A DNA stretch of 64,000 nucleotides, from NCBI RefSeq assembly GCF_021917145.1, contig NC_061078.1:5228576-5292575 (forward strand). Reading direction: 5' to 3'. Source of the stretch: Hypomesus transpacificus (Eukaryota; Chordata; Actinopteri; Osmeriformes; Osmeridae). The translations under genes were made by a program, and so were the position numbers. Below are positions 1-64,000 of this stretch, piece by piece. The notes under the pieces are model-generated. The model saw only the letters and a program-made list of their open reading frames with translations. It ran no database searches and had not been told where the DNA came from. Position 1 is the stretch's first letter. Each line of letters begins with the position of its first letter.

Positions 1-185
1 CTGAAGACTGTCTGCAACAAAAGAGCCATGCAGGTGAGTCTCTGTCAGACACAGTACATCTGCTAGCCTCAGCTCATGATGTCTCTTGATGTCACCGATG
101 TAAGATGGCAGTCCCTCTGTGTTGTGATGAACAAGGGTCAGAGTGTCAGGCCTGTTTACTGTTTCTGTCATCTGAAAAAGAGGCA
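1..185 (-). pseudogene. Helitron C-terminal EEP endonuclease domain (5' part only)
   Basis: Translation of the minus strand from 185 down to 1 stays open and reads through HHNTEGLPSYIGDIKRHHEL and LADVLCLTETHL. This matches the start of an endonuclease/exonuclease/phosphatase (AP-endonuclease-like) domain, with the Glu of TETH as the expected metal-binding residue. It follows the helicase end in the same frame, so it is part of the same polyprotein. The rest of the domain lies outside the window. Such nuclease domains are known from Helentrons and are unrelated to the Rep nuclease. Confidence 0.7.
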
Positions 186-1197
186 TCATGTGATCCACAT
201 CGGCTTTCTTATGGTCTCGAGCGCTGCAGTCACTTCAGGATTGGCGTATATTTTCTTTTCATCCAAATTTAGTAAATAAAGACCACTGAGAGACGTCACT
301 CTGCTGAGAGCTACATAAGCCATACCTGCTTCAAAGATTTTCTGCAGTGACACCACAGCTGCATGTGTTGTGAGGCCCTGGGTTTTATGGACAGTGCACG
401 AGAACGCCAGCCTCACAGGAAACTGTCTACGTACCACTCCGTTCTGTTTCAGCTTCTCCTCTGCTCTCTCGATGTAAACAAGATTGTCAGATTCTGGAGC
501 TCCACTCTGGTTTATTGTTACACCTGTCTGATTGTCCATCCTCAGGCCCAGCTTAGTGATGTGTTGATCATCTTCAGAAGTCACGATGCTCATCAGTGTA
601 GCAAAAGCACCGTTAACCAGACCATTCTGAACATCAAAGTTTCTGGTGAGCATGACACGAGCCCCTTCAGCAACTTTCAGAGTGTCTGCTAAATCATTTC
701 GACCTCCTTATATGGTGTTTTCGTGCCATTGTGCCTGTTCGGGGATCTTTCTGGAAGTCATCTGCATTGATCGTTATAATGTTGGAATGGAACAAAGACA
801 GTGTTGCTGAGTTGTGTTCATCAACCAACTTATTTGTGGGGAAAATGTGCAGAACCTCAGTGGGACAACGAGCTCGTTCAGTGATGGCCTGTGACAACAA
901 ATCTCTGTCAGCCTGAGACAGCTCATCTGCCTTTTGTTTCACCCAAATCCTGTTCAACATGTCTGCAAAGGCAACATCATCTTTCTGTCTCATGATCTCA
1001 GTCAGAGTGATCATCGGAAAATGTTCCTGCCACAGGTCAATATCTGCTGGATCGTGTACACAGAGCGGTTTAGATTGTCGCACAGGTGGCAGCTGATAAA
1101 AATCTCCAACAGCTAAAACTGACATTCCACCAAACGCTCTCTGATTGCCTTTGATCAGTCGTGCGTCCACATAAGCAAAAAGAGGCTCCGAAACCAT
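186..1197 (-). pseudogene. Helitron helicase, C-terminal half (Pif1/RecD-like)
   Basis: The upstream piece (1197-694) begins just after a Walker B stretch (IIIIDEISMVSEP, spanning an in-frame stop at about 1224) and continues through FGGMSVLAVGDFYQLPPV, the Pif1-type motif III with its GDFYQLPPV signature. The downstream piece (653-186) holds [11 protein letters not shown]-like and VHKTQGLT motifs and ends in the [10 protein letters not shown] motif typical of motif VI in Pif1/RecD helicases. A frameshift near 690 separates the pieces. In an intact Helitron this ATPase unwinds DNA during rolling-circle transfer. Here it is non-functional. Confidence 0.85.
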
Positions 1198-1221
1198 CGA
1201 GATCTCATCGATTATGATGAT

Positions 1222-2583
1222 TTAAGCATTAAACAGTTCAGATCTGAGTTCATCCAGTTTGTTACCAAGTCCTTGAATTGGTGGTTTCAGACTGCGGGGA
1301 AGCTTCAGTAGAGAGTGAAGTGTTGTGCCACAGATATTGAAAGCTGCAGTTCCAGTGTAAGAAGAGAGTAAAACAGTTGGGTTTGATATGTCAAACTCCT
1401 CTGAGTAGAGTGGCAGTTTGCTCAGTATCTTAGATGCCTCTGAGTAAATGCATTCTATCAGGTGTGACTTTCCTGTTCCTGCACCACCGTTGACATAAAA
1501 GAAAAACTGCTCTGGATTTAGGCCACACACAAGTTTATTGCACCAGTCTCTGATTGCATAGAACACACAGGCCTGCTTCTGGTTCAGGTTCTGATACATA
1601 TGTCGTAGCACAGCTGGATCCATAGCTGGGGGTTTTCTGATGGCTCTCATTTCTGTTACAGCAGCAGACTGAGGACAATAGTCTGGCACATTTACCTGTT
1701 CATCGTCTGGCTCTCTTTCCTGCAGGTCATCATCACACGGCAACCTCACAACTTCAGATTCAGGAGCAAGATTACACCATTCATCAATCACATGGTCTCT
1801 GCTCTCCTCAAACTCTACAAGTGCATTCTCAATCTCCTCAGTGTTTTTCTTATATTTGTCTCTGTTTGTTTTGACAATATGTTTCACACTCTCAGGACGG
1901 TTTGAGCCTGGTAGCTGGACCCAGCCAGAGTTGTAAAAAGAATCGTAGGTTGGAAGATCGGCACTTCGTATTTCATACTCAGATCGGTGAGGAAGGTACA
2001 GTCTCAGTAATCTGACATAAAACTGCTCTGGGTGTTTCTTCTTTGAACAGTGGTAATATCTGATGACAGAGGGCTTATCATTTTTCCGCCTTTGGACAAA
2101 TCCCAGGTCATTCAGAAGTGGTAAAACGCCATCACGCTTTGAGTGGTCTGCACTGACAAACCTGCAGGTAGCAGCAAAATCAGCCAAGCACATCTCCTCA
2201 TACTCTGGTGTCTCAGGTCTGGCTTTGTATTTGTCACTCAAACTTGTCATCCAGACATTACAAGACTCTGATGGGGTGTCCTCCAAGAATGACATGGGGC
2301 GACTCATTTTCACAGGATTGTCATCAGTCGGAATGAACACAACACTGCGTGAACACTTTTTCATCTTTATTCCACATGCACGAGTCACACACTCCTGAGC
2401 ACTGATCTCTCTCTTTTTTGAGTAAGCCTGCATGACAGCTCTCATCTCATCACACTCATTAACTCTGTCCATGTTGGAATTCTCCATGACTGTTTTCAGG
2501 TACTCTGACAGACCACTTTCCTTCTTTGTGATGTATTTAGTCAGATACTGTATACACGAGTAAGCATTCAGAATGAAAGACAC
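1222..2583 (-). pseudogene. Helitron Rep tyrosine region plus helicase N-terminal half
   Basis: A 453-codon open stretch. Near its start is YLTKYITKKE, which carries the paired tyrosines expected of the Helitron Rep active site. A Helitron linker follows, then the helicase N-terminal part with Walker A GGAGTGKS at about residue 366 and the SSYTGTAAFNI motif. The stretch ends at a stop immediately before the Walker B sequence. It continues the Rep domain encoded upstream, which lies in a different frame. Helicase and Rep in one chain is diagnostic for Helitrons. Confidence 0.88.
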
Positions 2584-2630
2584 ATCGATGTTACTGTCCC
2601 AGGCTTTAAGCAGATGTGGGTTGTACCCGT

Positions 2631-3286
2631 TTATCCAGCAGTCTTTAGGTTCATACTCTGAAGGTACTGTTCATACTCTGCCAGTGTCAAGTTGGATTGA
2701 GAGAGGACCTGCTCTATACTCAAGGAAGCAATTTCAGGTTCATTCAGCAGCTGCAGCAGAGGTCTGAGTTTGCTCTTTGCAGTTCCAGTGTTATCATCCT
2801 TACCAGGTCTTGTGATCATTGTGCTTGTGCAGGGTGGCTTTGGAAAACCAAACCGACAACCAGAGTTCACACTCTTGAAGCAGCTCCTAGTGTGGTTCTT
2901 ACTGTGCTTCTGAACTTCAGAGACTTTCTGGTACAGTTCAGGTTGTGTTTCTGGGTCAGGTAGTTGTGCTGAGACGTATCTGTCTACAAAATCACACACA
3001 GTCTGATCATCACAAACATCCAGTTCAGGTACTCCATCAATCCAAAGCATTCCATGAATATGTGGACTTCCTCTGTGCTGAAACTCTACTCTGTAGAAAA
3101 AGTCAATCACTTTCCCCAGTGGCTGAGCATCTGAGAACAGCAGATCTCTGAATAGTGCCTCAACACGCTTATCAAACAAACGCATGCATGTGACAGGGTT
3201 GGATCGCAGAATCTGACATTTAGCAGTCCAGTCAAGTGATTCAAAATCTACCTCTTCACCTTGCTGTCTCTTTATTGCTTCAATCA
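2631..3286 (-). pseudogene. Helitron Rep domain, HUH nuclease part
   Basis: The conserved stretch [19 protein letters not shown] contains the HUH motif (HIH) that coordinates the metal in rolling-circle Rep nucleases. Upstream is the Helitron_like_N signature [17 protein letters not shown]. The frame is lost near 2635, just before the sequence that carries the Rep tyrosines. The N-terminal part of the same domain lies at 3701-4196, separated by the LINE insertion. In an intact element this domain nicks DNA and joins to its 5' end. Confidence 0.87.
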
Positions 3287-3700
3287 TTCCGGGAGTACAA
3301 TGGTACTTAGGAATGGTTTACTGAACCCAACGCTAGTTTCCTCAAGGATCACAATGACTCTTGCTTAGACTGTTGCTCTTGTTGGTTAGTGGTAGCTGAT
3401 TTAAACTGTTGTATTCTATTTTAGTTAATCCTATTTTTATTGCTTTCCTACAGGTACACCTGCACTTAGAGATTAATGTTGTGTAATTTTAACTTGTTTA
3501 ACTACATGCTCTTATGGTTTCTTCCCTTTAGCACTATTTTTTGGTTGTTCACAATATGTACTTCTTGTTTTTGACTACCCGCAATGCTGTGGGGCTATCT
3601 TGTTGTTATTATCAGTGACCTATGCACTTTGTAAAGCTCTCTCTTGGAAGTCGCTTTGGATAAAAGCGTCTGCTAAATGAATAAATGTAAATGTAAATCA
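3287..3700 (+). repeat. L2-like LINE 3' end inserted in the Helitron
   Basis: A 414-bp block that interrupts the Rep coding sequence. It ends in the tail typical of fish L2-type LINEs and the SINEs that share that tail: gtcgctttggataaaagcg, then tctgctaaatga, then repeated aaatgt units. The Helitron reading resumes on both sides (RWPEV then IEAIK). The pentamer aatca occurs at 3282-3286 and again at 3696-3700, a plausible target duplication. There is no coding sequence inside, so this is a 5'-truncated LINE or a tail-sharing SINE. Confidence 0.75.
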
Positions 3701-4196
3701 CTTCAGGCCATCTGAATTCAGCAGCTGAAAATGTGCAGAAGAATGTCGGAGTTCCCAACTGTCTGATCATGGCAAACAGATCTTTCGTGGTTTTCTCCCA
3801 GTATACTGGAGCCCCTTTCAGTGGCTGCATGAATCTGATTGCATCTTTATTTCTCACCAGTTTCTCAACCTCTCTTTTGTCTTGTAACATGCCTGAGATT
3901 ATCATGCGTCCATCTCTGGTCATAGTTTTACCTTTCCTCAGCTGTATCGTCATGCTGTTATTAGCCAAGTGTATCTCTATCACAAACTGTGCAAAGAACA
4001 AGTAGTTTGGGTCTCTGGCAAAACGATCATCCACATTAAAAAGCCGTGACTTGAAATATCCACTTGGACTGACTTTAATGTGTCTCATTTGGTCCAATGT
4101 GTTCTCATCCGTAGGGAACTGTACAGGGAATGACATTGATTCCAAATGTGGAGTCCTGAAGAAGCTTACTGGGCTATTCCTCTGTGCTGGTGCCAC
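3701..4196 (-). pseudogene. Helitron_like_N, N-terminal part of the Rep domain
   Basis: The translated stretch (for example [53 protein letters not shown]) matches the conserved N-terminal block of Helitron Rep proteins. [19 protein letters not shown] is the most recognisable part. The chain is cut at RWPEV by the LINE insertion and would continue at 3286. Upstream, a short broken linker leads to DUF6570. Confidence 0.85.
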
Positions 4197-4248
4197 ACAA
4201 AAAGTGTTATAACTGTAACAGAGGATCTCTTCTGATATGTCAAGAGGC

Positions 4249-4930
4249 TTAGCATGATTCTAAAGCAAACCCTCCATTTGGCAGATCACCTTTGTCTCCG
4301 TCATCTCTCTGCTGCTGTGGTTGTTCACATTCACCATTCTGATCATTTACAGGCTCATTTTCTGCCTCACTCAGTGCATTTCTCTCACACACGTCAATTT
4401 GCATCAAATCTGCATCCTCATTGTCATCCTCCCCCATGCTAACATCATCATCATCATCAGGAAGTGTTGGGTCACAGAGTTCCGCTTCATCTCTAATAGT
4501 AACGTCCTGATACTGTGGATGAATCTGCTTCAGTTTCAGTAATGCAGAGACTAGTTTAGACCAGGTTACTGTCTGAAAAAGCTGATGCCCTCTGTAAGAC
4601 AAACGTCTTTTCAGTTTCACTCTCATCACCTGAGACTCACTCCTCAGTCTGGGTAATGCATTGACTGTCTCTTGGACCTCAGATGGCACACGAACAACAT
4701 TTCCCCTGATCAGTCTTTGTCTGCCTCTTGGAAGAGGAATGATCTTTGCAAACGGTATGCACTTAGCAATCAAATGTCTTTACAAAATATTCAGATCTGA
4801 CAGTTCGCTGGGAATTTCAGACAACTCAAGTTTATTAGCTGCTGCGAGGTTTGGCATGCATCCTTTCTTTAGATGAGCGTGGCATGTGTGACAAATCCAC
4901 TCTTTCCTTCTCTCATCAGGAACTGTGCAT
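4249..4930 (-). pseudogene. Helitron DUF6570 region
   Basis: The core stretch (4773-4249) includes PLPRGRQRLIRGNVVRVPSE and SALLKLKQIHPQYQDVTI, the pattern seen in the DUF6570 domain that precedes Rep in many Helitrons. Just upstream, in the same direction, lie WICHTCHAHLKK (a CxxC zinc-binding pair) and ELSDLNIL, separated from the core by one stop. An acidic tail rich in Asp follows. The function of DUF6570 is unknown. Confidence 0.75.
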
Positions 4931-4941
4931 GGTTCACTTCT

Positions 4942-5694
4942 TTAGGCTTCATCACAAACATGAACATACTTCCCTGTCAGACATTGTGAGACCACATTTG
5001 GATTTTTGTCATAGTTTGACCTTGTGCACGTTCGTACCTGGTTGGGAAACGAGGCCTTATGGCACACAGTGCAGACATAAGTGGGACCAGCCTTAATATT
5101 AGATCTAAACACAGATATGGCTTCATTGATCAATCTATTCTCAACTGTCTCGTGTTGCAGACTCTGTGTTTCTCTGGTCTCTGTTTCACTCTGAGTGTTT
5201 CTGTTCATCCGTCTGTATTTTCTTTTTATGCTCACTGTACATCTGATGTTATGCATCATCCTAAATGAATGATTGTTATATCGTTTTCTCATTAATTCTT
5301 TCATAAGCTCTCTGTGTCTGAGCCTGAATACTCTGTCATTTGCATAACGATGAGTGATATAATATCTTTGTTTCTGTCGAAAAGCTTCACTTTGACTGTA
5401 ACGGTTTCTGATGTAGATCATTTGTTTCTGTCGAAAAGCTTCACTTTGACTGTAACGGTTTCGGATGTAGATCATTTTTTTTTGTCAAAAAGCTTCACTT
5501 TGACTGTAACGGTTTCTGATGTAGATCATTTGTTTCTGTCGAAAAGCTTCACTTTGACTGTAACGGTTTCTGATGTTCATCTTTTGTCTATCTCGAAACA
5601 CTTTGTTTGTTCTATAATTATTAGAAAAATACAGCTTCAGATACTGTTTGCGTTTCTGTCTAAATTCAGCATTTTCCCTGTAGGAATTCCTCAC
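4942..5694 (-). pseudogene. Helitron basic-repeat and Cys-rich region
   Basis: Two open stretches (5694-5485 and 5475-4942) are parts of one reading, split by a single in-frame stop. The N-terminal side is a repeat of 18 residues built on IRNRYSQSEAFRQKQ, rich in Arg, Tyr and Gln. The C-terminal side carries TYVCTVCHKASFPNQVRTC, a four-Cys zinc-binding pattern that comes before DUF6570 in fish Helitrons. The basic repeats probably bind nucleic acid, but this is inference. Confidence 0.65.
5371..5586 (-). repeat. 54-bp coding tandem repeat, four copies
   Basis: Units begin at 5371, 5425, 5479 and 5533 with a constant 54-bp period and encode the 18-residue repeat of the Helitron protein. Units 1, 2 and 4 are close to identical. 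Unit 3 has drifted (a T run and a changed cgaca-type codon) and holds the stop. Confidence 0.9.
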
Positions 5695-5712
5695 GCTCTC
5701 TCTCTTTTTCTC

Positions 5713-7123
5713 TCAGACTTTCAGATTTTTCCTGTAAGAATCTCTGATGTATGATTTATGTTTTTCCCTTAATTCAGAGTTGTGTTTATACTTATTAATA
5801 TTTTGCAGGGTTTTCTTCTGTCTAATATCAATATTATTTTGATATGTCAGGTTTGAGTAAGATCTTTTCTTTGCTCTAAAAGTTTCATCTGAAGTATACT
5901 TTTCCCTTTCTTTCTTCCTTTTATTCTCTTTACTTAGTCGAGGTTTTTCTGTCATCCTTAGTCTACTCTTCAGTCTTTTCCTCTGCTGTTTATTTAACTT
6001 TTTCAGTTTACAGATTTCTATCAGTACAGTATCAGAGAGCTTTGTGGACACATTGTTTCTTATTAAGGGTGAAAGGTTTGATTCACAGGAAGCATCATGT
6101 GATGAAAGGAAACTGGATTCTCTTGTTGCTTCTTTGTCAGCACTGGTAGGAGGGAATGAGACATGTTGTTGTTTAACATCAGATGTAAAACTAATATCAG
6201 TGGACACACCTTCCATTACATCATCACAAAGATCATCTACAACAGGGTTCATCACTTCTTCTGTGAAGTCATGTGCAGGAGAAGCTTGTGTTTGGAATAT
6301 AACATCAACCTCTCGTTGAACAGCATTTGTGTCAGCTGACATTTCTGGTAAAACGTTCTCAGACTGATCCGTGGCTGTTTGCATCATTGATTCATTGACA
6401 GCTTCCTCTAACAGAGGAGGTATATCAACAGCTGTGTGTCTGCAGCCTGTGTCTGAATGAGCATTTCTCTGGTTGGATGTGTTCACACAGTGAAATGACA
6501 GAGGCTTGAGTTCATACATACATGATGACTCGATGTCAAACATTGTGTAGCACAACTTGATCCTGTCAATCATGTCACTCAGATGTGTGAATTTCAGCAT
6601 CACAGCAGTACCTAAGTTCAACAGCCTAGAGGACACTGGCATTCCATTTGTGTTCCTGGAGTGTGGGTCAAAGTATCCGTACTGACCAGATCTGTATCTG
6701 AAAACTGCGATACATAACCCTGACATGATAAGCAGCCCATACTGTACATCTGATGACAGAAAGCTCAGTCCATGTTCAAGGCTGAGAAGCCTCTCTCCAC
6801 CTCTAAATGTTCCATACACAGACAGCTGAGTCAAGTCCACCTGATACTTTGACCTGCGTGCACAAACTTCATCTGGAAGTTCATCAGATGCCAAATGGAC
6901 ACTGTTAGGAAACCTTTCTCTGGCCTGTCTGTACACAACATCACCTTTATCCAGAACTAGGTCAAGATCTGCTCTGTTAATATTTTCATTCTCATGAAGA
7001 AATGACAGAAACACCAAACTGTTGGTTACACACTGACTGTTACTGTATTTTCCATATTTTAATGAAGCCTGACTGCGTGAGTCACAGACATGTGTCACTG
7101 ATGGCTGAGGTTCCAATTTTAAC
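5713..7123 (-). pseudogene. Helitron N-terminal region with papain-fold cysteine peptidase-like domain
   Basis: About 470 codons are open from the junction at 7123. The first 200 residues contain YGKYSNSQCVTNSLVFLSFL, with a candidate catalytic Cys after Gln, and later GQYGYFDPHSRN, with a candidate His/Asp. This is the arrangement of OTU-like or herpesvirus-tegument-like (C76) peptidases found in some fish Helitrons. A Ser/Thr-rich linker and a Lys/Arg-rich segment follow, leading into the basic repeats. The natural start is missing: the first codons of the open frame come from the antisense of the neighbouring transposon. The choice between OTU and C76 is uncertain. Confidence 0.6.
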
Positions 7124-10100
7124 GGTGCAGGAAGAGGGTGGGACAAAACGCAGGGCTTGGGGGACCATCAATGGAGAGGGGTTAGAGGGTGCCCTCATAC
7201 CAGGGGCTCTGGAGACAAACACCACAGTGGGGACGGCAGCAGGGCGAGGGGCAATGGTGGTAGGGCGGGGCATGATAGGGATGGGAGTGGGGGCTCCAAG
7301 GGCGGCTGAAGGGCCAGGGAAGAGCTGCCTCTGGGCTGCCAGCCTGGGTCGGACCGCTGGAGGTGGTGCTGTGGCTGCATATGTTGCCCGCCTCTTGGTC
7401 TTTGCCTGCCCTGCTGTGCTCTGCGGCAGGTGGTAGGTGTGGGCTGCTCCCTGGGGTTGAGGTGGAGCAACAGCAGGGCGGACGTTGGCAGGCGGGAGAG
7501 GCTCGGTAGCCACAGACAGAGGACCTGGCAAGTTTATGCCCTGCTGCAGCACAGCCAGATCCTGCCTCTTCACCCTCCGGTTGTACCACTGGGAGAGGGT
7601 CGACTGGTTCACCTCCACCAGCTGCAGGGTGGTGCCCTGCATGATGGCCCCATTGCCCAGGATGAGCTGTCGGACCTTGCGGTAGTCCTGCAGGATCAGA
7701 GTCCACCTGGACATGCTGCTCTTCCCCTGCTTCCTGGGACTCTTGTGGATGTCCGAGAGCCGTACGAAGATGGCCTCCACAAGGCGGCAGCAGTCTGGCC
7801 ACTGAGCAGGCGAACCAGTGGACCCCAGGACACACCTCTCCACACTCTCCACACCTGGCGTGAACTCCACCTTTTTTTTGTGGCGGAACCTTCCCTTTAT
7901 CAGCCTGTCCAGGTGCCGCGCAGCAAACACGACCCTCTGCTTGTCGTAATCCAGCAGGTCTTGCCACAGCCCCACAATGTTGCTGACCTAAGAAGGAAAG
8001 AAAACATATATTTTATATGTTTATATATTATAAATATATAAACAAATATCTGTTGTACAATGAATGTCTTGCTGACCTGCTGGTTATCGAGGGTCATGTT
8101 GGTCTGATGCCTCAGCTCCACTAAGCACTCTGCCAGTCTATCCACCCGATCCATGCCTGGCATGCCATGCTCGTCCACAGCCTGAAACATTGAACAATTT
8201 CACATTAGCGCTGAACACCTCATGGCAAAGGTATGTTATATTGACTGCTGCTGCTGTGTGTTTTATTTGTTTGCTGTCAATTACTGTGTGTTGTTCCTAA
8301 TAATGAATTGCGCTTGTATTCAGACACTTTCCTAACTACTGAACTTGTTAGTTTCTATGAATGACAGTTAATTACTAGTAGAAAGTTAACATACCAGCTG
8401 TTCTTCAGGCACCTGTGAGGAGGCACCTGGGACACAAGGCTGGGTTATGGGGGGAGGCAGGGTGGTAGCTACAGGCATGGGGGTGACAGGCAGAGTGGTG
8501 GTGGTGACAGGTAGGATGGAGGTGGTTAGAGACAAGGTGGTGGAAGGCAGGGTGGAGGAGGTGAGTGGCAGGGTGTTAGAAGGCAGGGTGGAGGAGGTGA
8601 GGGGCACGGTGGGGACCACAGGCAGGGTGGTGGAAGGCAGGGTGGAGGAGGTGAGGGGCAGGGTGGGGACCACAGGCAGGGTGGTGGAAGGCAGGGCGGA
8701 AGACGGGAGGTCTTCCGAAACACTACCAATAGTGAGGTCCTGTTCGTCATCCTCAAACCCTTCATCCGCCTGTTCCTCCTCTGTGGCGTGGTCCTCCAGC
8801 AGTTGGTCTGTCTCCTCAGAGTCGGGGTCCATGTCCTGCAAGGGCTGCCCTGTCTGCCTAAGCAGGTAGTTCACCCCAAGCAACTCTCCTGAACATGAAC
8901 AACAATGCAATGCTAATGAGTATTAAAAAACAGATATGGAACTTACCATGATGCATAAATACTGAGCTCTCAACAACATCATTATTTGTATTCATATTTG
9001 CCCTGAGACTTACCGGTGTACTTTCTCGGCGGGATGAAGGAGGGGACATACTTCCTTCCAAACACCTTCAGGCTGTTGCTGTTGACGGACTCCAGCACGT
9101 CCCCCGCGTACGTCAACAGCGCCATGCGCTTGGTGGTGATGGAGGCCGCTGCCCGGTTCTGGTTCCACCTGTTCAGGCCTTCCAGGAGGTACAGCTGGAA
9201 GTTGAGCAGGTTTGCACTCGTTCCTAAAAAAAAAAGAGAACGTGAACAATGATTAACAAGGCTATTTGAATATAATTTCATTATTAAGAATAATGTTTAG
9301 ATGAAGATCTACACCAACCTGGAATAAACCTGTTCAGGTGGCAGTGGAAGGACTCCAAGGAGGTGGAGCCTCTTGCACACCTGTATGTGGTCAGCTGGAT
9401 CCCCTCCCTGGTGGAACTGCCTGTCTCAGTGTACAGGAGTACACCTGGCACATCCTGGATGCACTTCACGTGCCTCTTCTGGGTGCGCCAGATGTGCTCC
9501 ATCTTAGGCTGGTCCAGCAGCGGAACCCCGAGCAGGTCTCTCCCCTTCTCCCCCATCAGCTCCTGCAGCAGCTGCTCAATGCGGAGGACCGTGGCGTCCA
9601 CTCCACGTGTCCTCCGCCTGCAGAACTGGGACAGCTCAGCCTTGGTGATGGCCTTGTCCACCATGTCACTGGTGATGAGGGGCACACCCTCCCTTTTGAG
9701 CTGCTCCCTCTTCACCCTGCGCAGTAGGGCTACGTCTGCTGCGTCCCACTCGAACAGGCACACAGACAGGCGGCTCATGAAGAGGGGGTACAGGGCATGG
9801 GCATCGGTGGTGCATCCCACGGCCAGCCGTCGCATAAAATGCCAGATGTCCAGCCTTATTTTCAGGTCTGGCCACCCACCAAACCTGGCCTGAAGCTTGG
9901 TCTCCCCCTCCTCTGAGCAGCAGCCACAGTCCACATAGAGCAGGACCGGGGGAGCTGCACCTGCCTGGGTGTACCTCTCAATGAGGCCAGAGACCATCGG
10001 GTCCAGCCCCGGTCCCTCCTGGGCAGTCAGGACACTGATGAGGACCTGGCCGATCTCATTCCCCACCGAGGTCACCCAGAATGCAGTCCCCTTTGCTGCA

Positions 10101-12815
10101 CCAGCCAGCTTCTTTGTCATCTGAAATGACAAAATTCACACAGAAAACTTCATGAGAGGTTTCAAAAGAAAGTCTGTTAAATAAACACAGAAGTGTATTT
10201 ATTTATTTATGTATTACTGCAGTCTAATCAAAGGCATGGATGTGTGTGTGTATGTGTGCTTGTAAGAATACAAATCATTGAGGTTTCATGTTTTCATTGT
10301 GTTGTACATAATTTACACTATGGATTTTCTTCATCCTATTACCTTTTTGGTGGAGTCCATCTTCAAAATGTTACCAAAGGTTGACGTGATGGACGCCTTT
10401 ATATGGTCCATCCGGCTGATGATGTCCCTGCCGTACACCGACAGCACCCACCGGCTGGTTGGGACATCGAGGGGCTGTGGAGGTTCCTGGCAGGTCACTG
10501 GGAAGAGGCTGGGCTGGTCAACGAAGGCCGCACACTCCCCCAAGTAGTCGGCCAGGCGGTCCAACCACTCCTCCCCATGGTTCTCCCGCAGCTGCTTCAC
10601 CAGGCACGCCGGGCTATTGCCGAGGGTCCGTTCCCGCAACATGCGGATGACCCGTATGTCACAAGCATACCTTGAAGAAAAGACAGATAAGTTTCAAGAA
10701 CTTGTTCAATTATGTAAGGACCTGCAGCAGGCATTATCAGAAAATGATTGTAGATTTTTAACTCACAAGCGTGTCAGGATCATCCTGAACTTCCTCCTGT
10801 GAGGCAGGTCCAGCTGGTCCAGGACAGCCTGACTGGTTGCCAGATGGGTCAGGCGACACACAGTGCACCTGAGTGTCTCCGTCACCATCAGGTAGTAGCG
10901 GTCCACGTCCAGGACCTTACGCACCCTCTTGTGCACACCATACCCCGTCAGCTGCTTCCCACAGGTTTGGCAGACTACCCTCACTTTCCACAAGTGATAG
11001 GGCATCCATACCAAGAGCCTGTGGGCAAAAAAGCGGTCCGGTGTTGGAGCCTGGTGGTATATCAGGGCAGAGGCTGGTGGCTCATACCAGAGCTTCAAGT
11101 TCAAACGCAGCTTGCCAGACTGAAAAAGGGTGGACGCAATCCACCGTTGGTCCTGAACTGGGATCGTCTCCTTCATTCTGACAGGAAGCCAGAAGTCAGG
11201 AGTTGGACCAGGAGCAGGGCCAGGAGCAGGGCCAGGAGCAGCAAGCTCATCCTCATCATGCACATCCTGTTACAAAACAAGAGAAATAAATATATTTATA
11301 AAAACAGAATAGCCCAATCATATGAGAACAACCTCATCTTATAAAACTAAAACAGTTCCAAGAACACAACACTTACAGCAGCCATTGCAGGGCTGGTGCT
11401 GGTCTCTGAGACAACAGTGCTGAGGCTGGAAGCTGTGCTGGGCCTCACAGAGGTCATCGCAGGGCTGGAGCGAGAAGTTGTCCTCATGGAGGCTTTGTAG
11501 GGGGTGGATGGGGGCTTTGAGAGCGGTGATTCCGTCCTCACAAAAGCCACGGCAGGGCTTGATGGTGTTCTGGGCCTCACAGAGGCCATAGGGGAACCCA
11601 GGTGGGGGGGTCCTCAAGCCAGGTGGGGGGGTCCTCACAGAGGCTGTAGGGGAACCAAAGCCAGGTGGGGTGGTCCTCACAGAGGCCATGGGTGAGCTGG
11701 CAGTGGCCTGGGTGTCTCCTGTCATGGTGGGTGGACTGGACAGAGGCTGGGAGAAGGATGGGGGGAAGCATTTGTAAAAAGTAGAAATCAATGGACTCAA
11801 ATCAAGCTCTTAAGATTTAGGTTTGCTCATATTAACCTATAAATATGTATTATATTATATTTACATATAATCATATTTACCTTTGCTTTCCTAACCACAT
11901 TCACATTTGGCTTTGCAGCAGCGCCATGTGAGCCTCCAAATCGTGGTTTAGAAAACTGTGGTGACAATTAGAGCATTTATCAAAGGAATACATTGTAAAC
12001 CTGAAATGCTCTTCCATTTTGCCATCATCATATGTAATCAGTGGTTGTCCATATTTGAAAGCTTGTATGACAATAATATTGAAATACTCACCATGGACAA
12101 ATTCAGTGTGGGCCGTGCTGGGACATGGGCTGAGGCAGAGGCTGAGGCCATTCCCAGTGGAGGAGGGGCAGAGGCAGAGGCTGAGGTAGAGGCTGTTCCC
12201 AGTGGGGGAGGGGCAGCACAGGTAGAGGTCTCTGCCACAGTTTGCCCAGTGGTTGGCTGTATTAAGGACAGAGAGATCCATGTCAGACATCACATTACTG
12301 AGCACATCACATAGTGATTCTTTTAGTGTTTTGGTGTCAAGAAGTCTCATTCACATTACCTTTGGGTTGTGAAAGCCACAAGCACACTGCTGTGTCCCAC
12401 CAAACAGCATTCTTTGACCCCCTGACTGTAACGGGCACTTCTCAATCTGTTCCAAATAAAACAAACACTTTTTTAAAGAAAACAACCCAATAGAAATGGA
12501 GCGTTTTGACATATCTTCTATTGGTGACTAAACATGACATTGACACTGAAGTTGCTGTTCATTATGTTTATCAAGGTCCCATACTGTGACTGGTATTTCT
12601 GGCAATTCAGTCATCTTTTATAGGCCATCAGAATTTTTTTTCTGTGATCTTTTGCTCATTTTATATACCTTTTGAAAGAGGTCATACCACCTCTTCTGTC
12701 TTGGGGCTGGCCTGTTGCCTGCATCAGCAGGCCAAACCCCAGAGCTGGCAAACCTCCTCAAACGGGACATCCATTCCCCATCCCCCATTCCTTTGTGGCT
12801 CTTTGAACTCGACAT
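7124..12815 (-). pseudogene. Transposase gene of copy 1, 3'-truncated and frameshifted
   Basis: Exons equivalent to those of copy 2: 12669-12815, 12360-12446, 12092-12256, 11881-11955, 11377-11746, 10767-11266, 10343-10670, 9319-10120, 9014-9223, 8395-8888, 8077-8181 and 7124-7987 (cut). Exon 5 (11377-11746) has rearranged 42-bp repeats that change its length by a number not divisible by three, so the frame is lost there. The last exon lacks the zinc knuckle. The catalytic exons are otherwise unbroken and match copy 2 closely. Confidence 0.8.
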
Positions 12816-13425
12816 CTAAAAGGTAAAAGGAGCGATTTTTACACTAGTACAATAACATGTATTTATTGTTATAATTAGCTTTTTAACATTTCAAATATTT
12901 AGCTGGCTACTATTTCCAGAAGAATATTTTTGTACTTGTTCTGGGTCACTTTATTACCACAAGTGAAAAAGTTATATTTATTTCGTTTTGTCCCCAGTGA
13001 CATATATTATATATAACAGGTTAAATATTGCTTTTGCTAGTCGGAATAACATCTGTCGCTACAGTAACCTATTAGTAATCCCTTATAAAAGTAGCTAGCT
13101 AAATGACAGCAATACTACCTGAGGAAATCTACTAACTAGCCTACATGACAAACTCTGAAATGACAAACTCTAATATTCGTGATATTACTTGTCATTGACC
13201 CGATGAATGCTAACATGTATTGAAATGTCAAACGGATAATTATTTTGATTAGCTATGTATGTATTTACCTTTGCGGTGCGCGGTACTACAGACAACTTGA
13301 AACAGCGTATCCTTCAATGAATGAACTGACGCGACTACTGTCACTCATCTCACAACTTCGGCGGGGGTCAACCTCGGCGGGGGTCTCTGGGGTCGTGGAC
13401 GCCGTTGCTACGGCTCAGCTCGGCG

Positions 13426-13532
13426 TGACGTAATTGGAGATGTACGTGTTCCGATTGGCGCAATCGGACTGACGCAATTGGACAGTGAGAATCCGATTGG
13501 CCCTCGAACCTTGAACCGAGGTAGCTAATTGG
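13426..13532 (-). promoter_or_regulatory. CCAAT-box cluster of copy 1
   Basis: Five ATTGG motifs (CCAAT on the gene strand) and a TGACGTAA CRE-like site, as described for copy 2. Confidence 0.5.
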
Positions 13533-13691
13533 TCGCGATAGCCAGTCGAATGTGCTCCGGGTGCCGCTAATTCCCCCTTGCTCAGCAGTGGACGTTGGAG
13601 TCTTGCAAGACTCGTAGCTCCCGTTTAATCGCTTTCTTGACATCCCCTTGAATTTAGAGTGAGGAAAAACGACTTACAGCGTGGGCCGAAT

Positions 13692-13703
13692 ACGACCGGT
13701 CGT
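13692..13703. repeat. 12-bp perfect palindrome in the divergent tRNA spacer
   Basis: acgaccggtcgt reads the same on both strands. It lies between the divergent tRNA-Ala and tRNA-Ile genes and is kept in nearly every unit; units 6 and 7 have lost it (gaccggtctttt). It could be a binding site for a dimeric protein, but no function is shown. Confidence 0.6.
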
Positions 13704-13741
13704 TTCACGCCGACACGAGGTGGCGCCTAGGACATTGCATT

Positions 13742-13779
13742 TCCGCGGCTGGAGACAGTGTCCGCGGCTGGAGAGTGTG
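13742..13779 (+). repeat. 19-bp tandem duplication just upstream of tRNA-Ile
   Basis: tccgcggctggagacagtg is followed directly by tccgcggctggagagtgtg, ending 5 bp before the tRNA-Ile gene. The pair recurs at the same place in every unit, with ggagag or ggcgag variants in the second copy. Confidence 0.85.
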
Positions 13780-13784
13780 TCTCT

Positions 13785-13858
13785 GGCCCGTTAGCTCAGT
13801 TGGTCAGAGCGTGGTGCTAATAACGCCAAGGTCGTGGGTTCGATCCCCATACGGGCCA
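13785..13858 (+). tRNA. tRNA-Ile-AAT: tRNA-Ile(AAT), unit 1
   Basis: A 74-nt cloverleaf: acceptor ggcccgt pairs with acgggcc, D stem gctc/gagc, anticodon loop ctaataa with AAT at the wobble-to-third positions, T loop ttcgatc, discriminator A. The A box (tagctcagttgg) and B box (ggttcgatcc) are intact. A run of five T (ccccttttt) starts 10 nt downstream and serves as the Pol III terminator. The sequence is very close to vertebrate tRNA-Ile(AAT). This is the array consensus. Confidence 0.97.
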
Positions 13859-13938
13859 ACCACCCCTTTTTGGGGATCTTTTCCATTGCTTTATTTCGTT
13901 TGTGGCAAGGCTTTGGAATGCTACTGACTGGGTTTGGA

Positions 13939-14013
13939 ACGCCTATAGCTCAGTTGGGAGAGAGAGTTAGGCCGAGGGTGTCAAGGTCTCTGGTTTGATC
14001 CTCGGTTTGGGTA
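13939..14013 (+). pseudogene. tRNA-Phe(GAA)-derived pseudogene, unit 1
   Basis: The 75-nt stretch aligns with vertebrate tRNA-Phe along its whole length: tagctcagttgggagag is identical, gttag...caaggtc matches around the anticodon arm, and tggtttgatcc corresponds to the T arm. The anticodon GAA reads GAG, two bases are inserted after the D arm, the acceptor stem pairs at only about four of seven positions, and the B box has TTTGATC instead of TTCGATC. The A box is intact. It is unlikely to make a charged tRNA. Confidence 0.7.
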
Positions 14014-14189
14014 AACCCGTGGTGTTTGCAAAATACCGTCTACTCAAGGAAGTGGTCAACGCGTCATTTTCAAAAAGGTCACGCCATAACACTGCAGACC
14101 ACTGACTGGTCAGAGAGGATTGCGACACCGGATAAACTTGTCTTATTGAACTAGCCGAGCCACTGAACAACAAACGAGCCGAAAAGCAT

Positions 14190-14262
14190 TGGAGAATGCG
14201 GGCATCGATCCCGCTACTTCTCGCATGCTAAGCGAGCGCTCTACCATTTGAGCTAATTCCCC
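14190..14262 (-). tRNA. tRNA-Ala-AGC: tRNA-Ala(AGC), unit 1, first of a tandem pair
   Basis: On the minus strand a 73-nt cloverleaf: acceptor ggggaat/attctcc with one G-T pair, A box tagctcaaatgg, anticodon stem ctcgc/gcgag with loop ttagcat (AGC), T arm gcggg-atcgatg-cccgc, discriminator A. This is nearly identical to vertebrate tRNA-Ala(AGC). A run of four T (cttttcgg) follows 4 nt past the gene as terminator. Array consensus. Confidence 0.96.
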
Positions 14263-14268
14263 CTTGCT

Positions 14269-14341
14269 TGGAGAATGCGGGCATCGATCCCGCTACTTCT
14301 CGCATGCTAAGCGAGCGCTCTACCATTTGAGCTAATTCCCC
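14269..14341 (-). tRNA. tRNA-Ala-AGC: tRNA-Ala(AGC), unit 1, second of a tandem pair
   Basis: An exact second copy of the gene, 6 bp from the first, produced by a 79-bp tandem duplication. The gene body is intact, but its own downstream T run is lost, so transcription would read into the neighbouring copy. Confidence 0.95.
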
Positions 14342-14549
14342 CTTGCTCAGCAGTGGACGTTGGAGTCTTGCAAGACTCGTAGCTCCCGTTTAATCGCTTT
14401 CTTGACATCCCCTTGAATTTAGAGTGAGGAAAAACGACTTACAGCGTGGGCCGAATACGACCGGTCGTTTCACGCCGACACGAGGTGGCGCCTAGGACAT
14501 TGCATTTCCGCGGCTGGAGACAGTGTCCGCGGCTGGAGAGTGTGTCTCT

Positions 14550-14623
14550 GGCCCGTTAGCTCAGTTGGTCAGAGCGTGGTGCTAATAACGCCAAGGTCGT
14601 GGGTTCGATCCCCATACGGGCCA
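14550..14623 (+). tRNA. tRNA-Ile-AAT: tRNA-Ile(AAT), unit 2
   Basis: Consensus sequence with the T5 terminator. Confidence 0.97.
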
Positions 14624-14703
14624 ACCACCCCTTTTTGGGGATCTTTTCCATTGCTTTATTTCGTTTGTGGCAAGGCTTTGGAATGCTACTGACTGGGTTT
14701 GGA

Positions 14704-14778
14704 ACGCCTATAGCTCAGTTGGGAGAGAGAGTTAGGCCGAGGGTGTCAAGGTCTCTGGTTTGATCCTCGGTTTGGGTA
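14704..14778 (+). pseudogene. tRNA-Phe-derived pseudogene, unit 2
   Basis: Same as unit 1. Confidence 0.68.
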
Positions 14779-14963
14779 AACCCGTGGTGTTTGCAAAATA
14801 CCGTCTACTCAAGGAAGTGGTCGACGCGTCATTTTCAAAAAGGTCACGCCATAACACTGCAGACCACTGACTGGTCAGAGAGGATTGCGACACCGGACAA
14901 ACCGGATAAACTTGTCTTATTGAACTAGCCGAGCCACTGAACAACAAACGAGCCGAAAAGCAT

Positions 14964-15030
14964 TGGAGAATGCGGGCATCGATCCCGCTACTTCTCGCAT
15001 GCTAAGCGAGCGCTCTACCATTTCCGCTAA
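14964..15030 (-). pseudogene. tRNA-Ala(AGC), unit 2, interrupted by transposon copy 2
   Basis: The 3' 60 nt of the gene are intact up to aaatgg of the A box. The 7-bp duplication ccgctaa (15024-15030) and then the transposon follow. The 5' stub (ttagcgg plus the first acceptor bases) sits across the element at 22720-22732. The insertion destroys the internal promoter. Confidence 0.93.
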
Positions 15031-15053
15031 AGCTGGGGAACAATCGCCTGTTT

Positions 15054-15153
15054 GAGGGGGGAAGAAGGGGGAGAAGGGAGGGGGAAGAAAAAAGGAGGAA
15101 AAAGGGAGAGGAAAAAAGGGAGAAGAAGAGGAAAAAGAGAGAAAAGGGGAAAG
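15054..15153 (+). repeat. 100-bp uninterrupted polypurine tract at the left end of copy 2
   Basis: Every base is A or G. The equivalent tracts measure 71 bp in copy 3 (23445-23515) and 107 bp in copies 4 (35530-35636) and 5 (44621-44727). The length changes come from gains or losses of short gga-rich blocks. Confidence 0.9.
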
Positions 15154-16052
15154 TTGAAAGTCCCCATTCATAGTTTAAACATGTTTAACCCGTTACGTTT
15201 TAAGACAATTCGAAAAAACACCCGAAATTACGAATTTTACAGTGTTTGGGGAAGACGTAGAATGGAACCGAAGGTCCGCGGTTCGCGTCCCACCTACGGC
15301 ACCTTTGACTATTTCTAATAAACACACACACTTGAGTCTCCAAGTGTGTATGTTATCAAAATGTAACAATATAAGATAGATGGAGATACGTTGCTAATTT
15401 AGTGTAATTTGAAAACCATTTGTATCCACTAGTGCATTATTTATATTTTACAGGGTTATCTATTGTACACTATTTGCCTTTATTTGTATTCACTCCACAC
15501 AGGAGTACTGTTTTTAGTTAGTTTTAATTAGATCTATCTCTCTATCCATCCATCTATCTATCTCTCAAACTGTGTGGCTTCTGAGCTTTGTGTGCTCTTA
15601 TCTGAAGCTCTGTCTTTTTGGTTTCTGCACTTACCATATCAACACTTGCATGATCCATATATTAAATATTTTAAAACAATGTGCGCAAGCAAGCGTAAAG
15701 TTAGTCACTTTTTGCTGCTCTTACTTCTTGCAGACTTGCCGTATTTGGTTAGAAAGAGTAGTGATTGGGAAATAACGACGGACTGACCAACAAATAGTTG
15801 ATAAATAGAAACATTTATCCACAATTGTAAAAATAGAAATATGAACAACAACAACTAATTTAAACTATATATATATATATATATATACAGGCAAATGATA
15901 TGCTAAATTACAATATTTACACAATGAAAACTATATACACAATGGAAATCTAAGCATAAACTATATCTAAACAATGAAAACGATATACACACGGGAAATC
16001 TAAGCATTAACTATATCTAAACAATGAAAACTATATACAAAGGCCCAAAGAA
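15154..16052. other. Non-coding left end of copy 2 (3' flank of the transposase gene)
   Basis: About 900 bp with no convincing coding sequence. It contains tatc/tctc microsatellite sequence (about 15530-15566), a TA run (about 15868-15890) and a 50-bp repeat next to the stop codon. The 67-70-codon plus-strand frames near 15572-15786 have no recognisable features. The same segment recurs in copies 3, 4 and 5 with small changes in the TA run. Confidence 0.7.
15921..16040 (+). repeat. 50-bp direct repeat in the transposase 3' flank, copy 2
   Basis: acaatgaaaa begins units at 15921, 15971 and 16021. Two units are full and the third is partial. It lies directly downstream of the transposase stop codon and so in the likely 3' UTR. 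Confidence 0.85.
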
Positions 16053-19000
16053 TTATTTCTTTTTTTGCTCCTCCAGCCACTGCTCTCTGGACAGAGTCTC
16101 TGCAGAGGGGCAGTAAACAGTCCCCTTATACTGGCTGTGGCCAGTCTCTGCCGTTCTGTTCTGGCCACACCTCCAGCATTTGTTGGCCTCCACTCTCCTC
16201 TGGTGGGCACGGGGAGCTGGACCAGGAGCAGGACGAAGCTGGGGAAGGTGGGTGGTGCAGGAAGAGGGTGGGACAAAACGCAGGGCTTGGGGGACCATCA
16301 ATGGAGAGGGGGCAGAGGGTGCCCTCATACCAGGGGCTCGGGAGACAAACACCACAGTGGGGACGGCAGCAGGGCGAGGGGCAATGGTGGTAGGGCGGGG
16401 CATGATAGGGATGGGAGTGGGGGCTCCAAGGGCGGCTGAAGGGCCAGGGAAGAGCTGCCTCTGGGCTGCCAGCCTGGGTCGGACCGCTGGAGGTGGTGCT
16501 GTGGCTGCATATGTTGCCCGCCTCTTGGTCTTTGCCTGCCCTGCTGTGCTCTGCGGCAGGTGGTAGGTGTGGGCTGCTCCCTGGGGTTGAGGTGGAGCAA
16601 CAGCAGGGCGGACGTTGGCAGGCGGGAGAGGCTCGGTAGCCACAGACAGAGGACCTGGCAAGTTTATGCCCTGCTGCAGCACAGCCAGATCCTGCCTCTT
16701 CACCCTCCGGTTGTACCACTGGGAGAGGGTCGACTGGTTCACCTCCACCAGCTGCAGGGTGGTGCCCTGCATGATGGCCCCATTGCCCAGGATGAGCTGC
16801 CGGACCTTGCGGTAGTCCTGCAGGATCAGAGTCCACCTGGACATGCTGCTCTTCCCCTGCTTCCTGGGACTCTTGTGGATGTCCGAGAGCCGGACGAAGA
16901 TGGCCTCCACAAGGCGGCAGCAGTCTGGCCACTGAGCAGGCGAACCAGTGGACCCCAGGACACACCTCTCCACACTCTCCACACCTGGCGTGAACTCCAC
17001 CTTTTTTTTGTGGCGGAACCTTCCCTTTATCAGCCTGTCCAGGTGCCGCGCAGCAAACACGACCCTCTGCTTGTCGTAATCCAGCAGGTCTTGCCACAGC
17101 CCCACAATGTTGCTGACCTAAGAAGGAAAGAAAACATATATTTTATATGTTTATATATTATAAATATATAAACAAATATCTGTTGTACAATGAATGTCTT
17201 GCTGACCTGCTGGTTATCGAGGGTCATGTTGGTCTGATGCCTCAGCTCCACTAAGCACTCTGCCAGTCTATCCACCCGATCCATGCCTGGCATGCCATGC
17301 TCGTCCACAGCCTGAAACATTGAACAATTTCACATTAGCGCTGAACACCTCATGGCAAAGGTATGTTATATTGACTGCTGCTGCTGTGTGTTTTATTTGT
17401 TTGCTGTCAATTACTGTGTGTTGTTCCTAATAATGAATTGCGCTTGTATTCAGACACTTTCCTAACTACTGAACTTGTTAGTTTCTATGAATGACAGTTA
17501 ATTACTAGTAGAAAGTTAACATACCAGCTGTTCTTCAGGCACCTGTGAGGAGGCACCTGGGACACAAGGCTGGGTTATGGGGGGAGGCAGGGTGGTAGCT
17601 ACAGGCATGGGGGTGACAGGCAGAGTGGTGGTGGTGACAGGTAGGATGGAGGTGGTTAGAGACAAGGTGGTGGAAGGCAGGGTGGAGGAGGTGAGTGGCA
17701 GGGTGTTAGAAGGCAGGGTGGAGGAGGTGAGGGGCACGGTGGGGACCACAGGCAGGGTGGTGGAAGGCAGGGTGGAGGAGGTGAGGGGCAGGGTGGGGAC
17801 CACAGGCAGGGTGGTGGAAGGCAGGGCGGAAGACGGGAGGTCTTCCGAAACACTACCAATAGTGAGGTCCTGTTCGTCATCCTCAAACCCTTCATCCGCC
17901 TGTTCCTCCTCTGTGGCGTGGTCCTCCAGCAGTTGGTCTGTCTCCTCAGAGTCGGGGTCCATGTCCTGCAAGGGCTGCCCTGTCTGCCTAAGCAGGTAGT
18001 TCACCCCAAGCAACTCTCCTGAACATGAACAACAATGCAATGCTAATGAGTATTAAAAAACAGATATGGAACTTACCATGATGCATAAATACTGAGCTCT
18101 CAACAACATCATTATTTGTATTCATATTTGCCCTGAGACTTACCGGTGTACTTTCTCGGCGGGATGAAGGAGGGGACATACTTCCTTCCAAACACCTTCA
18201 GGCTGTTGCTGTTGACGGACTCCAGCACGTCCCCCGCGTACGTCAACAGCGCCATGCGCTTGGTGGTGATGGAGGCCGCTGCCCGGTTCTGGTTCCACCT
18301 GTTCAGGCCTTCCAGGAGGTACAGCTGGAAGTTGAGCAGGTTTGCACTCGTTCCTAAAAAAAAAAGAGAACGTGAACAATGATTAACAAGGCTATTTGAA
18401 TATAATTTCATTATTAAGAATAATGTTTAGATGAAGATCTACACCAACCTGGAATAAACCTGTTCAGGTGGCAGTGGAAGGACTCCAAGGAGGTGGAGCC
18501 TCTTGCACACCTGTATGTGGTCAGCTGGATCCCCTCCCTGGTGGAACTGCCTGTCTCAGTGTACAGGAGTACACCTGGCACATCCTGGATGCACTTCACG
18601 TGCCTCTTCTGGGTGCGCCAGATGTGCTCCATCTTAGGCTGGTCCAGCAGCGGAACCCCGAGCAGGTCTCTCCCCTTCTCCCCCATCAGCTCCTGCAGCA
18701 GCTGCTCAATGCGGAGGACCGTGGCGTCCACTCCACGTGTCCTCCGCCTGCAGAACTGGGACAGCTCAGCCTTGGTGATGGCCTTGTCCACCATGTCACT
18801 GGTGATGAGGGGCACACCCTCCCTTTTGAGCTGCTCCCTCTTCACCCTGCGCAGTAGGGCTACGTCTGCTGCGTCCCACTCGAACAGGCACACAGACAGG
18901 CGGCTCATGAAGAGGGGGTACAGGGCATGGGCATCGGTGGTGCATCCCACGGCCAGCCGTCGCATAAAATGCCAGATGTCCAGCCTTATTTTCAGGTCAG

Positions 19001-21971
19001 GCCACCCACCAAACCTGGCCTGAAGCTTGGTCTCCCCCTCCTCTGAGCAGCAGCCACAGTCCACATAGAGCAGGACCGGGGGAGCTGCACCTGCCTGGGT
19101 GTACCTCTCAATGAGGCCAGAGACCATCGGGTCCAGCCCCGGTCCCTCCTGGGCAGTCAGGACACTGATGAGGACCTGGCCGATCTCATTCCCCACCGAG
19201 GTCACCCAGAATGCAGTCCCCTTTGCTGCACCAGCCAGCTTCTTTGTCATCTGAAATGACAAAATTCACACAGAAAACTTCATGAGAGGTTTCAAAAGAA
19301 AGTCTGTTAAATAAACACAGAAGTGTATTTATTTATTTATGTATTACTGCAGTCTAATCAAAGGCATGGATGTGTGTGTGTATGTGTGCTTGTAAGAATA
19401 CAAATCATTGAGGTTTCATGTTTTCATTGTGTTGTACATAATTTACACTATGGATTTTCTTCATCCTATTACCTTTTTGGTGGAGTCCATCTTCAAAATG
19501 TTACCAAAGGTTGACGTGATGGACGCCTTTATATGGTCCATCCGGCTGATGATGTCCCTGCCGTACACCGACAGCACCCACCGGCTGGTTGGGACATCGA
19601 GGGGCTGTGGAGGTTCCTGGCAGGTCACTGGGAAGAGGCTGGGCTGGTCAACGAAGGCCGCACACTCCCCCAAGTAGTCGGCCAGGCGGTCCAACCACTC
19701 CTCCCCATGGTTCTCCCGCAGCTGCTTCACCAGGCACGCCGGGCTATTGCCGAGGGTCCGTTCCCGCAACATGCGGATGACCCGTATGTCACAAGCATAC
19801 CTTGAAGAAAAGACAGATAAGTTTCAAGAACTTGTTCAATTATGTAAGGACCTGCAGCAGGCATTATCAGAAAATGATTGTAGATTTTTAACTCACAAGC
19901 GTGTCAGGATCATCCTGAACTTCCTCCTGTGAGGCAGGTCCAGCTGGTCCAGGACAGCCTGACTGGTTGCCAGATGGGTCAGGCGACACACAGTGCACCT
20001 GAGTGTCTCCGTCACCATCAGGTAGTAGCGGTCCACGTCCAGGACCTTACGCACCCTCTTGTGCACACCATACCCCGTCAGCTGCTTCCCACAGGTTTGG
20101 CAGACTACCCTCACTTTCCACAAGTGATAGGGCATCCATACCAAGAGCCTGTGGGCAAAAAAGCGGTCCGGTGTTGGAGCCTGGTGGTATATCAGGGCAG
20201 AGGCTGGTGGCTCATACCAGAGCTTCAAGTTCAAACGCAGCTTGCCAGACTGAAAAAGGGTGGACGCAATCCACCGTTGGTCCTGAACTGGGATCGTCTC
20301 CTTCATTCTGACAGGAAGCCAGAAGTCAGGAGTTGGACCAGGAGCAGGGCCAGGAGCAGGGCCAGGAGCAGCAAGCTCATCCTCATCATGCACATCCTGT
20401 TACAAAACAAGAGAAATAAATATATTTATAAAAACAGAATAGCCCAATCATATGAGAACAACCTCATCTTATAAAACTAAAACAGTTCCAAGAACACAAC
20501 ACTTACAGCAGCCATTGCAGGGCTGGTGCTGGTCTCTGAGACAACAGTGCTGAGGCTGGAAGCTGTGCTGGGCCTCACAGAGGTCATCGCAGGGCTGGAG
20601 CGAGAAGTTGTCCTCATGGAGGCTTTGTAGGGGGTGGATGGGGGCTTTGAGAGCGGTGATTCCGTCCTCACAAAAGCCACGGCAGGGCTTGATGGTGTTC
20701 TGGGCCTCACAGAGGCCATAGGGGAACCGAAGCCAGGTGGGGGGGTCCTCACAGAGGCCATAGGGGAACCGAAGCCAGGTGGGGGGGTCCTCACAGAGGC
20801 TGTAGGGGAACCAAAGCCAGGTGGGGTGGTCCTCACAGAGGCCATGGGTGAGCTGGCAGTGGCCTGGGTGTCTCCTGTCATGGTGGGTGGACTGGACAGA
20901 GGCTGGGAGAAGGATGGGGGGAAGCATTTGTAAAAAGTAGAAATCAATGGACTCAAATCAAGCTCTTAAGATTTAGGTTTGCTCATATTAACCTATAAAT
21001 ATGTATTATATTATATTTACATATAATCATATTTACCTTTGCTTTCCTAACCACATTCACATTTGGCTTTGCAGCAGCGCCATGTGAGCCTCCAAATCGT
21101 GGTTTAGAAAACTGTGGTGACAATTAGAGCATTTATCAAAGGAATACATTGTAAACCTGAAATGCTCTTCCATTTTGCCATCATCATATGTAATCAGTGG
21201 TTGTCCATATTTGAAAGCTTGTATGACAATAATATTGAAATACTCACCATGGACAAATTCAGTGTGGGCCGTGCTGGGACATGGGCTGAGGCAGAGGCTG
21301 AGGCCATTCCCAGTGGAGGAGGGGCAGAGGCAGAGGCTGAGGTAGAGGCTGTTCCCAGTGGGGGAGGGGCAGCACAGGTAGAGGTCTCTGCCACAGTTTG
21401 CCCAGTGGTTGGCTGTATTAAGGACAGAGAGATCCATGTCAGACATCACATTACTGAGCACATCACATAGTGATTCTTTTAGTGTTTTGGTGTCAAGAAG
21501 TCTCATTCACATTACCTTTGGGTTGTGAAAGCCACAAGCACACTGCTGTGTCCCACCAAACAGCATTCTTTGACCCCCTGACTGTAACGGGCACTTCTCA
21601 ATCTGTTCCAAATAAAACAAACACTTTTTTAAAGAAAACAACCCAATAGAAATGGAGCGTTTTGACATATCTTCTATTGGTGACTAAACATGACATTGAC
21701 ACTGAAGTTGCTGTTCATTATGTTTATCAAGGTCCCATACTGTGACTGGTATTTCTGGCAATTCAGTAATCTTTTATAGGCCATCAGAATTTTTTTTCTG
21801 TGATCTTTTGCTCATTTTATATACCTTTTGAAAGAGGTCATACCACCTCTTCTGTCTTGGGGCTGGCCTGTTGCCTGCATCAGCAGGCCAAACCCCAGAG
21901 CTGGCAAACCTCCTCAAACGGGACATCCATTCCCCATCCCCCATTCCTTTGTGGCTCTTTGAACTCGACAT
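16053..21971 (-). CDS. Dada-like DDE transposase with DUF6729 zinc ribbon, 12 exons, about 1,457 aa
   Basis: Exons in gene order: 21825-21971, 21516-21602, 21248-21412, 21037-21111, 20507-20902, 19897-20396, 19473-19800, 18449-19250, 18144-18353, 17525-18018, 17207-17311, 16053-17117. All junctions are GT-AG and the phases agree. Start MSSSKSHKGM follows an acceptor directly. Residues 50-78 hold a CxC/His cluster and 159-290 are Pro/Ser repeats. C389/C392 and C424/C427 form the DUF6729-like zinc ribbon. The candidate triad is D562 (MDSTKK), D630 (LLYVDCGCC) and E822 (TSLESFHCH), with RLDIWHFMRR between. The spacings of 68 and 192 residues imply a helical insertion. FIPGTSAN and GLNRWN follow, then an acidic Ser/Thr/Pro repeat region, and a C-terminal CWRCGQ...GHSQYKG...YCP zinc knuckle. 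The gene would cut and join the element; the exon model is by eye, and exon 4 is the least certain. Confidence 0.82.
17666..17830 (-). repeat. Coding minisatellite in exon 10 of the transposase (copy 2)
   Basis: Imperfect repeats of up to 54 bp encode Thr/Leu/Pro/Val-rich units such as LPSTTLPVVPTVPLTSS. The tract follows an acidic stretch and is probably an unstructured linker. It is identical in layout in all five copies. Confidence 0.8.
20716..20841 (-). repeat. 42-bp coding tandem repeat in exon 5 of the transposase (copy 2)
   Basis: Three 42-bp units (20716, 20758, 20800) encode the 14-residue unit SVRTPPPGFGSPMA with small changes. The period is a multiple of three, so whole-unit changes keep the frame. 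Copies 1 and 5 have irregular changes here that break it. Confidence 0.88.
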
Positions 21972-22581
21972 CTAATAGGTAAAAGGAGCGATTTTTACAC
22001 TAGTACAATAACATGTATTTATTGTTATAATTAGCTTTTTAACATTTCAAATATTTAGCTGGCTACTATTTCCAGAAGAATATTTTTGTACTTGTTCTGG
22101 GTCACTTTATTACCACAAGTGAAAAAGTTATATTTATTTCGTTTTGTCCCCAGTGACATATATTATATATAACAGGTTAAATATTGCTTTTGCTAGTCGG
22201 AATAACATCTGTCGCTACAGTAACCTATTAGTAATCCCTTATAAAAGTAGCTAGCTAAATGACAGCAATACTACCTGAGGAAATCTACTAACTAGCCTAC
22301 ATGACAAACTCTGAAATGACAAACTCTAATATTCGTGATATTACTTGTCATTGACCCGATGAATGCTAACATGTATTGAAATGTCAAACGGATAATTATT
22401 TTGATTAGCTATGTATGTATTTACCTTTGCGGTGCGCGGTACTACAGACAACTTGAAACAGCGTATCCTTCAATGAATGAACTGACGCGACTACTGTCAC
22501 TCATCTCACAACTTCGGCGGGGGTCAACCTCGGCGGGGGTCTCTGGGGTCGTGGACGCCGTTGCTACGGCTCAGCTCGGCG
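21972..22581 (-). other. 5' leader exon and first intron of the transposase gene (copy 2)
   Basis: A donor (caaag|gtaaat) at 22425 and an acceptor ending directly before the start ATG at 21971 define an intron of about 450 bp. The sequence from 22425 to about 22580 would be the untranslated first exon. No other coding sequence is visible. The leader exon start cannot be fixed from sequence. Confidence 0.5.
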
Positions 22582-22688
22582 TGACGTAATTGGAGATGTA
22601 CGTGTTCCGATTGGCGCAATCGGACTGACGCAATTGGACAGTGAGAATCCGATTGGCCCTCGAACCTTGAACCGAGGTAGCTAATTGG
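22582..22688 (-). promoter_or_regulatory. CCAAT-box cluster / CRE-like site at the right end of copy 2
   Basis: ATTGG (CCAAT on the gene strand) occurs at 22589, 22610, 22633, 22652 and 22684, about two helical turns apart for the first four, with TGACGTAA at 22582. One pair is embedded in an inverted repeat ccgattg-gcg-caatcgg. The cluster lies just upstream of the leader exon, the right place for NF-Y-type promoter sites. Being near the terminus, the repeats could equally be transposase-binding sites. Confidence 0.55.
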
Positions 22689-22940
22689 TCGCGATAGCCA
22701 GTCGAATGTGCTCCGGGTGCCGCTAATTCCCCCTTGCTCAGCAGTGGACGTTGGAGTCTTGCAAGACTCGTAGCTCCCGTTTAATCGCTTTCTTGACATC
22801 CCCTTGAATTTAGAGTGAGGAAAAACGACTTACAGCGTGGGCCGAATACGACCGGTCGTTTCACGCCGACACGAGGTGGCGCCTAGGACATTGCATTTCC
22901 GCGGCTGGAGACAGTTTCCGCGGCTGGAGAGTGTGTCTCT

Positions 22941-23014
22941 GGCCCGTTAGCTCAGTTGGTCAGAGCGTGGTGCTAATAACGCCAAGGTCGTGGGTTCGAT
23001 CCCCATACGGGCCA
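22941..23014 (+). tRNA. tRNA-Ile-AAT: tRNA-Ile(AAT), unit 3
   Basis: Consensus gene body. The downstream terminator is a T6 run followed by gagg. Confidence 0.97.
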
Positions 23015-23094
23015 ACCACCCTTTTTTGAGGATCTTTTACATTGCTTTATTTCGTTTGTGGCAAGGCTTTGGAATGCTACTGACTGGGTTTGGA

Positions 23095-23169
23095 ACGCCT
23101 ATAGCTCAGTTGGGAGAGAGAGTTAGGCCGAGGGTGTCAAGGTCTCTGGTTTGGTCCTCGGCTTGGGTA
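23095..23169 (+). pseudogene. tRNA-Phe-derived pseudogene, unit 3
   Basis: Further changed in the T arm (tttggtcctcggcttggg). Confidence 0.62.
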
Positions 23170-23354
23170 AACTCGTGGTGTTTGCAAAATACCGTCTACT
23201 CAAGGGAGTGGTCGACGCGTCATTTTTAAAAAGGTCACGCCATAACACTGCAGACCACTGACTGGTCAGAGAGGATTGCGACACCGGACAAACCGGATAA
23301 ACTTGTCTTATTGAACTAGCCGAGCCACTGAACAACAAACGAGCCGAAAAGCAT

Positions 23355-23421
23355 TGGAGAATGCGTGCATCGATCCCGCTACTTCTCGCATGCTAAGCGA
23401 GCGCTCTACCATTTCCGCTAA
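23355..23421 (-). pseudogene. tRNA-Ala(AGC), unit 3, interrupted by transposon copy 3
   Basis: The 3' 60 nt remain, with one change in the T stem (gcgtgcatc). ccgctaa at 23415-23421 precedes the element. The 5' stub is at 29976-29988. Confidence 0.9.
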
Positions 23422-24420
23422 AACTGGGGAACAATCGTCTGTTTGAGGGGGGGAGAAGGGAGGGGGAAGAAAAAAGGAGGAAAAAGGGAGAAGAAGAGGA
23501 AAAAGAGAGAAAAGGCGAAAGTTGAAAGTCCCCATTCATAGTTTAAACATGTTTAACCCGTTACGTTTTAAGACAATTCGAAAAAACACCCGAAATTACG
23601 AATTTTACAGTGTTTGGGGAAGACGTAGAATGGAACCGAAGGTCCGCGGTTCGCGTCCCACCTACGGCACCTTTGACTATTTCTAATAAACACACACACT
23701 TGAGTCTCCAAGTGTGTATGTTATCAAAATGTAACAATATAAGATAGATGGAGATACGTTGCTAATTTAGTGTAATTTGAAAACCATTTGTATCCACTAG
23801 TGCATTATTTATATTTTACAGGGTTATCTATTGTACACTATTTGCCTTTATTTGTATTCACTCCACACAGGAGTACTGTTTTTAGTTAGTTTTAATTAGA
23901 TCTATCTCTCTATCCATCCATCTATCTATCTCTCAAACTGTGTGGCTTCTGAGCTTTGTGTGCTCTTATCTGAAGCTCTGTCTTTTTGGTTTCTGCACTT
24001 ACCATATCAACACTTGCATGATCCATATATTAAATATTTTAAAACAATGTGCGCAAGCAAGCGTAAAGTTAGTCACTTTTTGCTGCTCTTACTTCTTGCA
24101 GACTTGCCGTATTTGGTTAGAAAGAGTAGTGATTGGGAAATAACGACGGACTGACCAACAAATAGTTGATAAATAGAAACATTTATCCACAATTGTAAAA
24201 ATAGAAATATGAACAACAACAACTAATTTAAACTATATACATATATATATATATACAGGCAAATGATCTGCTAAATTACAATATTTACACAATGAAAACT
24301 ATATACACAATGGAAATCTAAGCATAAACTATATCTAAACAATGAAAACGATATACACACAGGAAATCTAAGCATTAACTATATCTAAACAATGAAAACT
24401 ATATACAAAGGCCCAAGGAA

Positions 24421-27400
24421 TTATTTCTTTTTTTGCTCCTCCAGCCACTGCTCTCTGGACAGAGTCTCTGCAGAGGGGCAGTAAACAGTCCCCTTATACT
24501 GGCTGTGGCCAGTCTCTGCCGTTCTGTTCTGGCCACACCTCCAGCATTTGTTGGCCTCCACTCTCCTCTGGTGGGCACGGGGAGCTGGACCAGGAGCAGG
24601 ACGAAGCTGGGGAAGGTGGGTGGTGCAGGAAGAGGGTGGGACAAAACGCAGGGCTTGGGGGACCATCAATGGAGAGGGGGCAGAGGGTGCCCTCATACCA
24701 GGGGCTCGGGAGACAAACACCACAGTGGGGACGGCAGCAGGGCGAGGGGCAATGGTGGTAGGGCGGGGCATGATAGGGATGGGAGTGGGGGCTCCAAGGG
24801 CGGCTGAAGGGCCAGGGAAGAGCTGCCTCTGGGCTGCCAGCCTGGGTCGGACCGCTGGAGGTGGTGCTGTGGCTGCATATGTTGCCCGCCTCTTGGTCTT
24901 TGCCTGCCCTGCTGTGCTCTGCGGCAGGTGGTAGGTGTGGGCTGCTCCCTGGGGTTGAGGTGGAGCAACAGCAGGGCGGACGTTGGCAGGCGGGAGAGGC
25001 TCGGTAGCCACAGACAGAGGACTTGGCAAGTTTATGCCCTGCTGCAGCACAGCCAGATCCTGCCTCTTCACCCTCCTGTTGTACCACTGGGAGAGGGTCG
25101 ACTGGTTCACCTCCACCAGCTGCAGGGTGGTGCCCTGCATGATGGCCCCATTGCCCAGGATGAGCTGCCGGACCTTGCGGTAGTCCTGCAGGATCAGAGT
25201 CCACCTGGACATGCTGCTCTTCCCCTGCTTCCTGGGACTCTTGTGGATGTCCGAGAGCCGTACGAAGATGGCCTCCACAAGGCGGCAGCAGTCTGGCCAC
25301 TGAGCAGGCGAACCAGTGGACCCCAGGACACACCTCTCCACACTCTCCACACCTGGCGTGAACTCCACCTTTTTTTTGTGGCGGAACCTTCCCTTTATCA
25401 GCCTGTCCAGGTGCCGCGCAGCAAACACGACCCTCTGCTTGTCGTAATCCAGCAGGTCTTGCCACAGCCCCACAATGTTGCTGACCTAAGAAGGAAAGAA
25501 AACATATATTTTATATGTTTATATATTATAAATATATAAACAAATATCTGTTGTACAATGAATGTCTTGCTGACCTGCTGGTTATCGAGGGTCATGTTGG
25601 TCTGATGCCTCAGCTCCACTAAGCACTCTGCCAGTCTATCCACCCGATCCATGCCTGGCATGCCATGCTCGTCCACAGCCTGAAACATTGAACAATTTCA
25701 CATTAGCGCTGAACACCTCATGGCAAAGGTATGTTATATTGACTGCTGCTGCTGTGTGTTTTATTTGTTTGCTGTCAATTACTGTGTGTTGTTCCTAATA
25801 ATGAATTGCGCTTGTATTCAGACACTTTCCTAACTACTGAACTTGTTAGTTTCTATGAATGACAGTTAATTACTAGTAGAAAGTTAACATACCAGCTGTT
25901 CTTCAGGCACCTGTGAGGAGGCACCTGGGACACAAGGCTGGGTTATGGGGGGAGGCAGGGTGGTAGCTACAGGCATGGGGGTGACAGGCAGAGTGGTGGT
26001 GGTGACAGGTAGGATGGAGGTGGTTAGAGACAAGGTGGTGGAAGGCAGGGTGGAGGAGGTGAGTGGCAGGGTGTTAGAAGGCAGGGTGGAGGAGGTGAGG
26101 GGCACGGTGGGGACCACAGGCAGGGTGGTGGAAGGCAGGGTGGAGGAGGTGAGGGGCAGGGTGGGGACCACAGGCAGGGTGGTGGAAGGCAGGGCGGAAG
26201 ACGGGAGGTCTTCCGAAACACTACCAATAGTGAGGTCCTGTTCGTCATCCTCAAACCCTTCATCCGCCTGTTCCTCCTCTGTGGCGTGGTCCTCCAGCAG
26301 TTGGTCTGTCTCCTCAGAGTCGGGGTCCATGTCCTGCAAGGGCTGCCCTGTCTGCCTAAGCAGGTAGTTCACCCCAAGCAACTCTCCTGAACATGAACAA
26401 CAATGCAATGCTAATGAGTATTAAAAAACAGATATGGAACTTACCATGATGCATAAATACTGAGCTCTCAACAACATCATTATTTGTATTCATATTTGCC
26501 CTGAGACTTACCGGTGTACTTTCTCGGCGGGATGAAGGAGGGGACATACTTCCTTCCAAACACCTTCAGGCTGTTGCTGTTGACGGACTCCAGCACGTCC
26601 CCCGCGTACGTCAACAGCGCCATGCGCTTGGTGGTGATGGAGGCCGCTGCCCGGTTCTGGTTCCACCTGTTCAGGCCTTCCAGGAGGTACAGCTGGAAGT
26701 TGAGCAGGTTTGCACTCGTTCCTAAAAAAAAAAGAGAACGTGAACAATGATTAACAAGGATATTTGAATATAATTTCATTATTAAGAATAATGTTTAGAT
26801 GAAGATCTACACCAACCTGGAATAAACCTGTTCAGGTGGCAGTGGAAGGACTCCAAGGAGGTGGAGCCTCTTGCACACCTGTATGTGGTCAGCTGGATCC
26901 CCTCCCTGGTGGAACTGCCTGTCTCAGTGTACAGGAGTACACCTGGCACATCCTGGATGCACTTCACGTGCCTCTTCTGGGTGCGCCAGATGTGCTCCAT
27001 CTTAGGCTGGTCCAGCAGCGGAACCCCGAGCAGGTCTCTCCCCTTCTCCCCCATCAGCTCCTGCAGCAGCTGCTCAATGCGGAGGACCGTGGCGTCCACT
27101 CCACATGTCCTCCGCCTGCAGAACTGGGACAGCTCAGCCTTGGTGATGGCCTTGTCCACCATGTCACTGGTGATGAGGGGCACACCCTCCCTTTTGAGCT
27201 GCTCCCTCTTCACCCTGCGCAGTAGGGCTACGTCTGCTGCGTCCCACTCGAACAGGCACACAGACAGGCGGCTCATGAAGAGGGGGTACAGGGCATGGGC
27301 ATCGGTGGTGCATCCCACGGCCAGCCGTCGCATAAAATGCCAGATGTCCAGCCTTATTTTCAGGTCTGGCCACCCTCCAAACCTGGCCTGAAGCTTGGTC

Positions 27401-29227
27401 TCCCCCTCCTCTGAGCAGCAGCCACAGTCCACATAGAGCAGGACCGGGGGAGCTGCACCTGCCTGGGTGTACCTCTCAATGAGGCCAGAGACCATCGGGT
27501 CCAGCCCCGGTCCCTCCTGACGCAATCCACCGTTGGTCCTGAACTGGGATCGTCTCCTTCATTCTGACAGGAAGCCAGAAGTCAGGAGTTGGACCAGGAG
27601 CAGGGCCAGGAGCAGGGCCAGGAGCAGCAAGCTCATCCTCATCATGCACATCCTGTTACAAAACAAGAGAAATAAATATATTTATAAAAACAGAATAGCC
27701 CAATCATATGAGAACAACCTCATCTTATAAAACTAAAACAATTCCAAGAACACAACACTTACAGCAGCCATTGCAGGGCTGGTGCTGGTCTCTGAGACAA
27801 CAGTGCTGAGGCTGGAAGCTGTGCTGGGCCTCACAGAGGTCATCGCAGGGCTGGAGCGAGAAGTTGTCCTCATGGAGGCTTTGTAGGGGGTGGATGGGGG
27901 CTTTGAGAGCGGTGATTCCGTCCTCACAAAAGCCACGGCAGGGCTTGATGGTGTTCTGGGCCTCACAGAGGCCATAGGGGAACCGAAGCCAGGTGGGGGG
28001 GTCCTCACAGAGGCCATAGGGGAACCGAAGCCAGGTGGGGGGGTCCTCACAGAGGCTGTAGGGGAACCAAAGCCAGGTGGGGTGGTCCTCACAGAGGCCA
28101 TGGGTGAGCTGGCAGTGGCCTGGGTGTCTCCTGTCATGGTGGGTGGACTGGACAGAGGCTGGGAGAAGGATGGGGGGAAGCATTTGTAAAAAGTATAAAT
28201 CAATGGACTCAAATCAAGCTCTTAAGATTTAGGTTTGCTCATATTAACCTATAAATATGTATTATATTATATTTACATATAATCATATTTACCTTTGCTT
28301 TCCTAACCACATTCACATTTGGCTTTGCAGCAGCGCCATGTGAGCCTCCAAATCGTGGTTTAGAAAACTGTGGTGACAATTAGAGCATTTATCAAAGGAA
28401 TACATTGTAAACCTGAAATGTTCTTCCATTTTGCCATCATCATATGTAATCAGTGGTTGTCCATATTTGAAAGCTTGTATGACAATAATATTGAAATACT
28501 CACCATGGACAAATTCAGTGTGGGCCGTGCTGGGACATGGGCTGAGGCAGAGGCTGAGGCCATTCCCAGTGGAGGAGGGGCAGAGGCAGAGGCTGAGGTA
28601 GAGGCTGTTCCCAGTGGGGGAGGGGCAGCACAGGTAGAGGTCTCTGCCACAGTTTGCCCAGTGGTTGGCTGTATTAAGGACAGAGAGATCCATGTCAGAC
28701 ATCACATTACTGAGCACATCACATAGTGATTCTTTTAGTGTTTTGGTGTCAAGAAGTCTCATTCACATTACCTTTGGGTTGTGAAAGCCACAAGCACACT
28801 GCTGTGTCCCACCAAACAGCATTCTTTGACCCCCTGACTGTAACGGGCACTTCTCAATCTGTTCCAAATAAAACAAACATTTTTTTAAAGAAAACAACCC
28901 AATAGAAATGGAGCGTTTTGACATATCTTCTATTGGTGACTAAACATGACATTGACACTGAAGTTGCTGTTCATTATGTTTATCAAGGTCCCATACTGTG
29001 ACTGGTATTTCTGGCAATTCAGTAATCTTTTATAGGCCATCAGAATTTTTTTTCTGTGATCTTTTGCTCATTTTATATACCTTTTGAAAGAGGTCATACC
29101 ACCTCTTCTGTCTTGGGGCTGGCCTGTTGCCTGCATCAGCAGGCCAAACCCCAGAGCTGGCAAACCTCCTCAAACGGGACATCCATTCCCCATCCCCCAT
29201 TCCTTTGTGGCTCTTTGAACTCGACAT
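24421..29227 (-). pseudogene. Transposase gene of copy 3, catalytic exons deleted
   Basis: Remaining exons: 29081-29227, 28772-28858, 28504-28668, 28293-28367, 27763-28158, a remnant of exon 6 (about 27521-27652), the 3' part of exon 8 (26817-27520), 26512-26721, 25893-26386, 25575-25679 and 24421-25485. Lost are the zinc-ribbon half of DUF6729, all of exon 7 with the first catalytic Asp, and the start of exon 8. The fused exon 6/8 is out of frame. The rest differs from copy 2 at scattered sites only. Confidence 0.85.
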
Positions 29228-29837
29228 CTAAAAGGTAAAAGGAGCGATTTTTACACTAGTACAATAACATGTATTTATTGTTATAATTAGCTTTTTAACA
29301 TTTCAAATATTTAGCTGGCTACTATTTCCAGAAGAATATTTTTGTACTTGTTCTGGGTCACTTTATTACCACAAGTGAAAAAGTTATATTTATTTCGTTT
29401 TGTCCCCAGTGACATATATTATATATAACAGGTTAAATATTGCTTTTGCTAGTCGGAATAACATCTGTCGCTACAGTAACCTATTAGTAATCCCTTATAA
29501 AAGTAGCTAGCTAAATGACAGCAATACTACCTGAGGAAATCTACTAACTAGCCAACATGACAAACTCTGAAATGACAAACTCTAATATTCGTGATATTAC
29601 TTGTCATTGACCCGATGAATGCTAACATGTATTGAAATGTCAAACGGATAATTATTTTGATTAGCTATGTATGTATTTACCTTTGCGGTGCGCGGTACTA
29701 TACACAACTTGAAACAGCGTATCCTTCAATGAATGAACTGACGCGACTACTGTCACTCATCTCACAACTTCGGCGGGGGTCAACCTCGGCGGGGGTCTCT
29801 GGGGTCGTGGACGCCGTTGCTACGGCTCAGCTCGGCG

Positions 29838-29944
29838 TGACGTAATTGGAGATGTACGTGTTCCGATTGGCGCAATCGGACTGACGCAATTGGACAGTGA
29901 GAATCCGATTGGCCCTCGAACCTTGAACCGAGGTAGCTAATTGG
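29838..29944 (-). promoter_or_regulatory. CCAAT-box cluster of copy 3
   Basis: All five ATTGG motifs and TGACGTAA are retained although the gene is defective. Confidence 0.5.
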
Positions 29945-30196
29945 TCGCGATAGCCAGTCGAATGTGCTCTGGGTGCCGCTAATTCCCCCTTGCTCAGCAG
30001 TGGACGTTGGAGTCTTGCAAGACTCGTAGCTCCCGTTTAATCGCTTTCTTGACATCCCCTTGAATTTAGAGTGAGGAAAAACGACTTACAGCGTGGGCCG
30101 AATACGACCGGTCGTTTCACGCCGACACGAGGTGGCGCCTAGGACATTGCATTTCCGCGGCTGGAGACAGTGTCCGCGGCTGGCGAGTGTGTCTCT

Positions 30197-30270
30197 GGCC
30201 CGTTAGTTCAGTTGGTCAGAGCGTGGTGCTAATAACGCCAAGGTTGTGGGTTCGATCCCCATACGGGCCA
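30197..30270 (+). tRNA. tRNA-Ile-AAT: tRNA-Ile(AAT), unit 4
   Basis: Two changes: gttc in the D stem (T at position 11) and aggtt in the variable loop. Confidence 0.9.
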
Positions 30271-30350
30271 ACCACCCCTTTTTGGGGATCTTTTCCATTG
30301 CTTTATTTCGTTTGTGGCAAGGCTTTGGAATGCTACTGACTGGGTTTGGA

Positions 30351-30425
30351 ACGCCTATAGCTCAGTTGGGAGAGAGAGTTAGGCCGAGGGTGTCAAGGTC
30401 TCTGGTTTGATCCTCGGTTTGGGTA
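30351..30425 (+). pseudogene. tRNA-Phe-derived pseudogene, unit 4
   Basis: Same as unit 1. Confidence 0.66.
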
Positions 30426-30610
30426 AACCCGTGGTGTTTGCAAAATACCGTCTACTCAAGGAAGTGGTCAACGCGTCATTTTCAAAAAGGTCACGCCATA
30501 ACACTGCAGACCACTGACTGGTCAGAGAGGATAGCGACACCGGATAAACCGGATAAACTTGTCTTATTGAACTAGCCGAGCCACTGAACAACAAACGAGC
30601 CGAAAAGCAT

Positions 30611-30683
30611 TGGAGAATGCGGGCATCGATCCCGCTACTTCTCGCATGCTAAGCGAGCCCTTTACCATTTGAGCTGATTCCCC
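30611..30683 (-). tRNA. tRNA-Ala-AGC: tRNA-Ala(AGC), unit 4, variant
   Basis: Changed at position 8 (C for the conserved T of the A box) and in the D-stem/anticodon-stem border (ccctttacc on the plus strand). Probably weakened or inactive. Confidence 0.75.
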
Positions 30684-30891
30684 CTTGCTCAGCAGTGGAT
30701 GTTGGAGTCTTGCAAGACTCGTAGCTCCCGTTTAATCGCTTTCTTGACATCCCCTTGAAATTAGAGTGAGGAAAAACGACTTACAGCGTGGGCCGAATAC
30801 GACCGGTCGTTTCACGCCGACACGAGGTGGCGCCTAGGACATTGCATTTCCGCGGCTGGAGACAGTGTCCGCGGCTGGCGAGTGTGTCTCT

Positions 30892-30965
30892 GGCCCGTTA
30901 GTTCAGTTGGTCAGAGCGTGGTGCTAATAACGCCAAGGTCGTGGGTTCGATCCCCATACGGGCCA
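30892..30965 (+). tRNA. tRNA-Ile-AAT: tRNA-Ile(AAT), unit 5
   Basis: T at position 11 (gttc) as the only change. Confidence 0.93.
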
Positions 30966-31045
30966 ACCACCCCTTTTTGGGGATCTTTTCCATTGCTTTA
31001 TTTCGTTTGTGGCAAGGCTTTGGAATGCTACTGACTGGGTTTGGA

Positions 31046-31120
31046 ACGCCTATAGCTCAGTTGGGAGAGAGAGTTAGGCCGAGGGTGTCAAGGTCTCTGG
31101 TTTGATCCTCGGTTTGGGTA
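31046..31120 (+). pseudogene. tRNA-Phe-derived pseudogene, unit 5
   Basis: Same as unit 1. Confidence 0.66.
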
Positions 31121-31296
31121 AACCCGTGGTGTTTGCAAAATACCGTCTACTCAAGGAAGTGGTCAACGCGTCATTTTCAAAAAGGTCACGCCATAACACT
31201 GCAGACCACTGACTGGTCAGAGAGGATTGCGACACCGGATAAACTTGTCTTATTGAACTAGCCGAGCCACTGAACAACAAACGAGCCGAAAAGCAT

Positions 31297-31369
31297 TGGA
31301 GAATGCGGGCATCGATCCCGCTACTTCTCGCATGCTAAGCGAGCGCTCTACCATTTGAGCTAATTCCCC
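31297..31369 (-). tRNA. tRNA-Ala-AGC: tRNA-Ala(AGC), unit 5
   Basis: Consensus. Confidence 0.96.
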
Positions 31370-31577
31370 CTTGCTCAGCAGTGGACGTTGGAGTCTTGCA
31401 AGACTCGTAGCTCCCGTTTAATCGCTTTCTTGACATCCCCTTGAAATTACAGTGAGGAAAAACGACTTACAGCGTGGGCCGAATACGACCGGTCTTTTCA
31501 CGCCGACACGAGGTGGCTTCTAGGCCATTACATATCCGCGGCTGGAGACAGTGTCCGCGGCTGGCGAGTGTGTCTCT

Positions 31578-31651
31578 GGCCTGTTAGCTCAGTTGGTCAG
31601 AGCGTGGTGCTAATAACGCCAAGGTCGTGGGTTCGATCCCCATACGGGCCA
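31578..31651 (+). tRNA. tRNA-Ile-AAT: tRNA-Ile(AAT), unit 6
   Basis: T at position 5 (ggcctgt), which still pairs as T-G in the acceptor stem. Confidence 0.93.
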
Positions 31652-31731
31652 ACCACCCCTTTTTGGGGATCTTTTCCATTGCTTTATTTCGTTTGTGGCA
31701 AGGCTTTGGAATGCTACTGACTGGGTTTGGA

Positions 31732-31806
31732 ACGCCTATAGCTCAGTTGGGAGAGAGAGTTAGGCCGAGGGTGTCAAGGTCTCTGGTTTGATCCTCGGTT
31801 TGGGTA
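31732..31806 (+). pseudogene. tRNA-Phe-derived pseudogene, unit 6
   Basis: Same as unit 1. Confidence 0.66.
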
Positions 31807-31982
31807 AACCCGTGGTGTTTGCAAAATACCGTCTACTCAAGGAAGTGGTCGACGCGTCATTTTCAAAAAGGTCACGCCATAACACTGCAGACCACTGACT
31901 GGTCAGAGAAGATTGCGACACCGGATAAACTTGTCTTATTGAACTAGCCGAGCCACTGAACAACAAACGAGCCGAAAAGCAT

Positions 31983-32055
31983 TGGAGAATGCGGGCATCG
32001 ATCCCGCTACTTCTCGCATGCTAAGCGAGCGCTCTACCATTTGAGCTAATTCCCC
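31983..32055 (-). tRNA. tRNA-Ala-AGC: tRNA-Ala(AGC), unit 6
   Basis: Consensus gene body. The flank has one changed base (cccccctg). Confidence 0.95.
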
Positions 32056-32263
32056 CCTGCTCAGCAGTGGACGTTGGAGTCTTGCAAGACTCGTAGCTCC
32101 CGTTTAATCGCTTTCTTGACATCCCCTTGAAATTACAGTGAGGAAAAACGACTTACAGCGTGGGCCGAATACGACCGGTCTTTTCACGCCGACACGAGGT
32201 GGCTTCTAGGCCATTACATATCCGCGGCTGGAGACAGTGTCTGCGGCTGGCGAGTGTGTCTCT

Positions 32264-32337
32264 GGCCTGTTAGCTCAGTTGGTCAGAGCGTGGTGCTAAT
32301 AACGCCAAGGTCGTGGGTTCGATCCCCATACGGGCCA
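32264..32337 (+). tRNA. tRNA-Ile-AAT: tRNA-Ile(AAT), unit 7
   Basis: T at position 5, as in unit 6. Confidence 0.93.
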
Positions 32338-32417
32338 ACCACCCCTTTTTGGGGATCTTTTCCATTGCTTTATTTCGTTTGTGGCAAGGCTTTGGAATGC
32401 TACTGACTGGGTTTGGA

Positions 32418-32492
32418 ACGCCTATAGCTCAGTTGGGAGAGAGAGTTAGGCCGAGGGTGTCAAGGTCTCTGGTTTGATCCTCGGTTTGGGTA
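32418..32492 (+). pseudogene. tRNA-Phe-derived pseudogene, unit 7
   Basis: Same as unit 1. Confidence 0.66.
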
Positions 32493-32677
32493 AACCCGTG
32501 GTGTTTGCAAAATACCGTCTACTCAAGGAAGTGGTCGACGCGTCATTTTCAAAAAGGTCACGCCATAACACTGCAGACCACCGACTGGTCAGAGAAGATT
32601 GCGACACCGGACAAACCGGATAAACTTGTCGTATTGAACTAGCCGAGCCACTGAACAACAAACGAGCCGAAAAGCAT

Positions 32678-32750
32678 TGGAGAATGCGGGCATCGATCCC
32701 GCTACTTCTCGCATGCTAAGCGAGCGCTCTACCATTTGAGCTAATACCCC
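32678..32750 (-). tRNA. tRNA-Ala-AGC: tRNA-Ala(AGC), unit 7
   Basis: One acceptor-stem change (ggggtat for ggggaat) that unpairs position 5 from position 68. Confidence 0.88.
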
Positions 32751-32958
32751 CTTGCTCAGCAGTGGACGTTGGAGTCTTCCAAGACTCGTAGCTCCCGTTT
32801 AATCGCTTTCTTGACATCCCCTTGAATTTCGAGTGAGGAAAAACGACTTACAGCGTGGGCCGAATACGACCGGTCGTTTCACGCCGACACGAGGTGGCGC
32901 CTAGGACATTGCATTTCCGCGGCTGGAGACAGTGTCCGCGGCTGGCGAGTGTGTCTCT

Positions 32959-33032
32959 GGCCCGTTAGTTCAGTTGGTCAGAGCGTGGTGCTAATAACGC
33001 CAAGGTCGTGGGTTCGATCCCCATACGGGCCA
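32959..33032 (+). tRNA. tRNA-Ile-AAT: tRNA-Ile(AAT), unit 8
   Basis: T at position 11 only. Confidence 0.93.
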
Positions 33033-33112
33033 ACCACCCCTTTTTGGGGATCTTTTCCATTGCTTTATTTCGTTTGTGGCAAGGCTTTGGAATGCTACTG
33101 ACTGGGTTTGGA

Positions 33113-33187
33113 ACGCCTATAGCTCAGTTGGGAGAGAGAGTTAGGCCGAGGGTGTCAAGGTCTCTGGTTTGATCCTCGGTTTGGGTA
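33113..33187 (+). pseudogene. tRNA-Phe-derived pseudogene, unit 8
   Basis: Same as unit 1. Confidence 0.66.
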
Positions 33188-33372
33188 AACCCGTGGTGTT
33201 TGCAAAATACCGTCTACTCAAGGAAGTGGTCAACGCGTCATTTTCAAAAAGGTCACGCCATAACACTGCAGACCACTGACTGGTCAGAGAGGATTGCGAC
33301 ACCGGACAAACCGGATAAACTTGTCTTATTGAACTAGCCGAGCCACTGAACAACAAACGAGCCGAAAAGCAT

Positions 33373-33445
33373 TGGAGAATGCGGGCATCGATCCCGCTAC
33401 TTCTCGCATGCTAAGCGAGCGCTCTACCATTTGAGCTAATTCCCC
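33373..33445 (-). tRNA. tRNA-Ala-AGC: tRNA-Ala(AGC), unit 8
   Basis: Consensus. Confidence 0.96.
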
Positions 33446-33653
33446 CTTGCTCAGCAGTGGACGTTGGAGTCTTGCAAGACTCGTAGCTCCCGTTTAATCG
33501 CTTTCTTGACATCCCCTTGAATTTAGAGTGAGGAAAAACGACTTACAGCGTGGGCCGAATACGACCGGTCGTTTCACGCCGACACGAGGTGGCGCCTAGG
33601 ACATTGCATTTCCGCGGCTGGAGACAGTGTCCGCGGCTGGCGAGTGTGTCTCT

Positions 33654-33727
33654 GGCCCGTTAGTTCAGTTGGTCAGAGCGTGGTGCTAATAACGCCAAGG
33701 TCGTGGGTTCGATCCCCATACGGGCCA
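33654..33727 (+). tRNA. tRNA-Ile-AAT: tRNA-Ile(AAT), unit 9
   Basis: T at position 11 only. Confidence 0.93.
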
Positions 33728-33807
33728 ACCACCCCTTTTTGGGGATCTTTTCCATTGCTTTATTTCGTTTGTGGCAAGGCTTTGGAATGCTACTGACTGG
33801 GTTTGGA

Positions 33808-33882
33808 ACGCCTATAGCTCAGTTGGGAGAGAGAGTTAGGCCGAGGGTGTCAAGGTCTCTGGTTTGATCCTCGGTTTGGGTA
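33808..33882 (+). pseudogene. tRNA-Phe-derived pseudogene, unit 9
   Basis: Same as unit 1. Confidence 0.66.
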
Positions 33883-34067
33883 AACCCGTGGTGTTTGCAA
33901 AATACCGTCTACTCAAGGAAGTGGTCAACGCGTCATTTTCAAAAAGGTCACGCCATAACACTGCAGACCACTGACTGGTCAGAGAGGATTGCGACACCGG
34001 ATAAACCGGATAAACTTGTCTTATTGAACTAGCCGAGCCACTGAACAACAAACGAGCCGAAAAGCAT

Positions 34068-34140
34068 TGGAGAATGCGGGCATCGATCCCGCTACTTCTC
34101 GCATGCTAAGCGAGCGCTCTACCATTTGAGCTAATTCCCC
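34068..34140 (-). tRNA. tRNA-Ala-AGC: tRNA-Ala(AGC), unit 9
   Basis: Consensus. Confidence 0.96.
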
Positions 34141-34348
34141 CTTGCTCAGCAGTGGACGTTGGAGTCTTGCAAGACTCGTAGCTCCCGTTTAATCGCTTTC
34201 TTGACATCCCCTTGAATTTAGAGTGAGGAAAAACGACTTACAGCGTGGGCCGAATACGACCGGTCGTTTCACGCCGACACGAGGTGGCGCCTAGGACATT
34301 GCATTTCCGCGGCTGGAGACAGTGTCCGCGGCTGGCGAGTGTGTCTCT

Positions 34349-34422
34349 GGCCCGTTAGCTCAGTTGGTCAGAGCGTGGTGCTAATAACGCCAAGGTCGTG
34401 GGTTCGATCCCCATACGGGCCA
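34349..34422 (+). tRNA. tRNA-Ile-AAT: tRNA-Ile(AAT), unit 10
   Basis: Consensus. Confidence 0.97.
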
Positions 34423-34502
34423 ACCACCCCTTTTTGGGGATCTTTTCCATTGCTTTATTTCGTTTGTGGCAAGGCTTTGGAATGCTACTGACTGGGTTTG
34501 GA

Positions 34503-34577
34503 ACGCCTATAGCTCAGTTGGGAGAGAGAGTTAGGCCGAGGGTGTCAAGGTCTCTGGTTTGATCCTCGGTTTGGGTA
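34503..34577 (+). pseudogene. tRNA-Phe-derived pseudogene, unit 10
   Basis: Same as unit 1. Confidence 0.66.
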
Positions 34578-34753
34578 AACCCGTGGTGTTTGCAAAATAC
34601 CGTCTACTCAAGGAAGTGGTCAACGCGTCATTTTCAAAAAGGTCACGCCATAACACTGCAGACCACTGACTGGTCAGAGAGGATTGCGACACCGGATAAA
34701 CTTGTCTTATTGAACTAGCCGAGCCACTGAACAACAAACGAGCCGAAAAGCAT

Positions 34754-34826
34754 TGGAGAATGCGGGCATCGATCCCGCTACTTCTCGCATGCTAAGCGAG
34801 CGCTCTACCATTTGAGCTAATTCCCC
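34754..34826 (-). tRNA. tRNA-Ala-AGC: tRNA-Ala(AGC), unit 10
   Basis: Consensus. Confidence 0.96.
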
Positions 34827-35034
34827 CTTGCTCAGCAGTGGACGTTGGAGTCTTGCAAGACTCGTAGCTCCCGTTTAATCGCTTTCTTGACATCCCCTTG
34901 AATTTAGAGTGAGGAAAAACGACTTACAGCGTGGGCCGAATACGACCGGTCGTTTCACGCCGACACGAGGTGGCGCCTAGGACATTGCATTTCCGCGGCT
35001 GGAGACAGTGTCCGCGGCTGGCGAGTGTGTCTCT

Positions 35035-35108
35035 GGCCCGTTAGCTCAGTTGGTCAGAGCGTGGTGCTAATAACGCCAAGGTCGTGGGTTCGATCCCCAT
35101 ACGGGCCA
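35035..35108 (+). tRNA. tRNA-Ile-AAT: tRNA-Ile(AAT), unit 11
   Basis: Consensus. Confidence 0.97.
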
Positions 35109-35188
35109 ACCACCCCTTTTTGGGGATCTTTTCCATTGCTTTATTTCGTTTGTGGCAAGGCTTTGGAATGCTACTGACTGGGTTTGGA

Positions 35189-35263
35189 ACGCCTATAGCT
35201 CAGTTGGGAGAGAGAGTTAGGCCGAGGGTGTCAAGGTCTCTGGTTTGATCCTCGGTTTGGGTA
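35189..35263 (+). pseudogene. tRNA-Phe-derived pseudogene, unit 11
   Basis: Same as unit 1. Confidence 0.66.
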
Positions 35264-35439
35264 AACCCGTGGTGTTTGCAAAATACCGTCTACTCAAGGA
35301 AGTGGTCAACGCGTCATTTTCAAAAAGGTCACGCCATAACACTGCAGACCACTGACTGGTCAGAGAGGATTGCGACACCGGATAAACTTGTCTTATTGAA
35401 CTAGCCGAGCCACTGAACAACAAACGAGCCGAAAAGCAT

Positions 35440-35506
35440 TGGAGAATGCGGGCATCGATCCCGCTACTTCTCGCATGCTAAGCGAGCGCTCTACCATTTC
35501 CGCTAA
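35440..35506 (-). pseudogene. tRNA-Ala(AGC), unit 11, interrupted by transposon copy 4
   Basis: The 3' 60 nt match consensus. ccgctaa at 35500-35506 precedes the element, and the 5' stub is at 43201-43213. Confidence 0.93.
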
Positions 35507-36533
35507 AGCTGGGGAACAATCGCCTGTTTGAGGGGGGAAGAAGGGGGAGAAGGGAGGGGGAAGAAAAAAGGAGGAAAAAGGGAGAAAAAAGGAGGAAAAA
35601 GGGAGAAGAAGAGGAAAAAGAGAGAAAAGGGGAAAGTTGAAAGTCCCCATTCATAGTTTAAACATGTTTAACCCGTTACGTTTTAAGACAATTCGAAAAA
35701 ACACCCGAAATTACGAATTTTACAGTGTTTGGGGAAGACGTAGAATGGAACCGAAGGTCCGCGGTTCGCGTCCCACCTACGGCACCTTTGACTATTTCTA
35801 ATAAACACACACACTTGAGTCTCCAAGTGTGTATGTTATCAAAATGTAACAATATAAGATAGATGGAGATACGTTGCTAATTTAGTGTAATTTGAAAACC
35901 ATTTGTATCCACTAGTGCATTATTTATATTTTACAGGGTTATCTATTGTACACTATTTGCCTTTATTTGTATTCACTCCACACAGGAGTACTGTTTTTAG
36001 TTAGTTTTAATTAGATCTATCTCTCTATCCATCCATCTATCTATCTCTCAAACTGTGTGGCTTCTGAGCTTTGTGTGCTCTTATCTGAAGCTCTGTCTTT
36101 TTGGTTTCTGCACTTACCATATCAACACTTGCATGATCCATATATTAAATATTTTAAAACAATGTGCGCAAGCAAGCGTAAAGTTAGTCACTTTTTGCTG
36201 CTCTTACTTCTTGCAGACTTGCCGTATTTGGTTAGAAAGAGTAGTGATTGGGAAATAACGACGGACTGACCAACAAATAGTTGATAAATAGAAACATTTA
36301 TCCACAATTGTAAAAATAGAAATATGAACAACAACAACTAATTTAAACTATATATATATATATATATACAGGCAAATGATCTGCTAAATTACAATATTTA
36401 CACAATGAAAACTATATACACAATGGAAATCTAAGCATAAACTATATCTAAACAATGAAAACGATATACACACGGGAAATCTAAGCATTAACTATATCTA
36501 AACAATGAAAACTATATACAAAGGCCCAAAGAA

Positions 36534-39500
36534 TTATTTCTTTTTTTGCTCCTCCAGCCACTGCTCTCTGGACAGAGTCTCTGCAGAGGGGCAGTAAACA
36601 GTCCCCTTATACTGGCTGTGGCCAGTCTCTGCCGTTCTGTTCTGGCCACACCTCCAGCATTTGTTGGCCTCCACTCTCCTCTGGTGGGCACGGGGAGCTG
36701 GACCAGGAGCAGGACGAAGCTGGGGAAGGTGGGTGGTGCAGGAAGAGGGTGGGACAAAACGCAGGGCTTGGGGGACCATCAATGGAGAGGGGGCAGAGGG
36801 TGCCCTCATACCAGGGGCTCGGGAGACAAACACCACAGTGGGGACGGCAGCAGGGCGAGGGGCAATGGTGGTAGGGCGGGGCATGATAGGGATGGGAGTG
36901 GGGGCTCCAAGGGCGGCTGAAGGGCCAGGGAAGAGCTGCCTCTGGGCTGCCAGCCTGGGTCGGACCGCTGGAGGTGGTGCTGTGGCTGCATATGTTGCCC
37001 GCCTCTTGGTCTTTGCCTGCCCTGCTGTGCTCTGCGGCAGGTGGTAGGTGTGGGCTGCTCCCTGGGGTTGAGGTGGAGCAACAGCAGGGCGGACGTTGGC
37101 AGGCGGGAGAGGCTCGGTAGCCACAGACAGAGGACCTGGCAAGTTTATGCCCTGCTGCAGCACAGCCAGATCCTGCCTCTTCACCCTCCGGTTGTACCAC
37201 TGGGAGAGGGTCGACTGGTTCACCTCCACCAGCTGCAGGGTGGTGCCCTGCATGATGGCCCCATTGCCCAGGATGAGCTGCCGGACCTTGCGGTAGTCCT
37301 GCAGGATCAGAGTCCACCTGGACATGCTGCTCTTCCCCTGCTTCCTGGGACTCTTGTGGATGTCCGAGAGCCGGACGAAGATGGCCTCCACAAGGCGGCA
37401 GCAGTCTGGCCACTGAGCAGGCGAACCAGTGGACCCCAGGACACACCTCTCCACACTCTCCACACCTGGCGTGAACTCCACCTTTTTTTTGTGGCGGAAC
37501 CTTCCCTTTATCAGCCTGTCCAGGTGCCGCGCAGCAAACACGACCCTCTGCTTGTCGTAATCCAGCAGGTCTTGCCACAGCCCCACAATGTTGCTGACCT
37601 AAGAAGGAAAGAAAACATATATTTTATATGTTTATATATTATAAATATATAAACAAATATCTGTTGTACAATGAATGTCTTGCTGACCTGCTGGTTATCG
37701 AGGGTCATGTTGGTCTGATGCCTCAGCTCCACTAAGCACTCTGCCAGTCTATCCACCCGATCCATGCCTGGCATGCCATGCTCGTCCACAGCCTGAAACA
37801 TTGAACAATTTCACATTAGCGCTGAACACCTCATGGCAAAGGTATGTTATATTGACTGCTGCTGCTGTGTGTTTTATTTGTTTGCTGTCAATTACTGTGT
37901 GTTGTTCCTAATAATGAATTGCGCTTGTATTCAGACACTTTCCTAACTACTGAACTTGTTAGTTTCTATGAATGACAGTTAATTACTAGTAGAAAGTTAA
38001 CATACCAGCTGTTCTTCAGGCACCTGTGAGGAGGCACCTGGGACACAAGGCTGGGTTATGGGGGGAGGCAGGGTGGTAGCTACAGGCATGGGGGTGACAG
38101 GCAGAGTGGTGGTGGTGACAGGTAGGATGGAGGTGGTTAGAGACAAGGTGGTGGAAGGCAGGGTGGAGGAGGTGAGTGGCAGGGTGTTAGAAGGCAGGGT
38201 GGAGGAGGTGAGGGGCACGGTGGGGACCACAGGCAGGGTGGTGGAAGGCAGGGTGGAGGAGGTGAGGGGCAGGGTGGGGACCACAGGCAGGGTGGTGGAA
38301 GGCAGGGCGGAAGACGGGAGGTCTTCCGAAACACTACCAATAGTGAGGTCCTGTTCGTCATCCTCAAACCCTTCATCCGCCTGTTCCTCCTCTGTGGCGT
38401 GGTCCTCCAGCAGTTGGTCTGTCTCCTCAGAGTCGGGGTCCATGTCCTGCAAGGGCTGCCCTGTCTGCCTAAGCAGGTAGTTCACCCCAAGCAACTCTCC
38501 TGAACATGAACAACAATGCAATGCTAATGAGTATTAAAAAACAGATATGGAACTTACCATGATGCATAAATACTGAGCTCTCAACAACATCATTATTTGT
38601 ATTCATATTTGCCCTGAGACTTACCGGTGTACTTTCTCGGCGGGATGAAGGAGGGGACATACTTCCTTCCAAACACCTTCAGGCTGTTGCTGTTGACGGA
38701 CTCCAGCACGTCCCCCGCGTACGTCAACAGCGCCATGCGCTTGGTGGTGATGGAGGCCGCTGCCCGGTTCTGGTTCCACCTGTTCAGGCCTTCCAGGAGG
38801 TACAGCTGGAAGTTGAGCAGGTTTGCACTCGTTCCTAAAAAAAAAAGAGAACGTGAACAATGATTAACAAGGCTATTTGAATATAATTTCATTATTAAGA
38901 ATAATGTTTAGATGAAGATCTACACCAACCTGGAATAAACCTGTTCAGGTGGCAGTGGAAGGACTCCAAGGAGGTGGAGCCTCTTGCACACCTGTATGTG
39001 GTCAGCTGGATCCCCTCCCTGGTGGAACTGCCTGTCTCAGTGTACAGGAGTACACCTGGCACATCCTGGATGCACTTCACGTGCCTCTTCTGGGTGCGCC
39101 AGATGTGCTCCATCTTAGGCTGGTCCAGCAGCGGAACCCCGAGCAGGTCTCTCCCCTTCTCCCCCATCAGCTCCTGCAGCAGCTGCTCAATGCGGAGGAC
39201 CGTGGCGTCCACTCCACGTGTCCTCCGCCTGCAGAACTGGGACAGCTCAGCCTTGGTGATGGCCTTGTCCACCATGTCACTGGTGATGAGGGGCACACCC
39301 TCCCTTTTGAGCTGCTCCCTCTTCACCCTGCGCAGTAGGGCTACGTCTGCTGCGTCCCACTCGAACAGGCACACAGACAGGCGGCTCATGAAGAGGGGGT
39401 ACAGGGCATGGGCATCGGTGGTGCATCCCACGGCCAGCCGTCGCATAAAATGCCAGATGTCCAGCCTTATTTTCAGGTCAGGCCACCCACCAAACCTGGC

Positions 39501-42452
39501 CTGAAGCTTGGTCTCCCCCTCCTCTGAGCAGCAGCCACAGTCCACATAGAGCAGGACCGGGGGAGCTGCACCTGCCTGGGTGTACCTCTCAATGAGGCCA
39601 GAGACCATCGGGTCCAGCCCCGGTCCCTCCTGGGCAGTCAGGACACTGATGAGGACCTGGCCGATCTCATTCCCCACCGAGGTCACCCAGAATGCAGTCC
39701 CCTTTGCTGCACCAGCCAGCTTCTTTGTCATCTGAAATGACAAAATTCACACAGAAAACTTCATGAGAGGTTTCAAAAGAAAGTCTGTTAAATAAACACA
39801 GAAGTGTATTTATTTATTTATGTATTACTGCAGTCTAATCAAAGGCATGGATGTGTGTGTGTATGTGTGCTTGTAAGAATACAAATCATTGAGGTTTCAT
39901 GTTTTCATTGTGTTGTACATAATTTACACTATGGATTTTCTTCATCCTATTACCTTTTTGGTGGAGTCCATCTTCAAAATGTTACCAAAGGTTGACGTGA
40001 TGGACGCCTTTATATGGTCCATCCGGCTGATGATGTCCCTGCCGTACACCGACAGCACCCACCGGCTGGTTGGGACATCGAGGGGCTGTGGAGGTTCCTG
40101 GCAGGTCACTGGGAAGAGGCTGGGCTGGTCAACGAAGGCCGCACACTCCCCCAAGTAGTCGGCCAGGCGGTCCAACCACTCCTCCCCATGGTTCTCCCGC
40201 AGCTGCTTCACCAGGCACGCCGGGCTATTGCCGAGGGTCCGTTCCCGCAACATGCGGATGACCCGTATGTCACAAGCATACCTTGAAGAAAAGACAGATA
40301 AGTTTCAAGAACTTGTTCAATTATGTAAGGACCTGCAGCAGGCATTATCAGAAAATGATTGTAGATTTTTAACTCACAAGCGTGTCAGGATCATCCTGAA
40401 CTTCCTCCTGTGAGGCAGGTCCAGCTGGTCCAGGACAGCCTGACTGGTTGCCAGATGGGTCAGGCGACACACAGTGCACCTGAGTGTCTCCGTCACCATC
40501 AGGTAGTAGCGGTCCACGTCCAGGACCTTACGCACCCTCTTGTGCACACCATACCCCGTCAGCTGCTTCCCACAGGTTTGGCAGACTACCCTCACTTTCC
40601 ACAAGTGATAGGGCATCCATACCAAGAGCCTGTGGGCAAAAAAGCGGTCCGGTGTTGGAGCCTGGTGGTATATCAGGGCAGAGGCTGGTGGCTCATACCA
40701 GAGCTTCAAGTTCAAACGCAGCTTGCCAGACTGAAAAAGGGTGGACGCAATCCACCGTTGGTCCTGAACTGGGATCGTCTCCTTCATTCTGACAGGAAGC
40801 CAGAAGTCAGGAGTTGGACCAGGAGCAGGGCCAGGAGCAGGGCCAGGAGCAGCAAGCTCATCCTCATCATGCACATCCTGTTACAAAACAAGAGAAATAA
40901 ATATATTTATAAAAACAGAATAGCCCAATCATATGAGAACAACCTCATCTTATAAAACTAAAACAGTTCCAAGAACACAACACTTACAGCAGCCATTGCA
41001 GGGCTGGTGCTGGTCTCTGAGACAACAGTGCTGAGGCTGGAAGCTGTGCTGGGCCTCACAGAGGTCATCGCAGGGCTGGAGCGAGAAGTTGTCCTCATGG
41101 AGGCTTTGTAGGGGGTGGATGGGGGCTTTGAGAGCGGTGATTCCGTCCTCACAAAAGCCACGGCAGGGCTTGATGGTGTTCTGGGCCTCACAGAGGCCAT
41201 AGGGGAACCGAAGCCAGGTGGGGGGGTCCTCACAGAGGCCATAGGGGAACCGAAGCCAGGTGGGGGGGTCCTCACAGAGGCTGTAGGGGAACCAAAGCCA
41301 GGTGGGGTGGTCCTCACAGAGGCCATGGGTGAGCTGGCAGTGGCCTGGGTGTCTCCTGTCATGGTGGGTGGACTGGACAGAGGCTGGGAGAAGGATGGGG
41401 GGAAGCATTTGTAAAAAGTAGAAATCAATGGACTCAAATCAAGCTCTTAAGATTTAGGTTTGCTCATATTAACCTATAAATATGTATTATATTATATTTA
41501 CATATAATCATATTTACCTTTGCTTTCCTAACCACATTCACATTTGGCTTTGCAGCAGCGCCATGTGAGCCTCCAAATCGTGGTTTAGAAAACTGTGGTG
41601 ACAATTAGAGCATTTATCAAAGGAATACATTGTAAACCTGAAATGCTCTTCCATTTTGCCATCATCATATGTAATCAGTGGTTGTCCATATTTGAAAGCT
41701 TGTATGACAATAATATTGAAATACTCACCATGGACAAATTCAGTGTGGGCCGTGCTGGGACATGGGCTGAGGCAGAGGCTGAGGCCATTCCCAGTGGAGG
41801 AGGGGCAGAGGCAGAGGCTGAGGTAGAGGCTGTTCCCAGTGGGGGAGGGGCAGCACAGGTAGAGGTCTCTGCCACAGTTTGCCCAGTGGTTGGCTGTATT
41901 AAGGACAGAGAGATCCATGTCAGACATCACATTACTGAGCACATCACATAGTGATTCTTTTAGTGTTTTGGTGTCAAGAAGTCTCATTCACATTACCTTT
42001 GGGTTGTGAAAGCCACAAGCACACTGCTGTGTCCCACCAAACAGCATTCTTTGACCCCCTGACTGTAACGGGCACTTCTCAATCTGTTCCAAATAAAACA
42101 AACACTTTTTTAAAGAAAACAACCCAATAGAAATGGAGCGTTTTGACATATCTTCTATTGGTGACTAAACATGACATTGACACTGAAGTTGCTGTTCATT
42201 ATGTTTATCAAGGTCCCATACTGTGACTGGTATTTCTGGCAATTCAGTAATCTTTTATAGGCCATCAGAATTTTTTTTCTGTGATCTTTTGCTCATTTTA
42301 TATACCTTTTGAAAGAGGTCATACCACCTCTTCTGTCTTGGGGCTGGCCTGTTGCCTGCATCAGCAGGCCAAACCCCAGAGCTGGCAAACCTCCTCAAAC
42401 GGGACATCCATTCCCCATCCCCCATTCCTTTGTGGCTCTTTGAACTCGACAT
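36534..42452 (-). CDS. Dada-like DDE transposase, copy 4, 12 exons, about 1,457 aa
   Basis: Exons: 42306-42452, 41997-42083, 41729-41893, 41518-41592, 40988-41383, 40378-40877, 39954-40281, 38930-39731, 38625-38834, 38006-38499, 37688-37792, 36534-37598. The frame is open in every exon and the splice sites match copy 2. The translated catalytic, DUF6729 and zinc-knuckle exons are the same as in copy 2 as far as I can read. Together with copy 2 this is the best candidate for a working gene. Confidence 0.82.
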
Positions 42453-43062
42453 CTAATAGGTAAAAGGAGCGATTTTTACACTAGTACAATAACATGTATT
42501 TATTGTTATAATTAGCTTTTTAACATTTCAAATATTTAGCTGGCTACTATTTCCAGAAGAATATTTTTGTACTTGTTCTGGGTCACTTTATTACCACAAG
42601 TGAAAAAGTTATATTTATTTCGTTTTGTCCCCAGTGACATATATTATATATAACAGGTTAAATATTGCTTTTGCTAGTCGGAATAACATCTGTCGCTACA
42701 GTAACCTATTAGTAATCCCTTATAAAAGTAGCTAGCTAAATGACAGCAATACTACCTGAGGAAATCTACTAACTAGCCTACATGACAAACTCTGAAATGA
42801 CAAACTCTAATATTCGTGATATTACTTGTCATTGACCCGATGAATGCTAACATGTATTGAAATGTCAAACGGATAATTATTTTGATTAGCTATGTATGTA
42901 TTTACCTTTGCGGTGCGCGGTACTACAGACAACTTGAAACAGCGTATCCTTCAATGAATGAACTGACGCGACTACTGTCACTCATCTCACAACTTCGGCG
43001 GGGGTCAACCTCGGCGGGGGTCTCTGGGGTCGTGGACGCCGTTGCTACGGCTCAGCTCGGCG

Positions 43063-43169
43063 TGACGTAATTGGAGATGTACGTGTTCCGATTGGCGCAA
43101 TCGGACTGACGCAATTGGACAGTGAGAATCCGATTGGCCCTCGAACCTTGAACCGAGGTAGCTAATTGG
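43063..43169 (-). promoter_or_regulatory. CCAAT-box cluster of copy 4
   Basis: Same five ATTGG motifs and TGACGTAA site as copy 2. Confidence 0.52.
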
Positions 43170-43421
43170 TCGCGATAGCCAGTCGAATGTGCTCCGGGTG
43201 CCGCTAATTCCCCCTTGCTCAGCAGTGGACGTTGGAGTCTTGCAAGACTCGTAGCTCCCGTTTAATCGCTTTCTTGACATCCCCTTGAATTTAGAGTGAG
43301 GAAAAACGACTTACAGCGTGGGCCGAATACGACCGGTCGTTTCACGCCGACACGAGGTGGCGCCTAGGACATTGCATTTCCGCGGCTGGAGACAGTGTCC
43401 GCGGCTGGAGAGTGTGTCTCT

Positions 43422-43495
43422 GGCCCGTTAGCTCAGTTGGTCAGAGCGTGGTGCTAATAACGCCAAGGTCGTGGGTTCGATCCCCATACGGGCCA
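43422..43495 (+). tRNA. tRNA-Ile-AAT: tRNA-Ile(AAT), unit 12
   Basis: Consensus. Confidence 0.97.
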
Positions 43496-43575
43496 ACCAC
43501 CCCTTTTTGGGGATCTTTTCCATTGCTTTATTTCGTTTGTGGCAAGGCTTTGGAATGCTACTGACTGGGTTTGGA

Positions 43576-43650
43576 ACGCCTATAGCTCAGTTGGGAGAGA
43601 GAGTTAGGCCGAGGGTGTCAAGGTCTCTGGTTTGATCCTCGGTTTGGGTA
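43576..43650 (+). pseudogene. tRNA-Phe-derived pseudogene, unit 12
   Basis: Same as unit 1. Confidence 0.66.
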
Positions 43651-43835
43651 AACCCGTGGTGTTTGCAAAATACCGTCTACTCAAGGAAGTGGTCGACGCG
43701 TCATTTTCAAAAAGGTCACGCCATAACACTGCAGACCACTGACTGGTCAGAGAGGATTGCGACACCGGACAAACCGGATAAACTTGTCTTATTGAACTAG
43801 CCGAGCCACTGAACAACAAACGAGCCGAAAAGCAT

Positions 43836-43908
43836 TGGAGAATGCGGGCATCGATCCCGCTACTTCTCGCATGCTAAGCGAGCGCTCTACCATTTGAGCT
43901 AATTCCCC
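43836..43908 (-). tRNA. tRNA-Ala-AGC: tRNA-Ala(AGC), unit 12
   Basis: Consensus. Confidence 0.96.
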
Positions 43909-44116
43909 CTTGCTCAGCAGTGGACGTTGGAGTCTTGCAAGACTCGTAGCTCCCGTTTAATCGCTTTCTTGACATCCCCTTGAATTTAGAGTGAGGAAAA
44001 ACGACTTACAGCGTGGGCCGAATACGACCGGTCGTTTCACGCCGACACGAGGTGGCGCCTAGGACATTGCATTTCCGCGGCTGGAGACAGTGTCCGCGGC
44101 TGGAGAGTGTGTCTCT

Positions 44117-44190
44117 GGCCCGTTAGCTCAGTTGGTCAGAGCGTGGTGCTAATAACGCCAAGGTCGTGGGTTCGATCCCCATACGGGCCA
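44117..44190 (+). tRNA. tRNA-Ile-AAT: tRNA-Ile(AAT), unit 13
   Basis: Consensus. Confidence 0.97.
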
Positions 44191-44270
44191 ACCACCCCTT
44201 TTTGGGGATCTTTTCCATTGCTTTATTTCGTTTGTGGCAAGGCTTTGGAATGCTACTGACTGGGTTTGGA

Positions 44271-44345
44271 ACGCCTATAGCTCAGTTGGGAGAGAGAGTT
44301 AGGCCGAGGGTGTCAAGGTCTCTGGTTTGATCCTCGGTTTGGGTA
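44271..44345 (+). pseudogene. tRNA-Phe-derived pseudogene, unit 13
   Basis: Same as unit 1. Confidence 0.66.
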
Positions 44346-44530
44346 AACCCGTGGTGTTTGCAAAATACCGTCTACTCAAGGAAGTGGTCAACGCGTCATT
44401 TTCAAAAAGGTCACGCCATAACACTGCAGACCACTGACTGGTCAGAGAGGATTGCGACACCGGACAAACCGGATAAACTTGTCTTATTGAACTAGCCGAG
44501 CCACTGAACAACAAACGAGCCGAAAAGCAT

Positions 44531-44597
44531 TGGAGAATGCGGGCATCGATCCCGCTACTTCTCGCATGCTAAGCGAGCGCTCTACCATTTGAGCTAA
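44531..44597 (-). pseudogene. tRNA-Ala(AGC), unit 13, interrupted by transposon copy 5
   Basis: Here the heptamer next to the element is gagctaa (44591-44597), the normal tRNA-Ala sequence, not ccgctaa. The 5' stub beyond the element (52291-52303) carries ccgctaa. Confidence 0.93.
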
Positions 44598-45622
44598 AGC
44601 TGGGGAACAATCGCCTGTTTGAGGGGGGAAGAAGGGGGAGAAGGGAGGGGGAAGAAAAAAGGAGGAAAAAGGGAGAAAAAAGGAGGAAAAAGGGAGAAGA
44701 AGAGGAAAAAGAGAGAAAAGGGGAAAGTTGAAAGTCCCCATTCATAGTTTAAACATGTTTAACCCGTTACGTTTTAAGACAATTCGAAAAAACACCCGAA
44801 ATTACGAATTTTACAGTGTTTGGGGAAGACGTAGAATGGAACCGAAGGTCCGCGGTTCGCGTCCCACCTACGGCACCTTTGACTATTTCTAATAAACACA
44901 CACACTTGAGTCTCCAAGTGTGTATGTTATCAAAATGTAACAATATAAGATAGATGGAGATACGTTGCTAATTTAGTGTAATTTCAAAACCATTTGTATC
45001 CACTAGTGCATTATTTATATTTTACAGGGTTATCTATTGTACACTATTTGCCTTTATTTGTATTCACTCCACACAGGAGTACTGTTTTTAGTTAGTTTTA
45101 ATTAGATCTATCTCTCTATCCATCCATCTATCTATCTCTCAAACTGTGTGGCTTCTGAGCTTTGTGTGCTCTTATCTGAAGCTCTGTCTTTTTGGTTTCT
45201 GCACTTACCATATCAACACTTGCATGATCCATATATTAAATATTTTAAAACAATGTGCGCAAGCAAGCGTAAAGTTAGTCACTTTTTGCTGCTCTTACTT
45301 CTTGCAGACTTGCCGTATTTGGTTAGAAAGAGTAGTGATTGGGAAATAACGACGGACTGACCAACAAATAGTTGATAAATAGAAACATTTATCCACAATT
45401 GTAAAAATAGAAATATGAACAACAACAACTAATTTAAACTATATATATATATATATACAGGCAAATGATATGCTAAATTACAATATTTACACAATGAAAA
45501 CTATATACACAATGGAAATCTAAGCATAAACTATATCTAAACAATGAAAACGATATACACACGGGAAATCTAAGCATTAACTATATCTAAACAATGAAAA
45601 CTATATACAAAGGCCCAAAGAA

Positions 45623-48600
45623 TTATTTCTTTTTTTGCTCCTCCAGCCACTGCTCTCTGGACAGAGTCTCTGCAGAGGGGCAGTAAACAGTCCCCTTATA
45701 CTGGCTGTGGCCAGTCTCTGCCGTTCTGTTCTGGCCACACCTCCAGCATTTGTTGGCCTCCACTCTCCTCTGGTGGGCACGGGGAGCTGGACCAGGAGCA
45801 GGACGAAGCTGGGGAAGGTGGGTGGTGCAGGAAGAGGGTGGGACAAAACGCAGGGCTTGGGGGACCATCAATGGAGAGGGGGCAGAGGGTGCCCTCATAC
45901 CAGGGGCTCGGGAGACAAACACCACAGTGGGGACGGCAGCAGGGCGAGGGGCAATGGTGGTAGGGCGGGGCATGATAGGGATGGGAGTGGGGGCTCCAAG
46001 GGCGGCTGAAGGGCCAGGGAAGAGCTGCCTCTGGGCTGCCAGCCTGGGTCGGACCGCTGGAGGTGGTGCTGTGGCTGCATATGTTGCCCGCCTCTTGGTC
46101 TTTGCCTGCCCTGCTGTGCTCTGCGGCAGGTGGTAGGTGTGGGCTGCTCCCTGGGGTTGAGGTGGAGCAACAGCAGGGCGGACGTTGGCAGGCGGGAGAG
46201 GCTCGGTAGCCACAGACAGAGGACCTGGCAAGTTTATGCCCTGCTGCAGCACAGCCAGATCCTGCCTCTTCACCCTCCGGTTGTACCACTGGGAGAGGGT
46301 CGACTGGTTCACCTCCACCAGCTGCAGGGTGGTGCCCTGCATGATGGCCCCATTGCCCAGGATGAGCTGCCGGACCTTGCGGTAGTCCTGCAGGATCAGA
46401 GTCCACCTGGACATGCTGCTCTTCCCCTGCTTCCTGGGACTCTTGTGGATGTCCGAGAGCCGGACGAAGATGGCCTCCACAAGGCGGCAGCAGTCTGGCC
46501 ACTGAGCAGGCGAACCAGTGGACCCCAGGACACACCTCTCCACACTCTCCACACCTGGCGTGAACTCCACCTTTTTTTTGTGGCGGAACCTTCCCTTTAT
46601 CAGCCTGTCCAGGTGCCGCGCAGCAAACACGACCCTCTGCTTGTCGTAATCCAGCAGGTCTTGCCACAGCCCCACAATGTTGCTGACCTAAGAAGGAAAG
46701 AAAACATATATTTTATATGTTTATATATTATAAATATATAAACAAATATCTGTTGTACAATGAATGTCTTGCTGACCTGCTGGTTATCGAGGGTCATGTT
46801 GGTCTGATGCCTCAGCTCCACTAAGCACTCTGCCAGTCTATCCACCCGATCCATGCCTGGCATGCCATGCTCGTCCACAGCCTGAAACATTGAACAATTT
46901 CACATTAGCGCTGAACACCTCATGGCAAAGGTATGTTATATTGACTGCTGCTGCTGTGTGTTTTATTTGTTTGCTGTCAATTACTGTGTGTTGTTCCTAA
47001 TAATGAATTGCGCTTGTATTCAGACACTTTCCTAACTACTGAACTTGTTAGTTTCTATGAATGACAGTTAATTACTAGTAGAAAGTTAACATACCAGCTG
47101 TTCTTCAGGCACCTGTGAGGAGGCACCTGGGACACAAGGCTGGGTTATGGGGGGAGGCAGGGTGGTAGCTACAGGCATGGGGGTGACAGGCAGAGTGGTG
47201 GTGGTGACAGGTAGGATGGAGGTGGTTAGAGACAAGGTGGTGGAAGGCAGGGTGGAGGAGGTGAGTGGCAGGGTGTTAGAAGGCAGGGTGGAGGAGGTGA
47301 GGGGCACGGTGGGGACCACAGGCAGGGTGGTGGAAGGCAGGGTGGAGGAGGTGAGGGGCAGGGTGGGGACCACAGGCAGGGTGGTGGAAGGCAGGGCGGA
47401 AGACGGGAGGTCTTCCGAAACACTACCAATAGTGAGGTCCTGTTCGTCATCCTCAAACCCTTCATCCGCCTGTTCCTCCTCTGTGGCGTGGTCCTCCAGC
47501 AGTTGGTCTGTCTCCTCAGAGTCGGGGTCCATGTCCTGCAAGGGCTGCCCTGTCTGCCTAAGCAGGTAGTTCACCCCAAGCAACTCTCCTGAACATGAAC
47601 AACAATGCAATGCTAATGAGTATTAAAAAACAGATATGGAACTTACCATGATGCATAAATACTGAGCTCTCAACAACATCATTATTTGTATTCATATTTG
47701 CCCTGAGACTTACCGGTGTACTTTCTCGGCGGGATGAAGGAGGGGACATACTTCCTTCCAAACACCTTCAGGCTGTTGCTGTTGACGGACTCCAGCACGT
47801 CCCCCGCGTACGTCAACAGCGCCATGCGCTTGGTGGTGATGGAGGCCGCTGCCCGGTTCTGGTTCCACCTGTTCAGGCCTTCCAGGAGGTACAGCTGGAA
47901 GTTGAGCAGGTTTGCACTCGTTCCTAAAAAAAAAAGAGAACGTGAACAATGATTAACAAGGCTATTTGAATATAATTTCATTATTAAGAATAATGTTTAG
48001 ATGAAGATCTACACCAACCTGGAATAAACCTGTTCAGGTGGCAGTGGAAGGACTCCAAGGAGGTGGAGCCTCTTGCACACCTGTATGTGGTCAGCTGGAT
48101 CCCCTCCCTGGTGGAACTGCCTGTCTCAGTGTACAGGAGTACACCTGGCACATCCTGGATGCACTTCACGTGCCTCTTCTGGGTGCGCCAGATGTGCTCC
48201 ATCTTAGGCTGGTCCAGCAGCGGAACCCCGAGCAGGTCTCTCCCCTTCTCCCCCATCAGCTCCTGCAGCAGCTGCTCAATGCGGAGGACCGTGGCGTCCA
48301 CTCCACGTGTCCTCCGCCTGCAGAACTGGGACAGCTCAGCCTTGGTGATGGCCTTGTCCACCATGTCACTGGTGATGAGGGGCACACCCTCCCTTTTGAG
48401 CTGCTCCCTCTTCACCCTGCGCAGTAGGGCTACGTCTGCTGCGTCCCACTCGAACAGGCACACAGACAGGCGGCTCATGAAGAGGGGGTACAGGGCATGG
48501 GCATCGGTGGTGCATCCCACGGCCAGCCGTCGCATAAAATGCCAGATGTCCAGCCTTATTTTCAGGTCAGGCCACCCACCAAACCTGGCCTGAAGCTTGG

Positions 48601-51542
48601 TCTCCCCCTCCTCTGAGCAGCAGCCACAGTCCACATAGAGCAGGACCGGGGGAGCTGCACCTGCCTGGGTGTACCTCTCAATGAGGCCAGAGACCATCGG
48701 GTCCAGCCCCGGTCCCTCCTGGGCAGTCAGGACACTGATGAGGACCTGGCCGATCTCATTCCCCACCGAGGTCACCCAGAATGCAGTCCCCTTTGCTGCA
48801 CCAGCCAGCTTCTTTGTCATCTGAAATGACAAAATTCACACAGAAAACTTCATGAGAGGTTTCAAAAGAAAGTCTGTTAAATAAACACAGAAGTGTATTT
48901 ATTTATTTATGTATTACTGCAGTCTAATCAAAGGCATGGATGTGTGTGTGTATGTGTGCTTGTAAGAATACAAATCATTGAGGTTTCATGTTTTCATTGT
49001 GTTGTACATAATTTACACTATGGATTTTCTTCATCCTATTACCTTTTTGGTGGAGTCCATCTTCAAAATGTTACCAAAGGTTGACGTGATGGACGCCTTT
49101 ATATGGTCCATCCGGCTGATGATGTCCCTGCCGTACACCGACAGCACCCACCGGCTGGTTGGGACATCGAGGGGCTGTGGAGGTTCCTGGCAGGTCACTG
49201 GGAAGAGGCTGGGCTGGTCAACGAAGGCCGCACACTCCCCCAAGTAGTCGGCCAGGCGGTCCAACCACTCCTCCCCATGGTTCTCCCGCAGCTGCTTCAC
49301 CAGGCACGCCGGGCTATTGCCGAGGGTCCGTTCCCGCAACATGCGGATGACCCGTATGTCACAAGCATACCTTGAAGAAAAGACAGATAAGTTTCAAGAA
49401 CTTGTTCAATTATGTAAGGACCTGCAGCAGGCATTATCAGAAAATGATTGTAGATTTTTAACTCACAAGCGTGTCAGGATCATCCTGAACTTCCTCCTGT
49501 GAGGCAGGTCCAGCTGGTCCAGGACAGCCTGACTGGTTGCCAGATGGGTCAGGCGACACACAGTGCACCTGAGTGTCTCCGTCACCATCAGGTAGTAGCG
49601 GTCCACGTCCAGGACCTTACGCACCCTCTTGTGCACACCATACCCCGTCAGCTGCTTCCCACAGGTTTGGCAGACTACCCTCACTTTCCACAAGTGATAG
49701 GGCATCCATACCAAGAGCCTGTGGGCAAAAAAGCGGTCCGGTGTTGGAGCCTGGTGGTATATCAGGGCAGAGGCTGGTGGCTCATACCAGAGCTTCAAGT
49801 TCAAACGCAGCTTGCCAGACTGAAAAAGGGTGGACGCAATCCACCGTTGGTCCTGAACTGGGATCGTCTCCTTCATTCTGACAGGAAGCCAGAAGTCAGG
49901 AGTTGGACCAGGAGCAGGGCCAGGAGCAGGGCCAGGAGCAGCAAGCTCATCCTCATCATGCACATCCTGTTACAAAACAAGAGAAATAAATATATTTATA
50001 AAAACAGAATAGCCCAATCATATGAGAACAACCTCATCTTATAAAACTAAAACAGTTCCAAGAACACAACACTTACAGCAGCCATTGCAGGGCTGGTGCT
50101 GGTCTCTGAGACAACAGTGCTGAGGCTGGAAGCTGTGCTGGGCCTCACAGAGGTCATCGCAGGGCTGGAGCGAGAAGTTGTCCTCATGGAGGCTTTGTAG
50201 GGGGTGGATGGGGGCTTTGAGAGCGGTGATTCCGTCCTCACAAAAGCCACGGCAGGGCTTGATGGTGTTCTGGGCCTCACAGAGGCCATAGGGGAACCGA
50301 AGCCAGGTGGGGGGGTCCTCACAGAGGCCATAGGGGAACCGAAAGCCAGGTGGGGGGGTCCTCACAGAGGCTGTAGGGGAACCAAAGCCAGGTGGGGTGG
50401 TCCTCACAGAGGCCATGGGTGAGCTGGCAGTGGCCTGGGTGTCTCCTGTCATGGTGGGTGGACTGGACAGAGGCTGGGAGAAGGATGGGGGGAAGCATTT
50501 GTAAAAAGTAGAAATCAATGGACTCAAATCAAGCTCTTAAGATTTAGGTTTGCTCATATTAACCTATAAATATGTATTATATTATATTTACATATAATCA
50601 TATTTACCTTTGCTTTCCTAACCACATTCACATTTGGCTTTGCAGCAGCGCCATGTGAGCCTCCAAATCGTGGTTTAGAAAACTGTGGTGACAATTAGAG
50701 CATTTATCAAAGGAATACATTGTAAACCTGAAATGCTCTTCCATTTTGCCATCATCATATGTAATCAGTGGTTGTCCATATTTGAAAGCTTGTATGACAA
50801 TAATATTGAAATACTCACCATGGACAAATTCAGTGTGGGCCGTGCTGGGACATGGGCTGAGGCAGAGGCTGAGGCCATTCCCAGTGGAGGAGGGGCAGAG
50901 GCAGAGGCTGAGGTAGAGGCTGTTCCCAGTGGGGGAGGGGCAGCACAGGTAGAGGTCTCTGCCACAGTTTGCCCAGTGGTTGGCTGTATTAAGGACAGAG
51001 AGATCCATGTCAGACATCACATTACTGAGCACATCACATAGTGATTCTTTTAGTGTTTTGGTGTCAAGAAGTCTCATTCACATTACCTTTGGGTTGTGAA
51101 AGCCACAAGCACACTGCTGTGTCCCACCAAACAGCATTCTTTGACCCCCTGACTGTAACGGGCACTTCTCAATCTGTTCCAAATAAAACAAACACTTTTT
51201 TAAAGAAAACAACCCAATAGAAATGGAGCGTTTTGACATATCTTCTATTGGTGACTAAACATGACATTGACACTGAAGTTGCTGTTCATTATGTTTATCA
51301 AGGTCCCATACTGTGACTGGTATTTCTGGCAATTCAGTCATCTTTTATAGGCCATCAGAATTTTTTTTCTGTGATCTTTTGCTCATTTTATATACCTTTT
51401 GAAAGAGGTCATACCACCTCTTCTGTCTTGGGGCTGGCCTGTTGCCTGCATCAGCAGGCCAAACCCCAGAGCTGGCAAACCTCCTCAAACGGGACATCCA
51501 TTCCCCATCCCCCATTCCTTTGTGGCTCTTTGAACTCGACAT
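45623..51542 (-). pseudogene. Transposase gene of copy 5, one frameshift
   Basis: Exons: 51396-51542, 51087-51173, 50819-50983, 50608-50682, 50077-50473, 49467-49966, 49043-49370, 48019-48820, 47714-47923, 47095-47588, 46777-46881, 45623-46687. A single extra base in the 42-bp repeat of exon 5 (gaaagcc for gaagcc, about 50341) shifts the frame upstream of DUF6729 and the catalytic domain. All other exons are open. Without the shift the product would equal that of copies 2 and 4. Confidence 0.82.
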
Positions 51543-52152
51543 CTAATAGGTAAAAGGAGCGATTTTTACACTAGTACAATAACATGTATTTATTGTTATA
51601 ATTAGCTTTTTAACATTTCAAATATTTAGCTGGCTACTATTTCCAGAAGAATATTTTTGTACTTGTTCTGGGTCACTTTATTACCACAAGTGAAAAAGTT
51701 ATATTTATTTCGTTTTGTCCCCAGTGACATATATTATATATAACAGGTTAAATATTGCTTTTGCTAGTCGGAATAACATCTGTCGCTACAGTAACCTATT
51801 AGTAATCCCTTATAAAAGTAGCTAGCTAAATGACAGCAATACTACCTGAGGAAATCTACTAACTAGCCTACATGACAAACTCTGAAATGACAAACTCTAA
51901 TATTCGTGATATTACTTGTCATTGACCCGATGAATGCTAACATGTATTGAAATGTCAAACGGATAATTATTTTGATTAGCTATGTATGTATTTACCTTTG
52001 CGGTGCGCGGTACTACAGACAACTTGAAACAGCGTATCCTTCAATGAATGAACTGACGCGACTACTGTCACTCATCTCACAACTTCGGCGGGGGTCAACC
52101 TCGGCGGGGGTCTCTGGGGTCGTGGACGCCGTTGCTACGGCTCAGCTCGGCG

Positions 52153-52259
52153 TGACGTAATTGGAGATGTACGTGTTCCGATTGGCGCAATCGGACTGAC
52201 GCAATTGGACAGTGAGAATCCGATTGGCCCTCGAACCTTGAACCGAGGTAGCTAATTGG
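52153..52259 (-). promoter_or_regulatory. CCAAT-box cluster of copy 5
   Basis: Same five ATTGG motifs and TGACGTAA site as copy 2. Confidence 0.52.
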
Positions 52260-52511
52260 TCGCGATAGCCAGTCGAATGTGCTCCGGGTGCCGCTAATTC
52301 CCCCTTGCTCAGCAGTGGACGTTGGAGTCTTGCAAGACTCGTAGCTCCCGTTTAATCGCTTTCTTGACATCCCCTTGAATTTAGAGTGAGGAAAAACGAC
52401 TTACAGCGTGGGCCGAATACGACCGGTCGTTTCACGCCGACACGAGGTGGCGCCTAGGACATTGCATTTCCGCGGCTGGAGACAGTGTCCGCGGCTGGCG
52501 AGTGTGTCTCT

Positions 52512-52585
52512 GGCCCGTTAGCTCAGTTGGTCAGAGCGTGGTGCTAATAACGCCAAGGTCGTGGGTTCGATCCCCATACGGGCCA
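52512..52585 (+). tRNA. tRNA-Ile-AAT: tRNA-Ile(AAT), unit 14
   Basis: Consensus, although the rest of this unit matches unit 4, whose tRNA-Ile is variant. Confidence 0.97.
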
Positions 52586-52665
52586 ACCACCCCTTTTTGG
52601 GGATCTTTTCCATTGCTTTATTTCGTTTGTGGCAAGGCTTTGGAATGCTACTGACTGGGTTTGGA

Positions 52666-52740
52666 ACGCCTATAGCTCAGTTGGGAGAGAGAGTTAGGCC
52701 GAGGGTGTCAAGGTCTCTGGTTTGATCCTCGGTTTGGGTA
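52666..52740 (+). pseudogene. tRNA-Phe-derived pseudogene, unit 14
   Basis: Same as unit 1. Confidence 0.66.
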
Positions 52741-52925
52741 AACCCGTGGTGTTTGCAAAATACCGTCTACTCAAGGAAGTGGTCAACGCGTCATTTTCAA
52801 AAAGGTCACGCCATAACACTGCAGACCACTGACTGGTCAGAGAGGATAGCGACACCGGATAAACCGGATAAACTTGTCTTATTGAACTAGCCGAGCCACT
52901 GAACAACAAACGAGCCGAAAAGCAT

Positions 52926-52998
52926 TGGAGAATGCGGGCATCGATCCCGCTACTTCTCGCATGCTAAGCGAGCCCTTTACCATTTGAGCTGATTCCCC
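52926..52998 (-). tRNA. tRNA-Ala-AGC: tRNA-Ala(AGC), unit 14, variant
   Basis: Carries the same changes as unit 4 (ccctttacc, gagctgattc on the plus strand). Probably weakened. Confidence 0.75.
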
Positions 52999-53206
52999 CT
53001 TGCTCAGCAGTGGATGTTGGAGTCTTGCAAGACTCGTAGCTCCCGTTTAATCGCTTTCTTGACATCCCCTTGAAATTAGAGTGAGGAAAAACGACTTACA
53101 GCGTGGGCCGAATACGACCGGTCGTTTCACGCCGACACGAGGTGGCGCCTAGGACATTGCATTTCCGCGGCTGGAGACAGTGTCCGCGGCTGGCGAGTGT
53201 GTCTCT

Positions 53207-53280
53207 GGCCCGTTAGTTCAGTTGGTCAGAGCGTGGTGCTAATAACGCCAAGGTCGTGGGTTCGATCCCCATACGGGCCA
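53207..53280 (+). tRNA. tRNA-Ile-AAT: tRNA-Ile(AAT), unit 15
   Basis: T at position 11 only, as in unit 5. Confidence 0.93.
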
Positions 53281-53360
53281 ACCACCCCTTTTTGGGGATC
53301 TTTTCCATTGCTTTATTTCGTTTGTGGCAAGGCTTTGGAATGCTACTGACTGGGTTTGGA

Positions 53361-53435
53361 ACGCCTATAGCTCAGTTGGGAGAGAGAGTTAGGCCGAGGG
53401 TGTCAAGGTCTCTGGTTTGATCCTCGGTTTGGGTA
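53361..53435 (+). pseudogene. tRNA-Phe-derived pseudogene, unit 15
   Basis: Same as unit 1. Confidence 0.66.
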
Positions 53436-53611
53436 AACCCGTGGTGTTTGCAAAATACCGTCTACTCAAGGAAGTGGTCAACGCGTCATTTTCAAAAAGG
53501 TCACGCCATAACACTGCAGACCACTGACTGGTCAGAGAGGATTGCGACACCGGATAAACTTGTCTTATTGAACTAGCCGAGCCACTGAACAACAAACGAG
53601 CCGAAAAGCAT

Positions 53612-53684
53612 TGGAGAATGCGGGCATCGATCCCGCTACTTCTCGCATGCTAAGCGAGCGCTCTACCATTTGAGCTAATTCCCC
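53612..53684 (-). tRNA. tRNA-Ala-AGC: tRNA-Ala(AGC), unit 15
   Basis: Consensus. Confidence 0.96.
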
Positions 53685-53892
53685 CTTGCTCAGCAGTGGA
53701 CGTTGGAGTCTTGCAAGACTCGTAGCTCCCGTTTAATCGCTTTCTTGACATCCCCTTGAATTTAGAGTGAGGAAAAACGACTTACAGCGTGGGCCGAATA
53801 CGACCGGTCGTTTCACGCCGACACGAGGTGGCGCCTAGGACATTGCATTTCCGCGGCTGGAGACAGTGTCCGCGGCTGGCGAGTGTGTCTCT

Positions 53893-53966
53893 GGCCCGTT
53901 AGCTCAGTTGGTCAGAGCGTGGTGCTAATAACGCCAAGGTCGTGGGTTCGATCCCCATACGGGCCA
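53893..53966 (+). tRNA. tRNA-Ile-AAT: tRNA-Ile(AAT), unit 16
   Basis: Consensus. Confidence 0.97.
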
Positions 53967-54046
53967 ACCACCCCTTTTTGGGGATCTTTTCCATTGCTTT
54001 ATTTCGTTTGTGGCAAGGCTTTGGAATGCTACTGACTGGGTTTGGA

Positions 54047-54121
54047 ACGCCTATAGCTCAGTTGGGAGAGAGAGTTAGGCCGAGGGTGTCAAGGTCTCTG
54101 GTTTGATCCTCGGTTTGGGTA
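54047..54121 (+). pseudogene. tRNA-Phe-derived pseudogene, unit 16
   Basis: Same as unit 1. Confidence 0.66.
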
Positions 54122-54306
54122 AACCCGTGGTGTTTGCAAAATACCGTCTACTCAAGGAAGTGGTCAACGCGTCATTTTCAAAAAGGTCACGCCATAACAC
54201 TGCAGACCACTGACTGGTCAGAGAGGATTGCGACACCGGACAAACCGGATAAACTTGTCTTATTGAACTAGCCGAGCCACTGAACAACAAACGAGCCGAA
54301 AAGCAT

Positions 54307-54379
54307 TGGAGAATGCGGGCATCGATCCCGCTACTTCTCGCATGCTAAGCGAGCGCTCTACCATTTGAGCTAATTCCCC
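54307..54379 (-). tRNA. tRNA-Ala-AGC: tRNA-Ala(AGC), unit 16
   Basis: Consensus. Confidence 0.96.
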
Positions 54380-54587
54380 CTTGCTCAGCAGTGGACGTTG
54401 GAGTCTTGCAAGACTCGTAGCTCCCGTTTAATCGCTTTCTTGACATCCCCTTGAATTTAGAGTGAGGAAAAACGACTTACAGCGTGGGCCGAATACGACC
54501 GGTCGTTTCACGCCGACACGAGGTGGCGCCTAGGACATTGCATTTCCGCGGCTGGAGACAGTGTCCGCGGCTGGCGAGTGTGTCTCT

Positions 54588-54661
54588 GGCCCGTTAGCTC
54601 AGTTGGTCAGAGCGTGGTGCTAATAACGCCAAGGTCGTGGGTTCGATCCCCATACGGGCCA
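54588..54661 (+). tRNA. tRNA-Ile-AAT: tRNA-Ile(AAT), unit 17
   Basis: Consensus. Confidence 0.97.
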
Positions 54662-54741
54662 ACCACCCCTTTTTGGGGATCTTTTCCATTGCTTTATTTC
54701 GTTTGTGGCAAGGCTTTGGAATGCTACTGACTGGGTTTGGA

Positions 54742-54816
54742 ACGCCTATAGCTCAGTTGGGAGAGAGAGTTAGGCCGAGGGTGTCAAGGTCTCTGGTTTG
54801 ATCCTCGGTTTGGGTA
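54742..54816 (+). pseudogene. tRNA-Phe-derived pseudogene, unit 17
   Basis: Same as unit 1. Confidence 0.66.
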
Positions 54817-54992
54817 AACCCGTGGTGTTTGCAAAATACCGTCTACTCAAGGAAGTGGTCAACGCGTCATTTTCAAAAAGGTCACGCCATAACACTGCAG
54901 ACCACTGACTGGTCAGAGAGGATTGCGACACCGGATAAACTTGTCTTATTGAACTAGCCGAGCCACTGAACAACAAACGAGCCGAAAAGCAT

Positions 54993-55065
54993 TGGAGAAT
55001 GCGGGCATCGATCCCGCTACTTCTCGCATGCTAAGCGAGCGCTCTACCATTTGAGCTAATTCCCC
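54993..55065 (-). tRNA. tRNA-Ala-AGC: tRNA-Ala(AGC), unit 17
   Basis: Consensus. Confidence 0.96.
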
Positions 55066-55273
55066 CTTGCTCAGCAGTGGACGTTGGAGTCTTGCAAGAC
55101 TCGTAGCTCCCGTTTAATCGCTTTCTTGACATCCCCTTGAATTTAGAGTGAGGAAAAACGACTTACAGCGTGGGCCGAATACGACCGGTCGTTTCACGCC
55201 GACACGAGGTGGCGCCTAGGACATTGCATTTCCGCGGCTGGAGACAGTGTCCGCGGCTGGAGAGTGTGTCTCT

Positions 55274-55347
55274 GGCCCGTTAGCTCAGTTGGTCAGAGCG
55301 TGGTGCTAATAACGCCAAGGTCGTGGGTTCGATCCCCATACGGGCCA
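55274..55347 (+). tRNA. tRNA-Ile-AAT: tRNA-Ile(AAT), unit 18
   Basis: Consensus. Confidence 0.97.
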
Positions 55348-55427
55348 ACCACCCCTTTTTGGGGATCTTTTCCATTGCTTTATTTCGTTTGTGGCAAGGC
55401 TTTGGAATGCTACTGACTGGGTTTGGA

Positions 55428-55502
55428 ACGCCTATAGCTCAGTTGGGAGAGAGAGTTAGGCCGAGGGTGTCAAGGTCTCTGGTTTGATCCTCGGTTTGGG
55501 TA
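55428..55502 (+). pseudogene. tRNA-Phe-derived pseudogene, unit 18
   Basis: Same as unit 1. Confidence 0.66.
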
Positions 55503-55687
55503 AACCCGTGGTGTTTGCAAAATACCGTCTACTCAAGGAAGTGGTCAACGCGTCATTTTCAAAAAGGTCACGCCATAACACTGCAGACCACTGACTGGTC
55601 AGAGAGGATTGCGACACCGGACAAACCGGATAAACTTGTCTTATTGAACTAGCCGAGCCACTGAACAACAAACGAGCCGAAAAGCAT

Positions 55688-55760
55688 TGGAGAATGCGGG
55701 CATCGATCCCGCTACTTCTCGCATGCTAAGCGAGCGCTCTACCATTTGAGCTAATTCCCC
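55688..55760 (-). tRNA. tRNA-Ala-AGC: tRNA-Ala(AGC), unit 18
   Basis: Consensus. Confidence 0.96.
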
Positions 55761-55968
55761 CTTGCTCAGCAGTGGACGTTGGAGTCTTGCAAGACTCGTA
55801 GCTCCCGTTTAATCGCTTTCTTGACATCCCCTTGAATTTAGAGTGAGGAAAAACGACTTACAGCGTGGGCCGAATACGACCGGTCGTTTCACGCTGACAG
55901 GAGGTGGCGCCTAGGACATTGCATTTCCGCGGCTGGAGACAGTGTCCGCGGCTGGAGAGTGTGTCTCT

Positions 55969-56042
55969 GGCCCGTTAGCTCAGTTGGTCAGAGCGTGGTG
56001 CTAATAACGCCAAGGTCGTGGGTTCGATCCCCATACGGGCCA
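55969..56042 (+). tRNA. tRNA-Ile-AAT: tRNA-Ile(AAT), unit 19
   Basis: Consensus. Confidence 0.97.
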
Positions 56043-56122
56043 ACCACCCCTTTTTGGGGATCTTTTCCATTGCTTTATTTCGTTTGTGGCAAGGCTTTGG
56101 AATGCTACTGACTGGGTTTGGA

Positions 56123-56197
56123 ACGCCTATAGCTTAGTTGGGAGAGAGAGTTAGGCCGAGGGCGTCAAGGTCTCTGGTTTGATCCTCGGTTTGGGTA
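56123..56197 (+). pseudogene. tRNA-Phe-derived pseudogene, unit 19
   Basis: Subtype with gcttag in the A box and gggcgtcaagg after the anticodon arm. Confidence 0.62.
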
Positions 56198-56373
56198 AAC
56201 CCGTGGTGTTTGCAAAATACTGTCTACTCAAGGAAGTGGTCGACGCGTCATTTTCAAAAAGGTCACGCCATAACACTGCAGACCACTGACTGGTCAGAGA
56301 GGATTGCGACACCGGATAAACTTGTCTTATTGAACTAGCCGAGCCACTGAACAACAAACGAGCCGAAAAGCAT

Positions 56374-56446
56374 TGGAGAATGCGGGCATCGATCCCGCTA
56401 CTTCTCGCATGCTAAGCGAGCGCTCTACCATTTGAGCTAATTCCCC
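56374..56446 (-). tRNA. tRNA-Ala-AGC: tRNA-Ala(AGC), unit 19
   Basis: Consensus. Confidence 0.96.
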
Positions 56447-56654
56447 CTTGCTCAGCAGTGGACGTTGGAGTCTTGCAAGACTCGTAGCTCCCGTTTAATC
56501 GCTTTCTTAACATCCCCTTGAATTTAGAGTGAGGAAAAACGACTTACAGCGTGGGCCGAATACGACCGGTCGTTTCACGCCGACACGAGGTGGCGCCTAG
56601 GCCATTAGATTTCCGCGGCTGGAGACAGTGTCCGCGGCTGGCGAGTGTGTCTCT

Positions 56655-56728
56655 GGCCTGTTAAATCAGTTGGTCAGAGCGTGGTGCTAATAACGCCAAG
56701 GTCGTGGGTTCGATCCCCATACGGGCCA
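56655..56728 (+). tRNA. tRNA-Ile-AAT: tRNA-Ile(AAT), unit 20, A box damaged
   Basis: ggcctgttaaatcag replaces ggcccgttagctcag: the conserved G10 and C11 are both A, which breaks the D stem and the A box. Likely a pseudogene, although the anticodon and T arms are intact. Confidence 0.7.
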
Positions 56729-56808
56729 ACCACCCCTTTTTGGGGATCTTTTCCATTGCTTTATTTCGTTTGTGGCAAGGCTTTGGAATGCTACTGACTG
56801 GGTTTGGA

Positions 56809-56883
56809 ACGCCTATAGCTCAGTTGGGAGAGAGAGTTAGGCCGAGGGTGTCAAGGTCTCTGGTTTGATCCTCGGTTTGGGTA
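56809..56883 (+). pseudogene. tRNA-Phe-derived pseudogene, unit 20
   Basis: Same as unit 1. Confidence 0.66.
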
Positions 56884-57059
56884 AACCCGTGGTGTTTGCA
56901 AAATACCGTCTACTCAAGGAAGTGGTCAACGCGTCATTTTCAAAAAGGTCACGCCATAACACTGCAGACCACTGACTGGTCAGAGAGGATTGCGACACCG
57001 GATAAACTTGTCTTATTGAACTAGCCGAGCCACTGAACAACAAACGAGCCGAAAAGCAT

Positions 57060-57132
57060 TGGAGAATGCGGGCATCGATCCCGCTACTTCTCGCATGCTA
57101 AGCGAGCGCTCTACCATTTGAGCTAATTCCCC
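57060..57132 (-). tRNA. tRNA-Ala-AGC: tRNA-Ala(AGC), unit 20
   Basis: Consensus. Confidence 0.96.
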
Positions 57133-57340
57133 CTTGCTCAGCAGTGGACGTTGGAGTCTTGCAAGACTCGTAGCTCCCGTTTAATCGCTTTCTTGACATC
57201 CCCTTGAATTTAGAGTGAGGAAAAACGACTTACAGCGTGGGCCGAATACGACCGGTCGTTTCACGCCGACACGAGGTGGCGCCTAGGACATTGCATTTCC
57301 GCGGCTGGAGACAGTGTCCGCGGCTGGAGAGTGTGTCTCT

Positions 57341-57414
57341 GGCCCGTTAGCTCAGTTGGTCAGAGCGTGGTGCTAATAACGCCAAGGTCGTGGGTTCGAT
57401 CCCCATACGGGCCA
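57341..57414 (+). tRNA. tRNA-Ile-AAT: tRNA-Ile(AAT), unit 21
   Basis: Consensus. Confidence 0.97.
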
Positions 57415-57494
57415 ACCACCCCTTTTTGGGGATCTTTTCCATTGCTTTATTTCGTTTGTGGCAAGGCTTTGGAATGCTACTGACTGGGTTTGGA

Positions 57495-57569
57495 ACGCCT
57501 ATAGCTCAGTTGGGAGAGAGAGTTAGGCCGAGGGTGTCAAGGTCTCTGGTTTGATCCTCGGTTTGGGTA
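57495..57569 (+). pseudogene. tRNA-Phe-derived pseudogene, unit 21
   Basis: Same as unit 1. Confidence 0.66.
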
Positions 57570-57754
57570 AACCCGTGGTGTTTGCAAAATACCGTCTACT
57601 CAAGGAAGTGGTCGACGCGTCATTTTCAAAAAGGTCACGCCATAACACTGCAGACCACTGACTGGTCAGAGAGGATTGCGACACCGGACAAACCGGATAA
57701 ACTTGTCTTATTGAACTAGCCGAGCCACTGAACAACAAACGAGCCGAAAAGCAT

Positions 57755-57827
57755 TGGAGAATGCGGGCATCGATCCCGCTACTTCTCGCATGCTAAGCGA
57801 GCGCTCTACCATTTGAGCTAATTCCCC
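57755..57827 (-). tRNA. tRNA-Ala-AGC: tRNA-Ala(AGC), unit 21
   Basis: Consensus. Confidence 0.96.
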
Positions 57828-58035
57828 CTTGCTCAGCAGTGGACGTTGGAGTCTTGCAAGACTCGTAGCTCCCGTTTAATCGCTTTCTTGACATCCCCTT
57901 GAATTTAGAGTGAGGAAAAACGACTTACAGCGTGGGCCGAATACGACCGGTCGTTTCACGCTGACAGGAGGTGGCGCCTAGGACATTGCATTTCCGCGGC
58001 TGGAGACAGTGTCCGCGGCTGGAGAGTGTGTCTCT

Positions 58036-58109
58036 GGCCCGTTAGCTCAGTTGGTCAGAGCGTGGTGCTAATAACGCCAAGGTCGTGGGTTCGATCCCCA
58101 TACGGGCCA
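58036..58109 (+). tRNA. tRNA-Ile-AAT: tRNA-Ile(AAT), unit 22
   Basis: Consensus. Confidence 0.97.
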
Positions 58110-58189
58110 ACCACCCCTTTTTGGGGATCTTTTCCATTGCTTTATTTCGTTTGTGGCAAGGCTTTGGAATGCTACTGACTGGGTTTGGA

Positions 58190-58264
58190 ACGCCTATAGC
58201 TTAGTTGGGAGAGAGAGTTAGGCCGAGGGCGTCAAGGTCTCTGGTTTGATCCTCGGTTTGGGTA
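58190..58264 (+). pseudogene. tRNA-Phe-derived pseudogene, unit 22
   Basis: Same subtype as unit 19. Confidence 0.62.
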
Positions 58265-58440
58265 AACCCGTGGTGTTTGCAAAATACTGTCTACTCAAGG
58301 AAGTGGTCGACGCGTCATTTTCAAAAAGGTCACGCCATAACACTGCAGACCACTGACTGGTCAGAGAGGATTGCGACACCGGATAAACTTGTCTTATTGA
58401 ACTAGCCGAGCCACTGAACAACAAACGAGCCGAAAAGCAT

Positions 58441-58513
58441 TGGAGAATGCGGGCATCGATCCCGCTACTTCTCGCATGCTAAGCGAGCGCTCTACCATTT
58501 GAGCTAATTCCCC
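58441..58513 (-). tRNA. tRNA-Ala-AGC: tRNA-Ala(AGC), unit 22
   Basis: Consensus. Confidence 0.96.
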
Positions 58514-58721
58514 CTTGCTCAGCAGTGGACGTTGGAGTCTTGCAAGACTCGTAGCTCCCGTTTAATCGCTTTCTTGACATCCCCTTGAATTTAGAGTGAG
58601 GAAAAACGACTTACAGCGTGGGCCGAATACGACCGGTCGTTTCACGCCGACACGAGGTGGCGCCTAGGACATTGCATTTCCGCGGCTGGAGACAGTGTCC
58701 GCGGCTGGAGAGTGTGTCTCT

Positions 58722-58795
58722 GGCCCGTTAGCTCAGTTGGTCAGAGCGTGGTGCTAATAACGCCAAGGTCGTGGGTTCGATCCCCATACGGGCCA
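58722..58795 (+). tRNA. tRNA-Ile-AAT: tRNA-Ile(AAT), unit 23
   Basis: Consensus. Confidence 0.97.
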
Positions 58796-58875
58796 ACCAC
58801 CCCTTTTTGGGGATCTTTTCCATTGCTTTATTTCGTTTGTGGCAAGGCTTTGGAATGCTACTGACTGGGTTTGGA

Positions 58876-58950
58876 ACGCCTATAGCTCAGTTGGGAGAGA
58901 GAGTTAGGCCGAGGGTGTCAAGGTCTCTGGTTTGATCCTCGGTTTGGGTA
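58876..58950 (+). pseudogene. tRNA-Phe-derived pseudogene, unit 23
   Basis: Same as unit 1. Confidence 0.66.
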
Positions 58951-59126
58951 AACCCGTGGTGTTTGCAAAATACCGTCTACTCAAGGAAGTGGTCAACGCG
59001 TCATTTTCAAAAAGGTCACGCCATAACACTGCAGACCACTGACTGGTCAGAGAGGATTGCGACACCGGATAAACTTGTCTTATTGAACTAGCCGAGCCAC
59101 TGAACAACAAACGAGCCGAAAAGCAT

Positions 59127-59199
59127 TGGAGAATGCGGGCATCGATCCCGCTACTTCTCGCATGCTAAGCGAGCGCTCTACCATTTGAGCTAATTCCCC
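59127..59199 (-). tRNA. tRNA-Ala-AGC: tRNA-Ala(AGC), unit 23
   Basis: Consensus. Confidence 0.96.
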
Positions 59200-59407
59200 C
59201 TTGCTCAGCAGTGGACGTTGGAGTCTTGCAAGACTCGTAGCTCCCGTTTAATCGCTTTCTTGACATCCCCTTGAATTTAGAGTGAGGAAAAACGACTTAC
59301 AGCGTGGGCCGAATACGACCGGTCGTTTCACGCTGACAGGAGGTGGCGCCTAGGACATTGCATTTCCGCGGCTGGAGACAGTGTCCGCGGCTGGAGAGTG
59401 TGTCTCT

Positions 59408-59481
59408 GGCCCGTTAGCTCAGTTGGTCAGAGCGTGGTGCTAATAACGCCAAGGTCGTGGGTTCGATCCCCATACGGGCCA
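59408..59481 (+). tRNA. tRNA-Ile-AAT: tRNA-Ile(AAT), unit 24
   Basis: Consensus. Confidence 0.97.
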
Positions 59482-59561
59482 ACCACCCCTTTTTGGGGAT
59501 CTTTTCCATTGCTTTATTTCGTTTGTGGCAAGGCTTTGGAATGCTACTGACTGGGTTTGGA

Positions 59562-59636
59562 ACGCCTATAGCTTAGTTGGGAGAGAGAGTTAGGCCGAGG
59601 GTGTCAAGGTCTCTGGTTTGATCCTCGGTTTGGGTA
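59562..59636 (+). pseudogene. tRNA-Phe-derived pseudogene, unit 24
   Basis: gcttag in the A box as in unit 19, but gggtgtcaagg as in unit 1. Confidence 0.62.
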
Positions 59637-59812
59637 AACCCGTGGTGTTTGCAAAATACCGTCTACTCAAGGAAGTGGTCAACGCGTCATTTTCAAAAAG
59701 GTCACGCCATAACACTGCAGACCACTGACTGGTCAGAGAGGATTGCGACACCGGATAAACTTGTCTTATTGAACTAGCCGAGCCACTGAACAACAAACGA
59801 GCCGAAAAGCAT

Positions 59813-59885
59813 TGGAGAATGCGGGCATCGATCCCGCTACTTCTCGCATGCTAAGCGAGCGCTCTACCATTTGAGCTAATTCCCC
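59813..59885 (-). tRNA. tRNA-Ala-AGC: tRNA-Ala(AGC), unit 24
   Basis: Consensus. Confidence 0.96.
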
Positions 59886-60094
59886 CTTGCTCAGCAGTGG
59901 ACGTTGGAGTCTTGCAAGACTCGTAGCTCCCGTTTAATCGCTTTCTTGACATCCCCTTGAATTTAGAGTGAGGAAAAACGACTTACAGCGTGGGCCGAAT
60001 ACGACCGGTCGTTTCACGCCGACACGAGGTGGCGCCTAGGCCATTAGCATTTCCGCGGCTGGAGACAGTGTCCGCGGCTGGCGAGTGTGTCTCT

Positions 60095-60168
60095 GGCCCG
60101 TTAGCTCAGTTGGTCAGAGCGTGGTGCTAATAACGCCAAGGTCGTGGGTTCGATCCCCATACGGGCCA
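60095..60168 (+). tRNA. tRNA-Ile-AAT: tRNA-Ile(AAT), unit 25
   Basis: Consensus. The 5' flank has the gccattagcat variant. Confidence 0.97.
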
Positions 60169-60248
60169 ACCACCCCTTTTTGGGGATCTTTTCCATTGCT
60201 TTATTTCGTTTGTGGCAAGGCTTTGGAATGCTACTGACTGGGTTTGGA

Positions 60249-60323
60249 ACGCCTATAGCTCAGTTGGGAGAGAGAGTTAGGCCGAGGGTGTCAAGGTCTC
60301 TGGTTTGATCCTCGGTTTGGGTA
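60249..60323 (+). pseudogene. tRNA-Phe-derived pseudogene, unit 25
   Basis: Same as unit 1. Confidence 0.66.
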
Positions 60324-60499
60324 AACCCGTGGTGTTTGCAAAATACCGTCTACTCAAGGAAGTGGTCAACGCGTCATTTTCAAAAAGGTCACGCCATAAC
60401 ACTGCAGACCACTGACTGGTCAGAGAGGATTGCGACACCGGATAAACTTGTCTTATTGAACTAGCCGAGCCACTGAACAACAAACGAGCCGAAAAGCAT

Positions 60500-60572
60500 T
60501 GGAGAATGCGGGCATCGATCCCGCTACTTCTCGCATGCTAAGCGAGCGCTCTACCATTTGAGCTAATTCCCC
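60500..60572 (-). tRNA. tRNA-Ala-AGC: tRNA-Ala(AGC), unit 25
   Basis: Consensus. Confidence 0.96.
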
Positions 60573-60780
60573 CTTGCTCAGCAGTGGACGTTGGAGTCTT
60601 GCAAGACTCGTAGCTCCCGTTTAATCGCTTTCTTGACATCCCCTTGAATTTAGAGTGAGGAAAAACGACTTACAGCGTGGGCCGAATACGACCGGTCGTT
60701 TCACGCCGACACGAGGTGGCGCCTAGGACATTGCATTTCCGCGGCTGGAGACAGTGTCCGCGGCTGGAGAGTGTGTCTCT

Positions 60781-60854
60781 GGCCCGTTAGCTCAGTTGGT
60801 CAGAGCGTGGTGCTAATAACGCCAAGGTCGTGGGTTCGATCCCCATACGGGCCA
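60781..60854 (+). tRNA. tRNA-Ile-AAT: tRNA-Ile(AAT), unit 26
   Basis: Consensus. Confidence 0.97.
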
Positions 60855-60934
60855 ACCACCCCTTTTTGGGGATCTTTTCCATTGCTTTATTTCGTTTGTG
60901 GCAAGGCTTTGGAATGCTACTGACTGGGTTTGGA

Positions 60935-61009
60935 ACGCCTATAGCTCAGTTGGGAGAGAGAGTTAGGCCGAGGGTGTCAAGGTCTCTGGTTTGATCCTCG
61001 GCTTGGGTA
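60935..61009 (+). pseudogene. tRNA-Phe-derived pseudogene, unit 26
   Basis: Shares ctcggcttggg with unit 3. Confidence 0.64.
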
Positions 61010-61194
61010 AACTCGTGGTGTTTGCAAAATACCGTCTACTCAAGGGAGTGGTCGACGCGTCATTTTCAAAAAGGTCACGCCATAACCCTCTAGACCACTG
61101 ACTGGTCAGAGAGGATTGCGACACCGGACAAACCGGATAAACTTGTCTTATTGAACTAGCCGAGCCACTGAACAACAAACGAGCCGAAAAGCAT

Positions 61195-61267
61195 TGGAGA
61201 ATGCGGGCATCGATCCCGCTACTTCTCGCATGCTAAGCGAGCGCTCTACCATTTGAGCTAATTCCCC
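61195..61267 (-). tRNA. tRNA-Ala-AGC: tRNA-Ala(AGC), unit 26
   Basis: Consensus. Confidence 0.96.
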
Positions 61268-61475
61268 CTTGCTCAGCAGTGGACGTTGGAGTCTTGCAAG
61301 ACTCGTAGCTCCCGTTTAATCGCTTTCTTGACATCCCCTTGAATTTAGAGTGAGGAAAAACGACTTACAGCGTGGGCCGAATACGACCGGTCGTTTCACG
61401 CTGACAGGAGGTGGCGCCTAGGACATTGCATTTCCGCGGCTGGAGACAGTGTCCGCGGCTGGAGAGTGTGTCTCT

Positions 61476-61549
61476 GGCCCGTTAGCTCAGTTGGTCAGAG
61501 CCTGGTGCTAATAACGCCAAGGTCGTGGGTTCGATCCCCATACGGGCCA
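61476..61549 (+). tRNA. tRNA-Ile-AAT: tRNA-Ile(AAT), unit 27
   Basis: C in place of G between the D and anticodon stems (gagcctgg), the only change. Confidence 0.92.
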
Positions 61550-61629
61550 ACCACCCCTTTTTGGGGATCTTTTCCATTGCTTTATTTCGTTTGTGGCAAG
61601 GCTTTGGAATGCTACTGACTGGGTTTGGA

Positions 61630-61704
61630 ACGCCTATAGCTTAGTTGGGAGAGAGAGTTAGGCCGAGGGCGTCAAGGTCTCTGGTTTGATCCTCGGTTTG
61701 GGTA
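61630..61704 (+). pseudogene. tRNA-Phe-derived pseudogene, unit 27
   Basis: Same subtype as unit 19. Confidence 0.62.
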
Positions 61705-61880
61705 AACCCGTGGTGTTTGCAAAATACTGTCTACTCAAGGAAGTGGTCGACGCGTCATTTTCAAAAAGGTCACGCCATAACACTGCAGACCACTGACTGG
61801 TCAGAGAGGATTGCGACACCGGATAAACTTGTCTTATTGAACTAGCCGAGCCACTGAACAACAAACGAGCCGAAAAGCAT

Positions 61881-61953
61881 TGGAGAATGCGGGCATCGAT
61901 CCCGCTACTTCTCGCATGCTAAGCGAGCGCTCTACCATTTGAGCTAATTCCCC
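61881..61953 (-). tRNA. tRNA-Ala-AGC: tRNA-Ala(AGC), unit 27
   Basis: Consensus. Confidence 0.96.
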
Positions 61954-62161
61954 CTTGCTCAGCAGTGGACGTTGGAGTCTTGCAAGACTCGTAGCTCCCG
62001 TTTAATCGCTTTCTTAACATCCCCTTGAATTTAGAGTGAGGAAAAACGACTTACAGCGTGGGCCGAATACGACCGGTCGTTTCACGCCGACACGAGGTGG
62101 CGCCTAGGCCATTAGATTTCCGCGGCTGGAGACAGTGTCCGCGGCTGGCGAGTGTGTCTCT

Positions 62162-62235
62162 GGCCTGTTAAATCAGTTGGTCAGAGCGTGGTGCTAATAA
62201 CGCCAAGGTCGTGGGTTCGATCCCCATACGGGCCA
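62162..62235 (+). tRNA. tRNA-Ile-AAT: tRNA-Ile(AAT), unit 28, A box damaged
   Basis: Same ttaaatcag damage as unit 20, exactly 5,507 bp away. Confidence 0.7.
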
Positions 62236-62315
62236 ACCACCCCTTTTTGGGGATCTTTTCCATTGCTTTATTTCGTTTGTGGCAAGGCTTTGGAATGCTA
62301 CTGACTGGGTTTGGA

Positions 62316-62390
62316 ACGCCTATAGCTCAGTTGGGAGAGAGAGTTAGGCCGAGGGTGTCAAGGTCTCTGGTTTGATCCTCGGTTTGGGTA
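62316..62390 (+). pseudogene. tRNA-Phe-derived pseudogene, unit 28
   Basis: Same as unit 1. Confidence 0.66.
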
Positions 62391-62568
62391 AACCCGTGGT
62401 GTTTGCAAAATACCGTCTACTCAAGGAAGTGGTCAACGCGTCATTTTCAAAAAGGTCACGCCATAACACTGCAGACCACTGACTGGTCAGAGAGGATTGC
62501 GACACCGGATAAACTTGTCTTATTGAACTAGCCGCGAGCCACTGAACAACAAACGAGCCGAAAAGCAT

Positions 62569-62641
62569 TGGAGAATGCGGGCATCGATCCCGCTACTTCT
62601 CGCATGCTAAGCGAGCCCTTTACCATTTGAGCTAATTCCCC
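62569..62641 (-). tRNA. tRNA-Ala-AGC: tRNA-Ala(AGC), unit 28, variant
   Basis: Carries the ccctttacc change seen in units 4 and 14, but the acceptor and position 8 are normal. The flank has a 2-bp insertion (gccgcgagcc). Confidence 0.82.
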
Positions 62642-62849
62642 CTTGCTCAGCAGTGGACGTTGGAGTCTTGCAAGACTCGTAGCTCCCGTTTAATCGCTTT
62701 CTTGACATCCCCTTGAATTTAGAGTGAGGAAAAACGACTTACAGCGTGGGCCGAATACGACCGGTCGTTTCACGCTGACAGGAGGTGGCGCCTAGGACAT
62801 TGCATTTCCGCGGCTGGAGACAGTGTCCGCGGCTGGAGAGTGTGTCTCT

Positions 62850-62923
62850 GGCCCGTTAGCTCAGTTGGTCAGAGCGTGGTGCTAATAACGCCAAGGTCGT
62901 GGGTTCGATCCCCATACGGGCCA
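62850..62923 (+). tRNA. tRNA-Ile-AAT: tRNA-Ile(AAT), unit 29
   Basis: Consensus. The flank reads accgcccc before the T5 run. Confidence 0.97.
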
Positions 62924-63003
62924 ACCGCCCCTTTTTGGGGATCTTTTCCATTGCTTTATTTCGTTTGTGGCAAGGCTTTGGAATGCTACTGACTGGGTTT
63001 GGA

Positions 63004-63078
63004 ACGCCTATAGCTTAGTTGGGAGAGAGAGTTAGGCCGAGGGTGTCAAGGTCTCTGGTTTGATCCTCGGTTTGGGTA
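63004..63078 (+). pseudogene. tRNA-Phe-derived pseudogene, unit 29
   Basis: Same as unit 24. Confidence 0.62.
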
Positions 63079-63254
63079 AACCCGTGGTGTTTGCAAAATA
63101 CCGTCTACTCAAGGAAGTGGTCAACGCGTCATTTTCAAAAAGGTCACGCCATAACACTGCAGACCACTGACTGGTCAGAGAGGATTGCGACACCGGATAA
63201 ACTTGTCTTATTGAACTAGCCGAGCCACTGAACAACAAACGAGCCGAAAAGCAT

Positions 63255-63327
63255 TGGAGAATGCGGGCATCGATCCCGCTACTTCTCGCATGCTAAGCGA
63301 GCGCTCTACCATTTGAGCTAATTCCCC
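63255..63327 (-). tRNA. tRNA-Ala-AGC: tRNA-Ala(AGC), unit 29
   Basis: Consensus. Confidence 0.96.
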
Positions 63328-63535
63328 CTTGCTCAGCAGTGGACGTTGGAGTCTTGCAAGACTCGTAGCTCCCGTTTAATCGCTTTCTTGACATCCCCTT
63401 GAATTTAGAGTGAGGAAAAACGACTTACAGCGTGGGCCGAATACGACCGGTCGTTTCACGCTGACAGGAGGTGGCGCCTAGGACATTGCATTTCCGCGGC
63501 TGGAGACAGTGTCCGCGGCTGGAGAGTGTGTCTCT

Positions 63536-63609
63536 GGCCCGTTAGCTCAGTTGGTCAGAGCGTGGTGCTAATAACGCCAAGGTCGTGGGTTCGATCCCCA
63601 TACGGGCCA
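63536..63609 (+). tRNA. tRNA-Ile-AAT: tRNA-Ile(AAT), unit 30
   Basis: Consensus. Confidence 0.97.
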
Positions 63610-63689
63610 ACCACCCCTTTTTGGGGATCTTTTCCATTGCTTTATTTCGTTTGTGGCAAGGCTTTGGAATGCTACTGACTGGGTTTGGA

Positions 63690-63764
63690 ACGCCTATAGC
63701 TTAGTTGGGAGAGAGAGTTAGGCCGAGGGCGTCAAGGTCTCTGGTTTGATCCTCGGTTTGGGTA
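63690..63764 (+). pseudogene. tRNA-Phe-derived pseudogene, unit 30
   Basis: Same subtype as unit 19. Confidence 0.62.
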
Positions 63765-63940
63765 AACCCGTGGTGTTTGCAAAATACTGTCTACTCAAGG
63801 AAGTGGTCGACGCGTCATTTTCAAAAAGGTCACGCCATAACACTGCAGACCACTGACTGGTCAGAGAGGATTGCGACACCGGATAAACTTGTCTTATTGA
63901 ACTAGCCGAGCCACTGAACAACAAACGAGCCGAAAAGCAT

Positions 63941-64000
63941 TGGAGAATGCGGGCATCGATCCCGCTACTTCTCGCATGCTAAGCGAGCGCTCTACCATTT
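63941..64000 (-). tRNA. tRNA-Ala-AGC: tRNA-Ala(AGC), unit 30, cut by the window edge
   Basis: The 3' 60 nt match consensus. The window ends at accattt, exactly the position where the transposon joins in other units, so whether this gene is intact cannot be seen. Confidence 0.85.

Follow-up and report, generated by a model that had tools for sequence, protein, structure and literature searches.

Five copies of one transposon family interrupt tRNA-Ala genes of a tRNA-Ile/tRNA-Ala array within the window, by which we mean the whole stretch of 64,000 nucleotides of Hypomesus transpacificus DNA analyzed here. The copies (C1 to C5) are a new family in the known superfamily Dada, an assignment supported by motif layout, spacing, and habitat; no database match is named Dada. 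Very probably, this is a Dada cut-and-paste transposon that enters tRNA-Ala-AGC at nucleotides (nt) 8 to 13 and carries its flank along, and the copies reflect several insertions plus exchange. Few DNA transposons insert at strictly defined sites; Dada elements belong to these, and those who discovered them have proposed their use in delivering genes to repeated loci where insertion does no harm.

The tandem array covers positions 13571 to 64000 and is interrupted by C2 to C5. Its units measure 687 or 696 bp and pair a plus-strand tRNA-Ile gene with a minus-strand tRNA-Ala (AGC) gene. ARAGORN called 30 tRNA-Ile and 24 tRNA-Ala genes in the window; a count from the sequence itself gives 26 uninterrupted tRNA-Ala genes. 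The units also contain a third, tRNA-like sequence (e.g., 14708 to 14780, TATAGCTCAGTTGG), which has 24 exact matches and went uncalled by ARAGORN; it contains TAGCTC and carries no insertions. Between C1 and C2, a tRNA-Ala gene is duplicated in tandem as an exact 79-bp repeat (14189 to 14347). An Rfam search of 14190 to 23414 (E up to 1) returned seven matches, four of them complete tRNA genes, two of them sub-threshold remnants of interrupted tRNA-Ala genes, and one a sub-threshold match to YrlA where the tRNA-Ala gene is duplicated; given these matches, we rejected a tRNA-derived fragment within the element.

All five elements lie on the minus strand. C2 occupies 15024 to 22726, exactly the span originally predicted, which comprises the element and both flanking 7-mers (7,703 bp). 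C4 (35500 to 43207) and C5 (44591 to 52297) are likewise full length, and the three range from 7,703 to 7,708 bp counting both 7-mers. C3 (23415 to 29982) has an internal deletion of 1,112 bp, and C1 (7124 to 13570) has no left end. Where that end would be lies a Helitron-like element (1 to 7123, minus strand) with matches to Helitron_like_N (1.1e-15) and Herpes_teg_N (1.1e-11) and a weak match to PIF1 (4e-4, under its cut-off).

Every junction falls at one position, TAGCTC at nt 8 to 13 of tRNA-Ala, in the A box, and the A-box site of the original prediction is exact. In C2, the minus-strand tRNA-Ala sequence ends in ACCATTT and is followed by CCGCTAA, the element, CCGCTAA again, and the 5′ stub of the tRNA, so the predicted order is borne out by the junction sequence. 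The 3′ part of the interrupted gene (nt 14 onward) lies to the left of C2 at 14964 to 15023, with a sub-threshold Rfam tRNA match, and the stub (nt 1 to 7, numbered from an intact gene) lies to its right at 22726 to 22732, both on the minus strand. That all five copies join at the same tRNA position, as had been claimed, holds for five right and four left junctions, C1 having no left junction. On the right, the sequence is CCGCTAA in all five copies; on the left, it is CCGCTAA in C2, C3, and C4 and the native GAGCTAA in C5. Uninterrupted tRNA-Ala genes, read on the plus strand, have GAGCTAA (24/26) or GAGCTGA (2/26), and CCGCTAA occurs in none of the 26 in the window. Flanks of 6 to 7 bp therefore agree with each other in three of the four copies with two junctions, yet differ from the uninterrupted target. 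Because uninterrupted genes never read CCGCTAA and the left flank of C5 is native, the apparent 7-bp target duplication of the original prediction, although the two 7-mers of C2 are indeed alike, is better read as a replaced flank, in the tRNA sense a change from TAGCTC to TAGCGG. The size of 7 bp also stands only in part: the junctions alone fit 6 or 7 bp equally, and a sub-terminal inverted repeat is equidistant from the ends only with the flank counted as 6 bp (tRNA nt 8 to 13). Chance does not explain full-length joins at the identical base in four or five genes, although the copies are perhaps not all independent insertions. TAGCGG has 39 minus-strand matches, 8 of them at element junctions and the other 31 within tRNA-Ala genes, where it occurs once in the T-arm region (14211, 14290, and others), by chance or possibly as a hint of an older target.

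Published Dada-U6 and Dada-U1 elements are described as having no terminal inverted repeats; theirs are sub-terminal and reappear at an equal distance in the target (Kojima and Jurka 2013, PMC3706591). Our element, too, has a sub-terminal repeat and no terminal inverted repeat. The left copy (GAACAATCGCCTG, 15038 to 15050, plus strand) and the right copy (GCACATTCGACTG, 22699 to 22711, minus strand) each occupy bases 9 to 21 inward from a 6-bp flank and are identical at 10 of 13 positions with zero relative shift, compared with 7 or fewer at the other shifts from −8 to +8. The corresponding P values, 0.001 by shuffling and 0.003 against random window pairs, are somewhat optimistic because the 13-bp window was picked by eye ahead of the shuffle tests. 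Over the same window, tRNA-Ala matches one or the other element end at 8 of 13 positions (P = 0.018; 0.012 to 0.022 across three scores); the count is 3 for tRNA-Ile and 4 for the third, tRNA-like gene. In a free scan, the tRNA-Ala match is weak (left end, P = 0.045; right end, P = 0.12). All three gene kinds contain TAGCTC, and exact matches to their 14-base D-arm sequences number 24 plus 2 variants for tRNA-Ala, 23 for tRNA-Ile, and 24 for the tRNA-like sequence, but all five insertions are in tRNA-Ala. A TAGCTC core common to three genes per unit, of which one kind is hit, points to a discriminator outside the core. The sub-terminal motif is present in part, at the equivalent distance, in tRNA-Ala, while the tRNA-Ile and tRNA-like genes have TAGCTC without it; DNA downstream of the cut may therefore be used in target choice. 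Since the copies may not be independent, the case for the sub-terminal motif as a target guide is suggestive, not proof.

C2 carries a predicted transposase gene of 12 exons on the minus strand (16053 to 21971; 1,457 amino acids [aa]), in the orientation of the tRNA-Ala gene. We assembled the exon chain by eye from open frames with AG/GT borders: 21971-21825, 21602-21516, 21412-21248, 21111-21037, 20902-20507, 20396-19897, 19800-19473, 19250-18449, 18353-18144, 18018-17525, 17311-17207, and 17117-16053 for exons 1 to 12. Compared by eye as well, the annotated Umbra pygmaea protein P0003 follows the exon order all the way from its N-terminal residues through the C-terminal finger. The predicted protein is intact and identical in C2 and C4; frameshifts interrupt the model in C1 (a 26-bp deletion, with the C-terminal end also lost) and C5 (1 extra bp), and it fails in C3 because of the internal deletion. 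The protein has an N-terminal CCCC zinc finger (C389, C392, C424, and C427), a DDE triad (D562, D630, and E822) with a DxxH motif between the second D and the E (DIWH, 657 to 660), and a C-terminal CCHC finger, C-x2-C-x9-H-x8-C, at 1417/1420/1430/1439. Pfam matched the whole protein to DUF6729 (PF20499; 2.3e-86) and gave no match for exon 8 or exon 12 alone. A PDB sequence search with exon 8 matched no solved structure, and a PDB search with a profile of 43 relatives gave only two matches, neither significant (E = 0.12 and 0.13).

We compared this layout with that published for Dada-U6_DR, whose residues are given as C389, C394, C429, C432, D567, D635, E811, C1359, C1362, H1372, and C1381 (PMC3706591). 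Three spacings are equal in the two proteins: 135 from the last CCCC cysteine to the first D, 68 from D to D, and those of the CCHC finger. Other distances differ, namely, the inner CCCC spacing (x2, x31, x2 in our element versus x4, x34, x2), the D-to-E spacing (192 versus 176), and the E-to-CCHC spacing (595 versus 548), and Dada-U6_DR has 11 exons and 1,402 aa against the 12 predicted exons and 1,457 aa here. Sub-terminal repeats are common to both, with U6 snRNA as the target of Dada-U6_DR (PMC3706591). The DDE and DxxH residues, the CCCC and CCHC fingers, the three equal spacings, the intron-rich gene, and the mostly fish relatives together support membership in Dada and agree with the Dada-like affinity proposed originally.

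Three hundred relatives were reported out of the 7,998 candidates scored, and the 120 of these listed are mostly uncharacterized fish proteins, with some from other animals. Among those listed, the best core identities are to Umbra pygmaea (81%), Dallia pectoralis (78%), and members of several other orders (73 to 76%). After 8 sequences with fewer than 480 aligned core residues were dropped, 113 of 121 (120 relatives plus the C2 protein) entered the tree; across these 113, the first D is kept in 101, the second D in 107, the two DxxH residues in 112 and 107, and the E in 105. FastTree placed the C2 protein with Dallia and then Umbra (support of 1.0 and 0.94), in a clade of 72 sequences including itself, all others being from fish. 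The element is most likely that of a ray-finned fish, and its place in the tree tentatively hints at a host near Esociformes. The Dallia sequence, nearest to the C2 protein in the tree, lacks the first D as well as some of the core. In one branch of related fish proteins, five members (P0085, P0091, P0097, P0098, and P0105) have a substitution at a catalytic position (E to K, second D to N, or first D to A or H) and may be decayed or domesticated copies. Viral contigs, when scanned, yielded 35 pattern matches, none of them confirmed. Host distributions do not name the Dada lineage of the element, because several lineages occur per fish family (Table 1 of PMC8869645) and the protein entries carry no lineage label.

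Published Dada families in tRNA genes resemble the element in different respects. Dada-tA shares the tRNA-Ala target and a flank replacement that is at times one-sided (PMC3706591, PMC8869645): in zebrafish, GCGCAA stands for TAGCAT in five of six full-length copies, and intact genes are without GCGCAA (PMC3706591). Its site, however, lies near the anticodon with the element opposite to the tRNA gene, whereas ours lies at the A box in the same orientation; given the different site (nt 8 to 13) and orientation, we rejected membership in Dada-tA. Dada-tY and Dada-tK share the target TAGCTC at tRNA nt 8 to 13, and the replacement reported for Dada-tY, TAGCTC to TGGCGG, frequently two-sided and at times one-sided (PMC8869645), is close to the TAGCGG found here. 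Compared by target alone, those families hit tRNA-Tyr, -Phe, and -Lys, in which AG follows, whereas our element hits tRNA-Ala, in which AA follows. The tK, tN, tY, and tL families form one cluster (Kojima 2022, PMC8869645). Dada-tIA, -tIB, and -tY of Perkinsus marinus also use TAGCTC at nt 8 to 13 (PMC3706591), but they belong to a protist, are reported as without introns, and target tRNA-Ile and tRNA-Tyr. Our literature search, which covered text from PMC3706591 and PMC8869645, found no published case of Dada at tRNA-Ala nt 8 to 13.

Other readings of the flanks and of the element itself fare less well than a Dada element with replaced flanks. Insertion into a variant tRNA-Ala gene that already read CCGCTAA, with an ordinary 7-bp duplication, would explain why the flanks match in three of the four copies with two junctions, but it is improbable. 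The 7-mer is absent from all 26 uninterrupted tRNA-Ala genes of the window, on which ground we rejected an ordinary 7-bp duplication; moreover, the change would break the D-stem, the two flanks of C5 differ from each other, and like replacements are published for other Dada families (PMC3706591, PMC8869645). Still less credence goes to a true duplication of 5 bp (GCTAA) in which CC belongs to the right end of the element and C5 is the clean form. C5 does read as a perfect 5-bp duplication, but the outer CC of the left 7-mer in C2, C3, and C4 would go unexplained, and with three of four left junctions contradicting it, a pure 5-bp duplication was rejected; the symmetry of the sub-terminal repeat for a 6-bp flank and the published Dada duplications of 6 to 7 bp (PMC3706591) also count against it. 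Membership in some other superfamily, with the element in tRNA genes by chance, can be set almost entirely aside: although no match is labelled Dada and Pfam gives only DUF6729, the Dada motif layout with its three equal spacings, the small-RNA target, and the sub-terminal repeats all speak for Dada.

How many insertions the array records is a separate matter, for which we compared divergence on the premise that an element copied as a block with its flanks would diverge as they do (Fisher tests; flank comparisons counted substitutions and not indels, and C1 contributed its right flank only). Elements and flanks differ at 3/7,694 and 12/1,367 positions, respectively, between C2 and C4 (p = 3.9e-8), at 4/7,692 and 17/1,376 between C2 and C5 (p = 3.6e-11), and at 3/7,699 and 7/1,367 between C4 and C5 (p = 1.4e-4). 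Flanks are more diverged than elements at p < 0.05 in 9 of 10 copy pairs, the exception being C1/C4 (p = 0.59), although every right-flank comparison with C2 includes seven differences unique to one unit, u22720, which is also the left flank of C3. The greater divergence of flanks than of elements in most pairs suggests repeated transposition. The copies are not all independent, because C3 and C5 have a right flank in common (2/688 differences), as do C1 and C4 (1/679); that of C3 and C5 is rare, and beyond it lie the only two GAGCTGA genes and then units without disagreement at any informative site. These common flanks, which for C3 and C5 extend over two units including the GAGCTGA genes, favor one original insertion, flanked by CC on either side, that was multiplied by unequal crossing-over of the array, with the left side of C5 later converted back to GA by an intact unit, and tandem arrays exchange readily. 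We nevertheless regard that history as rather unlikely. The excess of flank over element divergence, subject to the caveat of u22720, persists in the C4/C5 comparison, which is free of that unit; on the left, C2, C4, and C5 are each flanked by sequence identical to a different uninterrupted unit; and a GA-restoring conversion in C5 would have to stop within 5 bp of the element. Several insertions followed by exchange between units are most likely.

For the replaced flanks of these insertions, we propose a mechanism in which the predicted transposase would perform DDE-type cutting and joining. The element would bring the flank TAGCGG from an earlier site, left on the non-transferred strand by the donor cut; this flank would anneal to the target gap, where four of six bases match, and then be ligated. 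Each mismatched junction would resolve separately to donor or target sequence, which predicts two-sided, one-sided, and unreplaced flanks. The two-sided replacement in C2, C3, and C4 and the one-sided replacement in C5 fit this proposal, although the left side of C5 could instead be gene conversion, the tract of which must end no more than 5 bp from the element. Travel of the original flank with the element has already been speculated upon for Dada (Kojima 2022, PMC8869645), and we propose the flap step as an addition to that idea. The full reading, in which 6 to 7 bp from the previous site are ligated into the target as single-strand flaps to give heteroduplex junctions in what would be the first Dada at the tRNA-Ala A box, we put forward tentatively, at somewhat short of an even chance.

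The tRNA-Ala gene has TAGCTC at nt 8 to 13 and is absent from the tRNAs given as hit in the text of PMC8869645, a gap that the present family fills. Two-sided and one-sided replacement found together make a published and unexplained oddity of Dada testable. If the flap reading is true, C2, C3, C4, and C5 would record, side by side, the carry-over of flaps and the resolution of heteroduplex junctions, and the A box of tRNA-Ala would be a site foreseen by the published target rule and hitherto unshown.
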